DNA from: Anaerolineales bacterium
GTDB lineage: Bacteria > Chloroflexota > Anaerolineae > Anaerolineales > Villigracilaceae
Assembly: GCA_025056175.1 (NCBI GenBank)
Contig: JANWWK010000059.1
Location: 1 to 64,000, forward strand
Direction: 5' to 3'
DNA length: 64,000 bases
Below the pieces are notes generated by a model. The model was not told where the DNA came from, ran no database searches, and was given only the letters and a program-made list of their open reading frames with translations. This document shows, piece by piece, positions 1-64,000 of the stretch (positions are counted from its first letter, which is position 1; each line of letters begins with the position of its first letter). The translations under genes were made by a program, and so were the position numbers.

Positions 1-103
1 CTTTCTGCAAGCGCATGTTCTCAGCCTGCCAATGCATATTTTCGGCTTCCAGTTTTTCTAGCCGAGATACAATCGAAGAGATAGTCCACTCACTCATACC
101 CAT
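1..103 (-). CDS. Partial CDS running off the window edge; N-terminus MGMSEWTISSIVSRLEKLEAENMHWQAENMRLQK, coiled-coil, possibly an IS66-type transposase N-terminus
   Basis: Open frame on minus strand from ATG at 103 to window edge; heptad-like LEKLEAEN..AENMRLQ. Too short to assign a family. Confidence 0.35.
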   Translation of the reverse strand, partial: MGMSEWTISSIVSRLEKLEAENMHWQAENMRLQK

Positions 104-188
104 AGTTTATTCAGTTTTTTGCAGAATGGGTAGATAGTTACCTTCTGGGTTATAATCACCTTGTATCTTCTTCAAAACGGACCATTCC

Positions 189-866
189 ATGAGCCTTCAA
201 GCCCAAATCGCCATCCGCACCCGCAAACTGGGCGTCTTGATTCGCGATGCGCGCCTGGCCGCCCGCCGGAGCATTACAGAAACAGCCCAGGCCATCGGCA
301 TCACCGCGCCGCTCCTGCGCGCGTATGAAGAAGGCCGCAAAGCGCCCTCTTTGCCTGAATTGGAAGTGCTGGCCTATTACCTGAACCTGCCCATCCAACA
401 CTTCTGGAGCAATCAGGCGCTTTCGGATGATGCCCCACGCACCGAACCGCTCGACCTGACGCGGCTGGCCTCCTTGCGCCATCGTATCATCGGCACGTTG
501 CTGCGCCAAAAACGGATGCAGGCCAACCTATCGCTCAAAGGACTTGCGGCTGAAACCGGTCTGCCCGTCTCACGCTTGACGGCTTACGAATTGGGCGAAC
601 GGCCTATTCCCTTGCCAGAGCTGGAAGCGATTCTCTCGGTGCTGGGCGGGCGCATCGAATCGTTCTTCGACCAGAAGGGTGTGATTGGCCAATGGATGAA
701 TGAACAAGAGACCATCAGCGCCTTCATGAAACTGCCCCCCGAAATGCGCGCTTTCGTGTGCATGCCGGTCAACCAGCCGTATCTTGAACTGGCGCGCAAA
801 CTCAGTCAGCTTTCGACTGAAAAATTGCGCGCAGTGGCTGAAGGATTGCTCGATATTACGCTATAA
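189..866 (+). CDS. Transcriptional regulator with two XRE-type helix-turn-helix domains
   Basis: Two similar HTH blocks (IRDARLAARRSITETAQAIGITAPLLRAYEEGRKAPSLPELEVLAYYLNLP and LRQKRMQANLSLKGLAAETGLPVSRLTAYELGERPIPLPELEAILSVLGG). Confidence 0.8.
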   Translation: MSLQAQIAIRTRKLGVLIRDARLAARRSITETAQAIGITAPLLRAYEEGRKAPSLPELEVLAYYLNLPIQHFWSNQALSDDAPRTEPLDLTRLASLRHRIIGTLLRQKRMQANLSLKGLAAETGLPVSRLTAYELGERPIPLPELEAILSVLGGRIESFFDQKGVIGQWMNEQETISAFMKLPPEMRAFVCMPVNQPYLELARKLSQLSTEKLRAVAEGLLDITL

Positions 867-897
867 AACAGACTCTAACCAATGCGCGGATGAGGTG

Positions 898-1431
898 ATG
901 GAAATGACCGACCTGACTACGACCCAATCGCCCACAGAAGAGGCAAACCAGGCCTATCAACAAGGAGATTACGAAAACGCGGCACGCCTGTTCGGCGAAG
1001 CCGCATCTGCTTTGCAAGGGACAAACCCTCTGGAAACCGCCGAACTGAAAAATAACCAGAGCGTCGCCTGGCTCAAAAGCGGCAACGCCCAGGCGGCCTA
1101 CGAAGCCGCACGTGACACCGCCAACGTGTTTACAGCAGCAGGAGACCATCGGCGTGCAGGCATGGCCTGGGGAAACGAAGCCGCCGCGCTGCAAGAATTG
1201 GGACGCGTGAACGAGGCGCTCGAAAAGTACCGTCTGTCTGCCGAAGCCTTCGAGCGCGCCGGCGAAGACCAGTTACGCAATGACGTCTTTCAGGTGATGG
1301 CAGGCATCAAACTCAAACAAGGCAAGGTCATGGAGGCTCTCTTCCACATGCAGATGGGACTGGCCGGGGTCAAACACCCGAGCCTGAAGCAAAAAATCTT
1401 GCTTGCATTGCTTCGTTTCCGAACATGGTAA
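898..1431 (+). CDS. Tetratricopeptide-repeat protein
   Basis: TPR-like helices (ANQAYQQGDYENAARLFGEAA..., AGMAWGNEAAALQELGRVNEALEKYRLSAEAFERAGE); start moved to ATG 898. Confidence 0.7.
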   Translation: MEMTDLTTTQSPTEEANQAYQQGDYENAARLFGEAASALQGTNPLETAELKNNQSVAWLKSGNAQAAYEAARDTANVFTAAGDHRRAGMAWGNEAAALQELGRVNEALEKYRLSAEAFERAGEDQLRNDVFQVMAGIKLKQGKVMEALFHMQMGLAGVKHPSLKQKILLALLRFRTW

Positions 1432-2276
1432 CAACTTTCCGTTCAGCCCTCCGTCAGGCACTGCCCGCCGACCAGTCGCGCATTGCGAACCTGATGTACT
1501 TCGAGAACCGCGTCCATCGGCACCTGGATTGGCGCACACCGCTCGACTGGCTTGGCGCACCAGAGTATTGGGTGTTGGAAGATTACGGGCATCTCTCTGC
1601 AGTGTTAGCCTGCCCGCCCGACCCCGAAAGCACCGCCTGGATTCGGTTGTTTGCCGTCGCCGCATCGGCGTCTGTGCCACAAAGCTGGCAAATTCTGTGG
1701 GAAACCGCCAAACAAGCCCTGCGCGGACGGGGGTTGACAGTAGCAGCAATTGTGATGCACCGATGGATGGAAGAGACCTTGCTCGATGCTGGTTTTCGTG
1801 AAACGCAAAAAGTGGTTGTGCTTTCGCAAGACGGCGCACCGTTTGTGCGATACGACAATCCGCACGGCCTGCACATCCGTCGAATGACGCGCGACGACCT
1901 GTCCGCCGTCGCTGCTTTGGATGCCGCAGCCTTTCCGCCCCTCTGGCAAAACTCGCTCATCTCTCTCGAATATGCGTTTACGCTAAGCGAAATTTCGACC
2001 GTTGGAGTCCTGGAAAATAGCATAGTTGCCTACCAGATGAGTACCCGCAATCCTTTTGGGGCGCATCTGGCGCGCCTGGCCGTTCATCCCCACCTTCAGG
2101 GCAGGCGGTTCGGCTACCTGATGGTGCAAGACCTGCTGGAGCGAACACGTGCGCAAGGGCTTCTGCGTCTCACGGTAAACACCCAGAACGATAATACAGC
2201 TTCACTTGCACTATATGAAAAAATCGGCTTCCGGCGCACGGGGGAAGAATACGCCGTCTTGACTGCAATGGTCTAA
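1425..2276 (+). CDS. GNAT-family N-acetyltransferase
   Basis: C-terminal GNAT motifs: LARLAVHPHLQGRRFGYLMVQDLLERTRAQGLLRLTVNTQNDNTASLALYEKIGFRRTGEEYAV. Confidence 0.85.
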   Translation: MVTTFRSALRQALPADQSRIANLMYFENRVHRHLDWRTPLDWLGAPEYWVLEDYGHLSAVLACPPDPESTAWIRLFAVAASASVPQSWQILWETAKQALRGRGLTVAAIVMHRWMEETLLDAGFRETQKVVVLSQDGAPFVRYDNPHGLHIRRMTRDDLSAVAALDAAAFPPLWQNSLISLEYAFTLSEISTVGVLENSIVAYQMSTRNPFGAHLARLAVHPHLQGRRFGYLMVQDLLERTRAQGLLRLTVNTQNDNTASLALYEKIGFRRTGEEYAVLTAMV

Positions 2277-2332
2277 TCGCCCAACTTTTAACAATCCACA
2301 GAAAGCAACCCACGGTTGCTTCGTTAACCCGC

Positions 2333-2548
2333 TCAACGAAATCTGCCGCGCGGTGAGCAGTTATTGCCCGTGCTCGAACGAGAAGCGCTTCCTTCGCTGG
2401 AAACAAACGAAGCCACTGCCGCAAGTTTCTTACGGGTTTGGTTACTCTGACAGGAAGGGCAAGCGGGCAGGGTATCGGCTTCGGAAAAACGTAACAGCTT
2501 CTCAAATTCCGCGCCACATTCTAAGCAAAAATACGCATACATCGGCAT
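2333..2548 (-). CDS. FmdB-family zinc-ribbon protein
   Basis: MPMYAYFCLECGAEFEKLLRFSEADTLPACPSCQS: CxxC...CxxC zinc ribbon; SD AGGAGG just upstream of ATG 2548. Confidence 0.8.
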   Translation of the reverse strand: MPMYAYFCLECGAEFEKLLRFSEADTLPACPSCQSNQTRKKLAAVASFVSSEGSASRSSTGNNCSPRGRFR

Positions 2549-2689
2549 AAGCAACCTCCTCAAAACAAAAAACAGGAATTCCGAGAAGGTTTGATGCACA
2601 AAAGCGCAAAAAGTTACAGTCAGAAAGTCGTCAATTCGCAGTACAATAGCAAAAAGCGCTGTTCTCGGTTCATTCTCACGGAGGTTATC

Positions 2690-3157
2690 ATGAAAGGCCA
2701 CGAACAAATCATCGCTGCGCTGAACGACTACCTGGCAGACGAACTCACTGCCATTAACCAGTACATCGTGCATTCAGAAATGTGTGCAAACTGGGGCTAT
2801 GGTAAACTGCATGAAGCCATCGAAAAACGTGCCATTCAAGAGATGAAGCACGCAGAGGCCCTCATCGCGCGCATTCTCTACCTGGAAGGCATACCCATCG
2901 TCAACAATCTCAAACCAATGCACATTGGCGCAAGGGTAGACGAACAACTCAAAAATGACCTGCAATCCGAAACGGAAGCGGTTGAGGCCTATAACAAAGG
3001 TATCCGCCTGTGCATGGAATTGGGCGATAACGGCACACGCGAACTGCTAGAAGACAACCTGGAAGACGAAGAAGAACACATTGACTGGCTGGAAGCGCAA
3101 CTCGACCAGATTGAGCAGATGGGTTTGCCGAATTACTTGCTGGGGCAAACGGCCTGA
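2690..3157 (+). CDS. bfr: Bacterioferritin
   Basis: MKGHEQIIAALNDYLADELTAINQYIVHSEM...RAIQEMKHAEALIARILYLEGIP; SD before ATG 2690. Confidence 0.92.
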   Translation: MKGHEQIIAALNDYLADELTAINQYIVHSEMCANWGYGKLHEAIEKRAIQEMKHAEALIARILYLEGIPIVNNLKPMHIGARVDEQLKNDLQSETEAVEAYNKGIRLCMELGDNGTRELLEDNLEDEEEHIDWLEAQLDQIEQMGLPNYLLGQTA

Positions 3158-3163
3158 TTTCTT

Positions 3164-3196
3164 CCCCCCTCCTGAAACGGGAGGGGTGTTTTTTTC
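3164..3196 (+). terminator. Rho-independent terminator after bfr
   Basis: CCCCTCC-TGAAACG-GGAGGGG followed by TGTTTTTTT. Confidence 0.85.
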
Positions 3197-4592
3197 ACAG
3201 TGCCGGCACACGCGCACGATAGAACAGCCAGCGTCCAAGCACTTGCTCGCCCCAGACCAGTACAAACAGCAGGAGATGCAACCATGCGCGCACACCCTCT
3301 GGCACAACAGGCAGCCAACTCATCCCAACCATTGCCATAACGATACATACAACCCGAAACCGCTCTGCCGGTTGATGGAGCGCAGCCTGCGCCGAAAGTG
3401 TCAGACCAGCCTGAAGCGCCAGCAAGCCCCAAAGCAAACTCCAAAACGGAAGCAAACCACTCTGGCAGGCAAAGCCCGTCAGTCCCAAAATGGCGGCGCT
3501 GAGCGCAAAGGCTGCTCCGGTGCGCCAGGAATTCCAGGCTGGCACTGCGCGCAGACGGTACACCTGTGTCATGCTGTACACCAGAACAACGCCAGACAAC
3601 GCATTCAACCACGCGCCAAAATTGGTGCCAAAGACCCAACGCTCAAGGACCCAGGCCATCCAGCCGACCCCAAACACCCCAAGCGCCAGCACCTCACGAC
3701 TAAGCCAGGATTTTCGCAAATGCATCACCGCACGCCACGCATTGCGCGGCGTGCCCAGATGCAACAGAGAAACCAATCCGCCCAGCATCAATACAATCCC
3801 GATAGCGAGCAGCAGGGGGAAAGAAACCGGAAAAAGCAAAGACCACCAGGTCATCCCTGCCGACATCTGAACCAGCAAGGTAAACACCACCAGTGGCACA
3901 TCATGGCAGCAAGCAAGCGCTTGAGACCACAAGCCAGTGATTGTTCTCCCTCCTGAGATTATCTGTTTCGGCTGCTCATTTTCCATTGCCGCATGGGGAC
4001 GAACCGCCAGATGCGGCTGTGTGCGCGAAAACGTGGGCAAGGGAAAGGGATGCTCTGCAGCAGGAAGCTCCCACAAGCGCCGATAGCGATGATCCAACGA
4101 AACCGATGAGGTTTCATCAGAAGAAAATGTCTCGACCACCGCATATTTCAAGGCGGCCGGTTCGCAGACGGCCACGCAGGCCGGCGGTTTATTCTGGTCG
4201 AGTTCCTCTCTACAAAAATCACATTTGGTCATGCGCCCAAGTCCGGGATGGTACTGTGGTACCGCATACGGACAGGCCCAGGCGCAATAACCACAACCCA
4301 TGCACCTGGCCTGGTTGATATAAACAATCCCATCTGCACGCTGGACATACGCATCCGCCGGACAAACTCCCGCACACTTGGGATGAATGCAGTGATTGCA
4401 GGCAAGCGTAAACCAGTACGAAAAAGGATTATCCAAACCTGGCGGTGGAGATAATTGCTGTTCAGCCGAGGAAATGTAAAAGAGCCGCCGCCATTCTACT
4501 CCTTCTGGCAGCGCGTGCTTCTCTTTACAGGCGGTGAGACAGGCTCTACAGCCATTACAGGCCACCGCATCGAAAAAAAACGCATACGACAT
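3195..4592 (-). CDS. DmsB-type 4Fe-4S electron-transfer subunit fused to a DmsC-type membrane anchor
   Basis: Four Cys clusters (CNGCRACLTACK, CNHCIHPKCAGVCP, CMGCGYCAWACP, CDFC...CVAVC) followed by ~8 TM helices with the DmsC-like MSAG...SLLHLG pattern; start ATG 4592. Confidence 0.85.
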   Translation of the reverse strand: MSYAFFFDAVACNGCRACLTACKEKHALPEGVEWRRLFYISSAEQQLSPPPGLDNPFSYWFTLACNHCIHPKCAGVCPADAYVQRADGIVYINQARCMGCGYCAWACPYAVPQYHPGLGRMTKCDFCREELDQNKPPACVAVCEPAALKYAVVETFSSDETSSVSLDHRYRRLWELPAAEHPFPLPTFSRTQPHLAVRPHAAMENEQPKQIISGGRTITGLWSQALACCHDVPLVVFTLLVQMSAGMTWWSLLFPVSFPLLLAIGIVLMLGGLVSLLHLGTPRNAWRAVMHLRKSWLSREVLALGVFGVGWMAWVLERWVFGTNFGAWLNALSGVVLVYSMTQVYRLRAVPAWNSWRTGAAFALSAAILGLTGFACQSGLLPFWSLLWGLLALQAGLTLSAQAALHQPAERFRVVCIVMAMVGMSWLPVVPEGVRAWLHLLLFVLVWGEQVLGRWLFYRARVPAL

Positions 4593-4747
4593 ACGCCTCC
4601 CAAATCTCCGGCGCGACGGACCGCTCCAGCCCGATGAGTTTACGCGCCGCATCACAAGCACGAGGCTAATGCGCAGGTCGAATCATGTCAAGGCCGTGCT
4701 ATAATAACGATGCGTTTTCACTTGCTCGTTTGCAGAGACTCCGCGCT

Positions 4748-5173
4748 ATGAACATCAGTCCTTGCCACATCCTGCTCATCGAAGATAACCCCCTGGATGC
4801 GGACTTAATCAAACGCGCCATCCAGAAAGCTGAGCCAGGAATTGTTTTAGAAATTGCTTCGGACGGCGAGGAAGCCCTGTCATACCTCGATAAATGGGAA
4901 AAAGGCGGGCCTACCCCTACCGTTATCCTGCTCGATTTAAAACTGCCCAAGGTGAGTGGGTTAGATGTACTGCATCGTCTGAAAACACACCCCGTGTACA
5001 AACTTTTACCGGTCGTTGTGCTGACTTCCTCAAACGAGGTGTTCGATATCCGGCAAGCTTACACACTCGGTGCCAACTCCTACATCTTGAAAGCCATTGA
5101 TTACGACCAGTTTTCTAATGCCATCAGTCTCATTCACCGTTACTGGTGCGGGTTGAATATCTACCCGGAATGA
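4748..5173 (+). CDS. Single-domain response regulator (Rcp1-like receiver)
   Basis: ILLIEDNPLDADLI, VILLDLKLPKVSGLDVL, VVVLTSSNE, SYILKA; no output domain; start ATG 4748. Confidence 0.88.
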   Translation: MNISPCHILLIEDNPLDADLIKRAIQKAEPGIVLEIASDGEEALSYLDKWEKGGPTPTVILLDLKLPKVSGLDVLHRLKTHPVYKLLPVVVLTSSNEVFDIRQAYTLGANSYILKAIDYDQFSNAISLIHRYWCGLNIYPE

Positions 5174-5177
5174 CGAA

Positions 5178-5212
5178 GGGCGGCTCCTTCTGAACAAGGA
5201 ACCGCCCGTTTG
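5178..5212 (+). terminator. Rho-independent terminator
   Basis: GGGCGGCTCCTT-ctgaac-AAGGAACCGCCC then GTTTGAT. Confidence 0.7.
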
Positions 5213-5273
5213 ATATATCCACAAATACGCAGAAAACACGACAGACAGCCAGGCTTCGGCCTGGCCTGTTTTA

Positions 5274-6485
5274 TTATTTCACGCGCACGAAACGCCGTTT
5301 GCCCACCTGCAGCACGCCTGGGTGGGGAAACGGCATATCAGCTTTTTCCAACACCACGCCATCCAAACGCACGCCTTTCTGTTCGACCATGCGGCGGCCT
5401 TCCGATTTGCTCGTGACCAGAGCGGCCGCCAGCAGAACATCCAGCACGGTTTGACCGGGCTGAAGGGCATACTCCGGCATCTCTTCAGGAATCTGCCCCT
5501 GTTGAAAGAGCCGCACAAAGGCTTCCTGCGCCTGGTCGGCCTGCAACTCACTGTAATAAGTGGCTGTCACTTCCCAGGCCAGTTTCATCTTGGCATCGCG
5601 GGGATGCAAACTGCCAGATTGCAAGCCCGCCTCAAACGCCGCCACCTGTGCTGGCAACCAGCGCGTTACCAGACGAGCATATTGTGGCATGGCCGAATCA
5701 GGGATAGACATCACCTTGCCGTACATATCTTCTGGCGTGGAATTCAGGGGGATGTGATTACCCAGCGATTTGCTCATCTTGACCACACCATCCGTACCGG
5801 GCAGAATTGCCATGATAATCCCGATGTTCGGTTTTTCTCCCAGCGCTGTCATGATTTTGCGCCCGGCAGTGATGATGTTGAACAACTGGTCAGTACCACC
5901 TACCTGCACGTCTGTTTTGAGTGCAAACGCATCATATCCCTGCATGAGGGCGTAGAAAAACTCGTGCAGGTAAATGGCGTCCTCGTTATCCCAGCGTTTG
6001 CGGAACGATTCGCGGGTCAGGAATTGCTGAATGGTGAAATTCGAGCCAAGCTGAATCAGGTCAGCAAAAGTCAACCCAGAAAGCCATTCATGATTGTAGC
6101 GGATGGTGGTCTTCGAGCGGTCTAATACGCGAAACGCCTGCTCCGCATATGTCCGGGCGTTTTCCATCACCTGTTCTTGCGTAAGAAGGGGGCGCAGTTT
6201 GTCTTTGTCCGAGGGGTCGCCAATCAGCGAGGTGTACGTCCCTATCAGGAAGACCACCTCATGCCCTAAATCCTGAAACTGGCGCAATTTCCGCATGGTG
6301 ACGGTGTGACCAATATGCAGGTCTGAGGTGCGTGGGTCATAACCGCAATACACTTTAAGTTTACGGCCTTCTCGTTCGGCTTCGAGCAGGCGCTGGCGGA
6401 GTTCCATCTCCATCGTTTTACGCAGACCTTCATCGCCATATTCTGTGCCTTGCATCAAAAGGGCGACCTGTTCGTTGATGTCCAT
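5274..6485 (-). CDS. tyrS: Tyrosyl-tRNA synthetase
   Basis: YCGYDPRTSDLHIGHTVTMRKL, KMSKSLGN, C-terminal S4 domain; GGAGG upstream of ATG 6485 (alternative ATG 6497). Confidence 0.96.
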   Translation of the reverse strand: MDINEQVALLMQGTEYGDEGLRKTMEMELRQRLLEAEREGRKLKVYCGYDPRTSDLHIGHTVTMRKLRQFQDLGHEVVFLIGTYTSLIGDPSDKDKLRPLLTQEQVMENARTYAEQAFRVLDRSKTTIRYNHEWLSGLTFADLIQLGSNFTIQQFLTRESFRKRWDNEDAIYLHEFFYALMQGYDAFALKTDVQVGGTDQLFNIITAGRKIMTALGEKPNIGIIMAILPGTDGVVKMSKSLGNHIPLNSTPEDMYGKVMSIPDSAMPQYARLVTRWLPAQVAAFEAGLQSGSLHPRDAKMKLAWEVTATYYSELQADQAQEAFVRLFQQGQIPEEMPEYALQPGQTVLDVLLAAALVTSKSEGRRMVEQKGVRLDGVVLEKADMPFPHPGVLQVGKRRFVRVK

Positions 6486-6503
6486 CACAGCCTCCACGAA
6501 ATT

Positions 6504-6535
6504 GCAAAAAAATGCGCCTGCTATGGGGCAGGCGC
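6504..6535 (-). terminator. Rho-independent terminator (minus strand) between the acidic protein gene and tyrS
   Basis: Minus strand: GCGCCTGC-CCCATA-GCAGGCGC-ATTTTTTT. Confidence 0.85.
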
Positions 6536-6554
6536 GATATGCTCCACAGCAGGA

Positions 6555-6785
6555 TTAGTACTCGTCTTCTTCTTCGTCTTCCCACAATTCATCGTCTTCC
6601 AGGTCTTCGTCGTCCCATTCTTCCAGCTCTTCTTCCTCGTCCCACTGGTCTTCGTCCGTTGCCGCGCCATCTACAGGAGAGTAAGTGACGCAACCAGTAT
6701 CGGGGTCGAATTCGACGGCAGCGGCAGAGCAGTACCCTTCATCATTGAAGACGCAATCGTTGTAATGGCAGCGAATACGTGGCAT
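6555..6785 (-). CDS. Small protein with Cys-containing N-terminus (DUF1540-like pattern) and extreme acidic C-terminal tail
   Basis: MPRIRCHYNDCVFNDEGYCSAAAVEFDPDTGCVTY... then DEEEELEEWDDEDLEDDELWEDEEEDEY; SD gaggag before ATG. Confidence 0.75.
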   Translation of the reverse strand: MPRIRCHYNDCVFNDEGYCSAAAVEFDPDTGCVTYSPVDGAATDEDQWDEEEELEEWDDEDLEDDELWEDEEEDEY

Positions 6786-6803
6786 GAATTCCTCCTCGTA
6801 AGG

Positions 6804-7235
6804 TTAAGCCGGTTGGCGAACCAGGCGAATGATGGTCAGCGCGAATAGAAGAGTCATGGTTATCTGCGAGACAACACAAAACGGACACCACGCCTGGATG
6901 AGAATGGCCTCCACATAGACCAGGTAGAGCGTAAAGCCAAATCCGCCCACCCCCAGCACAAAAGCCGCCGTCAGGCCATTCTGCTGAAAAAAGCGGTTGT
7001 TGCCATATCGTTCGAGCAACAAGACCGTCAGAAGAGCAAGATACCCGCCAACGCCAACCAGTGCCACCGGAATGCCGAAAATTTCCGAGTAGATGCTGTT
7101 GTTGACCGTTGCGCAGTCGCCGCTTCCCAAACACATGGCGTTGTTATCGGTCAGTTTGTAAATGGTCATGTAAATTGAGACGAGCAGGCCAAGTGCGGCC
7201 AGTGCAACCGATGCCCAATAAAGTTTCTTTTCCAT
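6804..7235 (-). CDS. Vitamin K epoxide reductase (VKOR) family membrane protein
   Basis: CLGSGDCATVNNSIYSEIFGIPVALVGVGGYLAL ... AWCPFCVVSQ; 4 TM helices. Confidence 0.92.
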   Translation of the reverse strand: MEKKLYWASVALAALGLLVSIYMTIYKLTDNNAMCLGSGDCATVNNSIYSEIFGIPVALVGVGGYLALLTVLLLERYGNNRFFQQNGLTAAFVLGVGGFGFTLYLVYVEAILIQAWCPFCVVSQITMTLLFALTIIRLVRQPA

Positions 7236-7236
7236 G

Positions 7237-8457
7237 TCAGGTCTCCAACAGCCATGCTTCCACTTCGGTTCCGAGCGGGCAGGATTTTACCCCACTTGGG
7301 ATAATCAGTAAAGCATTTGCCTGAACCAGCGAAAAAAGATTGCCCGACCCTTGATGCCCCGTCAGGCGCGCTGCGAGAACGCCCTGTTCCCGTTTTACCA
7401 CAGCGCGCAGGTAACTCTCACGCCCATCGCTTTCCACCGTTTCGGCCAGTACCACCCGTACTGTTTCCTGGTCAGTCGCGTTCAGGCCAGCCATCCGCTG
7501 TAAGGCCGGACGAACAAACACCAAAAAGCCAACAAAAGCCGAAACCGGGTTGCCCGGCAGTCCAAAGAAAGGAATGCCCTTATAAGCACCAAAGGCCAAC
7601 GGTTTACCAGGACGCATGTTCACTTTCCAAAAATCAAGCACGCCGGCGCTTTCAACCACGTCTTTGACGAAATCAAACGCCCCTACACTCACCCCCGCCG
7701 AAGAGACGATGACATCCGCCCGTGCTTCCAGCGCCTGGTCGAGCAGTGATTGCACGGCTTCGCGCCGGTCGGCGGCAACACCTAAACGCAACGGCTCGCC
7801 GCCGGCTTGAGCGACCAGCGCCGCCAGGGTGTAGGTGTTCGTATCACGGATTTTGCCGGGCTGGAGAGGCGCCTCGACCGATAACAGTTCATCTCCGCTG
7901 GAGAGAATTGCCACGCGAGGTTTACGCACCACCGGCACCTGTGCCATTCCCAACATTGCCAGCATTCCCACATCTTGTGGACGCAAAAGATGCCCGGCGG
8001 GTAAAATTTTCGTTCCAGCGCGCAAGTCCGCGCCACGATAACGTACATTCGCGCCTGGTTGTATGGTTTTCTGAATGGTGACGCGCACAGGGGCAGGTGT
8101 GCCGGCAGATTGCTGGCCGAAATCGGTTTCCTCCACCATCACGACGGCATCAGCCCCGTCGGGTAGCGGCGCACCCGTCATAATGCGCGCGGCCTGTCCG
8201 GGTTGGAGCGTGAAATCAGGCGCACTGCCGGCGGGAATATCGGCAATCACCGGCAAAGCAACCGGCGCCACAGCAGTATCCTGCGCGCGGACAGCAAAAC
8301 CATCTACCCCAGAATTATCGAAAGCCGGCAAATCTGTGGGGGAAGAGATGGTCTCTGCCAATACCCGGCCTGCCGCTTCCTCTAATGGACAAAAGATAGC
8401 CTCAAGCCGGGAAATGTGGGCAAGAATACGCTCGCGTGCTTCGCGGACGCTCAACAT
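7237..8457 (-). CDS. moeA: Molybdopterin molybdenumtransferase
   Basis: GVDGFAVRAQDT, IMTGAPLPDGADAVVMVEET, LSSGDEL, NPVSAFVGFLVFVRP. Confidence 0.95.
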   Translation of the reverse strand: MLSVREARERILAHISRLEAIFCPLEEAAGRVLAETISSPTDLPAFDNSGVDGFAVRAQDTAVAPVALPVIADIPAGSAPDFTLQPGQAARIMTGAPLPDGADAVVMVEETDFGQQSAGTPAPVRVTIQKTIQPGANVRYRGADLRAGTKILPAGHLLRPQDVGMLAMLGMAQVPVVRKPRVAILSSGDELLSVEAPLQPGKIRDTNTYTLAALVAQAGGEPLRLGVAADRREAVQSLLDQALEARADVIVSSAGVSVGAFDFVKDVVESAGVLDFWKVNMRPGKPLAFGAYKGIPFFGLPGNPVSAFVGFLVFVRPALQRMAGLNATDQETVRVVLAETVESDGRESYLRAVVKREQGVLAARLTGHQGSGNLFSLVQANALLIIPSGVKSCPLGTEVEAWLLET

Positions 8458-8539
8458 GGCAAACCATCCTTTCCAAAAGCGGCGAGATTATACCGCGAGA
8501 AAGGGCTGTTTCCCAAGCATCCGCAGATATACTCATTTC

Positions 8540-9061
8540 TCAGGAAATAAACGTCAGATGTCGAGTAGGGTCAAGGGCATCGGTTTTATGAAAAACCCGG
8601 CGTTGCTGCTTTCTTAGAGCATCGAACATCGGCGTTGGCTCAAAGTTCGTCACGAGCAACATGAAGCGACCTGGTTCAATCTGGTTGAGCAATTCATTCA
8701 CTTTGGCAAGTGGTACTTCACCTCGTCGCAATAACTCTACAGCATCGAGGACAAATTGGGGCTCACCGTTCGTCCAGTCTGGGTCATCATCATTACGCAC
8801 GAATTGAAATGATGGGCTGAGCGCGGTTTCGGTATGGAGTTCTTCTTGCCCCACCGCCCGTCGCAAGGTGTTGACCAGTTGAGTAGAGTTTAGACCACCC
8901 ACCTGGGCAACCTTTTCCAACGTCGCCAGACGTCCGACCGTACGACGCAAAACCGGATTTTTCAAGTTCTCAAAAGGTGGTGCCAGATTGACAATTTGTG
9001 TTTCGAGAAACGGATACGCCTCCAGCAAATCGAATAATTTGGTTTGAGGGGTGATTTCCAT
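8540..9061 (-). CDS. DUF1858-type N-terminal domain + C-terminal DUF2249-like domain protein
   Basis: ITPQTKLFDLLEAYPFLETQIVNLAPPFENLKNPVLRRTVGRLATLEKVAQVGG; C-terminal LNQIEPGRFMLLVTNFEPTPMFDALR. Confidence 0.75.
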   Translation of the reverse strand: MEITPQTKLFDLLEAYPFLETQIVNLAPPFENLKNPVLRRTVGRLATLEKVAQVGGLNSTQLVNTLRRAVGQEELHTETALSPSFQFVRNDDDPDWTNGEPQFVLDAVELLRRGEVPLAKVNELLNQIEPGRFMLLVTNFEPTPMFDALRKQQRRVFHKTDALDPTRHLTFIS

Positions 9062-9066
9062 GCAAT

Positions 9067-10308
9067 TTACTCCTGGTCATACGTGAGCAGACGACGTTCG
9101 CCTTGCAAAGCGCGAACTTCCGTCAAGTCTTGGGTAACTTCCAATGTGCCGAGATATTCGCCCTGTTCGCTCCGCACGGCATAATAACAAATGTAAATCA
9201 GTCGGCCTCGCAAATTAATCCAGAAGCGCGCACAGTCTTGTTTGCCGGTTTTGAAATCGCGCACAATCTGGTTGACAATATGCACACTCTTCGGTGGATG
9301 GCAGTATTGCACTTTGCGCCCCAGAATGGCACGCGAGCGATCAAAGATACGCTCTTTGCCTGGCGTAAAATATCGTACAGTATCATCTTTATCTACAAAT
9401 GTCAGGTCAAAGGGAAGGATTCGGAACGTGGCAATTAATTCTTCCAACGTAAAACTACCAGTAGGCATCTGAATACGTCCCCCAGCAGGAAATGGGTGTT
9501 TGATTTCTTTATGAACCCCTCCATCCGGCATCCACTCGAATTCAGGCGCATAGAGACAATACCCATATTCATCACTTTGCAAGTAAATCTCGTACCAATC
9601 CTGCTCGGTCAATAAATTCAATGCAGTAGGAAAAAGAATCTTTTTTTCTTTGTAAACCATCTCTTCGATGGCTTGAACAGCCGGAGAGACGGTAAACAAA
9701 TTGTAGGCTTTGGCTTCCGACGCAGTCATCGTTTCAACTTGCTGTAAACCGACTATGGTTTCTTTAAGCAAATTTCGTATCTCATCGTGTTTCCCCCACA
9801 TCACCATCGGCGGGCCAGGTAAATTGTTCTTTTCAAAAAAAGGAAACAGAAGATATTCTTTACGGCGATAGTGTTTATCCACATCCATCAAATGATTGAG
9901 CAAACCCTGAATCGTGCGCATCGTTTCAGTAACGTCCGTTTCAGCATGCAAGGATTCCACCTTATGCATAAGCAGACGGATCTGCGCGGTCGTCCTGGTC
10001 AGTTCACGGTTTTCTTGCACAAAGGTATGCACGGGATGACCTGGCACGGTTTCAGGCGTTTCGCTCAAATCGAGATGTTTTTTCAAAACGCGTGTATGTG
10101 TATCGCACAATTCCTGAATCTGTTGAGCAGAAAGGCCTTCCTGCACCAGTTGAACTTCCATCAAAAACACATCGCTATAATCCGCCTCGTCAAGCAAGGT
10201 TTCAAGTTGATGTTTGATTTGTTCTTCGGAAGCGCCACTGTGCAACTGGCGAATCAAATGTTTCATGATTTCAATGCGTTGCTGACGATTGTTGATGAGT
10301 TCACTCAT
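9067..10308 (-). CDS. DUF438 + hemerythrin-like + PAS domain protein
   Basis: MSELINNRQQRIEIMKHLIRQLHSGASEEQIKHQL; hemerythrin-like LMDVDKHYRRKEYLLFPFFEKNN..HDEIR; C-terminal PAS (LTFVDKDDTVRYFTPGKERIFDRSRAILGRKVQYCHPPKSVHIVNQIVRDFKTGKQ). Confidence 0.85.
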   Translation of the reverse strand: MSELINNRQQRIEIMKHLIRQLHSGASEEQIKHQLETLLDEADYSDVFLMEVQLVQEGLSAQQIQELCDTHTRVLKKHLDLSETPETVPGHPVHTFVQENRELTRTTAQIRLLMHKVESLHAETDVTETMRTIQGLLNHLMDVDKHYRRKEYLLFPFFEKNNLPGPPMVMWGKHDEIRNLLKETIVGLQQVETMTASEAKAYNLFTVSPAVQAIEEMVYKEKKILFPTALNLLTEQDWYEIYLQSDEYGYCLYAPEFEWMPDGGVHKEIKHPFPAGGRIQMPTGSFTLEELIATFRILPFDLTFVDKDDTVRYFTPGKERIFDRSRAILGRKVQYCHPPKSVHIVNQIVRDFKTGKQDCARFWINLRGRLIYICYYAVRSEQGEYLGTLEVTQDLTEVRALQGERRLLTYDQE

Positions 10309-10374
10309 ATGATTTTCCTTTCGCTTCAAAATAGTATCTTATTTGAGAGTATAACGCGCAAAGCAGACAAAGTA

Positions 10375-10390
10375 TGTGATAAATGTCACA
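10375..10390. promoter_or_regulatory. CRP/FNR-superfamily binding site
   Basis: TGTGA-TAAATG-TCACA, perfect palindromic half-sites with N6 spacer, between divergent 9067-10308 (-) and queA (+). Confidence 0.8.
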
Positions 10391-10391
10391 A

Positions 10392-10410
10392 TTCTCTCTC
10401 AAAGAGAGAA
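10392..10410. promoter_or_regulatory. Perfect inverted repeat in queA 5' region
   Basis: TTCTCTCT-CAA-AGAGAGAA, 8-bp arms. Confidence 0.6.
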
Positions 10411-10441
10411 CTTGCAGTACAATTGCAACGTTTGCTGTTCT

Positions 10442-11449
10442 ATGAAAACTTCTGACTTCGACTACGACTTACCCGAATCATTCATTGCGCAAACGCCCGT
10501 TGAGCCGCGCGATTCTTCGCGTCTGATGATTCTCGACCGCAAGAGCGGCCAGATTGAACACCGCATTTTCCGCGAAATCGGTGCATACTTGTGCCCCGGC
10601 GATGTGCTGGTCATCAATCAGACGCGCGTCATTCCGGCGCGCCTGCCAGCCCGTAAAGAAACCGGCGGCAAAGCCGAAATTTTGCTGCTGCGGCGCGAAA
10701 CGGATACCGTGTGGGAATGCCTGGTGGGCGGTAAGGGACTTGGCCCTGGAAAACGGCTCAGGCTGAGCGATGGCCTGGGCGCAGAAATCCTCTCCGGCCT
10801 GGATGGCTCGCGCCGCCGCATCCGCTTTGACGAACCGGTAGAAAGCCATCTTCCACAAGATGGCGAAATGCCGCTGCCTCCGTACATTCACGAAAAACTG
10901 ACTGACCCGGAACGCTACCAAACCGTGTACGCCAAAACGCCCGGCTCTGCCGCCGCGCCCACCGCTGGCCTGCACTTTACACCGCGCCTTATCGAGGAAC
11001 TGCGCGCCCAGGGCGTGTTGTTTGCTGAAGTCACCCTGCACGTCGGGCTGGATACGTTCGCTCCGGTGACCGAAGATGACCCCCGTCAGCACAAAATTCA
11101 CACCGAATGGTGCGAGGTGACACCCCAGACCGCAGAGCAAATCAACATCGCCCGCGCCGCCGGTGGACGGGTCATCGCCGTTGGCACCACCAGTGTCCGC
11201 ACCATCGAAAGCGCCGCCGGGCCGACGGGCATTTTGCCCTACGCCGGACCGACGGCGCTCTACATCCTGCCCGGCTATACCTTTCGCGCGGTAGATGCGA
11301 TTATCACCAACTTCCACCTGCCCAAATCTACTCTGATTATGATGATTAGCGCCTTTGCCGGGCGCGAAACCGTTTTGAACGCTTACGAAACCGCCAAACA
11401 ACAGGGGTATCGCTTCTTTTCGTTTGGAGATGCAATGTTGATAAAGTAA
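10442..11449 (+). CDS. queA: S-adenosylmethionine:tRNA ribosyltransferase-isomerase
   Basis: FDYDLPESFIAQTPVEPRDSSRLM, TRVIPARL, AAPTAGLHFT, HVGLDTFAPV, VGTTSVRTIE, NFHLPKSTLIMMISAF; start ATG 10442. Confidence 0.96.
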   Translation: MKTSDFDYDLPESFIAQTPVEPRDSSRLMILDRKSGQIEHRIFREIGAYLCPGDVLVINQTRVIPARLPARKETGGKAEILLLRRETDTVWECLVGGKGLGPGKRLRLSDGLGAEILSGLDGSRRRIRFDEPVESHLPQDGEMPLPPYIHEKLTDPERYQTVYAKTPGSAAAPTAGLHFTPRLIEELRAQGVLFAEVTLHVGLDTFAPVTEDDPRQHKIHTEWCEVTPQTAEQINIARAAGGRVIAVGTTSVRTIESAAGPTGILPYAGPTALYILPGYTFRAVDAIITNFHLPKSTLIMMISAFAGRETVLNAYETAKQQGYRFFSFGDAMLIK

Positions 11450-11470
11450 CAAGCAAGACATCATGACCAC

Positions 11471-12754
11471 ATGGAGGTTCCGTTGAAGCCCTCTTCTGAA
11501 ACCGCTTTCGTGCTTGGCGTAAACTACTGGCCGCGCCGCAAGGCAATGTACTGGTGGTCAAACTTTGACCCCGCCGAAGTGGATGATGAATTTGCCCTGA
11601 TAAGCGATTTAGGGCTTTATGCTGTTCGCATTTTTCTGCTGTGGGATGATTTCCAACCCGAACCGAATGAGGTCTCAAAAACAGCGCTCTCGAACCTGGT
11701 CACAGTGGCCGACCTGGCCGTTAAGCACCAGCTCGGCCTGGATGTGACCTTCTTTACTGGTCACATGAGCGGCCCAAATTGGGCGCCGCGCTGGTTAATT
11801 GCAGAACGCGAAGGCTGGCCTTCCCCCTATTTCGGCTTCATGCGACAAGTGGTCAGTCAGGGCAAAATTGTACCGAACGGAAACTACCACAACATGTTTA
11901 CCGACCCCGAAGCATTGACGGCCGAACGTCTGCTGCTCAAGACGGTGGTTGGCGCGCTCAAAGGGCATCAGGGCGTGTGGATGTGGAACCTGGGCAACGA
12001 ACCTGACCTGTTCGCCTGGCCGTCTGACGCCGCGCAAGGCCGCGCCTGGGTGCGCGAGATGACAGGCATCATCAAAGAAATAGACGACCAAACACCGGTC
12101 ACAATCGGAATGCACGCCTCGAACGTACAGATGGATACCGGCCTGCGCGTGCATGAGGTCTTTGCAGAAACAGATGTGGCGGTCATGCACGCCTACCCGA
12201 TGTACACCGACTGGGCGCGACATCCACTCGACCCCGAACACGTCCCCTTCATGACGGCGCTGACCGCACACCTGGCAGGCAAACCGGTGCTGATGGAAGA
12301 ATTCGGCGGCCCTACCAACCTGCGCGGAACCCCCTCCGAAACCTGGCGCTGGACGGCTTACGGCCTGGAGCGGGAGCAGTTTATGGCCTCAGAGCAGGAT
12401 TTCGCCGAATACATCCGGCAGGTTCTGCCAAACGTACAGGCGGTGGGCGCAACCGGCGCAATGCTGTGGTGCTTTGCTGATTACGCCGAAGAACTATGGG
12501 AATTGCCCCCATGCAGAGAGTCACGCCACGAGCGGCACTTTGGCCTCGTCCGTCCTGACGGCACGCTCAAACCCCACGCCGAAGTCGTGCGCCAATTTGC
12601 GGCACAGAACCCCACCGTACAACCCATTCCCGAGTATGCGCGCTTTCCCGCTTTGAACGGAGAGGAGTTTTATGGCCAACGGATGTACGAGGACATGAAA
12701 GCACTTTACGAAGCCTACCTGCAACAAAAGGCCAATTGCCAGCACACCGGGTGA
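11471..12754 (+). CDS. Glycoside hydrolase, clan GH-A (GH5/mannanase-like)
   Basis: GVNYWPRRKAMYWW, LGLYAVRIFLLWDDFQP, WMWNLGNEPDL, VLMEEFGGPT (acid/base and nucleophile Glu contexts). Confidence 0.8.
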   Translation: MEVPLKPSSETAFVLGVNYWPRRKAMYWWSNFDPAEVDDEFALISDLGLYAVRIFLLWDDFQPEPNEVSKTALSNLVTVADLAVKHQLGLDVTFFTGHMSGPNWAPRWLIAEREGWPSPYFGFMRQVVSQGKIVPNGNYHNMFTDPEALTAERLLLKTVVGALKGHQGVWMWNLGNEPDLFAWPSDAAQGRAWVREMTGIIKEIDDQTPVTIGMHASNVQMDTGLRVHEVFAETDVAVMHAYPMYTDWARHPLDPEHVPFMTALTAHLAGKPVLMEEFGGPTNLRGTPSETWRWTAYGLEREQFMASEQDFAEYIRQVLPNVQAVGATGAMLWCFADYAEELWELPPCRESRHERHFGLVRPDGTLKPHAEVVRQFAAQNPTVQPIPEYARFPALNGEEFYGQRMYEDMKALYEAYLQQKANCQHTG

Positions 12755-12797
12755 CGCCCCGGCCGACTTCCCCCCTGCGCCCGTCAGACCTGGACAT

Positions 12798-13556
12798 ATG
12801 AACAATCTGACAACACTGAACGCTGAACTCGTGACATGCCGCCGATGTCCCCGCCTGACCGCCTGGCGCGAACAGATAGCGCGCGAAAAACGTAAAGCCT
12901 ACCGCGACCAGAACTACTGGGGCAAGCCCGTTCCGGGGTTTGGAGACCCGCAAGCGAAGGTCATGGTAGTCGGTCTGGCACCAGGCGCACACGGCTCAAA
13001 CCGCACCGGGCGAATGTTTACGGGCGATGCTTCGGGAGACTTTCTCTACCCCGCACTCTACCGCGCTGGTTTTGCCAGCCAGCCCCATTCACACACACGC
13101 GAAGATGGCCTGACGCTGCACGGCCTGTACATCACTGCGGCAGTGCGTTGCGCTCCGCCCGGTAACCGACCTTTACCAGCAGAACTTGCCAGCTGTCAAC
13201 CCTACCTGGCCGCAGAATTGGATTGCATACGCCCTAAGGTGATTGTCGCGCTGGGTCGGATAGCCTTTGACAGCATCTTGCAGATATGTTTGGTCAAGAA
13301 ATCTGCCTGGACGTTCGCACACGGAGCGCATTACCGCTTTAGCCCCGAAAACAGCTCCCCCAACACCCCCTCCTGGTTGCTGGAAACAGAACACTGGCTG
13401 ATTTCCTCCTACCACCCCAGCCAGCAAAACACCCTGACCGGCCGACTGACGCAAGCAATGTTCGATGAAATTTGGACAGCGGCGAGGCAACTGGCAAGGA
13501 CAGATGGTTCAGCCACCTCATCCGCTCCATTATCTGCTTCATCTGCTTCCCCATGA
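12798..13556 (+). CDS. Uracil-DNA glycosylase, family 5 (UdgB-like)
   Basis: CRRCPRLTAWREQIA, VVGLAPGAHGSNRTGRMFTGDASGDFLY, AAVRCAPPGNRPLPAELASC, SYHPSQQNT. Confidence 0.9.
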   Translation: MNNLTTLNAELVTCRRCPRLTAWREQIAREKRKAYRDQNYWGKPVPGFGDPQAKVMVVGLAPGAHGSNRTGRMFTGDASGDFLYPALYRAGFASQPHSHTREDGLTLHGLYITAAVRCAPPGNRPLPAELASCQPYLAAELDCIRPKVIVALGRIAFDSILQICLVKKSAWTFAHGAHYRFSPENSSPNTPSWLLETEHWLISSYHPSQQNTLTGRLTQAMFDEIWTAARQLARTDGSATSSAPLSASSASP

Positions 13557-14332
13557 AACGCTTTCTCAAAATTGTCCTGCTTTCCACTTTGCTGCTCCTT
13601 CTGGTCGCCGTGGGTGGCTTCGTCCTGTGGGCGGAGACCCCTGCCCGTCCCGGCGTGGCGGCGCTCAAAGCCCTTGAATCGGATGAGTTCGTGTACGTCT
13701 TCGAGCACGAAAACCACATCGTCTTCTACCCGGCAATTTGCGAGGCCAAACTTACCGCAGAAAACGCCACCGGCCAACCCCACACCATCACAGCGTTCAT
13801 CTTCTACCCCGGCGGACGTGTGGATTACCGCGCCTACGCGCCTGCGTTGCGAAAAATTGCCGAGCAGGGCATCATCGTCTTCCTGTTGCGTGTGCGGCTC
13901 AACCTGGCCTTCTTTGACATCGAAGCCGGTGCACCTGTGCTGACCAGCACCGAAGGAGTAGACCTTTGGGCAGTGGGTGGACATTCGCTGGGCGGTGTTG
14001 CCGCTTCCATTTTCGCCCCAAACCACCCGCAAGTGCGCGGCGTGGTGTTTTGGGCTTCATACCCCACAGATGAGCAGCTGAAAACCATCGGGCTGCCTGT
14101 CCTCTCGATTTACGGCACGCTGGATGGCCTGGCGCGCCCGGAAGAAATTGAGCAATCCCGGGCGCTCCTGCCAGAAACGGCTGTGTTCCTGCCCATCGAA
14201 GGCGGCAACCACGCCCAATTTGGCGATTATGGCTTCCAAAATGGAGACAACCCTGCCTCCATTCCCGCCGAAACGCAATGGGAGCAAATTGCACAGGCAA
14301 CCGCTCAATTTCTGCTGTCGCTTACACGGTAA
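13553..14332 (+). CDS. Membrane-anchored alpha/beta hydrolase
   Basis: N-terminal TM; GGHSLGGV nucleophile elbow; overlaps UDG stop (ATGA). Confidence 0.8.
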   Translation: MKRFLKIVLLSTLLLLLVAVGGFVLWAETPARPGVAALKALESDEFVYVFEHENHIVFYPAICEAKLTAENATGQPHTITAFIFYPGGRVDYRAYAPALRKIAEQGIIVFLLRVRLNLAFFDIEAGAPVLTSTEGVDLWAVGGHSLGGVAASIFAPNHPQVRGVVFWASYPTDEQLKTIGLPVLSIYGTLDGLARPEEIEQSRALLPETAVFLPIEGGNHAQFGDYGFQNGDNPASIPAETQWEQIAQATAQFLLSLTR

Positions 14333-14363
14333 AACAGATACTCCCGCTGATAACCCCAAAACT

Positions 14364-15329
14364 ATGAAAACTCTGAAAAAACTCCTGCCTGGTATCATCA
14401 TCTTCCTGCTCCTCGCTCTCCTGCTGGGGCCGTTCCTTGTTCCTATTCCTCCGCTGGAAAACACCGTCAGCGAGCGCGAACTGGCTGACCCGGATAGCAG
14501 GTTCATCCCGGTCGGTGAATTGACCGTTCACTACAAACAAATGGGCAGCGGTGAACCGGTTTTCATCCTCCTGCACGGTTTTGGCGCTTCGACCTTCTCC
14601 TGGCGCGAGGTGATGGCACCATTCGCCGAACTGGGGCGAGTGATTGCCTACGACCGCCCAGCCTTTGGCCTCACGAGCCGTCCGATGCCCGGCGAGTGGA
14701 AAGGTCAAAACCCCTATAGCCCCGAATCTCAGGCTGCTATCGTCATCGGTCTGATGGATGCACTGGGCGTGGACACAGCCTGGCTGGTGGGCAATTCGGC
14801 TGGCGGAACGGTCTCCGTCTATACCGCCCTCACCTATCCCCAGCGCATCAGCGGCCTGATTTTAGTGGATGCAGCCATTTACACCGGCGGCGGCTCCCCG
14901 GGCTGGGTGCGTCCCCTGCTCGCAACACCCCAAATGCGTCGCATTGGGCCGCTTCTGGCACGGCAAATTGCTACCAGCGGCAACGATTTCATTCGCAGCG
15001 CATTTCACGACCCATCCCTGGTAACCCCGGAAGTTCTGGAAGGATACCGCAAACCCCTGCGCGCCCATAACTGGGACCGCGCTTTATGGGAACTGACGTC
15101 GGCCAGCCGTCCGCTGGGGTTAGCCGAACGTCTGAACGAACTGAACCTCCCCGTCCTGGTCATCACTGGTGATGACGACCGCATCGTGCCGACCGAACAA
15201 TCCATCCGCCTCGCCAATGAAATTCCTGGCGCGGCGCTGGCCGTCATCCCCAACGCCGGCCACTTGCCGCACGAAGAAAAACCCGCCGAGTTTATGCAAG
15301 CCGTGCGGGAGTTCCTCAAAAGCAGATGA
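14364..15329 (+). CDS. Alpha/beta-fold hydrolase
   Basis: LLHGFGASTFSWREV, VGNSAGGTV, VITGDDDRIVP, NAGHLPHEEKP; N-terminal TM. Confidence 0.88.
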   Translation: MKTLKKLLPGIIIFLLLALLLGPFLVPIPPLENTVSERELADPDSRFIPVGELTVHYKQMGSGEPVFILLHGFGASTFSWREVMAPFAELGRVIAYDRPAFGLTSRPMPGEWKGQNPYSPESQAAIVIGLMDALGVDTAWLVGNSAGGTVSVYTALTYPQRISGLILVDAAIYTGGGSPGWVRPLLATPQMRRIGPLLARQIATSGNDFIRSAFHDPSLVTPEVLEGYRKPLRAHNWDRALWELTSASRPLGLAERLNELNLPVLVITGDDDRIVPTEQSIRLANEIPGAALAVIPNAGHLPHEEKPAEFMQAVREFLKSR

Positions 15330-15353
15330 AAAGACAAACGGAGACCCCAACGG

Positions 15354-15824
15354 ATGACTGCGCTCCCCGCCCCTGATTTCGAGCTTCCCGATGTGCAAGG
15401 CAACCCCGTGCGCCTCTCGGATTTTCGCGGCAAGAAACACGTTGTGCTGGTGTTTCTGCGTGGGTTCATGTGACCGTATTGCCGCGCTCATCTCGCGCGC
15501 TTGCGCGATGATTACGCGGCCTTCACCGCGCGTGACGCGGAGATTCTCGCTATCGGTCCCGATGGCCCCAACGCCTACCGCCATTACTGGCGTGAAAACA
15601 GCCTGCCGTTCATCGGCCTGCCCGACCCCAAACACCGCGTGGCTGACCTGTACGGTCAGGAATGGAACATTTTCAAACTGGGGCGCATGCCTGCCTTGCT
15701 CATCGTGGACAAGAACGGCCTTATCCAATACCAATACTACGGCGATTCGATGAAAGACATCCCGGACAATGCACAAGTGCTGACCGAACTGGATAAACTC
15801 AATCGCCAGGCTAACCAGAGATAG
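15354..15824 (+). CDS. Peroxiredoxin-like (AhpC/TSA redoxin) candidate selenoprotein; UGA 15471-15473 read as Sec (UxxC)
   Basis: Single frame MTALPAPDFELPDVQGNPVRLSDFRGKKHVVLVFLRGFM-[UGA]-PYCRAHLARLRDDYAAF...GLPDPKHRVADLYGQEWNIFKLGRMPALLIVDKNGLIQYQYYGDSMKDIP; redoxin conserved on both sides of UGA; UGA replaces first Cys of CxxC. Confidence 0.72.
15481..15520 (+). promoter_or_regulatory. Candidate bacterial SECIS element
   Basis: GCCGCG...CGCGGC outer stem (6 bp), TCATC/GATGA and GCGC/GCGC inner stems, GCUU apical loop; apical loop begins 26 nt after UGA. Confidence 0.6.
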
Positions 15825-15871
15825 ACCATCAGCAGGCATACGCAACACGAACAGGAGATGCAGCAAAAACG

Positions 15872-16285
15872 ATGACAAACAACGAGGAACGTCCTTTCCG
15901 CGTAACGATTTTGGCCGTCTTCGTGTTATCTATCACGGTTTGGAACGTCATCCGCGCCTGGAGCGCTATCGCCAATTGGACAACCTTGCAAGAATTTGGA
16001 GCGCCGGCTGCTTATATTCTGGTCAGCGGATTGGTGTGGGGCCTGGCCGGCGCATGGCTGACTTACGCATTGTGGAGCGGAAAAGGCGCAGCCTTCTCCG
16101 GCGGGTTGATTGTGGCTGGTTTATATGCCGCCTGGTATTGGTTCGACCGGCTGTTCATCCAGCCTTCTCCAGCGCCCAACCTGCTGTTCAGCCTCGTCGT
16201 TTCGGGTGTGCTGGCAGCCATCTTCATCGGCGGCCTGTTTTGGGTAAAAGCGTTCCTGCGTAGCAAAGCGCGGTTTCGTTCTTGA
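15872..16285 (+). CDS. Small integral membrane protein (about 4 TM)
   Basis: Four hydrophobic segments, co-directional spacing. Confidence 0.6.
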   Translation: MTNNEERPFRVTILAVFVLSITVWNVIRAWSAIANWTTLQEFGAPAAYILVSGLVWGLAGAWLTYALWSGKGAAFSGGLIVAGLYAAWYWFDRLFIQPSPAPNLLFSLVVSGVLAAIFIGGLFWVKAFLRSKARFRS

Positions 16286-16336
16286 ACAGCCACTGGTCTG
16301 CAATTGCCAATCTCGAACTACTGTGAAGGAGAGACG

Positions 16337-17908
16337 ATGAGCGAAGCATCTGTCGAGCGTCATGCAAATGCCCGTATTCAAGATTTGCGCGAACGAAAAG
16401 CGCGTGCGCGACTGGGGGGTGGCGAGGAACGCATCGAAGCCCAGCACAAACGCGGCAAATTGACCGCCCGCGAACGGATTGACCTGCTGCTCGATAAAGG
16501 CTCATTCCGCGAAATTGATACCTTCGTGGTTCACCGCACCCACGATTTCGGTCTCGACCGGCAAAAATACCCCTCCGACAGCGTCGTGACCGGATGGGGA
16601 ACTATCGAAGGGCGGTTGGTGTACGTCTTTTCGCAAGATTTCACTGTGTTCGGCGGCTCACTCGGCGAAGTCCATGCCGAAAAAGTCGTCAAAATCCTGG
16701 ATATGGCGATGAAAAACGGCGCGCCCGTCATCGGAATAAACGACTCGGGCGGTGCACGCATTCAGGAAGGGGTGGTCTCATTAGGCGGCTACGCCGACAT
16801 TTTCCTGCGAAACACCCTCGCCAGCGGCGTCATCCCCCAAATTTCAGCCATCATGGGGCCGTGTGCTGGCGGCGCGGTCTATTCCCCGGCGCTTACCGAT
16901 TTTATCTTCATGGTGCGTAACTCCTCGTACATGTTCGTTACCGGGCCGGATGTCGTCAAAGCCGTAACCCACGAAGAAGTGACACAGGAAGAACTGGGCG
17001 GCGCCAGCGTGCATTCCGAAAAATCGGGCGTGTGCCATGTGGCCGCCGATAGCGAGGCCGATACACTGTATCTCATCCGCAAACTCATCAGTTACATCCC
17101 GCAAAACAACATGGAAGACCCGCCCTACGTCAACACCGGCGACGACCCGCTGCGGATGGACGAAAGCCTGGATACCATCATCCCCGATGATGCCGTAAAG
17201 CCCTACGACATGAAAGAAGTGATTCGACGTATTGTAGATAACGGTGAGTTCTTTGAGATTCACGAAAATTATGCCATGAACGTAGTGGTCGGTTTTGCGC
17301 GGCTGGGCGGGCACTCGGTTGGAATTATCGCTAACCAGCCGGCAGTGCTGGCGGGCGTGCTGGATATTGACGCCAGCGAGAAAGCGGCGCGCTTCATCCG
17401 CTTCTGCGATGCTTTCAACATCCCGATTGTGACGTTCGAGGATGTCCCCGGCTTTCTGCCCGGCACGGTGCAGGAACACGGCGGCATCATTCGCTCCGGC
17501 GCAAAATTGCTCTACGCGTACTGCGAGGCCACCGTCCCCAAGTTGACGGTGATTACGCGCAAAGCCTACGGGGGCGCCTACTGCGTCATGTCCAGCAAGC
17601 ACATTCGTGGCGATGTCAACTTTGCCTGGCCGACTGCCGAAATTGCGGTGATGGGGCCAGATGGCGCCGTGAGTATTGTCTTCCGCCGCGAACTGGAAAA
17701 GGCCGAAGACCCTGCCGCTCGCAAAAACGAACTCGTGAATGAATACCGCGAGAAATTCGCCAACCCGTATGTGGCGGCAGAACGCGGTTACATTGATGAT
17801 GTTATTGAACCCAGAGAAACCCGCCCGCGCCTGATTAACGCCCTCGAAATGCTCCAAAACAAGCGCGACTCGAACCCGGCTAAGAAACACGGCAACATCC
17901 CTCTGTAG
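16337..17908 (+). CDS. Acyl-CoA (propionyl-/methylmalonyl-CoA type) carboxyltransferase subunit
   Basis: [77 protein letters not shown]. Confidence 0.95.
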
Positions 17909-17917
17909 TAGATTACA

Positions 17918-17997
17918 GAATGAAGAATGATGAATGATGAATGCGGACGACAAAGTGAAAACCAAAAACATCATTTATCATTCCTCACTCATCCTTT
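17918..17997. repeat. Intergenic inverted heptamer repeats
   Basis: GAATGAA-GAATGAT-GAATGAT-GAATGCG (17918-17945) and inverted ATCATTT-ATCATTC-CTCACTC-ATCCTTT (17970-17997). Confidence 0.7.
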
Positions 17998-18009
17998 GAT
18001 GGAGTTTCC

Positions 18010-19512
18010 ATGTTCAAAAAAGTGTTGATTGCGAATCGCGGAGAAATCGCAGTGCGCGTTATCCGTGCCTGCCGCGAAGTGGGACTGGAGACGGTGGCCG
18101 TCTTTTCAGAAGCCGACCGACAGGCGCTGCATGTTCGCCTGGCCGATGAAGCCTATCTGCTCGGGCCGGCCCCTTCGCGTGAATCGTATCTGCGGATGGA
18201 CAAAATTCTGGAGATTGCCCGTAAATCGGGCGCCGATGCCATCCATCCGGGCTACGGCTTTCTGGCTGAACGCGAAGAATTCGCGGCAGCCTGTGCCGAA
18301 CAGGGCATTACCTTCATCGGGCCGAAACCTTCCTCGATTGCCGCCATGGGCGATAAAATGACCGCCCGTGAAACCGTCCGCAAAGCGGGCGTACCGGTCG
18401 TGCCGGGAACGGAAGACGTAGGCAACTTGAGTGATGAGGAACTCCTGGCCGTTGCTCCCAAAATCGGCTTTCCACTGCTCATTAAGGCGACGGCAGGCGG
18501 CGGCGGCAAGGGCATGCGCGAAGTCCGTACACTGGAAGAAATGCCCGGCCTGCTACGCGCTGCCCGGCGCGAGGCCGAAGCAGCCTTTGGCGATGGCAAC
18601 GTGTACCTGGAAAAACTCGTCACCGGCGCGCGGCACATCGAATTTCAGATTCTTGCCGATGCGCATGGGAATGTCATCCATTTGGGCGAACGCGATTGCT
18701 CCATTCAGCGAAGACACCAGAAATTGGTCGAAGAAGCCCCCTCGCCCATCATGGATGAGGAACTGCGTCGCAAGATGGGCGAGGTGGCCGTCAAGGCCGC
18801 GCAGGCGGTCGATTACATCAACGCCGGCACCATCGAGTTCCTGGTAGATAAAGACCGCAACTTCTACTTTCTGGAAATGAACACCCGCCTTCAAGTGGAG
18901 CACCCGGTCACTGAAATGGTGACGGGGATAGACATTGTCAAAGAACAAATCCGCATTGCGCGCGGGAGACCGCTTCAGTATAAACAAGAAGACATCCGCT
19001 TCAACGGCGCGGCCATTGAGTGCCGCATCAATGCCGAAGACCCATACAGCAACTTCATGCCCTCCACCGGACGGATTGCACACAGTCTGCTTCCGACCGG
19101 GCCGGGCGTGCGGGTGGATACCGGGGTGTATCCTGGCTTCGAGATTACCCCTTACTACGACCCGATGATTTCCAAACTGATTGTGTGGGGCGAAACCCGC
19201 GCACAGGCTATTTTGCGAATGCGGCGCGCCCTGGAAGAATACCGCATCGTGGGCGTTCGTACCAATATCCCCTTCCACCAAACGCTGATGGATAGCCACC
19301 GTTTTATGGGCGGACAATACGATACGCGCTTTGTCGAAGAACGGTTTGCCATTCAGGAGGAGCGCGACCCGGCGCTGCTGGAAATTGCTGCCGCCCTGGC
19401 AACACTGGCCGCACACCGTCAGACCGAACGCGCCGCGCAATTCGTGCAACGCAACGAGCGCGATACCTCCAACTGGAAATGGGTGGGGCGTTGGGAGCGA
19501 ATGCACCGGTGA
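18010..19512 (+). CDS. Biotin carboxylase subunit of acyl-CoA carboxylase
   Basis: [73 protein letters not shown]. Confidence 0.96.
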
Positions 19513-19528
19513 CTCAGCAATCCGTCAT

Positions 19529-19550
19529 CAGTGAGGCAGTGAACAGGAAA
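19529..19550 (+). repeat. Heptamer-type repeat (CAGTGAG-g-CAGTGAA-CAGGAAA)
   Basis: Direct reading. Confidence 0.5.
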
Positions 19551-19569
19551 CAAAAGCGGCGAGGCTGTG

Positions 19570-20064
19570 ATGAAGTACATCACTACAATTGAGGACAAAG
19601 AATATCGCGTCGAAATTGTGGATGAGAAACACATCCGCATCAACGACCAGTTGCTGGAAGTAGACCTGGTGGCCGTCGGCGGTCAGCCGGTCTATTCTCT
19701 GCTCATCAGTGGAAAATCTTACGAAGCCTACATCTACCCCGAAGAAAAAGAGTGGCAGGTGCTTCTGCGCGGACAGCAATACAAAGCAGTGGTCGAAGAC
19801 GAGCGCGAAAAACGGCTGAAAACCGCCGGCGGCGCACGCGCCGAGAGCGGTGAATTCCACCTGAAAGCGCCTATGCCCGGCCTGGTGGTGAGCGTGCCGG
19901 TTGAAGAAGGCCAGAGCGTCAAAAAAGGTCAGGTACTGGTTATCCTGGAATCGATGAAGATGCAAAATGAACTGAAGTCGCCGCGTGACGGCACAGTACA
20001 CCGCATCCGCGTGCGAGCAGGTGAAAGCGTAGAGCAACGCCAAACGCTCTTGAGTGTCACGTGA
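19570..20064 (+). CDS. Biotin carboxyl carrier protein
   Basis: C-terminal biotinyl domain [43 protein letters not shown] (ESMKM). Confidence 0.93.
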
Positions 20065-21026
20065 AGGCATTCCCGATGATGGATGTCTCGGCTCTTGGCG
20101 CGAAATTGCTGGAAAACCTGGAAACCGTCATCGTCGGCAAGCGCAACGCGCTGGAACTGGTTGTGATTGGCTTGCTGTGCGAGGGACATGTTCTCATTGA
20201 AGATGTGCCAGGCGTCGGCAAGACCATGCTGGCGCGCGCAATGGCAAAATCGGTCGGCGGTTCGTTTCAGCGGGTGCAGTTTACCCCGGATATGCTCCCC
20301 TCTGACCTGACGGGCGTTTCCATCTTCAACCAGAAAACACGCAAATTTGAGTTTCGTCCTGGCCCGGTCTTTGGACAGGTGGTTCTGGCAGATGAAATCA
20401 ACCGCGCGACCCCCAAAACCCAGGCCGCTCTGCTCGAAGCGATGGACGAACGTCAGGTGACGGTGGACGGTGTCACGCATCCGCTTCCACGCCCTTTCAT
20501 GGTGCTGGCAACCCAAAACCCCATCGAATATGAAGGCACTTTTCCCCTCCCCGAAGCGCAATTAGATCGCTTTCTTCTGCGCGTGCGGTTGGGGTATCCG
20601 GGCCTGACCGATGAAATTGCCATCCTGGAAGGCCAGCAACTGCGGCATCCCATTGAACGCATTACAACGGTGTGTTCTGCCAACGATGTGCTGGAAGCTG
20701 CCCAGGCGGTGCGAGGAATTTACGTTGCCCCTTCTATCAAACGGTATATTGTCGAACTGACTCACCGCACCCGTAACAGTGGAGATGTATATCTGGGCGC
20801 CAGCCCACGCGGGTCGCTGGCGCTCTTCCGCGCCGGACAGGCGCGCGCCGCGCTGAATGGACGTGCTTACGTCCTGCCAGACGACATCAAAGCTCTGGCA
20901 CAAACAGTGCTGGCACACCGTATCATCGTCAGTCCGGCGGCGCGCTTGCGCGAAGTGACCGCTGAGCGCATTGTGCAGGAAATTGTGCAGGCCGTGCCGG
21001 CGCCGGGCGGCAGTTTTACCGCCTGA
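20061..21026 (+). CDS. MoxR-family AAA+ ATPase
   Basis: [71 protein letters not shown]. Confidence 0.95.
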
Positions 21027-21027
21027 T

Positions 21028-22335
21028 ATGTCCAAACGTCATACCGGCTGGGTCGTCTTTCTGCTTACGCTGGGGGTTGGCGCTGTTGGTATGGCTGCCA
21101 CAGGAGCAGCCTTATATGTTCGGCTGGTATATCTCAGCATATTTGTACTGGTCATAGCATGGATTGGGGCGCGAATTTCTCTGCGCGGAATACGCATCAA
21201 ACGTCAGGCGCGTTCTCTGCGCGCCAGCGTGGGAGATATTTTCGAGGAAACATTTCAGGTCACAAATGCCTCGCGTCTGCCGCGCCTGTTCGTGGAAATC
21301 GAAAATCAATCGTCTTTGCCGCAGGCCGCCGGCTCGCGCCTGGTGACGATGCTCTCTGCCGGAGAGACGCGCACGTATCTGGCGCGCACCTGGCTCACCC
21401 GACGTGGCGCGTTTACGCTTGGGCCAACCATGTTGCGCTCCGGCGACCCATTCGGGTTCTTTTCGGTCAGCAAAACTATCGCCGCTGAAGATTCTCTGCT
21501 GGTTCTGCCTTTGATTGTGCCGCTGCGTGAGTTTCCCTCCCCACCAGGGTTGCTGCCTGGCGGCAAGGCCATCCACCGAAAAGCATATGAAGTGACACCC
21601 CACGCCGCCGGGGTGCGCGAATACGTCACCGGCGACCCCCTCAAGCGCATTCACTGGCCTTCTACCGCACGGCGCGGCAGGCTGATGGTCAAAGAATTTG
21701 AGCAAGACCCGCAATCAGAAGTGTGGATTTTTCTGGATGCGCAGGCTGGTGTGCAGGCCGAACTTCATGGGGAAGCGGAACCCGTCTGGAACGATTGGAT
21801 GTTCGTCCGCCGCCCCAAAGTCAAACTGCCGCCTTCCACGCTGGAATACGGCATTTGCCTGGCAGCCTCGCTGGCGCACTATTTTGTGAGTCGCCGCCGC
21901 GCTGCCGGGTTGGTGACGAACGGGCCGGTGTATACCGTCATCCCTGCCGAGCGCAGTGACCGCCAGGAGAGCAAAATTCTGGAGATGCTGACCTTCGTAC
22001 GCGCACAGGGGGAATTACCGCTTTCCAGCCTGGTAGATTTACACGCCCCGCAAATTCCCTCCGGTTCCAGTGCAGTGCTGATTACTCCTTCGACCCGTCA
22101 AGACGTATCGCTTGCGGTAGAATTGCTTCAACGCCGTGCGTTGCATCCGCTGGTTTTGCTGTTGATGGCAGAGAGTTTTGGCGGCAAACCCGGCGGTGAG
22201 GCGCTTGCCGAAGCGCTTGAAGCACGCGGCGTGGCCGTGTGCAAAATCTACAAAGATGCCGACTTGAGCGAAACATTGCAGCGCTTCGGTGCCCGGTACC
22301 GCACCACAGCGCCGCAAACCTTCAGCCAGGCCTGA
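21028..22335 (+). CDS. DUF58 domain-containing protein
   Basis: VREYVTGDPLKRIHWPSTARRGRLMVKEFEQ; two N-terminal TM; follows moxR. Confidence 0.9.
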   Translation: MSKRHTGWVVFLLTLGVGAVGMAATGAALYVRLVYLSIFVLVIAWIGARISLRGIRIKRQARSLRASVGDIFEETFQVTNASRLPRLFVEIENQSSLPQAAGSRLVTMLSAGETRTYLARTWLTRRGAFTLGPTMLRSGDPFGFFSVSKTIAAEDSLLVLPLIVPLREFPSPPGLLPGGKAIHRKAYEVTPHAAGVREYVTGDPLKRIHWPSTARRGRLMVKEFEQDPQSEVWIFLDAQAGVQAELHGEAEPVWNDWMFVRRPKVKLPPSTLEYGICLAASLAHYFVSRRRAAGLVTNGPVYTVIPAERSDRQESKILEMLTFVRAQGELPLSSLVDLHAPQIPSGSSAVLITPSTRQDVSLAVELLQRRALHPLVLLLMAESFGGKPGGEALAEALEARGVAVCKIYKDADLSETLQRFGARYRTTAPQTFSQA

Positions 22336-22365
22336 AATCCGCATTCTGCCCCAAGGAGAACCCGT

Positions 22366-23268
22366 TTGACCGCTGCTTCTGTCACCCCGCTTGACCTGCA
22401 TTTTCAGGGACAGCCCCGCGCCATTGCGGCGTATTTGCTCGAACACAGCACCGGTGTCGTTCTGGTGGAATCCGGCCCCGGTTCTACTCTGCCAGGCCTG
22501 GAACAAGGGCTGGCCGCGCGTGGTTACACCCTGCGCGATGTGACGCATGTCTTTTTAACCCATATCCACCTCGACCATGCCGGCGCTGCGGGTTCCCTGG
22601 CCTTACAGGGAGCGCAGATTTTCGTCCACCCGGTGGGTGCGCCGCACCTGCTCAACCCCGAAAAACTGCTCGCCAGCGCAACCCGCATTTACGGGGACCT
22701 GATGAAGCCGCTGTGGGGCGAGTTCCTGCCTGTTCCCGCCGATAAACTGACCGTTCTGGAAGACGGTCAGGAAGTCAGCATCGGCCATCTGCGTTTGACC
22801 GCCTTGAACACACCCGGACACGCAGAACACCATTTTGCCTATCTTTACGAAGACCTGTGCTTTAGCGGCGACGTGGGTGCAGTGCGGATTCCTGGCCACC
22901 GTTACATGCGCCTGCCCATGCCTCCGCCGGAGTTCCACCTCGAAAAATGGCGCGCCAGCATCTTGCGCCTGCAAACAATAGGATTTCGGCGCATTGCCCC
23001 AACACATTTCGGCATCTTCGAGGATGTGGAGTGGCATCTCCAGACGATTTTGCGCAATCTCGATGAAGTGGAACGCTGGTTGCTGCAAACAATGCCCGCC
23101 GACCCGCCTGCCGAAGCATTGCGTGAGAAGTTCGTCGCCTGGATGGAAGCGCAAGGCCGCGCCGAAGGCCTGAGCGACGAGGAAATCGAAGCCTACCGGC
23201 TCGCCAACCCTCTCGCCATGAGCGCAGACGGGTTACAGCGGTACTGGAAAAAGGTACGGAGCGCATAA
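22366..23268 (+). CDS. MBL-fold metallo-hydrolase
   Basis: HVFLTHIHLDHAGAAG, NTPGHAEHHFAYL, GDVGAVR; TTG start. Confidence 0.88.
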   Translation: MTAASVTPLDLHFQGQPRAIAAYLLEHSTGVVLVESGPGSTLPGLEQGLAARGYTLRDVTHVFLTHIHLDHAGAAGSLALQGAQIFVHPVGAPHLLNPEKLLASATRIYGDLMKPLWGEFLPVPADKLTVLEDGQEVSIGHLRLTALNTPGHAEHHFAYLYEDLCFSGDVGAVRIPGHRYMRLPMPPPEFHLEKWRASILRLQTIGFRRIAPTHFGIFEDVEWHLQTILRNLDEVERWLLQTMPADPPAEALREKFVAWMEAQGRAEGLSDEEIEAYRLANPLAMSADGLQRYWKKVRSA

Positions 23269-23305
23269 ACCACGCGCCGGGCCGGAAAGTTGAGAAGAAA
23301 GCCAG

Positions 23306-23881
23306 ATGATTGCTACCCTGCGCGGCGAAATTACGCAAATTGAAGAAACGGCTCTGGTCGTGGAAACAGGCGGAGTGGGGTTGCGGGTGTTCACGCCCAA
23401 ACCATTGCTGACGAAATTTCAGCCGGGTGAAGTCGTGCTGCTATACACGCATCTGGTGGTGCGCGAGAACGAACTATCCCTGTACGGGTTTGAGACTGCA
23501 GCTGACCGGCAGTTGTTCGTCACCCTGCTGGGCGTGGACGGAGTCGGCCCCAAAGTAGCGCTTTCGGTACTTTCAACGTTGAATCTGGAAGCCATTCAAC
23601 GCGCCATTTTCAGCGAAGAACCGGATTTACTCAGCCGGGTTCCCGGCGTGGGCAAGAAGACCGCCCAAAAGATGATGCTCTACCTGAAAGACCGGCTGAA
23701 ACCGGTCAGCGGTCTGGAGAAGGTGGCAGCGATGTCGGCAACCGATGCGGAAGTGCTGGCGGCGCTTACGGCGCTGGGATACTCTGTCATCGAGGCGCAA
23801 TCGGCTTTACAATCTATCCCCAAAGATGCGCCGGAAGACGTGGAGGAGCGTCTGCGCCTGGCGCTGGGGTACTTTCAGTGA
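23306..23881 (+). CDS. ruvA: Holliday junction DNA helicase subunit RuvA
   Basis: MIATLRGEI, LYGFETAADRQLFVTLLGVDGVGPKVALSVLS, RVPGVGKKTAQKMMLYLKD. Confidence 0.96.
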   Translation: MIATLRGEITQIEETALVVETGGVGLRVFTPKPLLTKFQPGEVVLLYTHLVVRENELSLYGFETAADRQLFVTLLGVDGVGPKVALSVLSTLNLEAIQRAIFSEEPDLLSRVPGVGKKTAQKMMLYLKDRLKPVSGLEKVAAMSATDAEVLAALTALGYSVIEAQSALQSIPKDAPEDVEERLRLALGYFQ

Positions 23882-23889
23882 ACAGTGAG
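23876..23889 (+). repeat. Two in-phase heptamers CAGTGAA-CAGTGAG across the ruvA stop codon
   Basis: Direct reading. Confidence 0.5.
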
Positions 23890-23894
23890 GAGAC

Positions 23895-24761
23895 ATGCGC
23901 GATAAGAAAATTGCTTTTATCGGCTCCGGGGCGATGGGCGAGGCCATGATTGCCGGCCTCCTCCGCCAGGGGCTGGCAACTCCCGAACACTTGCTGACCG
24001 CCGACGTTCACGCGGCGCGGGTGGCCGATTTACAGGCGCGCTACGGCACGCGTCCATTTACCGATAACCGCGAAGCAGCCGCCCAGGCCGACCTGGTTGT
24101 GCTTTCGGTCAAGCCCCAACGACTGACCGAGGTACTGAAAGGGCTGCGCGAGGCCATTCCACCGCACGCGCTGGTGCTTTCAATTGTGGCAGGGGCAAAA
24201 ATCACCAAAATCATGCACGGACTGGGACACGAAGCGGTCATCCGGTCTATGCCCAACACGCCCGCGCAAATCAGTCAGGGGATTACCGTCTGGATGCCCT
24301 CGCCCGCAGTGACGGAAGCGCAAAAAGCAATGGCGCGGCAGTTGCTCAGCGCACTGGGCAAGGAAATCGAGGTGGATGACGAGAACTATCTCGATATGGC
24401 CACCGCGCTCTCCGGCACCGGGCCGGCGTATATTTTCCTGTTCATGGAAGCGATGATTGATGCCGGGGTTCACATGGGATTTTCACGCCAGGTCTCCGAG
24501 CAACTGGTGGTAGAGACCATCAAAGGGTCGGTGGCCTACTTCGAGGCGCGCAACCACAAAGACCAGGTGCATGTAGCCGCCCTTCGGAATCAGGTGACTT
24601 CGCCTGGCGGCACAACCGCCCAGGCGCTCTACTACCTGGAAAAAGCAGGCTTCCGCACGGCAGTCTCGCGCGCCATCTGGGCAGCCTATGAGCGTTCCAT
24701 CGAACTGGGCAAGGAAAAGCCCGTTCACATCCCCGAATCCAACAGCACCAGCGTCAGCTGA
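23895..24761 (+). CDS. proC: Pyrroline-5-carboxylate reductase
   Basis: KIAFIGSGAMGEAMIAGLL, VLSVKPQ, RSMPNTPAQI, ALSGTGPAYIFLFMEAMIDAGV, VTSPGGTTAQAL. Confidence 0.96.
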   Translation: MRDKKIAFIGSGAMGEAMIAGLLRQGLATPEHLLTADVHAARVADLQARYGTRPFTDNREAAAQADLVVLSVKPQRLTEVLKGLREAIPPHALVLSIVAGAKITKIMHGLGHEAVIRSMPNTPAQISQGITVWMPSPAVTEAQKAMARQLLSALGKEIEVDDENYLDMATALSGTGPAYIFLFMEAMIDAGVHMGFSRQVSEQLVVETIKGSVAYFEARNHKDQVHVAALRNQVTSPGGTTAQALYYLEKAGFRTAVSRAIWAAYERSIELGKEKPVHIPESNSTSVS

Positions 24762-24833
24762 GTCTTTCTTGAGCCATTCAGTGGCAAAAGCAGCAAATTT
24801 GTGCTTTAATTGGGCAACAGGAGACCCTTGCCC

Positions 24834-26276
24834 ATGTGGACGGAATACATCAACGCAACGAGTATCGCGCAAGTGACGCAGATTCTGGCCGAAAAAGGGG
24901 CTGCGGCACGGCTGATTGCCGGCGGCACCGACCTGATGCTGGAGCTGGAACGCGGCCTGCGTCCGGGCGTCGAAACGGTGGTGGACATCAGCCGCATTCC
25001 GGGTTTAGACCGAATCTACCGGGACGAAGACGGCGTGATTCATCTCGGCGCGCTGGTGACACACAACCACTGCGCCGCCAGCAAACTGCTCCGCGAGCAG
25101 GCCTATCCGCTGGTGCGCGCGGCGTGGGAAGTGGGCGCCCCGCAAATCCGTAATCGCGGCACGGTTGCAGGCAATCTCATCACGGCTTCGCCAGCCAACG
25201 ATACCATCACCCCACTCATGGCGTTGGATGCCACCGTGACCGTGCAATCGGTGCGCGGTACGCGCCACATCAAGCTGCGCGATTTCTATACCGGCGTGCG
25301 AAAGACCGTACTGCAGCCCGATGAAATGCTGGTGGAAATCTCATTCAAAGGATTGACGGTCAACCAGAAAAGCACCTTTATCAAAGTTGCACTGCGCCGC
25401 GCCCAGGCGATTTCGGTCGTCAATCTCGCCATCGTTCTGACGATGCACGGAAACACAATCGAACAGGCAGCCATTACCCTGGGCGCCGTTGCTCCCACCA
25501 TCATCCATGCCGACGAAGCCGAAGCCTACCTGGCAGGCAAAGAACTCACGGACGAGGTGATTGCCCACGCTGCCGAACTGGCGCGTGACGCAGGCCGACC
25601 GATTGATGACCTGCGTGCCTCCGCCGATTATCGCCGCGAGATGATACGGGTGTTCACCCGGCGCGGGTTGCAAGCTCTGCGCGAGGGCCAGGAGAAGGCT
25701 GGAATGCCAGAACATCCGGTGACACTGATGGGCAACCCGCCCAGGAAGAGCGTCGAAGTTCCCGGCGGCGTCTTCACGACCGGCTCCACCATCCACACCC
25801 GCATTAACGGACGAGAGTACGCTTTTGCTTCGGGCTTCGAGAAGAGCCTGTTGCGCCTGTTGCGCGAGGAAGCCGGGCTGATTGGAACAAAGGAAGGTTG
25901 TGCCGAGGGCGAATGCGGTGCCTGCACAGTATTCCTGGACGGAATGGCCGTGATGGCCTGCATGGTGCCGGCTCCGCGCGCCGATGGCGCTGAAATTGTG
26001 ACGGTCGAAGGGCTGGCCCTGCCGACCGACGCAACAGCAGGCAGTTCAGAAATGCAACTACACCCGGTACAGGAAGCCTTCATTCAGGATGGCGCAGTAC
26101 AGTGTGGCTATTGTACGCCCGGTTTCCTGATGTCAGCAGCCAAATTGCTGGAAGAGCGGCCTATGCCAACGCGCGACGAAATCGAACAGGCCATTACCGG
26201 AAACCTGTGCCGTTGCACAGGATACTACAAAATCGTGCAGGCCATCGAAGATGCCGCCAAACTCGCCGCGAGGTAA
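24834..26276 (+). CDS. Fused FAD-binding (CoxM-type) and 2Fe-2S (CoxS-type) subunits of a xanthine-dehydrogenase-family enzyme
   Basis: FAD domain ARLIAGGTDLMLELERG...RNRGTVAGNLITASPANDT; FeS domain EGCAEGECGACTVFLDG and CGYCTPGFLMSA...ITGNLCRCTGYYKI. Confidence 0.92.
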   Translation: MWTEYINATSIAQVTQILAEKGAAARLIAGGTDLMLELERGLRPGVETVVDISRIPGLDRIYRDEDGVIHLGALVTHNHCAASKLLREQAYPLVRAAWEVGAPQIRNRGTVAGNLITASPANDTITPLMALDATVTVQSVRGTRHIKLRDFYTGVRKTVLQPDEMLVEISFKGLTVNQKSTFIKVALRRAQAISVVNLAIVLTMHGNTIEQAAITLGAVAPTIIHADEAEAYLAGKELTDEVIAHAAELARDAGRPIDDLRASADYRREMIRVFTRRGLQALREGQEKAGMPEHPVTLMGNPPRKSVEVPGGVFTTGSTIHTRINGREYAFASGFEKSLLRLLREEAGLIGTKEGCAEGECGACTVFLDGMAVMACMVPAPRADGAEIVTVEGLALPTDATAGSSEMQLHPVQEAFIQDGAVQCGYCTPGFLMSAAKLLEERPMPTRDEIEQAITGNLCRCTGYYKIVQAIEDAAKLAAR

Positions 26277-26279
26277 GAC

Positions 26280-26702
26280 ATGCCGCAAAAATATCAAACA
26301 TACCAGAAAAAAGAATTCGTCCGCCCTTACGACATTCACCCGGTCTGGCGCGGCATTGGGTTCGTGATGATGCTGTTGGTGCCGGTGATGGCAGGAGCAG
26401 CCGCAGTGGTCATGACCGAGCTGGGATTTCAGATGAGATGGCCGTTTATGTACGAATTAACCGGCACAGTGCGCCTGCCAGATGTTCTTTACAACCTGCC
26501 AGTCATTAACAACCTGGCAAATTTCATCTCTGGTATTCCAAATCTGCGGGCGCTGGCTTTGTTTTTCGTCCTGTTTGTGATTGCCTTTTCGGGCGTGCTG
26601 TCGGTGCTGTATGCCATCATTTACCGCATGTTCGGGCCGCCACGATACACCCCGCTGGATGCGCCGCCGCCCAAAGTAAAAGCCAAGCGTTACAAACGCT
26701 AA
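26280..26702 (+). CDS. Conserved-looking membrane protein of unknown function (2-3 TM)
   Basis: Two long hydrophobic segments and basic C-terminus; 3 bp after upstream gene. Confidence 0.6.
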   Translation: MPQKYQTYQKKEFVRPYDIHPVWRGIGFVMMLLVPVMAGAAAVVMTELGFQMRWPFMYELTGTVRLPDVLYNLPVINNLANFISGIPNLRALALFFVLFVIAFSGVLSVLYAIIYRMFGPPRYTPLDAPPPKVKAKRYKR

Positions 26703-26707
26703 CTTGC

Positions 26708-26735
26708 TTGACGTACCCCCCGCTTGGATTACAAT
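26708..26735 (+). promoter_or_regulatory. Sigma70-type promoter for tRNA-Leu
   Basis: TTGACG-N16-TACAAT, about 10 nt before tRNA 5' end. Confidence 0.75.
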
Positions 26736-26745
26736 ATAGTTCCCT

Positions 26746-26829
26746 GGGGCGATGGCGGAATCGGCAGACGCAACAGACTTAAAATCTGTCGGTGGCAACA
26801 CCGTGTGGGTTCGACCCCCACTCGCCCTA
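26746..26829 (+). tRNA. tRNA-Leu (anticodon UAA)
   Basis: Acceptor GGGGCGA/TCGCCCT, anticodon stem-loop CAGACTTAAAATCTG, class II variable arm, T-loop GGTTCGACC; CCA not encoded. Confidence 0.95.
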
Positions 26830-26872
26830 CTCCCTGACAATTGCCAAGCCTGCAAAGGCAAGAAAGGCGAAT

Positions 26873-28024
26873 ATGTACTTCGACCGCGCCCTGCTCGAAG
26901 ACCTGGAAGACAAAACGCTGGCCCCCTACGGAATGCGTAGCCGCGATAGCAAGGGCCGCGCCTACCCCGATAGCGAACCGGACTACCGTACTTCCTTCCA
27001 ACGCGACCGCGACCGAATCCTGCATACCACCGCCTTCCGACGGCTGGAATACAAAACCCAGGTCTTCATCAACTACGAAGGCGACTACTTCCGCACCCGT
27101 CTGACCCATACGCTCGAAGTAGCGCAAATCGGGCGCACCCTGGCACGCGCTCTGGGCGGCAACGAAGACCTGGTGGAAGCCATCTGCCTGGCACACGACC
27201 TGGGTCACTCGCCGTTCGGCCACTCTGGGGAAGTGGCGCTCAACCGCCTGATGAAAGACCACGGCGGCTTCGACCACAACCGGCAATCGTTCCGCATCGT
27301 CACCGAGCTGGAACAACGCTATCCAGAATTCCCCGGCCTGAACCTGACGTGGGAAGTGCGCGAGGGCATTGTCAAGCACGAAACAGAGTACGACATCGCC
27401 GATGCACGCGACTTCAACCCGGAACTGCGTGGCAACCTGGAAACGCAAATTGCCAACGTGGCCGACGAACTCGCCTATACCACCCACGACCTGGACGACG
27501 GCCTGCGCTCTGGCATGATTACCCCACCCATGCTGGAGGGCATCGCGCTGTGGGAAACACTTAAAGAAACGTTCGGCTGGCGTGGCCCCTTGCTCGACGA
27601 CATCGAACGTCATCGCATGATTCGCCACCTGGTCGGACTGCTGGTGACCGATATGGTGCAGGCCACCGACCAGCGGCTCAAAGAAAGTGGCGCGAAATCG
27701 CCGCTGGATATTCAAAAACTGGATTACAACGTGGTCGGTTTCAGCGAAGACATGCGCCGCCGCAACCGCGAATTGAAAGATTTCCTTTACCAGAAGCTGT
27801 ACCGCCACTACCGCGTGGTGCGCATGCAGGTCAAAGCCGAACAAATTATCACCAACCTGTTTCAGGCCTATCGGGATGAACCCGACATTCTCCCGACCCA
27901 GTATCGAAAAATCAGCCAAACGCGCGGCCTGGAACGCACCATCTGCGATTACATCGCCGGAATGACCGACCGGTTTGCCATCGAAGAACATCAACGCCTG
28001 TTCGACCCCTTCCTCAAGCCCTGA
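26873..28024 (+). CDS. dgt: Deoxyguanosinetriphosphate triphosphohydrolase-like HD protein
   Basis: RDRDRILHTTAFRRLEYKTQVF, RTRLTHTLEVAQIGRTLARALG, AHDLGHSPFGHSGE; start ATG 26873. Confidence 0.94.
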   Translation: MYFDRALLEDLEDKTLAPYGMRSRDSKGRAYPDSEPDYRTSFQRDRDRILHTTAFRRLEYKTQVFINYEGDYFRTRLTHTLEVAQIGRTLARALGGNEDLVEAICLAHDLGHSPFGHSGEVALNRLMKDHGGFDHNRQSFRIVTELEQRYPEFPGLNLTWEVREGIVKHETEYDIADARDFNPELRGNLETQIANVADELAYTTHDLDDGLRSGMITPPMLEGIALWETLKETFGWRGPLLDDIERHRMIRHLVGLLVTDMVQATDQRLKESGAKSPLDIQKLDYNVVGFSEDMRRRNRELKDFLYQKLYRHYRVVRMQVKAEQIITNLFQAYRDEPDILPTQYRKISQTRGLERTICDYIAGMTDRFAIEEHQRLFDPFLKP

Positions 28025-28045
28025 ACCCCTCATCTGGTTTGCAGG

Positions 28046-28083
28046 AACTCCGGGGCCGCAGGAACTCCCGGAGTTTTATTTTC
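28046..28083 (+). terminator. Rho-independent terminator after dgt
   Basis: AACTCCGGG...CCCGGAGTT then TTATTTT. Confidence 0.8.
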
Positions 28084-28098
28084 TATCAAGGAGGACCC

Positions 28099-28563
28099 AT
28101 GCCCGAACCCATCTACCTGACCGCCGAAGGCGCAGCCAAACTTAAAGCCGAACTCGCTGACCTGAAAGGTCCTCAGCGTGAAGCACTCGCCAGACGTTTG
28201 CGCGAAGCAATTCAAATGGGCGACCTTTCAGAAAATGCCGATTACCACAAAGCCAAAGAAGACCAGGCCTTTCTGGAAGGCCGCATTCAGGAGCTGGAAT
28301 ACATCCTCTCCGCCGCCGAAATCATTGAAGACGCGGCTTCGAGAGACGTGGTCAGCGTGGGCGTTACGGTCACGGTGCAGGAAGATGATTTCGAGCCAGA
28401 GAAATATCACATCGTCGGCGCCAAAGAAGCCGACCCACGCGCCGGAAAAATCTCCAACGAATCACCGATTGGCCGCGCCCTGATGGACCACCGCGTGGGC
28501 GATGTGGTCGAAGCCCAAACGCCTGGCGGGGTCATCCGGCTGAAGATTCTGGCAATCGAATAA
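28099..28563 (+). CDS. greA: Transcription elongation factor GreA
   Basis: YLTAEGAAKLKAELADLK, GDLSENADYHKAKEDQAFLEGRIQELE, ISNESPIGRALMDHRVGDVV; SD aggagg. Confidence 0.95.
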   Translation: MPEPIYLTAEGAAKLKAELADLKGPQREALARRLREAIQMGDLSENADYHKAKEDQAFLEGRIQELEYILSAAEIIEDAASRDVVSVGVTVTVQEDDFEPEKYHIVGAKEADPRAGKISNESPIGRALMDHRVGDVVEAQTPGGVIRLKILAIE

Positions 28564-28573
28564 GACTCACCAC

Positions 28574-28607
28574 AACCGCCCGCTCACCCCAGCGGGTGGT
28601 TCGTTTG
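28574..28607 (+). terminator. Probable terminator after greA
   Basis: AACCGCCCGCT-caccc-CAGCGGGTGGTT then CGTTT. Confidence 0.55.
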
Positions 28608-28651
28608 AATTCGCTGGTAAAATGTGCAAACTTCTATTGTTCGGAGGCCGC

Positions 28652-29209
28652 TTGAATCTCATTCTGACCTATTTGCCCCTGTTTCTGACAACCACTATCG
28701 TCATCGGTTTGGACCAGTTCACCAAAGCGCTGGTACGCGCGCACATTCCGCTTGGCCAAACCTGGCTGCCACCAGGCTGGGAATGGCTACAACCCTACGC
28801 CCGCTTTGTTCACTGGTATAACACTGGCGCGGCGTTTGGCATGTTTCAGGGTTTTGGATGGGTGTTTACTATCCTGGCATTTGTCGTTGCAGGATTGATT
28901 CTCTACTACTACCCGCAAGTTCATCCCGAAGATGGCTGGCTGCGCCTGGCCATGGGTTTGCAAATGGGCGGTGCGCTCGGCAATGTCATTGACCGCCTGC
29001 TGTTCGAGGGGCGCGTGACCGATTTCATCTCGATTGGTGCGTTCCCGGTCTTCAACGTGGCCGATTCCAGCATCACCATCGGAGTCCTGCTCTTACTGTT
29101 AGGCGTATGGTACAAAGAAATTCTGCTCCAGAAACCGCCTGGAAAGCCAGAAGAATCCACTTCCCTGGCTGCGCCTGCCGACCCCGCGGGAGAGACTCAA
29201 CGTGAGTGA
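28652..29209 (+). CDS. lspA: Signal peptidase II
   Basis: VHWYNTGAAFG, GNVIDRLLFEGRVTDFI, FNVADSSI; TTG start with SD cggagg likely (ORF open from 28622). Confidence 0.93.
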   Translation: MNLILTYLPLFLTTTIVIGLDQFTKALVRAHIPLGQTWLPPGWEWLQPYARFVHWYNTGAAFGMFQGFGWVFTILAFVVAGLILYYYPQVHPEDGWLRLAMGLQMGGALGNVIDRLLFEGRVTDFISIGAFPVFNVADSSITIGVLLLLLGVWYKEILLQKPPGKPEESTSLAAPADPAGETQRE

Positions 29210-30125
29210 CCGGATTGAAACCTTTCGCTTCCAGGGCGTTGAGCCGGAGCGATTAGATAAATTCCTGACTGAGTGCCTGCCAGAATTTTCCCGCGCGCGC
29301 ATTCAGGGGCTGATTGTAGATGGATTTGTGCAGGTCAATGGCCGACCGGCAAAGAAAACCGGCGTCAAACTGGAGGGGGGCGAGCAGGTGCAGATACGCA
29401 TTCCGCCGCCCCAGCCCGCCGGCTTAATTGCCGAACGCATCCCTCTCGCCGTTCTCTTTGAGAACGAAGACCTGCTGATTGTGAACAAACCCGCCGGGAT
29501 GGTGGTGCATCCGGCGGCAGGACATGACCGCGGTACGCTGGTCAACGCTGTGTTGGGGTACGACCCACACATTGAGGGCATCGGCGGCGAAGAGCGGCCT
29601 GGCATTGTTCACCGGCTCGATAAAGACACCAGCGGGCTGATTGTGATTGCCAAAAACGAGCGCGCTCACCGCTGGTTGACCGAGCAATTCAAAACGCGCC
29701 GGGTCGAAAAAACGTATCTGGCCCTGGTGGATGGCAAACCGCCCACCCCCACCGGCCGCGTGGAAGCCCCCATTGGCCGCGACCCGCACGACCGCAAGAA
29801 AATGGCAATCGTCAAAGCCGAAAAAGGGCGCGAGGCCGTAAGCGAATACCGCACGCTGGAAAGCTTTCCCCATCACACGCTGCTGGAATTCCACCCCCAC
29901 ACCGGGCGCACACACCAAATCCGCCTGCACTGCGCATTTTTGGGCTGCCCCATCACCGGGGATGTCACCTACGGACACCGCAAGCCTTCGCTCGACCTGA
30001 ACCGTCACTTCCTGCACGCCTGGCGTTTGAAACTGACACTGCCCGGCGAGAGCGCGCCCCGCTTATTTGAAGCCCCCCTGCCGCCCGAGCTGATGCGCGC
30101 ACTCGATGCGCTACGAGGAAAATAG
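29202..30125 (+). CDS. rluD: RluA/RluD-family pseudouridine synthase
   Basis: S4 domain RLDKFLTECLPEFSRARIQGLI; IVHRLDKDTSGLIVIAKN; HPHTGRTHQIRLH. Confidence 0.93.
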   Translation: MSDRIETFRFQGVEPERLDKFLTECLPEFSRARIQGLIVDGFVQVNGRPAKKTGVKLEGGEQVQIRIPPPQPAGLIAERIPLAVLFENEDLLIVNKPAGMVVHPAAGHDRGTLVNAVLGYDPHIEGIGGEERPGIVHRLDKDTSGLIVIAKNERAHRWLTEQFKTRRVEKTYLALVDGKPPTPTGRVEAPIGRDPHDRKKMAIVKAEKGREAVSEYRTLESFPHHTLLEFHPHTGRTHQIRLHCAFLGCPITGDVTYGHRKPSLDLNRHFLHAWRLKLTLPGESAPRLFEAPLPPELMRALDALRGK

Positions 30126-30162
30126 CAGCAAATATTTCGCCTTCTCTGCGCTGAATTTCGTT

Positions 30163-31002
30163 TCAGGCTTCCAGGATTCTCCGGTACGTCTCTGGCCTTC
30201 GCTGCTGCAACAGGGGGAACAAACGCCGCCACGCGATGAGCGCTTCCGGGTCGAGGGTCGCCATCAGCACTTCTTCGCGCTCGCGGCTGGCCTGCGCCAG
30301 AATGCGCCCGGATGGGTCACACACAAAACTCGACCCGTAAAACGTAACGCCCTCTACCCCCACGCGATTGGATGCTGCAACAAATACCCCACTGGCAATG
30401 GCCTGGCCACGCATCACCGTCTGCCAGGCTTCGCGCGTATCGGTGGCCGGGCTGGTTGGCTCGGAGCCGATGGCAGTAGGATAGAAGATAAACTCGGCGC
30501 CCTCCAGCGCATAAATGCGGGAGAGTTCAGGAAACCACTGGTCGTAACAGGTAGGAATGGCAATGCGTACCCCCAGCACTTCATGCACTGGAAAGCGGTC
30601 ACTGCCGGCAAAGAAATGGTCTTCTTGATACCCTTCGCCCTGTGGAATGTGTACTTTGCGCGTAAAACCGTGCAGATTGCCGTGCGGGTCGTAGAGCGTG
30701 GCAGTATCCCAGTATCGTTCCCCATCGCGCTCGAAAATGCTGCCGATAATGTAAACACGATGCTCGCGCGCCAGCGCTCCCAAAAACTGATGCGTCGGCC
30801 CACCTTCCAGGGGCTCGGCCCAGTCGAAGCCGGAAGGGTCGAGCGTGCTGGCAAAGTACGGAGAAATGGTAAACTCTTGCAGACAAACCAGCTGCGCCCC
30901 CTGCGAACAAGCCTGAGCAATTTTGCGGCGATAGGTCTCCAGCATGGCCTGCCGAGTCCCCGGCCAGCGAACCTGAATGAGCGAAATGGTTAATGGATTC
31001 AT
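30163..31002 (-). CDS. aguB: Carbon-nitrogen hydrolase, likely N-carbamoylputrescine amidase
   Basis: LVCLQEF (Glu), [18 protein letters not shown] (Lys), [13 protein letters not shown] (Cys); divergent to aguA. Confidence 0.88.
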
Positions 31003-31071
31003 GCACGCCTCATGCAACAACACAGTTTTGCGGTTTTTTCCAATTTTACCCTTTCCAAAAGGAGAAACGGA

Positions 31072-32160
31072 ATGCCTCACACATTCTCTACCACTCCTCG
31101 CGCCGATGGGTTCTTTATGCCCGCCGAGTTTGGGCCGCATCGCGGAACGTGGATGCTCTGGCCGCAACGCACCGACACCTGGCGGTTGGGAGCAAAACCG
31201 GCACAGGCAGCCTTTGCCGCCGTGGCTGCCGCGATTGCACGCTTTGAACCAGTGACGATGGGGGTTAACCACAGCCAATATGCCCATGCACGGCAAATTC
31301 TGCCGCCGGACGTGCGGGTGGTGGAACTTTCAAACAACGATGCCTGGATGCGCGATTGCGGTCCGACCTTCGTGGTCAACCAACAGGGAGAAACACGCGG
31401 CGTGGATTGGGGCTTTAACGCCTGGGGAGGACTGTACAACGGTCTCTACTTTCCCTGGGACCTGGATGACGCCGTCGCCCGCAAAGTTCTCGAAATCGAG
31501 CGTCTCGACCGCTACCGCGCCCCTCTCGTACTGGAGGGCGGCTCGATTCACGTGGACGGTCAGGGGACATGTCTGACCACTGCCGAATGTCTGCTCAGCC
31601 CGGGGCGCAACCCGGCGCTATCAAAAGACGAAATCGAAGCCTATCTGAAAGAATATCTGAATGTGGAAAAGGTACTGTGGATTCCGCGTGGAGTGTATCA
31701 GGATGAAACCAGTGGCCATGTGGACAATCTGGCATGTTTTCTGCGCCCGGGCGAAGTGGCGCTGACCTGGACGGACGACCGCTCCGACCCGCAATACGAA
31801 CGCAGTGCCGAAGCGCTGGATTATCTTCTGACACAAACCGATGCCCGCGGACGGAAACTGAGCATCCACAAAATTCACCAGCCCGGCCCGCTCTACCTGA
31901 CCGCCGAAGAAGCTGCCGGGTTAGATGTCGTTGAAGGGGCGTATCCACGCCGCGCTGGTGACCGTCTGGCCGCGTCGTACATCAACTTTTACTTTTGTAA
32001 CGGTGCGACCATCGTTCCCACCTTCAATGACCCTCATGACGCCGAAGCCCTGGCAACGCTACAACGCCTGCTGCCAGAACGCCGCGTCATCGGCATTCCG
32101 GCACGAGAAATTCTGCTCGGCGGAGGCAACATTCACTGCATCACACAACAACAGCCATGA
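31072..32160 (+). CDS. aguA: Agmatine deiminase
   Basis: [40 protein letters not shown]-like ([11 protein letters not shown]), [42 protein letters not shown]. Confidence 0.95.
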
Positions 32161-32211
32161 TACAATTTGTCTGACAATCTGTACCACCCTATCTTTTCTT
32201 CAGGAGACCCC

Positions 32212-33180
32212 ATGACCCAGAGAAAACTCGCTGTCATCGCCATCGGCGGCAACTCGCTCATCAAAGACGAAAAAAAAGTCACCGTGGAGAGCCAATACGA
32301 AGCCGCCAAAGAGACCTGTATGCACATCGCCGACATGATTGAACAGGGTTGGGATGTGGCTATCGGTCACGGCAATGGCCCGCAAGTCGGCTTCATCCTG
32401 CGCCGCTCTGAAATCGCCGCCAAAGTGGCCGGTATGCACGAAGTGCCACTCGATGTGTGCGGCGCCGATAGCCAGGGCGCGATTGGATACGCGCTTCAAC
32501 AAAACCTGCAAAACATTCTCTACCAGCGCGGAATCAAGAAGAAAGTGGTCACAGTCATTACGCAGGTGCTGGTGGATAAAGACGACCCGGCCTTCAAGAA
32601 CCCTACCAAGCCGATTGGCGGCTTTATGGACGAAGCCGAAGCCAGACGCCGCAAAGAAGAACAGGGCTGGGACGTGGTCGAAGACGCCGGGCGTGGCTGG
32701 CGGCGCGTGGTGGCTTCCCCGCTTCCGAAAGAGATTGTCGAACTCGAAACCGTGCAAACCCTGCTCAACCAGGGCATCATCACGGTCACGGTGGGCGGCG
32801 GCGGCATTCCGGTCATTGACCCCGGTGACGGCAACTATCGCGGCGTAGCGGCAGTGATTGACAAAGACTACGCTTCTTCTCTGCTGGCGCGCGAAATCGG
32901 CGCGGAGCTGTTTGTCATCTCCACCGCTGTCGAAAAAGTGGCGCTCAACTTTGGCAAACCAGACCAGAAGTGGGTGGACAAGATGACCCTCTCCGAAGCC
33001 AAACGTTACCTGGCCGAAGGTACACACTTTGCCAAAGGTTCGATGGCCCCCAAAATCCAGGCCATCATCTGGTATCTCGAAGCCATGCCTAACGGAAAGG
33101 CACTCATCACCAACCCTGAAAATCTGGGCCGCGCCCTCAAAGGAGAAACCGGCACCTGGATTGTGCATGATGGGCAGTAA
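32212..33180 (+). CDS. arcC: Carbamate kinase
   Basis: VIAIGGNSLI, GHGNGPQVGFILRRSE, RRVVASPLPKEIVE, VGGGGIPVI, AVIDKDYASSLLA. Confidence 0.95.
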   Translation: MTQRKLAVIAIGGNSLIKDEKKVTVESQYEAAKETCMHIADMIEQGWDVAIGHGNGPQVGFILRRSEIAAKVAGMHEVPLDVCGADSQGAIGYALQQNLQNILYQRGIKKKVVTVITQVLVDKDDPAFKNPTKPIGGFMDEAEARRRKEEQGWDVVEDAGRGWRRVVASPLPKEIVELETVQTLLNQGIITVTVGGGGIPVIDPGDGNYRGVAAVIDKDYASSLLAREIGAELFVISTAVEKVALNFGKPDQKWVDKMTLSEAKRYLAEGTHFAKGSMAPKIQAIIWYLEAMPNGKALITNPENLGRALKGETGTWIVHDGQ

Positions 33181-33214
33181 AGCCGGCTTCCGTCAGCAGT
33201 AAACAGGTTCAATG

Positions 33215-33259
33215 AACAGGTTATTCGTCAGACGATGTACTGGTGAATAACCTGTTTTG
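33215..33259 (+). terminator. Rho-independent terminator after arcC
   Basis: AACAGGTTATTC...GAATAACCTGTT then TT. Confidence 0.75.
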
Positions 33260-33320
33260 CGTTATACTACCCGTCGCCTGCCGAACCCAATACGACCACC
33301 GCCCCCTGTTCACATCCCTT

Positions 33321-33356
33321 TGCTCACTGATGACTGACTGCTCACTGATGACTGAT
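33321..33356 (+). repeat. Tandem 18-bp direct repeat
   Basis: TGCTCACTGATGACTGAC / TGCTCACTGATGACTGAT. Confidence 0.85.
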
Positions 33357-33368
33357 TCCTGAACTGAC

Positions 33369-34250
33369 ATGCCCTCCCCCCGCGTTTTACTCAGCATAGA
33401 TTACGAACCCTGGTTTGCCCTCAGTCGTCGGTACGATACCGTGCGTGACCCCGCTCTGCGCCGTGCGCTGGATGGTGGCTTTACCCACCAGGCGCTCGAC
33501 CCCCTGCTCGAGCAGCTCGACGACACACGCGCCAGTTTCTACCTGGTGGGCGAAATCGTGGATTGGTACCCTGACGTACCGCAGAAAATCATCCAGGCCG
33601 GGCATGAACTCGGCCTGCACTGCCAGATTCACCGCCCGCTGGTGAATGAACGCGAACTGGCCGAAGACCTGGCCGCTTCTGCCGGCTGGCGCGCACATTA
33701 CAACGTACTGGGTTATCGCGCCCCGATGGTCGGCATCAGCGAAGCCGCCTACCCCCTGCTCAAACGCGCTGGCTTTCTGTACAGTTCCTCCATTTACGCT
33801 CCCAGCGGTAACCTGCACCGCAAAAACGGCCTGTGGGAACTACCGGTCAGCACCCTTTCGCTGCTGCGAACACCTTCGCATCTGTCCGCCCCGCGCCAGT
33901 TTTCCCCCCGTCTGCTGGCTGCCGGAGAAGTGCCGTATGGCTCCAGCTTCATGATTGGTCTGATGCCCGGCCTGATTCTCAAAATCATCGAGCGGGAACT
34001 GCGCGCCGGTTTCAGCCCGGTCATCATCCTGCACCCTTACGAACTCATCCGGCCAGAGCGGTTTCTGCGCCGTCTCGGCCCTGACCTGGCCGCTTACCCG
34101 CTCTTACTGCCGTTTACGCTCGATAAATCCACCTTCTTGAAAACCCTGCGCCGACATTTTCCCATCTCGCCGCTCCTGGATTATGTGCGTGAAACTGCAC
34201 AGGCTACTGCCAGTGAACCAATCATACAGCACCCAACGACAGATGACTGA
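33369..34250 (+). CDS. Polysaccharide deacetylase (NodB-like, DUF3473-type C-terminus)
   Basis: VLLSIDYEPWFAL, GHELGLHCQIHRPL, GYRAPMVGISEAAYPLLKRAGFLYSSSI. Confidence 0.85.
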   Translation: MPSPRVLLSIDYEPWFALSRRYDTVRDPALRRALDGGFTHQALDPLLEQLDDTRASFYLVGEIVDWYPDVPQKIIQAGHELGLHCQIHRPLVNERELAEDLAASAGWRAHYNVLGYRAPMVGISEAAYPLLKRAGFLYSSSIYAPSGNLHRKNGLWELPVSTLSLLRTPSHLSAPRQFSPRLLAAGEVPYGSSFMIGLMPGLILKIIERELRAGFSPVIILHPYELIRPERFLRRLGPDLAAYPLLLPFTLDKSTFLKTLRRHFPISPLLDYVRETAQATASEPIIQHPTTDD

Positions 34251-35292
34251 ACCTTGCCTTACCCTGCGCCGCCTGGCCGCACAGGAACCGGCCAACTGGC
34301 CCGAAACGCTTACGCTGCCAGCCACATTCACCGCGCTGGATACGTGGACAAACTTCGTTCACGCTGTCTATCGCTTTCCAACCTACCGCTTCGAGACCGA
34401 AATCGAAGGCAGAGTGACCGGGCTGCTGACGCTCACACACATCCAGCATCCCATCTTCGGAAACTATCTGACGACCTCCCCCTTCGGCTCTTATGGCGGT
34501 TTTGCTTTTCAGGATGTAGAAGCGCGCGACCGTTTGCTGGCTGCTGCCCGCGCACTGGCCGAAGATCTGAAAGTCGAATACGTCAACATCCGCTTTGCCC
34601 CACCAGACCCTGCCCCACCACCTGGCTGGGTACAACATCCCGTTTATTGCACCTACTGGATGGATTTATCTCCCGACCTGGACGCTTTGCTCTCCAATTT
34701 CTCGTCCGACCACCGCAATCACATCCGCAAATCATACAAGAAAGGCTTCACCCTGCGCTTTGGCGGGCTAGAGCTGCTCGATGACGCTTACGAAGTGCTG
34801 GCGCGCTCGATGCACGAACTCGGCTCACCCTACCATGCCAAAACGTATCTGAAAACAATGGCCGAATTTCTCGGCGATACGCTCGAATTTGCCGTTTTGT
34901 ATGCCCCTCAGGGTGCACTGGCGGGCGCAGGTGTCTTCATTCAGCACGGAAAAACCGTCACCAATCTGCACGCCAACATCCTGCGCGCTTTCCGTTCCGA
35001 CTATGCCGGAGAATTCCTGTACTGGGGTGTTATCGAGCGTTATGCGCGGCGCGGCTTCCAAATCTACGACATTGGGCGCAGTTTGATTGGGTCAGGTAAC
35101 GAAACCTTCAAAATGAAGTGGAAACCCCGCAAACACCCGCTGGCCTACTGGTATGCCTTGCGGCCGGGCGTGGAACTGCCTGCCTTGAATCAGAAAAACC
35201 CCAAATTTGCAGCTGCCATCTGGCTGTGGAAGCGCCTGCCCGCCTTTCTCGTCCGCGCCGTTGGGCCTGCGCTCATCAACGGCCTGGCCTGA
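34243..35292 (+). CDS. FemAB-like / GNAT (PF13480-like) acyltransferase
   Basis: LSNFSSDHRNHIRKSYKKGFTLRFGG...HELGSPYHAKTYLKTMAEFLGD...GAGVFIQHGKTVTNLHANILRAFRSDYAGEFLYWGVIERYARRGFQIYDIGRS. Confidence 0.82.
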   Translation: MTEPCLTLRRLAAQEPANWPETLTLPATFTALDTWTNFVHAVYRFPTYRFETEIEGRVTGLLTLTHIQHPIFGNYLTTSPFGSYGGFAFQDVEARDRLLAAARALAEDLKVEYVNIRFAPPDPAPPPGWVQHPVYCTYWMDLSPDLDALLSNFSSDHRNHIRKSYKKGFTLRFGGLELLDDAYEVLARSMHELGSPYHAKTYLKTMAEFLGDTLEFAVLYAPQGALAGAGVFIQHGKTVTNLHANILRAFRSDYAGEFLYWGVIERYARRGFQIYDIGRSLIGSGNETFKMKWKPRKHPLAYWYALRPGVELPALNQKNPKFAAAIWLWKRLPAFLVRAVGPALINGLA

Positions 35293-35305
35293 GCCCTTTC
35301 ATTCT

Positions 35306-35911
35306 ATGACCGAATTGATTCCGCTCGCTTCGCTGCCCGCCTCGCGCTTGCCGGCGCTGGCAAATCTGCATTGCGCCACCATGCCCACGCTGCTTACCGA
35401 ACTGGGCTATCCCTTCGTGCTGCGTTACTACCAAATCGCCCAGACCGACCCTTCTGTCATTGCCTTCGTCGCCACCCATCACAGCGAAGATGCGTTAGCG
35501 GGTTACTGTCTCGGCTCGCCACATCCACCGGCTCTCACTGCCCGCTTGCGTTCTTCCCTGCCCTGGTTTGCTGGCCAATTGATGCGTCTTTCTCTGACTC
35601 GTCCGTTCGCGCTGTGTCAACTGGCGCAGTCGGTCTTTTCTGCTTCACCGGTCAACGCCCTGCGTCCCGGACAAATCGAACTGACCTACATCGGCGTTGC
35701 CCCGCACGCCCGCCAGCGCGGACTGGGCAAAACCCTGCTGACAACCTTTCTCGAAGCATCTCAAAACGCCGGCTATACATCCGTTATACTCAGCGTCGAA
35801 ACAGAAAACCTGCCTGCTCTCGCGCTCTATCAGCACTTTGGGTTCGCCATCACCCAAACCTTCACCGAAGGTCGTTACCACCGTCACCGCATGGAACGCC
35901 TTCTCGCCTGA
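35306..35911 (+). CDS. GNAT-family N-acetyltransferase
   Basis: ELTYIGVAPHARQRGLGKTLLTTFLEASQNAGYTSVILSVETENLPALALYQHFGFAITQTF. Confidence 0.88.
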   Translation: MTELIPLASLPASRLPALANLHCATMPTLLTELGYPFVLRYYQIAQTDPSVIAFVATHHSEDALAGYCLGSPHPPALTARLRSSLPWFAGQLMRLSLTRPFALCQLAQSVFSASPVNALRPGQIELTYIGVAPHARQRGLGKTLLTTFLEASQNAGYTSVILSVETENLPALALYQHFGFAITQTFTEGRYHRHRMERLLA

Positions 35912-35934
35912 ATCTCCCTGACCTTTTCCTGCCC

Positions 35935-38019
35935 ATGTCCCCTACCCGTTCGCTTCTCTCGCGTCTTTCATCGTTGCTGCTACACCCTTCGACTTTTCTC
36001 CTGTCCCTGGCACTGCTGGCGTATGCTCCATTCTTCTGGGAACGCGGTTTTTACTGGGATGAAGCCCCCTGGACGTGGATTTACTACCGTCTCGGCCCAC
36101 AGGCCCTCACCCAAACCTTTTCCACCAGCCGCCCTTTTTGGGGACTAATTTATCAGGCCACCCTGCCGCTGGTCGGACCGCATCCCTGGGCCTGGCAAAT
36201 TCTCATGATTCTCCTGCGCTGGTTGAGCGGCGTGCTGGTGTGGAAACTGTTTGCCCGCCTGCTGCCCGGCTCACGCCTGCCACTGTGGATAGGCGCGCTC
36301 TTTCTCATCTATCCCGGCCTGGGACAGAACTTCATCGCGCTCATGTACACCCATTTCTACATCGTCCTGAACGCCTTCTTGCTTTCACTCTACCTGAGCG
36401 TTCTTGCCGTCCAAACCCAAAAAGCGCGCTGGCACCTTCCAGCCTGGCTGCTGGCACTGGTCAATCTGCTGACGATGGAGTATTTCTACTTTCTGGAATT
36501 CTTCCGGTTCATTCTGTTCTGGCGACTGGTAGATTTGCCCTTACGAGCGCGTGTACGCCGCGTTTTAGGGCTGTTTCTACCCTATTTCTCTGCCTTCATC
36601 GCAGTTACGCTCTGGCGCGCCTTCTTCTTCCCCAATCAAAACGCCAGCTACAACTACCAAACACTGGAAAACCTGCGCGCAAACTTCCTGTGGGGATTGG
36701 GAAAACTGTTCGGCAACATGCTCCATGCCCTATGGACGACCTTCCCCGCTGCGTGGCTTTCGCCGTTCGCACCAGTCGAGACAGCCACCCTGGGGCTGTT
36801 CACCACCATCGCCGCCTTTGCCCTTGCCCTGACAGCCACCGTGCTGAGCGGTCTCTACCTGCGACACCACACCCTTTCGCACGTCCCTTCTCCGAAGCCC
36901 CCCCTGGCTTCTGACGAATCAGGCGGAATACTCCTGCTCGGTCTGCTCGCCTGGCTGTTGGGCGGCGGCGCATTCTGGCTGGTGGGCGAGCGCACCCTGC
37001 CCGAACTACACTTTCCTGCCGACAGGTTCACGCTTTCCTTCCTGCTCGGCACCAGCCTGATGCTGGCTGCTCTGCTGGGATGGCTCTCACGCTTTCCGCG
37101 CCTGCAACTTACCCTGCTTGCGCTGTTGCTCGGCTTCTCGGTCGGCAAACACTTCCAAACCAACGCGCTCTACCGACGTGATTGGGAGACTCAACGAGCG
37201 TTCTTCTGGCAACTTTCCTGGCGCGCGCCTGCGTTGCAGCCTGGCACCACCCTGCTGACCAACGACCTGCCGCTAACCGTCTTCAGTGACAACTCACTCT
37301 CCGGGCCCCTCAACTGGATTTACAACTCCAACGCACCGCAAACTCTGCACGTCACGCCGCAGGGAAAGGCTCTCTCCACAACCGATACGGGCATGCACTA
37401 CATTTTGTACTTTGTCTCAGTGCGCGCGCAAGAAGGCCGCGCCCTGGCGGGCAAACTCGAACCCGGGCATCGCTTCACGCAAAACTACCTGGCAACGACC
37501 TTTGAAGGAAACACTTCGCAGATACTCGTAGTGCATTTCAATCCCCCCGGCTGTGTCCGTATCCTCGACCCGGAAATTGACCCGCTCAACAGGCTACTCC
37601 CACCCGACCTGCGCGATGCCGCTTTCTTGAGCCGCCCACACCTGGTCAGCACCGCCCCGCCCGTCCGTCTGCCAGGCTTCTATCAGCCCGAAATCCCGCG
37701 CGGATGGTGTTATTACTTTTCCAAAGCCGAACTGGCTCGCGCCGAACAAGATTGGCAAACAGTGATTGAACTGCACCGCCAGGCGCAAAATCTGGGCGAC
37801 CATCCCAACGACCCGCTGGAAAACTTCGTTTTCATCGAAGCCTACGCCCACACAGAAGACTGGAAACAAGCGCGCACCCTGACCCGCGAGACCTATCGCA
37901 TCTCGCGTGAATTTCTGCGCCCCACCTTATGTGCCCTGTGGGGACGCATTGCCCGTGAAGTTCCCAACAGCGCCGATGAAGTCCGTGCGGCGCGCGAAGA
38001 TTTGGGATGCAACAAATAG
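35935..38019 (+). CDS. Large polytopic membrane protein of unknown function (glycosyltransferase-39-like architecture)
   Basis: Multiple TM helices, N-terminal FYWDEAPW motif, soluble C-terminal domain; start ATG 35935. Confidence 0.7.
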   Translation: MSPTRSLLSRLSSLLLHPSTFLLSLALLAYAPFFWERGFYWDEAPWTWIYYRLGPQALTQTFSTSRPFWGLIYQATLPLVGPHPWAWQILMILLRWLSGVLVWKLFARLLPGSRLPLWIGALFLIYPGLGQNFIALMYTHFYIVLNAFLLSLYLSVLAVQTQKARWHLPAWLLALVNLLTMEYFYFLEFFRFILFWRLVDLPLRARVRRVLGLFLPYFSAFIAVTLWRAFFFPNQNASYNYQTLENLRANFLWGLGKLFGNMLHALWTTFPAAWLSPFAPVETATLGLFTTIAAFALALTATVLSGLYLRHHTLSHVPSPKPPLASDESGGILLLGLLAWLLGGGAFWLVGERTLPELHFPADRFTLSFLLGTSLMLAALLGWLSRFPRLQLTLLALLLGFSVGKHFQTNALYRRDWETQRAFFWQLSWRAPALQPGTTLLTNDLPLTVFSDNSLSGPLNWIYNSNAPQTLHVTPQGKALSTTDTGMHYILYFVSVRAQEGRALAGKLEPGHRFTQNYLATTFEGNTSQILVVHFNPPGCVRILDPEIDPLNRLLPPDLRDAAFLSRPHLVSTAPPVRLPGFYQPEIPRGWCYYFSKAELARAEQDWQTVIELHRQAQNLGDHPNDPLENFVFIEAYAHTEDWKQARTLTRETYRISREFLRPTLCALWGRIAREVPNSADEVRAAREDLGCNK

Positions 38020-38056
38020 CGGCTATTGACCCACTTTCCCATCAATGGTATATTAA

Positions 38057-38089
38057 GCGATAAATAATCGGATTAATCCAATTTATCGC
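38057..38089. promoter_or_regulatory. Nested palindromic operator upstream of FCD-domain regulator
   Basis: GCGATAAAT-AATC-GGATTAATCC-A-ATTTATCGC: perfect 10-bp palindrome inside perfect 9-bp inverted repeat, 10 bp from ATG. Confidence 0.8.
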
Positions 38090-38098
38090 AGGAATCGA

Positions 38099-38782
38099 AT
38101 GGCCGCCAACCACATCTCTGAATTCATGCGTTATCTGGCCGCCCACCCTGAAGCCGAACAAGGCCTGCCACCGCTGGCCGTGCTGAGCGAAGAATTAGGG
38201 GTGAGCGTTGCCAGTTTGCGCGAGCAGCTTGAAGTGGCGCGCGCACTGGGGCTGGTCGAAGTACGTCCGCGCACCGGCATTCGTCGCCGGCCTTACGAAT
38301 TTCTGCCTGCTGTGCGCCAAAGTTTGGGATACGCCATGGCGCTGGATGAGAGCAACTTTCAGCGTTTTGCCGACCTGCGGCGGCATGTCGAAGCCGCCTA
38401 CTGGCACGAAGCCGCCGCCCGGCTGACTGCCGAAGACCGCGAAAAACTCCGTCAACTGGTTGCCCGCGCCTGGGAAAAATTGGATGGCCGCCCCATCCAG
38501 ATTCCCCACGAGGAACACAAGCAGCTGCATCTCACCATCTTTGGGCGGCTGGAAAATCCCTTCGTCAGCGGCATCCTGGAAGCCTACTGGGAAGCCTACG
38601 AATCCATCGGCCTGAACGTCTTCACCGATTATGCCTACCTGCGCGAAGTATGGGGTTACCATCAACGCATGGTAGATGCCATTGCCAGCGGCGACCTGGA
38701 GGGCGGTTACCGCGCTCTGGTCGAACATGCCGATATGCTGGCCGATTTGCTCGACCATCGCCCAGGGGGCGGTAAGCAGTGA
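38099..38782 (+). CDS. FadR/GntR-family regulator with FCD ligand-binding domain
   Basis: HTH LAVLSEELGVSVASLREQLEVARALGLVEVRPRTGIRRRPYEF; FCD domain FADLRRHVEAAYWHEAAARLTAEDREKL...HEEHKQLHLTIF...HQRMVDAIASGDLEGGYRALVEHADM. Confidence 0.88.
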   Translation: MAANHISEFMRYLAAHPEAEQGLPPLAVLSEELGVSVASLREQLEVARALGLVEVRPRTGIRRRPYEFLPAVRQSLGYAMALDESNFQRFADLRRHVEAAYWHEAAARLTAEDREKLRQLVARAWEKLDGRPIQIPHEEHKQLHLTIFGRLENPFVSGILEAYWEAYESIGLNVFTDYAYLREVWGYHQRMVDAIASGDLEGGYRALVEHADMLADLLDHRPGGGKQ

Positions 38783-38804
38783 AGAGTAAACCATGAGCAG
38801 TGAA
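38777..38804 (+). repeat. Four in-phase heptamers CAGTGAA-GAGTAAA-CCATGAG-CAGTGAA
   Basis: Direct reading; spans the stop codon of the regulator into the korA leader. Confidence 0.6.
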
Positions 38805-38827
38805 TGCCAAATCGTCAGAGGAGAGAT

Positions 38828-40624
38828 ATGACTCAACGCATTGTGAATGATTTTTCGATAACGGTCGGGACCCCCAACGGTTCGGGCAGTTCCACCGCCA
38901 ACAACACCCTCTTGCGCGCCTTGTTCAAAATGGGCATCCCCGTTTCGGGCAAGAATCTGTTTCCTTCCAACATTCAGGGGTTGCCAACCTGGTACACCAT
39001 CCGCGTCAACAAGGATGGGTTCATTGCCCGCCGCGCCACACACGAAATCATGGTAGCCATGAACCCTAACTCGTTTACCCGTGACCTTGCGGATGTTGCG
39101 CCCGGGGGAGCATTCTTCTATGCCGACGACATTAAACTCCCCATTCAGCGCACCGACATCAGCATTTACCCCATGCCGGTCAAACAGCTGGTGCGCTCCA
39201 ACCCGGAAATCCCCGCCAATTTGCGCGACCTGGTTGCCAACATGGTCTATGTGGGCATCCTGGCGCAGATGCTTGGGATAGACATCGAAAAAATCGAGCT
39301 CGCGCTCAAGTTCCACTTCAAGAACAAAGAAAAACCGGTTGCGCTCAACATGAGCATGGTAAAAGCAGGCGCCGAATGGGCCGCCGCCCATCTGACCAAG
39401 ACCGACCCATTCTACGTTGAGCCGATGAACAAAACCGAAGGGTTGATAATGGCTGACGGCAACACGGCCGCTGCACTGGGCGCAATTTATGGCGGAGTAC
39501 AGTTTGCGTCGTGGTACCCCATCACCCCCGCTTCCAGCCTGGCTGAATCGCTCAACGAATACCTGCCCATGCTCCGCCGCACGCCCGAAGGCAAAAACAC
39601 CTTTGCTGTCGTCCAGGCCGAAGACGAACTGGCCGCAATCGGGATGTGCGTGGGCGCGGGCTGGGCTGGCTTGCGCGCCATGACTTCCACCTCGGGGCCT
39701 GGCATGAGCCTGATGACCGAATATGCCGGCCTGGCTTACTTTGCGGAAGTGCCGCTCGTCATCTGGGATATCCAGCGCATGGGGCCCAGCACCGGTCTGC
39801 CCACCCGCACCTCGCAAGGCGATGTGGCTTTTGTCGCCAACATGGGTCACGGGGATATTGATTCGCTCATTCTCCTGCCCGGCTCCATCAAAGAATGTTT
39901 CGAGTTCGGCTGGCGCGCCTTCGACCTGGCCGAGCGCCTGCAAACGCCGGTATACGTCCTCTCCGACCTGGATTTCGGCATGAACCAGTGGATGAGCGAA
40001 CCTTTCGAATATCCCGACAGGCCCATGGACCGCGGCAAAGTGCTGTGGGAAGAAGACCTGGAGCGCCTCAAAGGCGATTGGGGCCGCTACCGCGACGTGG
40101 ATGGCGACGGCATCCCTTACCGCACCCTGCCAGGCAACACCCACCCGGCCAGTGCTTACTTCACACGCGGCACCGGCCACACACCCGAAGCGCGCTATTC
40201 TGAAGAACCCGATGTGTGGGTTGCCAAGATGGCGCGCCTGAAGAAAAAATACGAAACAGCCAAACAATACCTGCCGCGCGCTGTAATTCAAACTGTAGCA
40301 GGAGCAAAATTCGGCATTATCGCCTTCGGTTCGACCCATCCTGCCGTCGAAGAAGCGCGCGCCTGGCTGGAGCGCGAACACGGCCTGAAGAGCGATTACC
40401 TGCGCCTGCGCGCCATCCCCTTCACAGAAGACGTCAGCCAGTTCATTGCCGAACACGAACGTGTGTACGTGGTAGAAATCAACCGCGATGGACAGTTACA
40501 ACAACTCTTGAGCATCAAACACCCCGAACACGCCACCCGTCTGATTTCGATTGCTTATAGCGATGGTCTGCCGCCCACGGCAAAGTGGATTGAGTCGGCC
40601 ATTTTGGAACAGGAGGAAAAGTAA
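38828..40624 (+). CDS. korA: 2-oxoacid:acceptor (ferredoxin) oxidoreductase, fused gamma-alpha subunit
   Basis: GSGSSTANNTLLRALFKMGIPVSGKNLFPSNIQGLPTWY; YPITPASSLAESL, QAEDELAAIGMCVGAGWAGLRAMTSTSGPGMSLMTE. Confidence 0.95.
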   Translation: MTQRIVNDFSITVGTPNGSGSSTANNTLLRALFKMGIPVSGKNLFPSNIQGLPTWYTIRVNKDGFIARRATHEIMVAMNPNSFTRDLADVAPGGAFFYADDIKLPIQRTDISIYPMPVKQLVRSNPEIPANLRDLVANMVYVGILAQMLGIDIEKIELALKFHFKNKEKPVALNMSMVKAGAEWAAAHLTKTDPFYVEPMNKTEGLIMADGNTAAALGAIYGGVQFASWYPITPASSLAESLNEYLPMLRRTPEGKNTFAVVQAEDELAAIGMCVGAGWAGLRAMTSTSGPGMSLMTEYAGLAYFAEVPLVIWDIQRMGPSTGLPTRTSQGDVAFVANMGHGDIDSLILLPGSIKECFEFGWRAFDLAERLQTPVYVLSDLDFGMNQWMSEPFEYPDRPMDRGKVLWEEDLERLKGDWGRYRDVDGDGIPYRTLPGNTHPASAYFTRGTGHTPEARYSEEPDVWVAKMARLKKKYETAKQYLPRAVIQTVAGAKFGIIAFGSTHPAVEEARAWLEREHGLKSDYLRLRAIPFTEDVSQFIAEHERVYVVEINRDGQLQQLLSIKHPEHATRLISIAYSDGLPPTAKWIESAILEQEEK

Positions 40625-40625
40625 C

Positions 40626-41720
40626 ATGAGCGAAGCACTGCCAATGGCAGGCGCAGCGGCGCAAGTCAACGCCGTTGGCCTGAGCAAGAATGATTATCGC
40701 GGCAATCCCACCACCCTGTGCCAGGGGTGCGGACATAACTCGATTGCTAACCAAATCATCGCGGCCTGCTACGAAGCCAACGTCGTGCCGGAGAAAATCG
40801 TCAAATTTTCGGGCATCGGTTGTTCGAGCAAAAGCCCCACCTACTTCCTCAACCGCTCCTTTGGCTTCAACAGCCTGCACGGACGCATGCCCTCGCTGGC
40901 AACCGGCGCGCTCTTTGCCGATTACCGCCTGAAAGGGCTGGGCGTCTCCGGCGATGGCGACACGGCCAGTATCGGCATGGGGCAGTTCAAGCACATCATG
41001 CGCCGCAACGTCAACATGGTTTACATCGTGGAAAACAACGGTGTCTACGGCCTGACCAAAGGCCAGTTCTCGGCCACCGCCGATAAGGGGCTGGAACTGA
41101 AAAAACAAGGCACCAACCTGTATCTGCCGGTAGATATTTGCATGGAAGCGCTCGCTTCGCGTGCTACATTCGTGGCACGACTGTTTGCCGGTAATGCCAA
41201 ACAGGTTAAAGAAGTGCTGAAAGCCGCGCTCTCGCACAAAGGCATTGCCGTGCTGGACATCATCAGCCCCTGCGTCACCTTTAACAACCAGGAAAGCAGT
41301 TACTACTCCTACAGTTTCGGCAAAGAACGCGAAGACCCACTGCACGACATTTCCTTCCATGCCGCCTCCGAAGGGCCGCAAAGCACCATCTCGTATGTGC
41401 CGCCCAAACCCGAAATCGTGCTGGAGGCCGATATGGTGGATGGCGAAATCCGCGAGGTGGCTCTGCACGATGGTTCGCGCATTGTGCTGAAGGCGCTCGA
41501 TAAAGACTATGACCCCACCAACCGGCTTGAAGCCATGCGCGTCCTGGAGGATGCTCACGAAAATAACTATCTGGTGACGGGTCTCATTTACGTCGCTCCC
41601 GAAAGCCCATCGCTCACTGACCTGTACAACCTGGTGGAAACCCCGCTCAACCGGCTGACGGAGAAAGACTTACGCCCTGCGCCGGAGACCATCCAAAAAA
41701 TCAATGCCCTGATGTTCTAA
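40626..41720 (+). CDS. korB: 2-oxoacid:acceptor (ferredoxin) oxidoreductase, beta subunit (TPP-binding)
   Basis: LCQGCGHNSIANQII, SGIGCSSKSPTYFLN, HGRMPSLATGA, SGDGDTASIGMGQFKHIMRRNVNMVYIVENNGVYGLTKGQFSAT. Confidence 0.95.
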   Translation: MSEALPMAGAAAQVNAVGLSKNDYRGNPTTLCQGCGHNSIANQIIAACYEANVVPEKIVKFSGIGCSSKSPTYFLNRSFGFNSLHGRMPSLATGALFADYRLKGLGVSGDGDTASIGMGQFKHIMRRNVNMVYIVENNGVYGLTKGQFSATADKGLELKKQGTNLYLPVDICMEALASRATFVARLFAGNAKQVKEVLKAALSHKGIAVLDIISPCVTFNNQESSYYSYSFGKEREDPLHDISFHAASEGPQSTISYVPPKPEIVLEADMVDGEIREVALHDGSRIVLKALDKDYDPTNRLEAMRVLEDAHENNYLVTGLIYVAPESPSLTDLYNLVETPLNRLTEKDLRPAPETIQKINALMF

Positions 41721-41726
41721 CCCCTG

Positions 41727-41762
41727 CCGTCCCGAAGATACGTTCCTTCGGGACGGATTCAT
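41727..41762 (+). terminator. Terminator hairpin after korB
   Basis: CCGTCCCGAAG-ATACGTTC-CTTCGGGACGG then ATTCATTTC. Confidence 0.75.
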
Positions 41763-41795
41763 TTCTGCCTCGCCTGTAAAGGCTGGAAATCACCA

Positions 41796-42626
41796 ATGGA
41801 AACCTCATTTACCGTTAACGGCCACCGCATCACGGCCACCGTAGAAGGGAACCCCAAAAATCCGGCGGTGTTTCTGCTTCACGGCTGGATGTCACACCGC
41901 GGCGTGTGGCGGCAGACGCTGCCGGTGCTGGAACGAAAGTATCACTGTATTGCGCTCGACCTGTTGGGCTTTGGCAACAGCGACAAACCCAATGATGGCG
42001 ATTACAGCATTCCCATGCAGGGACGGCGCATCGTTGCGATTGCCGATGCAATGGGGGTTCAAAAATTCTCACTGGTCGGACACTCAATGGGTGGACAAAT
42101 TGCAATGTGCATCGCCTCCATGCTCGCGCCGGAGCGGGTAGAAAAACTTGTCAGCGTGGCCGGAGTGGTCACAGGACAACTTTCCGAGTGGGTGGAAAAG
42201 AAAATTTACCCCATGGTGAAATTCGGCTATAACCGCCCCTGGTTTTACCGCCTGAACCGGCTGCTGATGAATCAGCGACTGTATGTCAACTGGATATTTC
42301 GCCCCTGGTTTTACGACATCCGCAACATCCCATTACGCGATTTCAGTCCCGACCGCAGTTTTGCGCTCAATCCGGCCTGCCACGCCTCGATTTACCACGC
42401 CGGGCAGGCCATTCACAACCTGGATGTCAGCAAACACTTGCGAAAAATCAAAGCGCCCACCTTGCTGATTCACGGCGAGAATGACCTGACCGTCCCTATC
42501 GAACAGGCGTATATTGCCCAAAGCGCCATGCCCGATAGCGACCTGGCAATTCTCAAGAAATGTGGTCATTTCCCAATGTTCGAGAAGACCGGTCTGTATC
42601 TCAAGGCGCTGGCGATGGTGTTTTGA
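41796..42626 (+). CDS. Alpha/beta-fold hydrolase
   Basis: FLLHGWMSHRGVWRQTLPVL, VGHSMGGQIAM, IHGENDLTVP, KCGHFPMFEKT. Confidence 0.9.
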   Translation: METSFTVNGHRITATVEGNPKNPAVFLLHGWMSHRGVWRQTLPVLERKYHCIALDLLGFGNSDKPNDGDYSIPMQGRRIVAIADAMGVQKFSLVGHSMGGQIAMCIASMLAPERVEKLVSVAGVVTGQLSEWVEKKIYPMVKFGYNRPWFYRLNRLLMNQRLYVNWIFRPWFYDIRNIPLRDFSPDRSFALNPACHASIYHAGQAIHNLDVSKHLRKIKAPTLLIHGENDLTVPIEQAYIAQSAMPDSDLAILKKCGHFPMFEKTGLYLKALAMVF

Positions 42627-43683
42627 CGAGCAAACACGCCGCCTGCTGCGTTTCACTGACCTGAATCGGCGGCGGGTCCACAACCCGGCATGGTGCGATG
42701 GCCGCCGGGCAGCGCGGGTGGAAGCGGCAGCCAGTTGGCAGATTGGCCGGGTTGGGAGTTTCGCCTTGCAAGATGACCCGTTCCCGTCGCAAGCGCGGGT
42801 TGGGAACAGGAACGACCGAAAGCAGGGCTTTGGTATAAGGATGTTGCGGATTTTTGAGCACCTCGGCGGTCAGGCCAGTCTCAACAATGCGCCCCAGATA
42901 CATCACCGCAATCCGGTCAGCAAAATACGAAACTGTCCCCAAATCATGCGTAATAAAAACAATGCTGATGCCGCGTTGCTGACGCAGGTCACGTAACAGG
43001 TTAAGAATTTCGGCGCGAATGGAGACATCCAGCATGGAGACGGGTTCATCGGCAATCAGCAGTTTCGGCGACAAGACCATTGCCCCGGCAATCACCACCC
43101 GCTGACGCTGTCCGCCGGAGAGTTCGTGCGGGTAACGCAAGAAATACTCCTCTGCCGGTCGCAAGCCGGCATCTTCCAGCGCAGCCTTCACCCGCGCTAT
43201 CTGCTCGGTGCGTTGGCGCGCCAGGCCATGCACCACCAGCGGTTCGGCCACAATTTCGAAGATAGTCGCGCGCGGGTTGAGGGACTCATACGGGTCCTGA
43301 AAAATCATCTGCGCCTGCTGACGCAGACGTTTGAGCGGCAGGCGTGGGAGTGTTTGCACATCACGTGCGGCGGGGGTAGTGCTTTCCAACATTGCCAGGC
43401 CAGCCAGAGTACGCCGTTCCCGCATGCCGATAGGTTGTCCATCGAACAAAATACGTCCTTCCGTTTCCTGCTCCAAACCAATCAGCGTGCGAGCGATGGT
43501 AGTTTTTCCGCAGCCCGATTCACCGACAATTGCCAGAACTTCTCCACGCGCGAGCGAAAACGAGACACCATCCACTGCTTTGACAATCTTTGGCGGACGG
43601 CGTGAGAACAGGTCACTCAGCGAGGGCGCAACCGGAAAATACTTCCGAAGATTTTCCACTACCAGAAGAGGGAAATCAGACAT
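42601..43683 (-). CDS. Oligopeptide/dipeptide ABC transporter ATP-binding protein (OppF/DppF type)
   Basis: Walker A GESGCGKTTIAR, LSGGQRQRVVIAGAMVLSPKLLIADEPVSMLDV, C-terminal oligo_HPY GCRFHPRCP. Confidence 0.95.
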   Translation of the reverse strand: MSDFPLLVVENLRKYFPVAPSLSDLFSRRPPKIVKAVDGVSFSLARGEVLAIVGESGCGKTTIARTLIGLEQETEGRILFDGQPIGMRERRTLAGLAMLESTTPAARDVQTLPRLPLKRLRQQAQMIFQDPYESLNPRATIFEIVAEPLVVHGLARQRTEQIARVKAALEDAGLRPAEEYFLRYPHELSGGQRQRVVIAGAMVLSPKLLIADEPVSMLDVSIRAEILNLLRDLRQQRGISIVFITHDLGTVSYFADRIAVMYLGRIVETGLTAEVLKNPQHPYTKALLSVVPVPNPRLRRERVILQGETPNPANLPTGCRFHPRCPAAIAPCRVVDPPPIQVSETQQAACLLVKTPSPAP

Positions 43684-44647
43684 CTTTCACCAGGTGACAG
43701 GCCGCAAAATGAGCAGGTTGCACTTCGCGCAGAATTGGCACTTCAGCATCACACCATTGCATTCGCGCAGGACAGCGCGGCGCAAAACGACAACCCGGCG
43801 GCAGGTCGGTCAGGCGCGGCGGTGCGCCAGGGATGCAGGCCAGCACAGTGCCGGGACGCGCCAAATCGGGGAACGCCTGCAACAGATTCTGGGTGTACGG
43901 GTGTTGCGGCGCATTGAAAATCACATCTACCGGGCCGTATTCGACCACCTTGCCACTATACATCACCACCACCGTGTCACACATCTCAGCCACCACGCCC
44001 AGGTCGTGCGTCACCAGCACAATTGCCAGCCCCAGTTTGCGCTGAATGCCTTGCAGAAGTTCAAGAATTTGCGCCTGTACCATCACATCCAGCGCTGTGG
44101 TCGGCTCATCAGCAAATAGCAGGCCGGGAGAACAGGCCAGCGCCATCGCAATCATCGCGCGCTGACGCATACCGCCGGAGTACTGAAACGGATATTGTGC
44201 GCCCCGTTCCTTTGGAATGCCCACTAATTCAAGCAATTCACCTACCCGTACTTCGGCCTCATTGGGCGGCATCAGTCCATGCAGCGTGATGGCCTCGCGG
44301 ATTTGTTCCCCAACGCGCATCACCGGGTTGAGCGCGTTCATCGCGCCTTGAAAAACAATCGAGATGTCCTTCCAGCGGCGTTCTCGCATTTGCCGTTCGG
44401 TCAGGGTCAGCAAATCTATTCCCCGAAAGAACACCTGTCCGCGAATTTCAGCATTCGCGGGCAAAAGACGCAAAATAGACATGAGCACCGTCGTTTTCCC
44501 ACAGCCCGATTCGCCTACCAGCCCCACTGTTTGGCCGGGATACACATCAAAAGAAACATCCTCCACCGCCCGCGCACGCTGCCCGGCATCGGCAAGCAAG
44601 AACTCAGTCGTCAGATGACGCACACGCAGAAGCGGAGGTTCACTCAT
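43676..44647 (-). CDS. Oligopeptide/dipeptide ABC transporter ATP-binding protein (OppD/DppD type)
   Basis: GESGCGKTTVLMSIL, YSGGMRQRAMIAMALACSPGLLFADEPTTALDV, GCRFAPRCP. Confidence 0.95.
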   Translation of the reverse strand: MSEPPLLRVRHLTTEFLLADAGQRARAVEDVSFDVYPGQTVGLVGESGCGKTTVLMSILRLLPANAEIRGQVFFRGIDLLTLTERQMRERRWKDISIVFQGAMNALNPVMRVGEQIREAITLHGLMPPNEAEVRVGELLELVGIPKERGAQYPFQYSGGMRQRAMIAMALACSPGLLFADEPTTALDVMVQAQILELLQGIQRKLGLAIVLVTHDLGVVAEMCDTVVVMYSGKVVEYGPVDVIFNAPQHPYTQNLLQAFPDLARPGTVLACIPGAPPRLTDLPPGCRFAPRCPARMQWCDAEVPILREVQPAHFAACHLVKDV

Positions 44648-45599
44648 GCAGCGTCTCCTCTCCAGCAGGACGAACGGAGGCTTCGCCTTCCAGGTGATGC
44701 GCCGTCAGACGCGGATTGAGCATCTCCTCCAGCACGTTTCCTAACAAGACACACCCCAACGAAACCCAGACAATTGCCAGACCGGGCGGCAAGTAAAACC
44801 ACCAGGCACCATTGCTGATAGCATTACGGTCAAAGGCAAAATTGAGCATTGTTCCCCACGAAGGCTGGGTAGGGTCTCCTAACCCCAGAAACGCCAGGCC
44901 GGATTCGACCAGGATGGCCGTCGAGAGAATCAAAACGGTGTTCGCCACAATCAGCGGCAAAATCTGAGGCACAATGTGCTTGCGAATGATATGAACATGC
45001 CCGGCGCCAATTGCCCGCGCCCGTGCAACGAACTGCCGTTCTTTGATGCTCAGCACCTGCGAGCGCACCAGGCGCGCGGTACTCGTCCAGTACAACAAAC
45101 CAATCACCAGAATCAGAACCACCAGCGGGGAAATTTTCAACTCCATCTGGCGCAACGTTGCTACCAGAACCAGCATGAGCGGCAAATCAGGAATCACCAG
45201 TAGAACATCGGTGACGCGCATCAAGAGCATATCGAGCCAGCCGCCAAAATAGCCAGCCAGAATTCCCAGCAAACTACCGATGAACATCGCTATCAACCCG
45301 GCCAGAAAACCCACCAGCAGCGAAATGCGCGCGCCATAGACGAGCTGAGTCCACACATCACGCCCGGCATCATCGGTGCCAAGTGGGCCATGCACCGAAG
45401 GAGGGGCAAACGTCAACCCACGCCCAGACGGGTCACGAATGACGGTCGTCGGCTCATAAGGCGAGAGCAGCGGCGCAAACAGAGCAACCAGCACAGCCGA
45501 AAGCAGTAAAACAGCTCCTGCCATGCCCATTCGATTGCGGCGAAACGCCCTCCAAAAGGCAGATAGATTCCGTTGAAAGAGAAACCAGGTTTCAAGCAT
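44640..45599 (-). CDS. Oligopeptide/dipeptide ABC transporter permease (DppC type)
   Basis: HGPLGTDDAGRDVWTQLVYGARISLLVGF, ARAIGAGHVHIIRKHIVPQILPLI. Confidence 0.95.
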   Translation of the reverse strand: MLETWFLFQRNLSAFWRAFRRNRMGMAGAVLLLSAVLVALFAPLLSPYEPTTVIRDPSGRGLTFAPPSVHGPLGTDDAGRDVWTQLVYGARISLLVGFLAGLIAMFIGSLLGILAGYFGGWLDMLLMRVTDVLLVIPDLPLMLVLVATLRQMELKISPLVVLILVIGLLYWTSTARLVRSQVLSIKERQFVARARAIGAGHVHIIRKHIVPQILPLIVANTVLILSTAILVESGLAFLGLGDPTQPSWGTMLNFAFDRNAISNGAWWFYLPPGLAIVWVSLGCVLLGNVLEEMLNPRLTAHHLEGEASVRPAGEETLHE

Positions 45600-45600
45600 A

Positions 45601-46581
45601 TCAGGTCGGCTTCACGCGCGGGTCAAGAAGCACATACAGCACGTCGGCCAGCAGGTTGGCAGCAATCACGCTCACCGCCAGGAGCAAAAACGCGCCCTGC
45701 AAGAGCGGATAATCCTGCTTGACAAGCGCCGTCTGGAACAGTTTGCCCAGCCCATCGTAGGAGAACACCGTTTCAATGTAAATTGCACCGGAGACGGTGA
45801 AGCCCAGATTGAGCGCAATCAGTGTGACAATCGGCAACATGGCATTCTTGAGCGCGTGTTTCCACAGCACCTGCCAGGGAGTCATCCCTTTGGCTTTGGC
45901 AGTCAAAATATAATCCTCGCTCAGCACTTCCAGAATGGACGAACGCATAATGAGCATGTACTCGCCGAGATACAGGATGGTCAGGGTCAGGGTAGGCAGC
46001 ACCAGATGACGCGCCAAATCGGGCAGAACGGTATAGAGCGGCTTGCCCACATTCTCCGGGCTGACCAGCCCGCCGGTGGGCAGGCCAAGCCAGGTGCTGC
46101 CTGCTGCCAGCAAGATAATTCCCAGCCAAAAGGTGGGGGTAGCCCAGGCAATCAGAGAAAACGTGAGCGCGAATACATCGAAAGGCGTTTTGCGCTTCCA
46201 ACCGGCCAACAAACCCAGCAAAATGCCCAAAACAATGGACAAGACCTGCCCCAGACCAATCAGGAGCAGGGTATTCCACAATTTGGCTGCCAGAATCTCA
46301 GCCACCGGACGGCGGAGCGACCAGGAAATTCCCAAATTTCCGCGCGCCCACTGACCGAGCGTGTCCAGGAACTGGTCTGGGAAGATGGGTTTATCCAGGC
46401 CAAATTGTTCGCGCAGCGTCTGTTGCGCTTCTGCCGAAAGTTTGACGTTGCGCCCAATCACCGCGCGCACCGGGTCGCCGGGCAGAACGCGGAACAGGAC
46501 GAAGTTGATGACCAGCACCACAAAAATGGTCAAAAGGGAAAAAAGAACCTTCCGCCCAAGCATACCACCGCGCGACATCAC
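45601..46581 (-). CDS. Oligopeptide/dipeptide ABC transporter permease (DppB type)
   Basis: VINFVLFRVLPGDPVRAVIG, YILTAKAKGMTPWQVLWKHALKNAMLPIVT. Confidence 0.95.
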   Translation of the reverse strand: MMSRGGMLGRKVLFSLLTIFVVLVINFVLFRVLPGDPVRAVIGRNVKLSAEAQQTLREQFGLDKPIFPDQFLDTLGQWARGNLGISWSLRRPVAEILAAKLWNTLLLIGLGQVLSIVLGILLGLLAGWKRKTPFDVFALTFSLIAWATPTFWLGIILLAAGSTWLGLPTGGLVSPENVGKPLYTVLPDLARHLVLPTLTLTILYLGEYMLIMRSSILEVLSEDYILTAKAKGMTPWQVLWKHALKNAMLPIVTLIALNLGFTVSGAIYIETVFSYDGLGKLFQTALVKQDYPLLQGAFLLLAVSVIAANLLADVLYVLLDPRVKPT

Positions 46582-48209
46582 TTCACCGGTTCTACGTTCA
46601 TGAGAGACTTGAAGGAATCAATGCCGGAGAGATACGTCAGGAAGCCCACAAAGCGGTCAGAACGATACGCTTGCAAGGTATTGTCGTACCACAACACGAT
46701 GTACGGACGGTCGTTGAAGACGATTTCCTGCATCTCCCAGACAATTTTCTGGCGTTCGTTCTCATCCAGCGTCTTTTGCTGTTTGACGAATAATTCGTCG
46801 TACACCGGGTTCGAGTAGCCGCTATCGCTCCAACCGCCTTCCACGTATTGCTCGCTGGTCATCACACTGAGCATGAAATCGGGGTCCGGGTCAGAACCCC
46901 AGCCCCAGATGACCAGGTCGTAATCTCCATTGGGGGTCACAGCCGCCATCAGACTATCGGGGTCCACGGCGGCAGGGGTAGCACGGATACCGATTTTGCC
47001 CAACCAGGTCGCAATCATATCCGCCGCACGAGGATAGTTGGAACTATCCGAAGGATATTGCAGGCGAAACTCCAACCGCACACCGTCTTTGGCGCGCACA
47101 CCATCGGCCTGCAAAAGGTAGCCGGCCTCTTCGAGCAGGCGGCTGGCTTCGTCCAGGTCGAATGTCACATCTTGAATGTTGCGATTGAACCAGAACCCAC
47201 CGCCGAGCGTGGGCGGAATGATACTGACGCCGGGGATGCCATGTCCCTGCAAGACCACATCCACCAAATCTTGCTTGTTAATCGCCTTAGCAATGGCCAG
47301 GCGTACCACCGGGTCGGTAATCGCCGGATTGCGGTTCGGAGGCGGGTCATGGTCTTCCGGCACGGAATTCAGAATCAACTCCGTGAGCGAGCGACCAGAG
47401 AGAGAGATGGCCGTTACCCCCTGGAACTGCTTGACGGCATCGAAGGCGCTGTTCGGTACCTCAACCGCCAGGTCAATATCCCCCACCCGCAACGCCTGAA
47501 TCAGGGCATCGCTGTTATCGAAGGTGCGGTAAATCACCTGGTCAATTTTGGCGCGGCCATCGAAATAATCGGGGTTGGTATCCAACAGAATCACGCGCTG
47601 GTCTTTATCGAGCGTGTTAATTTTGAACGCCCCCGTGCCAACCGGGTTGAAATTGGTGAAGTTTTGCAGCTCCTCTGGGGTGGCAAAGCTCTCAAAATCT
47701 TTGGGGTAGACGATATACAAAAACGCCACCCGAAATTCCATGTTGCTGATGGGATATTCCAGCTCAATTTGCAGGGTGCGCTCATCCAGCGCACGCGCTT
47801 CTTTAAAGCCCTTGACATAACCCGAATTCGTCACCCAGCCATCCGGATTTTGGATGAAGGTGTTGAAATTCCAAACGACTTGCTCAATAGTGAGCGCTTC
47901 CCCATTGTGCCAGCGGATATTCGGACGCAACGTGAACGTCCAGCGCAGACCATCGTCCGACACGTTCCACGCCTCGGCCAACGAACCCATATATTTGCCG
48001 TTTGGCCCTTCAGTCAGCAACGTCGAATACACCAGGTCGAATATGGTATAGGCTTCGGAGAGAAACGCATAGGCCGGGTTAAGTGTATCGGGAAACCCAA
48101 GCCAGCCCACACGCAAAACAACCGGCGACTGCGATTGCGGCGTAACAGGCGCACCACATGCTGCGAGCAACATTGCCAGCACTACAAAAAGCAACGTAAT
48201 TCTTTTCAT
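46578..48209 (-). CDS. Oligopeptide/dipeptide ABC transporter substrate-binding lipoprotein
   Basis: Lipobox LLAAC at N-terminus; SBP family 5 RWTFTLRPNIRWHNGEALT...VVWNFN. Confidence 0.94.
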   Translation of the reverse strand: MKRITLLFVVLAMLLAACGAPVTPQSQSPVVLRVGWLGFPDTLNPAYAFLSEAYTIFDLVYSTLLTEGPNGKYMGSLAEAWNVSDDGLRWTFTLRPNIRWHNGEALTIEQVVWNFNTFIQNPDGWVTNSGYVKGFKEARALDERTLQIELEYPISNMEFRVAFLYIVYPKDFESFATPEELQNFTNFNPVGTGAFKINTLDKDQRVILLDTNPDYFDGRAKIDQVIYRTFDNSDALIQALRVGDIDLAVEVPNSAFDAVKQFQGVTAISLSGRSLTELILNSVPEDHDPPPNRNPAITDPVVRLAIAKAINKQDLVDVVLQGHGIPGVSIIPPTLGGGFWFNRNIQDVTFDLDEASRLLEEAGYLLQADGVRAKDGVRLEFRLQYPSDSSNYPRAADMIATWLGKIGIRATPAAVDPDSLMAAVTPNGDYDLVIWGWGSDPDPDFMLSVMTSEQYVEGGWSDSGYSNPVYDELFVKQQKTLDENERQKIVWEMQEIVFNDRPYIVLWYDNTLQAYRSDRFVGFLTYLSGIDSFKSLMNVEPVK

Positions 48210-48307
48210 GGAGCTCCTCCTTGTTCAATGATTTTACATGAGAATCAAAAACAAAGAATGAAATCATTCCATGTCAAGATGATTTATACTTTAATGCGGA
48301 GGAGATT

Positions 48308-50161
48308 ATGCCGAATCCCATTCAACTGACCGAAAAATACGAACGGAACGGCTGGCCTTCGATGCCACGCCCCGACTTGAAACCGCCCGCCGGCTGGAAC
48401 CTGGAAGCCCTTACCGCGCTCAAGCGCGTCCGCAACCATCAACTTGCGCCCGATGGCAGGCACATTGCCTTCTTTTGGGACAGCGACGACCTTTCGGATT
48501 TGTATATCATGCCCTCCGAGGGCGGCTGGCCGGGGCGGCTTTCCACTGACCGCGGTCCGACCCTCTCGTGGAACGATGAAATCCCGCAATGGTCGCCCGA
48601 TAGTCAGAGCATTGCTTACACCGCGCACGGACACGTGTATCTCGTCCAGGCGCAGGGCGGCCTGCCAAAGAAACTGCTCCCTCACGTTGACTCCACCTGG
48701 GGACCGCGCTGGATGCCCGATTCGCAGCACCTCATCATCAGCCTGGAGCGCGATAACGCCGACCAGCTGGCCCTGACGAATCTCTCTGGCACGGAATTGC
48801 GCTTCCTGACCAGCGGCGACGAGGGCGACCACTGGGACGCCCGCCCAGCGCCCGATGGCAAAGCAGTTGCCTTCGTCTTCCGCCGCTATGATGACCTGAA
48901 CCGCACCGATATTTGCGTGCTGAACCTGGAAACCGGCGCGCTCCATACCGTGTATGGCAAGCCCAAAATCCGCGCCTGGAGCCCGCGCTGGTCGCCCAAC
49001 GGTGAATGGCTAGCTTTCCTCTCTCAGGAAGACGGCCACGATGACCTGTGGATGGCGCACCCCGACGGAAGCGGCCTGCGACAGGTCACACGGCTGGGCC
49101 TGGACGTGGTGGAGTTTCAATGGGCGCCCAACGGCAAATCCATCGCGGCCACCCTCAATCGGGGCGGCTCGTTCGAGCTGGCGCTCATCACCCCCAAAAC
49201 CGGCCATGCCGACATCCTGCGCGACCTGCCCGGTCTCCACACCAACCCCCACTGGTCCCCCGGCGGCGCCTTCCTGACCTTTGAGTTCGAGAGCGCCACG
49301 CAAGTCCCAGACCTGTATCGTATCCACATTGCCACCGGTGAAGTGACCCAGCTGACCTTTTCCACGCCGCCCTGGCTGCAAGCAGTACAACCCGTTGCGC
49401 CCGAAGCCGTCTCTTATCCCAGTTTCGATGGGCTGGAAATTCCGGCCTTTCTCTATCGGCCTCCCAAACCGAACGGCGCAGCCATCGTCTCGGTGCATGG
49501 CGGTCCCTCCTCGCAGGAAGCCCTGTTCTGGAACGAGCTCACCCAATACCTGGTTGCCAAAGGCTACACCATCCTGGCGCCCAACTATCGTGGTTCCACC
49601 GGCTACGGCGTAGAATTTGAGCATCGCAACTACGGCGATTGGGGCGGCGGCGATACCCAAGACTGCCTGTATGCCGCTGAATACCTCAAAACCCTGCCCG
49701 GCCTCGACCCCTCACGCTTTGCCATCATGGGCGGCAGTTACGGCGGTTACATGGTCAATTGTTGCCTGGCGCGCGACCCCGAATACCGTTACGCCTGCGG
49801 AATCAGCAAATATGGCGACGCCGACCTGGTCAACTCGTGGGCGCTGTGTTCGCGCGAGCTGCGCTATTACACCGAAATCTTTCTCGGCCACCCGGCCAAA
49901 AACCGTCAGGTCTACCTGAACGGCTCTCCAATACATGAAGCGGAAAAAGTCCAAAAACCCCTGCTGCTCCTGCACGGCCTGAAAGATGACATCGTCCCGC
50001 CGGAAGCCAGCGAGCAATGGGCCGAAGCCTTGCGGCGACATGGCAAGACGTTCGAGTACAAAACCTATGCCAGCGAACCGCACGGCTTCATCCGCCGCGC
50101 CGCCCTGCTGGACGCCTACCGCCGCATCGAGCAGTTTCTGGATTGGTATTTACTGCCGTGA
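48308..50161 (+). CDS. S9-family peptidase (prolyl oligopeptidase/acylaminoacyl-peptidase-like)
   Basis: WD40-like/PD40 propeller repeats; catalytic domain GGSYGGYMVN, LHGLKDDIVPPEAS, EPHGF. Confidence 0.93.
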   Translation: MPNPIQLTEKYERNGWPSMPRPDLKPPAGWNLEALTALKRVRNHQLAPDGRHIAFFWDSDDLSDLYIMPSEGGWPGRLSTDRGPTLSWNDEIPQWSPDSQSIAYTAHGHVYLVQAQGGLPKKLLPHVDSTWGPRWMPDSQHLIISLERDNADQLALTNLSGTELRFLTSGDEGDHWDARPAPDGKAVAFVFRRYDDLNRTDICVLNLETGALHTVYGKPKIRAWSPRWSPNGEWLAFLSQEDGHDDLWMAHPDGSGLRQVTRLGLDVVEFQWAPNGKSIAATLNRGGSFELALITPKTGHADILRDLPGLHTNPHWSPGGAFLTFEFESATQVPDLYRIHIATGEVTQLTFSTPPWLQAVQPVAPEAVSYPSFDGLEIPAFLYRPPKPNGAAIVSVHGGPSSQEALFWNELTQYLVAKGYTILAPNYRGSTGYGVEFEHRNYGDWGGGDTQDCLYAAEYLKTLPGLDPSRFAIMGGSYGGYMVNCCLARDPEYRYACGISKYGDADLVNSWALCSRELRYYTEIFLGHPAKNRQVYLNGSPIHEAEKVQKPLLLLHGLKDDIVPPEASEQWAEALRRHGKTFEYKTYASEPHGFIRRAALLDAYRRIEQFLDWYLLP

Positions 50162-51327
50162 CTCACTTTTTCCGCTTCGACGATTTGACCTGGCCCGAAG
50201 TGGCCGAACTGCCGCGCGACGTGCCGCTCGTCCTGCCGCTGGGAGAGGGATACGCCCAGTCCGCCCTGGCCGAAGCCCTGTCGCAGCCGCCTCGAATCGG
50301 GCTGCTGCCGCCCTTCCCGTTTGGCTGGCGCGGCTCCGGGCTGGAAGTCCCCGAACCGGTCCTGGGGCTATACATCGGCAATCTGCTCGCTTCCCTGCGC
50401 GAGGACGGCTTCAGCCGCGTTTACGCCCTGACGCCCCTCGACATCGACCTGGGACTTGCCTGCGCTCAACTTTGCCTTCCCTGCGCTCTCCCCCCGGCCT
50501 GCTCCCCCCTGCCCCCCAACTCTGAACGCGGCAAAGTCATCCTGCTGCCCATCGGCCACACCGAACAGCACGCCTATCACCTGCCGCTCTCGGTAGATAC
50601 CATCATCATCGAGGCGATTGCAAAAGGCGCCGCAGAAGCCGCTCCCGACAGTGGCTACACGCTCCCTGTCATGCCGTATGGCGTCAGCACGCACCGCGAT
50701 TCCTTTCCAGGCACCCTGAACGCCGGCGGGCGCGCCTTCGAGGACTTCTGGCTGGCGGTGGTCGATGCGCTTGTGGAGCGCGGGTTCGATAAGTTCTACC
50801 TGATGAGCGGACATGGTGGGAACATGTCGTTCCTGGTCAACGTGGTCAAATATGCCGGAGACCGGCACAAACGCATCTTCTGCGCCACCGCCTTCCTGCA
50901 CACCGCCGGCCCGGCAGGCGCAGCGGCGCTCGAACAATACCGCGAATCACCCATCGGCGGGATGGGTCACGCCTGCGAGCTGGAAACCTCGATGGTGCTG
51001 GCCCTGCGCCCCGACCTGGTTCACATGGAGCGAGCAGCCGATGACACCGATTTCATCGCTACCCCCTCCTACTACATGGACTGGATAGAAGGCGGCGCAC
51101 TGATAGCCAACCCGCCCTGGGACGATGACACCGTTTCCGGGGCGTATGGAGCCGGCAGCCTGGGGACAGCAGAAAAAGGCCGCCGGTGGCTGGAGGTCGC
51201 CATTGCCGAAAAAGTTCAGCACATCCACGAGATTCACGAACAGCACCAGCGGCGCGAGGCACGCCGCCGGGCAGGCTTTGGAAATTGGGGAAAACGCAAT
51301 CTCAAAAATCTCGAAAACACCGTATAA
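50158..51327 (+). CDS. Creatininase-family amidohydrolase with extra N-terminal creatininase-like half-domain
   Basis: C-terminal VILLPIGHTEQHAYHLPLSVDT, GHGGNMSFL, GMGHACELETSMVLALRPDLV; GTG start overlapping previous stop. Confidence 0.85.
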   Translation: MTHFFRFDDLTWPEVAELPRDVPLVLPLGEGYAQSALAEALSQPPRIGLLPPFPFGWRGSGLEVPEPVLGLYIGNLLASLREDGFSRVYALTPLDIDLGLACAQLCLPCALPPACSPLPPNSERGKVILLPIGHTEQHAYHLPLSVDTIIIEAIAKGAAEAAPDSGYTLPVMPYGVSTHRDSFPGTLNAGGRAFEDFWLAVVDALVERGFDKFYLMSGHGGNMSFLVNVVKYAGDRHKRIFCATAFLHTAGPAGAAALEQYRESPIGGMGHACELETSMVLALRPDLVHMERAADDTDFIATPSYYMDWIEGGALIANPPWDDDTVSGAYGAGSLGTAEKGRRWLEVAIAEKVQHIHEIHEQHQRREARRRAGFGNWGKRNLKNLENTV

Positions 51328-51345
51328 TCGGCGCGTGTTCATCTG

Positions 51346-51399
51346 CGTCCCGAAGGTTGTCTGCGAATCAGCCCTGACTCGTCCCCAACCTTCGGGACG
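51346..51399 (+). promoter_or_regulatory. Long hairpin in pyrG leader (terminator/attenuator-like)
   Basis: CGTCCCGAAGGTT...AACCTTCGGGACG, perfect 13-bp arms, 28-nt loop. Confidence 0.6.
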
Positions 51400-51409
51400 G
51401 CATTTGTGA

Positions 51410-53050
<1,641 letters not shown>

Positions 53051-53065
53051 AGGCGGCGCCAGGCG

Positions 53066-53896
53066 CTAAATCCGCTCCGCCTTCTTCACCACATACTCGT
53101 CATAGACCCGCCGCAGCAGACGAGCAATCTCGCCCACCTGGCCCGTCCCCACCGGCTGACCGGCGACTTCCGTCACCGGCACCACACCCCGCCCGCTGGA
53201 TGTGATGAACGCCTCGTCCCAGGTTGGCAACTCCTCCACGCGCGGCGGGCGGTATTCGATACCGATTCCGTTCGAGCGCGCCAGGCGCAGCACATAGCGG
53301 CGCGTCACCCCCAGCAAAATCCCCTCGCGGGCGGTGATGATGACGCCGTTCTTCACCGCGTAAAAGTTGCTGGTTAACCCTTCCAGAATCCTGCCGTTGC
53401 GCGTCATCAGCGCCTCGTAAGCCCCGCTTTGCAAGAGCATCTGACGCGCCGAATCGCTCTCGCCAATAAACGAAGTGGTCTTCAGGCGCGGCGTTTTCCG
53501 TTCCACAGGCGATAAAATAACCCGCACGCCTCGCTGGTAAACCGTTTCATCGGGCGCTTTGAGCGGCTCCAGGGCCATGAAGACCATCCCGGCGCCTTCG
53601 GTTGTGGAGACCGTCACGCGCACGCGAGCCTCCTGCGCCGGAAAATCGCGTAACCCCTCCCGCAGCGCGGCGCGCAATTCCGAGGGCGACACCTGCGCCC
53701 GAATGCCGAGCGCCGGTAACGGGTCGTAGAGCCGGTGCAGGTGCATTTCCAGGCCGAGAACCTTCGTCCGTCCGGCATACGTGCGGAAGGTGGAATACAA
53801 TCCCTGCGGCAGCTGGCGCGAAACCGCATCCAGTGAGGAGACATCGGGTAAACCCAGAGCGTGCAGGTCAGGAGTAAGCGTATAGACGGTGAGCAT
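53066..53896 (-). CDS. Aminotransferase class IV (branched-chain/D-amino acid aminotransferase or aminodeoxychorismate lyase type)
   Basis: TKVLGLEMHLHRLYDPL, SDSARQMLLQSGAYEALMTRNGRILEGLTSNFYAVKNGVIITAREGILLGVTRR, AFITSSGRGVVPVTEV. Confidence 0.9.
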   Translation of the reverse strand: MLTVYTLTPDLHALGLPDVSSLDAVSRQLPQGLYSTFRTYAGRTKVLGLEMHLHRLYDPLPALGIRAQVSPSELRAALREGLRDFPAQEARVRVTVSTTEGAGMVFMALEPLKAPDETVYQRGVRVILSPVERKTPRLKTTSFIGESDSARQMLLQSGAYEALMTRNGRILEGLTSNFYAVKNGVIITAREGILLGVTRRYVLRLARSNGIGIEYRPPRVEELPTWDEAFITSSGRGVVPVTEVAGQPVGTGQVGEIARLLRRVYDEYVVKKAERI

Positions 53897-53947
53897 GCCC
53901 ACATTCTACCCCACAGCCGCCAAAAACGCACGCACGGCGTCCTGTTA

Positions 53948-53965
53948 TTTAGATATATGTCTAAA
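53948..53965. promoter_or_regulatory. Palindromic operator-like site
   Basis: TTTAGA-TATATG-TCTAAA, 9 bp upstream of -35 TTGACA. Confidence 0.55.
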
Positions 53966-53973
53966 AAAATCCC

Positions 53974-54003
53974 TTGACAGGTCTGATAAGGTGATGATAA
54001 ACT
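53974..54003 (+). promoter_or_regulatory. Sigma70-type promoter of ABC exporter leader
   Basis: TTGACA-N18-TAAACT (or N17-ATAAAC). Confidence 0.7.
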
Positions 54004-54045
54004 CGACCAAGTTAATCTCATTCTGACGAAAGGAGGCCGCACTTC

Positions 54046-54126
54046 ATGGTGTACAACGTTGTTTTCCGCATCGCTCCCGTTTCCAGTACATCCGTACGCC
54101 CTCGGAGTGCGCCTGTTGACCGGTAA
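54046..54126 (+). CDS. 26-aa leader peptide MVYNVVFRIAPVSSTSVRPRSAPVDR
   Basis: AGGAGG SD at 54031-54036, 9-nt spacing, ATG 54046, TAA 54124-54126; followed by terminator then ABC exporter gene. Confidence 0.65.
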   Translation: MVYNVVFRIAPVSSTSVRPRSAPVDR

Positions 54127-54155
54127 CTTTCAACGGTCTGTGTCTTTGCAGTTTC

Positions 54156-54187
54156 AAGTCACGGCGCGCTCGCGCCGTGACTTTTTT
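54156..54187 (+). terminator. Intrinsic terminator (attenuator) upstream of the ABC exporter gene
   Basis: AAGTCACGGCGC-GCTC-GCGCCGTGACTT TTTT; about 30 nt before ATG 54217. Confidence 0.85.
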
Positions 54188-54216
54188 GTGTGTAGCGCCA
54201 TTTCTCTGGAGAATCT

Positions 54217-56058
54217 ATGGCAACCCTGACCGCGACTCAACCTTCGACCTACTTCGACTTCCGTAAAGCCATCACCAAAAACCGCCTGAAAGGCCTGTGG
54301 CTGGCAATGAGCGGCTACCGCCTGCCCTACCTGGGAGCAGTGACCACGCTCATGATTTCGGCACTCGCCAAAACGGCCTCGCTGCTTCTCTTGCGCTACT
54401 TCGCCGACCTGGTAGGCGGCGCAGCGCAACCCCTCGGCAAGGATTTAGGCAGCACTTTTTTGTATATCGGCCTGGGCTTTCTGGGATTGGCTGCGCTGGA
54501 AGGCACGTTTGCCTTCTTTTCGGGACGCCTGGCGGCCTACACCGCCGAGGGCATCACGCGCCGCCTGCGCAACTTTCTGTTCGACCACATTCAGCGCCTG
54601 AGTTTTTCCTATCACAGCAAAACCCCCACCGGCGACCTGATTGAGCGCGTCACTTCGGATGTGGATTCGCTGCGCCGCTTCTTCAGCGAACACGCCATCG
54701 GCATCGGGCGCATTCTGCTCTTGTTCTTCGTCAACTGGTTTGCCATCCTGAGCCTCGACCTGGAACTCGGCCTGATTTCGGTCATCGCCATTCCGCCCAT
54801 CCTGCTCGTTTCCGTGTGGTTCTTTCACAAAGTCACCAAAGCCTACGAAGCCTACCAGGAACAGGAAGCCGCGCTCTCCACCACCTTGCAGGAAAACCTG
54901 ACCGGCGTGCGCGTGGTCAAAGCATTTGCCCGTCAGGATTATGAAAAAGGCAAGTTCGAGAAAGACAACTGGGGCAAATACCTGAAAGGCAAGCTGCTGC
55001 TTCTGATGCACTCGCTCTTCTGGCCGCTTTCAGATATTGTGCTGGGCATGCAAATGCTGGGCGGCTTCGTCTTTGCCGGGCAGATGGTCATCAACGGCGA
55101 AATTACAGTTGGCACTTACCTGGCGTATGTCGGGCTGGTGGTGTGGCTCATCTGGCCGATTCGCAACCTGGGCCGCCTGATTGTAGATACCTCCACCGGC
55201 ATGGTCTCGTATGGCCGTCTGCTGGCAATTATGCAGCAGGAACAGGAAGACCTGGAGAGCGGAAAAGTCCATCCCGTCGGGCCGGTACGCGGTGAAGTTG
55301 TCTTCGAGAACGTCTCGTTCATGTACTCCGACGGAGAAACGGACGTGCTGAAGAATGTCTCGTTCCGCGTGGCTCCGGGGCAATCGGTGGCGCTCATCGG
55401 TTCCACCGGCTCCGGCAAGACCTCGCTGGTGAACCTGCTGCCGCGCTTTCACGAATACACCGGCGGGAGAATTCTGCTGGATGGCATCGCGCTCAAGGAC
55501 TATCCGCGCCGCTATCTGCGTCAGCAAATCGGCATTGTGGAACAGGAACCGTTCCTGTTCAGCCGCTCTATCCGCGAAAATATTGCGCTGGGCGTACAAC
55601 GCCCGGTAACCGACGAAGAAATCGAAGCCGCCGCCCGCGCCGCTGCCATCCACGACTCCATCATAAGCTTCCCAGATGGCTACCGCACGATTGTCGGCGA
55701 AAAGGGCGTGACCCTCTCCGGCGGGCAGAAACAGCGCGTGGCAATTGCCCGCACCCTCCTGAAGAACCCGCGCATCCTCATCCTGGATGACTCGACCTCC
55801 AGCGTGGATACCGAAACCGAAGCGGAAATCCGCCAGGCGCTCAACCGCCTGATGGAAAACCGCACCACCTTCATCATCGCCCACCGCATCCAGTCGGTGA
55901 TGAACGCCGATTTGATTCTCGTCCTGGATAAAGGCCAGGTCATCCAGATGGGAACGCACGCCGAACTGGTCGCTCAGGACGGCATGTACCGCAAAATTTA
56001 CGAGATTCAGACGCGGGTCGAAGATGAACTGGAACACGAAATCGCCTCTATTGATTGA
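54217..56058 (+). CDS. ABC exporter (TMD-NBD), first half of tandem pair
   Basis: ALIGSTGSGKTSLVNLLPRF, VTLSGGQKQRVAIARTLLKNPRILILDDSTSSVDTETE. Confidence 0.95.
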   Translation: MATLTATQPSTYFDFRKAITKNRLKGLWLAMSGYRLPYLGAVTTLMISALAKTASLLLLRYFADLVGGAAQPLGKDLGSTFLYIGLGFLGLAALEGTFAFFSGRLAAYTAEGITRRLRNFLFDHIQRLSFSYHSKTPTGDLIERVTSDVDSLRRFFSEHAIGIGRILLLFFVNWFAILSLDLELGLISVIAIPPILLVSVWFFHKVTKAYEAYQEQEAALSTTLQENLTGVRVVKAFARQDYEKGKFEKDNWGKYLKGKLLLLMHSLFWPLSDIVLGMQMLGGFVFAGQMVINGEITVGTYLAYVGLVVWLIWPIRNLGRLIVDTSTGMVSYGRLLAIMQQEQEDLESGKVHPVGPVRGEVVFENVSFMYSDGETDVLKNVSFRVAPGQSVALIGSTGSGKTSLVNLLPRFHEYTGGRILLDGIALKDYPRRYLRQQIGIVEQEPFLFSRSIRENIALGVQRPVTDEEIEAAARAAAIHDSIISFPDGYRTIVGEKGVTLSGGQKQRVAIARTLLKNPRILILDDSTSSVDTETEAEIRQALNRLMENRTTFIIAHRIQSVMNADLILVLDKGQVIQMGTHAELVAQDGMYRKIYEIQTRVEDELEHEIASID

Positions 56059-56099
56059 ATGATGAATAAAGCCCCATCATTCTGCACAGGAGACCTTAT

Positions 56100-57923
56100 A
56101 TGTCCGATGAACTTTACGAACTTGAAGAAGAAGAGCATACCAGCCCCCTGACCGGGGCCACCTTTCGACGGATTCTTGGCCTGCTTCGGCCTCACTGGCT
56201 GTGGGTGGTCGGTTTCCTGGTCACCATCGGGTTGACCTCGTCGCTGGATTCGCTCTTCACTTATATCAACAAACAAATGATTGACGAGGGGATGATGATG
56301 GGCAGCCCCGCCACGCTCTACCGCCTGGCCGGTTATTACGCCATCCTGCAAATCGTGCAGGCGGGGCTGGTCTTCTCGTTCATTTATCTGGCGGGCGTGC
56401 TGGGCGAACGCATTCAGTACGACCTGCGCAAAGCAATGTTCGCGCACCTGCAAGACCTGTCGCTCTCTTACTACGCCCAAAACGCGGTCGGGCGGCTGAT
56501 GGCGCGCGTCACGTCCGATTCGGGCCGCGTGGCCGACCTGATGACGTGGGGGCTGGTGGATACCACCTGGGCCTTCATGAACATCGTCACAGCCACCTTC
56601 TTTATGCTCATCATCAACTGGCAGCTGGCGCTGGTGGTGTTTGCCATCGTGCCTATCCTGTTCTATATTGCCGTGCAGTTCCGCAAAAAGATTCTGGTGG
56701 AATACCGCGCCTCGCGCCGCGCCAACTCCAAAATCACCGGCGCATACAACGAGAACATTCAGGGCGTGCGTGTGGTGAAGGCGCTGGGACGGGAAACCGA
56801 AAACCTGAAGGAATTTCAGCACCTGACCGATAACATGTACCGCGCCTCGTATCGGGCGGCCTGGCTTTCGGCGCTCTTCTTGCCGACGGTGCAGGTGATT
56901 TCGGCCATCGCTTTGAGCGTCATCGTGTGGTACGGCGGGTTCCAGGCCGAAGCCGGGCTGCTGACCATCGGCGGGATTCACGCCTTCGTCTCGTATCTCA
57001 CCTTCATCATGTGGCCGGTGCAAGACCTGGCGCGCGTGTATGCCGAAATGCAACACTCCATCGCCTCGGCCGAGCGCATTTTCAAACTGCTCGATACCGA
57101 GCCAGAAGTCCGCAACCGCCCCGGCGCGGTGGAGGCCGAAACCCTGCTGGGCGAAATCGTCTTCGAGAACGTCAGTTTCTACTACGAGGAGCGCAAACCG
57201 GTGCTGACGAATTTCAACCTGCGGGTGCGCCCGGGCGAAACCATCGCCATCGTCGGCCCGACGGGTGGCGGCAAATCCACCCTCGTCAACCTGTTGTGCC
57301 GCTTCTACGAGCCGCGCACCGGACGCATCCTTATCAACGGGCGCGATTACACGGAGTACACCCTGCAAAGCATCCACAGCAAAATCGGCATCGTGCTGCA
57401 AACCCCGCACCTGTTCAGCGGAACGGTGCGCGAGAACATCCGCTACGGACGGCTCTCGGCCACCGATGCTGAAGTGGAAGAAGCCGCCAAAATTGCCGGC
57501 GCGCACGAGTTCATCACCACGCTCGAAAAAGGCTACGAGCAGAACGTGGGCGAGGGCGGCAACCTGCTCTCGGTTGGGCAGAAACAGCTCATCAGCCTGG
57601 CGCGTGCCGTGCTGGCAAAGCCGGAACTCTTCATCATGGACGAGGCCACCTCCAGCGTGGATACCCTGACCGAAGCGCTCATCCAAAAAGGCATGGAAAA
57701 TCTGATGAAAGGCCGCACGTCCTTCGTGATTGCCCACCGCCTGAGCACCATCAAGCGCGCCGACCGCATCCTGGTCATCGAAAACGGGCGCATCGCCGAA
57801 ATGGGGACGCACGCCGAACTGCTGCGCCAGCGCGGACATTACTACCGCCTGTACACCCAGCAGTTCAAGTTCGAGCGCGAGCTGGAATACTCCGCCGCGG
57901 CGCTGGTGCCGGTTATCAAATAG
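56100..57923 (+). CDS. ABC exporter (TMD-NBD), second half of tandem pair
   Basis: AIVGPTGGGKSTLVNLLCRFYEP, LLSVGQKQLISLARAVLAKPELFIMDEATSSVDT. Confidence 0.95.
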   Translation: MSDELYELEEEEHTSPLTGATFRRILGLLRPHWLWVVGFLVTIGLTSSLDSLFTYINKQMIDEGMMMGSPATLYRLAGYYAILQIVQAGLVFSFIYLAGVLGERIQYDLRKAMFAHLQDLSLSYYAQNAVGRLMARVTSDSGRVADLMTWGLVDTTWAFMNIVTATFFMLIINWQLALVVFAIVPILFYIAVQFRKKILVEYRASRRANSKITGAYNENIQGVRVVKALGRETENLKEFQHLTDNMYRASYRAAWLSALFLPTVQVISAIALSVIVWYGGFQAEAGLLTIGGIHAFVSYLTFIMWPVQDLARVYAEMQHSIASAERIFKLLDTEPEVRNRPGAVEAETLLGEIVFENVSFYYEERKPVLTNFNLRVRPGETIAIVGPTGGGKSTLVNLLCRFYEPRTGRILINGRDYTEYTLQSIHSKIGIVLQTPHLFSGTVRENIRYGRLSATDAEVEEAAKIAGAHEFITTLEKGYEQNVGEGGNLLSVGQKQLISLARAVLAKPELFIMDEATSSVDTLTEALIQKGMENLMKGRTSFVIAHRLSTIKRADRILVIENGRIAEMGTHAELLRQRGHYYRLYTQQFKFERELEYSAAALVPVIK

Positions 57924-57932
57924 CCACAAAGC

Positions 57933-57972
57933 AACTTCCCCAAATTCTTTGCGAATTTGGGGAAGTTTTTAT
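57933..57972 (+). terminator. Strong bidirectional terminator after exporter pair
   Basis: AACTTCCCCAAATTC-TTTGC-GAATTTGGGGAAGTT TTT. Confidence 0.92.
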
Positions 57973-57975
57973 TCA

Positions 57976-59403
57976 TCAAGTCTCTTTCTTCCGTTTGCGT
58001 TTATCGGCATACATCGCGTTATCAGCAAGGCGCACGGCCTGTTCCAGGTCACCTTGTTCGACGGTGGCCGCGCCGAGCGACATTTCCAACAGGGGCAAGC
58101 CATAAAATTTGTTGTTTAATTGACACAACGAATTCAGACGCTTCATCACGTCGGCGACGGTGGCGGCATCCGTTTTGGGCATGATAACGGCGAACTCGTC
58201 CCCGCCGATGCGCGCCACCACGTCCTCCTGGCGGAATCCGGCCTTCAGCACCTCGGCCGCGCGGCGGATGAGTTTGTCACCGGCCTCGTGGCCCAGGCTA
58301 TCGTTGACCTTTTTCAGCCCATCCAGGTCGGTAACCAGGATGCTCACCGGGTACTGGCGCCCACCGCCCAGCCGCTTGAGTTCCTCCTGAAAGTACATGC
58401 GGTTGTATAGCCCGGTCATCACATCGTGCGTGCCGAGATAACGCAGGTATTCCTCTGCCTTGTGACGGGCTGTGATGTCTTCCAGCGCCACCACCACCCG
58501 CTCGAAGGTCTCCTCGTAGCCAGGGTAGACCGACAAATGCAGGTGAACGTAGACCGGCTCGCCATCCAATGCGTAGTTGATTCCCTCGGTTTCGTAGGAG
58601 AGTTCGCCCTTCCACAGGTTCAGGAGTTCCAGGCGGAAGTGTTCCCCCATCTCATCGCGGAAGACTTTGTCGAGGTTCTGAAGTAAATCAGCAGCGGAAG
58701 CGGCCTTGAAGATTTCGAGCGTTTTGCGATTGACCGCAATGACACGCATCATGCTCATGCACTGCGCCACCGTCTCCGGGTGCTTCTCAATGTACTCTTC
58801 GAAGTCTTCCACGCCTTCGGAACGCAGGCGGTCGAACAAGGCCTTGATTTGGCTGTAATCTTCCTCCCAGAGCGAAATCGGCGAATTGTCGAACAGGCCG
58901 CGCAGGCGGTTTTCGCTGGCGAGCAGGGCGCGTTCAGCCTGCTTGCGCGGCGTGATGTCCTCGATGGCGATCAGTACCTGCCGCCAGGTCTGTTCGAAGC
59001 CGGGCAGAATGCGCCAGGAGAGCAGGATGTCAATCGGTTTGCCCGATAAAGTGTAGTTGACCCCCTCCCCGGCCCAGGTCAGTTCCCCGTTCCAAAGCGC
59101 GCGCAGTTCGCTGCGAAAGTGCGTTCGCATTTCGTCGCGGAAGAACTGTCCCAGGTGGGCGACCAGTTCTGCTTCATCTTGCACCTCATACAGCCGCAGC
59201 GTCTGCCGGTTGGCGCGCACGACCCGAATGCGGCCCATGCAGGCCTCAATTTCAGCGGGATGTTCATCCAGATAGGAATCCAGGTCGGTCACGCCCTGAC
59301 TGCGCAGGCTATCGAAGAAGGCTTTGATGTCGCTGAAATCCTGTTCCCAGAGCGAGATGGGAGCATATTCGAAGAGCATGGAAAAGTACCTTTCGTCAGG
59401 CAT
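57976..59403 (-). CDS. Diguanylate cyclase (GGDEF) with two tandem PAS-like sensor domains
   Basis: Two copies of APISLWEQDFSDIKAFFDSLRSQGVTDLDSYLDEHP-type domain; RIGGDEFAVIMP. Confidence 0.93.
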   Translation of the reverse strand: MPDERYFSMLFEYAPISLWEQDFSDIKAFFDSLRSQGVTDLDSYLDEHPAEIEACMGRIRVVRANRQTLRLYEVQDEAELVAHLGQFFRDEMRTHFRSELRALWNGELTWAGEGVNYTLSGKPIDILLSWRILPGFEQTWRQVLIAIEDITPRKQAERALLASENRLRGLFDNSPISLWEEDYSQIKALFDRLRSEGVEDFEEYIEKHPETVAQCMSMMRVIAVNRKTLEIFKAASAADLLQNLDKVFRDEMGEHFRLELLNLWKGELSYETEGINYALDGEPVYVHLHLSVYPGYEETFERVVVALEDITARHKAEEYLRYLGTHDVMTGLYNRMYFQEELKRLGGGRQYPVSILVTDLDGLKKVNDSLGHEAGDKLIRRAAEVLKAGFRQEDVVARIGGDEFAVIMPKTDAATVADVMKRLNSLCQLNNKFYGLPLLEMSLGAATVEQGDLEQAVRLADNAMYADKRKRKKET

Positions 59404-59495
59404 AGGAAACCCTATCAGAATCGCCGAAACTTTTGATTCATCATATCACAGCCGGGCGCGCCGTTTTGTCGTAAAATCATACCAGGAGAAAAACG

Positions 59496-60182
59496 ATGAT
59501 TCCCATCCGCGATGAAAACCCTACCCGCCGCGTGCCGTTCGTCAACTACGCGCTGATTGTTCTGAACGTGCTGGTCTTCCTGTGGCAGGTCAGCCTGGGG
59601 CCGGCAGGCGAAGTCGTTCTGTACCGCATGGCGCTCATTCCGCTGGAGGTGACGCGCGGCTTCGACGTTGGCGACCTGCGTTCTCTTTTGACGAGCATGT
59701 TCATGCACGCTGGGCTGCTTCATCTGCTCGGCAACATGCTGTACCTGTGGATTTTCGGCGATAACGTGGAAGATGCGCTCGGTCACGCCCGCTATCTGTT
59801 CTTCTACCTGGCCGGGGGCGCAGCGGCTTCGCTGACGCATGTGTTCCTGTACCCGCTATCGCAAGTCCCAACCGTCGGCGCGAGCGGCGCGATTGCCGCC
59901 ACGCTGGGGGCGTATCTGCTCTTGTTCCCGCACCGGCGGGTGGTCACGCTCATCCCGTTCGGGTTCTTCCTGCAAGTGGCGCGCCTGCCGGCGGTCATCG
60001 TGCTGGGGATGTGGTTCCTGCTCGAACTCGTGCAGGGGACGCTGGCGCTGGGCATGGAGCAACTGGGCGGGGTGGCATTTTGGGCGCACATTGGCGGGTT
60101 CGTGTTTGGGATGCTGGTCGGCCCACGTCTGCGTTTGCGCCCCAGACCCGTGATTTTCTACGGAGATTGGAGCCGGTGGTAG
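59496..60182 (+). CDS. Rhomboid-family intramembrane serine protease
   Basis: MHAGLLHLLGNMLYLWIFGDNVED, VGASGAIAATLGAYLLLFP, AHIGGFVFG. Confidence 0.94.
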   Translation: MIPIRDENPTRRVPFVNYALIVLNVLVFLWQVSLGPAGEVVLYRMALIPLEVTRGFDVGDLRSLLTSMFMHAGLLHLLGNMLYLWIFGDNVEDALGHARYLFFYLAGGAAASLTHVFLYPLSQVPTVGASGAIAATLGAYLLLFPHRRVVTLIPFGFFLQVARLPAVIVLGMWFLLELVQGTLALGMEQLGGVAFWAHIGGFVFGMLVGPRLRLRPRPVIFYGDWSRW

Positions 60183-60326
60183 AGACACGCTCGACGCGTC
60201 TTGCAGTGCTACCTTCAGGTAGTACGCAGCTGCACATACGAAAATCTAACAATTGGATGGTAAAAAGGGAGCAATATCGCTGTTCGAGCAAACCGCTCAA
60301 CCATTTCATGCCAGGAGGATTTTCCC

Positions 60327-60557
60327 ATGTCTGCCCCCCTTACCATCACGGCACGCGAAAATGGTCCATACCTGATTGCCGGGCAGGCCACCTATACAGA
60401 TGCCGAAGGCAAAACCCAAAAAAGCGAAGGCAAAATGATTGCCCTGTGCCGCTGCGGCCAATCAGCCAACAAGCCGTTTTGCGATGGCACGCACAAAAAG
60501 GCCGGTTTTACCGCGCCTGCACTGGAGCTGACAGTGACGAGTGGAGCAGGTCAGTGA
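60327..60557 (+). CDS. CDGSH iron-sulfur domain protein
   Basis: LCRCGQSANKPFCDGTHKKAGF. Confidence 0.93.
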   Translation: MSAPLTITARENGPYLIAGQATYTDAEGKTQKSEGKMIALCRCGQSANKPFCDGTHKKAGFTAPALELTVTSGAGQ

Positions 60558-60570
60558 CCTGCTCCGTTTT
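60543..60570 (+). terminator. Terminator overlapping the CDGSH stop codon
   Basis: GGAGCAGGTC-AGT-GACCTGCTCC-GTTTT. Confidence 0.85.
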
Positions 60571-60671
60571 CTAAAACTTCTGCTCGCTCTTCAGACGAAC
60601 TGCAAAGACTCCCCCACTGGTGAATATGCTCTACGAGAGGGGCTTCTGTTGAGAACGAAAAACGATACTTT

Positions 60672-61307
60672 TCAGCACGCCAGGACGTATAACATGCTCA
60701 GCACCGAAACATCCGCCAGCAGATGAGAAAGCGCCGCCGGCAGCAGGCTGCCACTGAGACGAACCGATTGCCGCCATCCCCAGCTCACCCCCGCCAGCAC
60801 AAGAAAGCCAATACAGACCCACACCGGCGCGGCAAACAAGAGCATGATGATTATATGGTAGCCGGCAAAGAGAAAATCTATCAGACGCGGTCGCGGCGAG
60901 TCGTTGCCCAACACGCCCCGCCAGTACCATTCTTCCAAAAAGGGGTTGACCAGCGAAAAGTAAGCAAGAAACAGCGGCCAGGTCTCACAGCGCAAGCGGA
61001 GCGCTTCGACCCGTGCAGGGTAATCGGGCAGAATGCCCCCCAGGGGCCAGAGCAGCCAAAGAAGCGGGCCAGCGGCCAGGCCGCCAAAAGTCAGGGGCAG
61101 GAGAATGTGCCTCGAAACGGGAGCAAGTAACCGCCGCGCCTGTTTCCAGTTCGGAAGCAGAAGCGGTAACAGGGCGAGATGGAAGCCAATCAGCGCGCCC
61201 CAGGCGCTTCGAGTGAGCATCATCCCCCAAAAAACCGCCAGGTAAGGCAAGAGAACCCAGAGAAAACGCAGATTACGCGCCAAGACCAATGGCCTGCTGA
61301 ACGGCAC
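60672..61307 (-). CDS. CPBP-family (CAAX-like) intramembrane metalloprotease homolog
   Basis: NPFLEEWYWRGVL and downstream FAGYHIIIM; multiple TM; probable GTG start overlapping patatin gene. Confidence 0.72.
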   Translation of the reverse strand: MPFSRPLVLARNLRFLWVLLPYLAVFWGMMLTRSAWGALIGFHLALLPLLLPNWKQARRLLAPVSRHILLPLTFGGLAAGPLLWLLWPLGGILPDYPARVEALRLRCETWPLFLAYFSLVNPFLEEWYWRGVLGNDSPRPRLIDFLFAGYHIIIMLLFAAPVWVCIGFLVLAGVSWGWRQSVRLSGSLLPAALSHLLADVSVLSMLYVLAC

Positions 61308-62157
61308 GGAAAAGGCGCGCCCGCCAGGAGACAGCGCGCCGCAAGGATGGCAGGTTTTTGAGTGCCTCGACCTCGCCGCGCCGCGCAATTTCGGGAATGT
61401 CCACCCGGTCCAGCAGGTTGATGTCGGCCACTTCCGGGCGAATGAGAACTTCAGGGCGGTCGAGTTGCAGGCGCAGTTCGGTCATTTGCCGCTGGCCAAT
61501 GTCTATTGCATCCACAAAAATCCGCACCGCCTGGGTAATGCTCAGACGGGCAATTTGCTGGGCAATTGGCTCCGGCACGGGGATAGGCAGGCTGAGGGGG
61601 GTCTTGGGGGCGTCGAGCGGCGCCATGAGGGAGACGGCCACGACCGGCAGGTCTGGCGCCAAAGCGCGCGCCGGACGAACAGGCACCGGGTCGAGGGTGC
61701 CGCCATCTATCAGCAGATATTCGTTGTATGATTTGGGTGGAAACAGGCCCGGCACGGCGATCGAACCCATCACGGCATCTATCACACGTCCCTGTTGCAG
61801 CACGATTTCGCGGTTGCTGTTCAAGTCCACGGCAACGGCAGCGCAGGGAATGGGCAATTCGGCAAAAGTCAGTTCGCCCAGGTGCTGACGCAGAAAGTCG
61901 TGTACGCCGCGCACGCCCAGCAAACCGGGGCCTTCGGAGAGCGGCCAGCCGTAGAGTTTGGACTGGTCTACCGATTGAATGACGCGGGCGACCTCGGCGG
62001 CGCTGCGGTAACGTGCATACAGAGCGCCGATAATCGCACCGATGCTGGTGCCAGCAATCGCGCGGATGCGAAAGCCTTCCTGTTCCAGCACGCGTAACAC
62101 GCCCAAATGCGCCGCGCCCCGCGCTCCGCCGCCGCCCAAAGCAAGAGAAATGTCCAT
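61273..62157 (-). CDS. Patatin-like phospholipase (RssA/YlbK type)
   Basis: LALGGGGARGAAHLGVLRVLEQ, AGTSIGAIIGAL, LIDGGTLDPVPV. Confidence 0.94.
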   Translation of the reverse strand: MDISLALGGGGARGAAHLGVLRVLEQEGFRIRAIAGTSIGAIIGALYARYRSAAEVARVIQSVDQSKLYGWPLSEGPGLLGVRGVHDFLRQHLGELTFAELPIPCAAVAVDLNSNREIVLQQGRVIDAVMGSIAVPGLFPPKSYNEYLLIDGGTLDPVPVRPARALAPDLPVVAVSLMAPLDAPKTPLSLPIPVPEPIAQQIARLSITQAVRIFVDAIDIGQRQMTELRLQLDRPEVLIRPEVADINLLDRVDIPEIARRGEVEALKNLPSLRRAVSWRARLFRAVQQAIGLGA

Positions 62158-62160
62158 TTC

Positions 62161-63954
62161 TTATTCCTGAAATCCTGTTTGATACAACCTGTAATACGCG
62201 CCGCGTTGTGCGAGCAGTTCAGCATGGGTGCCCTGTTCAACAATCTGCCCATCGTCAATTACCACAATCAAGTCGGCGTTGGTGATGGTGGAAAGACGAT
62301 GTGCGATGACAAAACTGGTGCGTCCCTTCAGGAGGGTGACGAGAGCGCGTTGAATCACCTGCTCGGTCTGGGTATCTACGCTGGAGGTGGCTTCATCGAG
62401 AATGAGAATGCGCGGATTTGCCAGGAGCGCACGGGCAAAGGAAATCAGTTGGCGCTGACCAACGCTCAACAAAACACCGCCCTCTTCGACCGACGTGTCA
62501 TAACCGTTTCGCAGTTCCATGATGAAATCGTGTGCACCCACCGCGCGGGCAGCGGCTTCCACTTCCGCATCGGTGGCGTCTAGCCGTCCGAACAGGATGT
62601 TTTCTTTGACCGTGCCGTTGAAGAGGAAGGGGTCTTGCAACACGACACCCATCTGCGCGCGCAGGCTCTTTTGGGTAACGGTCTTGAGGTCGAAACCGTC
62701 TACCAGAACGCGGCCTTCGGTTGGGTCCATAAAGCGTGAAAGCAGTTTGACGAGGGTGGTTTTTCCAGCCCCGGTTTCGCCCACGAGAGCAACGGTAGAA
62801 CCCGCCGGAACGTGCAAATGGATGTTCCGAAGAACGAGCGCGGAGTCATCGGGGTAGTGGAAGGAAACATTCTCGAAGGTCACGTCGCCGCGAATGGGCG
62901 GAAGCGGCCGGGCATCGGGAGCATCCTGCACGTCCACTTCCGTATCGAGCAGGGCGAGGATGCGTTCACCGCCAGCCATTGTAGATTGCAGGGTGTCGAA
63001 GCGGCGCGAAAGGTCGCGGATTGGCTCAAAGTAGCGGTCAATGTACAGGACAAAGGCAACCAGAACGCCCGCCGAGATGCTCTCGCCCAGCACAGCAGTT
63101 CCGCCAATCCACACCACAGCGGCGGTTGCCAGCGCACCCAGCACATCTACCACCGGCAAGAAGGACGCAGCAACCCGTGCGGCGCGCAAGACCATTTGTA
63201 AGTGGTATCGGTTGGTGTATTCGCTGAACTGTCGGTAATTATGCGTTTGCCGGTTGAAGGCCTGTACCACGCGCACGCCGTTGATATTTTCAGCCAGAAC
63301 GGAGTTGACCCATGAAATCGCAGCGCGTACGCGCCGATAAGCGACCCGTGCTGTGCGGCGATAGAGACGCGTGGCCAGAATCATGAGCGGAATGGTGGCA
63401 AAGGTGATAAGCGAAAGTTCAAAATTGAGCGAAAGCATGGCAACGATGATGCCTGCCAGCGCAAACAAATCGCGGGCAATGGCAAGCACTGCCCAAATGA
63501 CGAATTCACGCAGGGTTTCGACATCGTTGATGACCCGTGTGATGACGCGCCCGACACTGTAACGGCTGTAAAAGCCCAGCGAGAGTTTTTGTAAATGCTC
63601 AAAGAGCATTTTGCGCAAATCGTAGATGAACGATTGCCCAACCTGCGCCATGATGTTGACGCGGAGATAAATGAACCCCCAGCGCACGAGCGCCGCCGCC
63701 AAATACAACAAGACGGCGTTCCGCAAGGCCGTCAGGTTGCCTGCCAGCAAGCCATCATCTATGGCAATTTTGACCAGATACGGCCCGATGACGGTGGACA
63801 ACGTAGCAACCAGCATCAGAAACGCAGCCAGCAGTAACTGCCATTTGTACGGCGCAATAAAGCCCACCAGGCGGCGAGCCACCTGCGGGTCGAGCGGTTT
63901 ATCATATAGTTCTTCGGACTGGGTGACGTAAGCGGGAGGAACAATCGTGGTCAT
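62161..63954 (-). CDS. ABC exporter (TMD-NBD)
   Basis: ALVGETGAGKTTLVKLLSRFMDPTEG, LLSVGQRQLISFARALLANPRILILDEATSSVDTQTE. Confidence 0.95.
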   Translation of the reverse strand: MTTIVPPAYVTQSEELYDKPLDPQVARRLVGFIAPYKWQLLLAAFLMLVATLSTVIGPYLVKIAIDDGLLAGNLTALRNAVLLYLAAALVRWGFIYLRVNIMAQVGQSFIYDLRKMLFEHLQKLSLGFYSRYSVGRVITRVINDVETLREFVIWAVLAIARDLFALAGIIVAMLSLNFELSLITFATIPLMILATRLYRRTARVAYRRVRAAISWVNSVLAENINGVRVVQAFNRQTHNYRQFSEYTNRYHLQMVLRAARVAASFLPVVDVLGALATAAVVWIGGTAVLGESISAGVLVAFVLYIDRYFEPIRDLSRRFDTLQSTMAGGERILALLDTEVDVQDAPDARPLPPIRGDVTFENVSFHYPDDSALVLRNIHLHVPAGSTVALVGETGAGKTTLVKLLSRFMDPTEGRVLVDGFDLKTVTQKSLRAQMGVVLQDPFLFNGTVKENILFGRLDATDAEVEAAARAVGAHDFIMELRNGYDTSVEEGGVLLSVGQRQLISFARALLANPRILILDEATSSVDTQTEQVIQRALVTLLKGRTSFVIAHRLSTITNADLIVVIDDGQIVEQGTHAELLAQRGAYYRLYQTGFQE

Positions 63955-64000
63955 GGGGATATTTTACCAGCAAGCATGTCCCCTCTCCGTTGCGGGAGAG

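Follow-up and report, generated by a model that had tools for sequence, protein, structure and literature searches.

Does the UGA at 15471–15473 end a short reading frame, or is it read as selenocysteine (Sec) within a longer protein? The question is raised by one gene in the window, i.e., the whole stretch of 64,000 nucleotides of Anaerolineales DNA that has been analysed, for which the original prediction had proposed one continuous redoxin across 15354–15824. Taken as a whole, the comparative sequence evidence makes it highly probable that the UGA is recoded as Sec, guided by a downstream hairpin, in a small peroxiredoxin-like (Prx-like) redoxin with a UxxC motif.

A Redoxin Gene Interrupted by UGA

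Translation of 15354–15824 with TGA read as U has given a single 156-residue redoxin of the AhpC/TSA type, MTALPAPDFEL...VLVFLRGFM-U-PYCRAHLARLRDDYAAF...YGDSMKDIPDNAQVLTELDKLNRQANQR-stop, which is interrupted only by the UGA at 15471–15473, the sole in-frame UGA (codon 40), and which ends at a TAG (15822–15824). The proposed continuity has been borne out by the Pfam domain AhpC-TSA (PF00578), a single match of which covers both halves (residues 5–126, E 1e-27, 97 bits, cut-off 26). Ordinary ORF calling returns only the 3′ piece 15501–15824, as had been described; it has a TTG start, and the UGA indeed occupies the first position of the redox motif that had been written as (C)PYC, here read as U40-P-Y-C43. 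The redoxin frame opens at 15330, directly 3′ of the stop of the upstream gene, and its first start codon is the ATG at 15354. The features of the locus are as follows:

14364–15329, plus strand: upstream alpha/beta hydrolase gene directly before the redoxin gene, in a frame open from 14124 (sequence; neighbours in relatives)
15340–15343, plus strand: GGAG, which lies 10 nt ahead of ATG 15354 and probably serves for ribosome binding (sequence)
15354–15824, plus strand: predicted Sec-containing Prx-like redoxin gene, 156 aa, U at residue 40 (translation; Pfam AhpC-TSA 1e-27; 132 homologous UGA loci)
15471–15473, plus strand: in-frame UGA at codon 40, putatively read as Sec, with which the UPYC motif begins (all Sec homologues have it in this alignment column; the orthologue L116 has Cys there)
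15480–15482, plus strand: TGC encoding Cys43, the partner of Sec in the UxxC motif (conserved to at least 90%; replaced by Ala in the Syntrophaceae loci L027 and L028)
15493–15508, plus strand: core of the SECIS hairpin with the stem UCGCGC/GCGCGA and, at its apex, the loop GCUU (15499–15502; fold, conservation, covariation, covariance model)

Several relatives, as well as Thermomicrobium roseum (33% identity), have a similar alpha/beta hydrolase neighbour upstream; a functional tie between the hydrolase gene and the redoxin is conceivable. On the other side, a conserved ORF of ~347 aa (MxLGxIAFLGSGETSLAGG...) follows the redoxin gene in L023, L024, L026, L036, and L050, and is absent after the gene of the window.

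Predicted Fold, Active Site, and Proposed Reaction

The structure predicted by AlphaFold2 with Cys in place of Sec (pLDDT 90.4, pTM 0.87) suggests a peroxiredoxin/ResA-type thioredoxin fold; among solved structures it comes closest to Sulfolobus Bcp, M. tuberculosis AhpE, and Bacillus ResA, with query-normalised TM-scores of about 0.73–0.85 and identities of 20–27%. In this predicted structure residue 40 directly precedes the helix 41–52, and in the alignment with peroxiredoxins U40 falls on the Thr position of TxxC and Cys43 on the position of the peroxidatic Cys. A GR(M/L/I/V)P sequence ahead of a strand, GRMP in the window, is conserved in the family and resembles the cis-Pro loop of thioredoxin. 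Based on the UxxC motif and this loop, one may postulate that Sec40 at the N-terminus of the helix would be the nucleophile attacking a disulfide or peroxide, that Cys43 would resolve it as a selenenylsulfide, and that thioredoxin or a similar reductant would then reduce the latter. The putative role is most likely that of a thiol:disulfide oxidoreductase or of a thiol-dependent peroxidase in oxidant defence.

Given Sec decoding, the product might also be a true peroxiredoxin, i.e., a peroxidase rather than a thiol:disulfide oxidoreductase, an alternative that concerns the reaction and not the recoding. It is possible though somewhat doubtful: the AhpC-TSA match and the peroxiredoxins Bcp and AhpE among the closest solved structures speak in its favour, whereas the PxxxTxxC motif is replaced by GFMUPYC, in which U stands for Thr and Cys43 takes the place of the peroxidatic Cys, the GRMP loop is thioredoxin-like, and ResA-type proteins match as well. 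Of the Sec peroxiredoxin with a UxxC motif that had been predicted originally, the Sec part has gained support from the Sec machinery, the conservation of the UGA, and the hairpin; the assignment to the peroxiredoxins has to be modified, as the motif is the thioredoxin-like one of the Prx-like UxxC proteins and not the classical TxxC or TxxU.

Selenocysteine Machinery of the Host

The genome assembly of the host comprises 3.57 Mb in 95 contigs; among its relatives with a name, Anaerolineae MAGs are the closest. All four genes for which a search of the genome had been suggested, selA, selB, selC, and selD, have been found in it: selA (TIGR00474, 543 bits), selB (335 bits at a cut-off of 242), a single tRNA-Sec gene (selC; 76.4 bits with Rfam, anticodon TCA according to ARAGORN), and selD (361 bits). 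The selD gene carries an in-frame UGA of its own at LSSCAGU (L020 1531–1533, contig C31 of the host), and a hairpin with a GUU loop can be read 33 nt downstream of it. All gene tests identify the host as a Sec decoder. From the comparative evidence, SelB and Sec-tRNA-Sec would insert Sec at the UGA 15471–15473 under the guidance of the hairpin at ~15481–15520.

The continuation of the frame past the UGA would equally be expected if the codon had been reassigned to Trp or Gly, or if a near-cognate tRNA read it through without any selenium. However, the preceding gene ends with a UGA (15327–15329), so the codon acts as a stop in this host; the orthologue L116 has Cys at the corresponding position, which is neither Trp nor Gly; tRNA-Sec with its TCA anticodon is present together with SelA, SelB, and a SelD that has its own UGA; and a conserved hairpin lies downstream of the UGA. 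We regard reassignment or readthrough as very improbable and retain the recoding of the UGA as Sec.

Conservation of the UGA in Homologues

A protein search of 298 Anaerolineae-class genomes, the hits of which have been fetched and realigned, has yielded strong homologues that nearly all contain an in-frame TGA. In 93 loci the TGA stands exactly at the codon aligned to residue 40, 20 further loci of this kind have come from the phylum, and the class to which a Syntrophaceae genome belongs has contributed another 20, giving a total of 133 UGA loci including the window (132 others) in Chloroflexota, mostly Anaerolineae, and in Thermodesulfobacteriota. The only Cys orthologue found is L116 in genome G289, a continuous protein in which the codon is TGC; in this sole non-UGA orthologue the UGA aligns with Cys, as the recoding idea had anticipated, and more distant peroxiredoxins have Thr or Ser at the position. 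The pairing of Cys and Sec at residue 40 is thus suggested by one sequence and by the distant peroxiredoxin and thioredoxin relatives. As Cys versions are rare, Sec seems hard to replace in this redoxin family.

The frame is intact around the UGA in the relatives, which had been named as the place to look for decay. Between the window and its nearest relative L023, with synonymous sites near saturation, dN/dS amounts to 0.037 over 30 codons before the UGA and 0.032 over 100 codons after it; values after the TGA range from 0.03 to 0.2 and point to purifying selection that persists downstream. A pseudogene with a nonsense mutation, or a TGA produced by a sequencing error, would leave a frame broken by a stop and mere fragments in the output of ORF callers, which is what is seen here, but the identical TGA codon in 133 loci of two phyla, the selection acting behind it, and the Sec machinery of the host leave such an origin with practically no probability. 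The earlier argument against a decayed pseudogene, drawn from intact sequence on both sides of the UGA, holds with the conserved TGA and the selected downstream frame, and a pseudogene is excluded in practice.

The Sec form has been found in 89 of the 298 class genomes, 85 of which also have selA (Fisher p 0.003, uncorrected for kinship); the other four are fragmented MAGs of 280–1110 contigs. Furthermore, selA has been detected in all six named relatives (L023–L028) and in all nine further genomes of the phylum with the Sec form. Genome G253, assembled in one contig, has neither the redoxin gene nor selA, and neither selB nor tRNA-Sec exceeds the cut-off in it. Over the whole sample, 256 of the 298 genomes have selA above cut-off and, together with the redoxin family, this indicates a widespread use of Sec in the class.

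Two genomes deserve a separate remark. In G289, the sole genome with the Cys form, selA contains an N gap (contig C6 30584–31485; L164) and selB is present; a loss of selA has been rejected, as the apparent split of the gene is this gap in the sequence, and no tRNA-Sec has been found there, the tRNA-Sec-like matches being tRNA-Ser. The host itself carries a second gene of this redoxin family, likewise with a UGA (L092 3594–3638; contig C9 20491–20931), which belongs to another subclade and has the usual AGUU hairpin (66.7 bits).

A SECIS Hairpin Downstream of the UGA

Behind the UGA the RNA can form a hairpin with the core UCGCGC-GCUU-GCGCGA (15493–15508) within a longer predicted fold (15481–15520). 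The segment 15465–15525 has a minimum free energy (MFE) of -24.1 kcal/mol compared with a mean of -17.95 for shuffled sequences (z -2.24); the shorter 40-nt fold has a z of -0.65, below significance, and the longer fold is the stronger one. The bSECIS model quoted in PMC13188914 calls for a loop of 3–9 nt, an upper stem of 4–16 bp, a G in loop positions 1–2, a spacing of 16–37 nt between UGA and loop, and an MFE of -7.5 kcal/mol or lower. In the window the loop GCUU (15499–15502) has 4 nt and begins with G, the stem has a 6-bp core and 9 bp when one bulge is included, the spacing amounts to 25 nt (15474–15498), and the above MFE lies well under the limit. The loop G is followed by C and not by the usual G/U; most relatives have AGUU, in which the next base is G/U. 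No RNA family of Rfam has matched at the UGA at gathering or relaxed thresholds, and therefore the evidence for the SECIS element has been built from the relatives. The hairpin for which a SECIS search had been recommended is accordingly present and conserved, and it agrees with the published bSECIS rules and with a covariance model, albeit without an Rfam match.

That the UGA is instead a regulated stop under the control of the hairpin, so that a peptide of 39 aa and a C-terminal fragment with a start of its own are made, is extremely improbable, for although the TTG-started ORF 15501–15824 exists, this fragment would be part of a single folded domain without its first strands and its active site, the hairpin obeys the SECIS rules and co-occurs with the Sec machinery, and the Cys orthologue L116 is one continuous protein.

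In the relatives the usual hairpin is UGGCGC-AGUU-GCGCCA, located at the same place as the core in the window. Four observations reveal selection that acts on the RNA. All six stem pairs are formed by 90% of the real genes but by 10% of synonymous shuffles, which preserve the protein sequence and the codon usage of the family. The codon choice is likewise biased: the loop Leu is encoded by TTG in 77 of 86 genes, a codon used for 170 of the 802 other Leu residues of these genes, and Ala at +24 is encoded by GCG in 86 of 87 cases compared with 247 of 774. Among 40 sequences, 97.5% of the cells are paired, with a covariation score of 0.253 versus 0.142 after shuffling (0/500) and at most 0.086 for slid structures. 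In genes with a Leu codon at +21, the third base of this codon goes with position +36: G is combined with C in 23 genes and C with G in 13, with no CC and one GG combination. The stem is maintained through compensatory, partly synonymous changes. The p-values of these covariation analyses are optimistic, as the sequences are related and not independent; their direction is uniform.

A covariance model of 30 sequences, from which the near relatives of the window have been left out, matches the window at 15471–15515 with 47.2 bits (E 2.3e-16), much of which is likely due to conservation of the coding sequence; the next match has 9.9 bits, and the Cys orthologue L116 reaches 10 bits. RNAalifold has found no consensus structure for all 93 early sequences, probably owing to a mixture of two hairpin registers; separating the registers solved the problem.

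Relation to Known Selenoproteins

A Prx-like selenoprotein family in which a thioredoxin-like UxxC replaces TxxU has been described from the Sargasso Sea metagenome in 2005 (PMC1088965), and later papers give the class as a predicted one (PMC1794560, PMC9312934, PMC13188914). With these Prx-like thiol:disulfide oxidoreductases (PF00578, UxxC/UxxU; PMC1088965, PMC1794560, PMC13188914) the redoxin shares the Pfam domain, the UxxC motif, and Sec at the first position, and this class has likewise been reported in Thermodesulfobacteriota (Syntrophus, Geobacter). By domain and motif the gene belongs to this class (representative WP_010940744.1). It differs in that the subfamily of the window has the motif RGFxUP(Y/F/H)C, a ratio of 133 UGA to one Cys, and a distribution centred on Anaerolineae.

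The Sec peroxiredoxins with TxxU (PrxU, Eubacterium acidaminophilum Prx) have in common with it the AhpC/TSA fold and an active-site Sec; in the window, however, Sec would take the place of Thr, three residues ahead of the peroxidatic position. The NF040737 score is 23.7 at a cut-off of 270, and the classical PxxxT/SxxC(U) motif is absent, with U taking the place of Thr in GFMUPYC. The best match in NCBIfam is SelL/SelL-related (NF040769; 71.1 bits, E 8.5e-20), found for all 24 of 24 family members scanned, but the window scores under the curated cut-off of 120, and its second motif position is Cys (UxxC), whereas SelL has Sec (UxxU). ResA/TlpA oxidoreductases and the Bcp and AhpE peroxiredoxins are similar in predicted fold; ResA has CxxC and Bcp/AhpE have TxxC, none of them with Sec, in contrast to UxxC here. 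None of the NCBIfam models matches the gene over its cut-off, and no description of the subfamily has been found in the open-access literature on the selenoproteomes of Anaerolineae and Chloroflexota. That the gene represents a new, unannotated subfamily of the known Prx-like selenoprotein kind is a well-supported reading of the sequence comparisons.

On the plasmid NC_011961.1 of T. roseum, the RefSeq ‘hypothetical protein’ WP_012643006.1 (545266–545394; L163 2971–3099) ends at the corresponding UGA (545392–545394), the usual hairpin follows, and no gene is listed for the remainder. WP_012643006.1 seems to be the N-terminal part of the same selenoprotein, cut short at the UGA. Even in this cultured relative the protein is thus shortened or overlooked by gene finders, and recognition of the family restores a redox enzyme in the sampled class genomes with the Sec form.

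A Moved Hairpin in the Sister Clade

Twelve genes of the window's family (L036, L043, L044, L050, L051, L056, L066, L071, L076, L087, L109, and L127) are without the usual stem and have GCGCGC-AGUUG-GCGCGC nearer to the UGA, at +13 to +29. The loop starts at +19, i.e., 16 nt after the UGA, which is the lower edge of the published range, and the shift brings the hairpin 9 nt closer than usual. In the protein tree these 12 genes form one clade (support 100/99), which is sister to the five-gene clade of the window (99/92). As read from the sequences, the hairpin has taken the GUU of its loop along, and another pair of residues encodes it. One may picture a distinct, unannotated Prx-like selenoprotein subfamily, nearly always with Sec across Chloroflexota, in which the SECIS element has been displaced (loop start from +28 to +19, GUU at a different protein position) so that the RNA element has shaped the protein sequence, a proposal to which we would give an even chance. 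The moved hairpin offers a natural experiment on the freedom of a SECIS element to shift within a coding region.

Some members diverge at the motif itself. In the Syntrophaceae loci L027 and L028 (near 6001–6444) it is UPYA; the partner Cys is missing and Ala stands in its place, and an external thiol would therefore be needed. Their hairpin also seems different (CAUCUG-GGC-CAGAUG). Entries with two TGA codons have been considered as UxxU candidates and rejected, as the second TGA merely terminates the gene in those that have been read. Further divergent members are L119 with UGPC, L128 with URHC, L107 with UMYC, and L113 with a larger hairpin.
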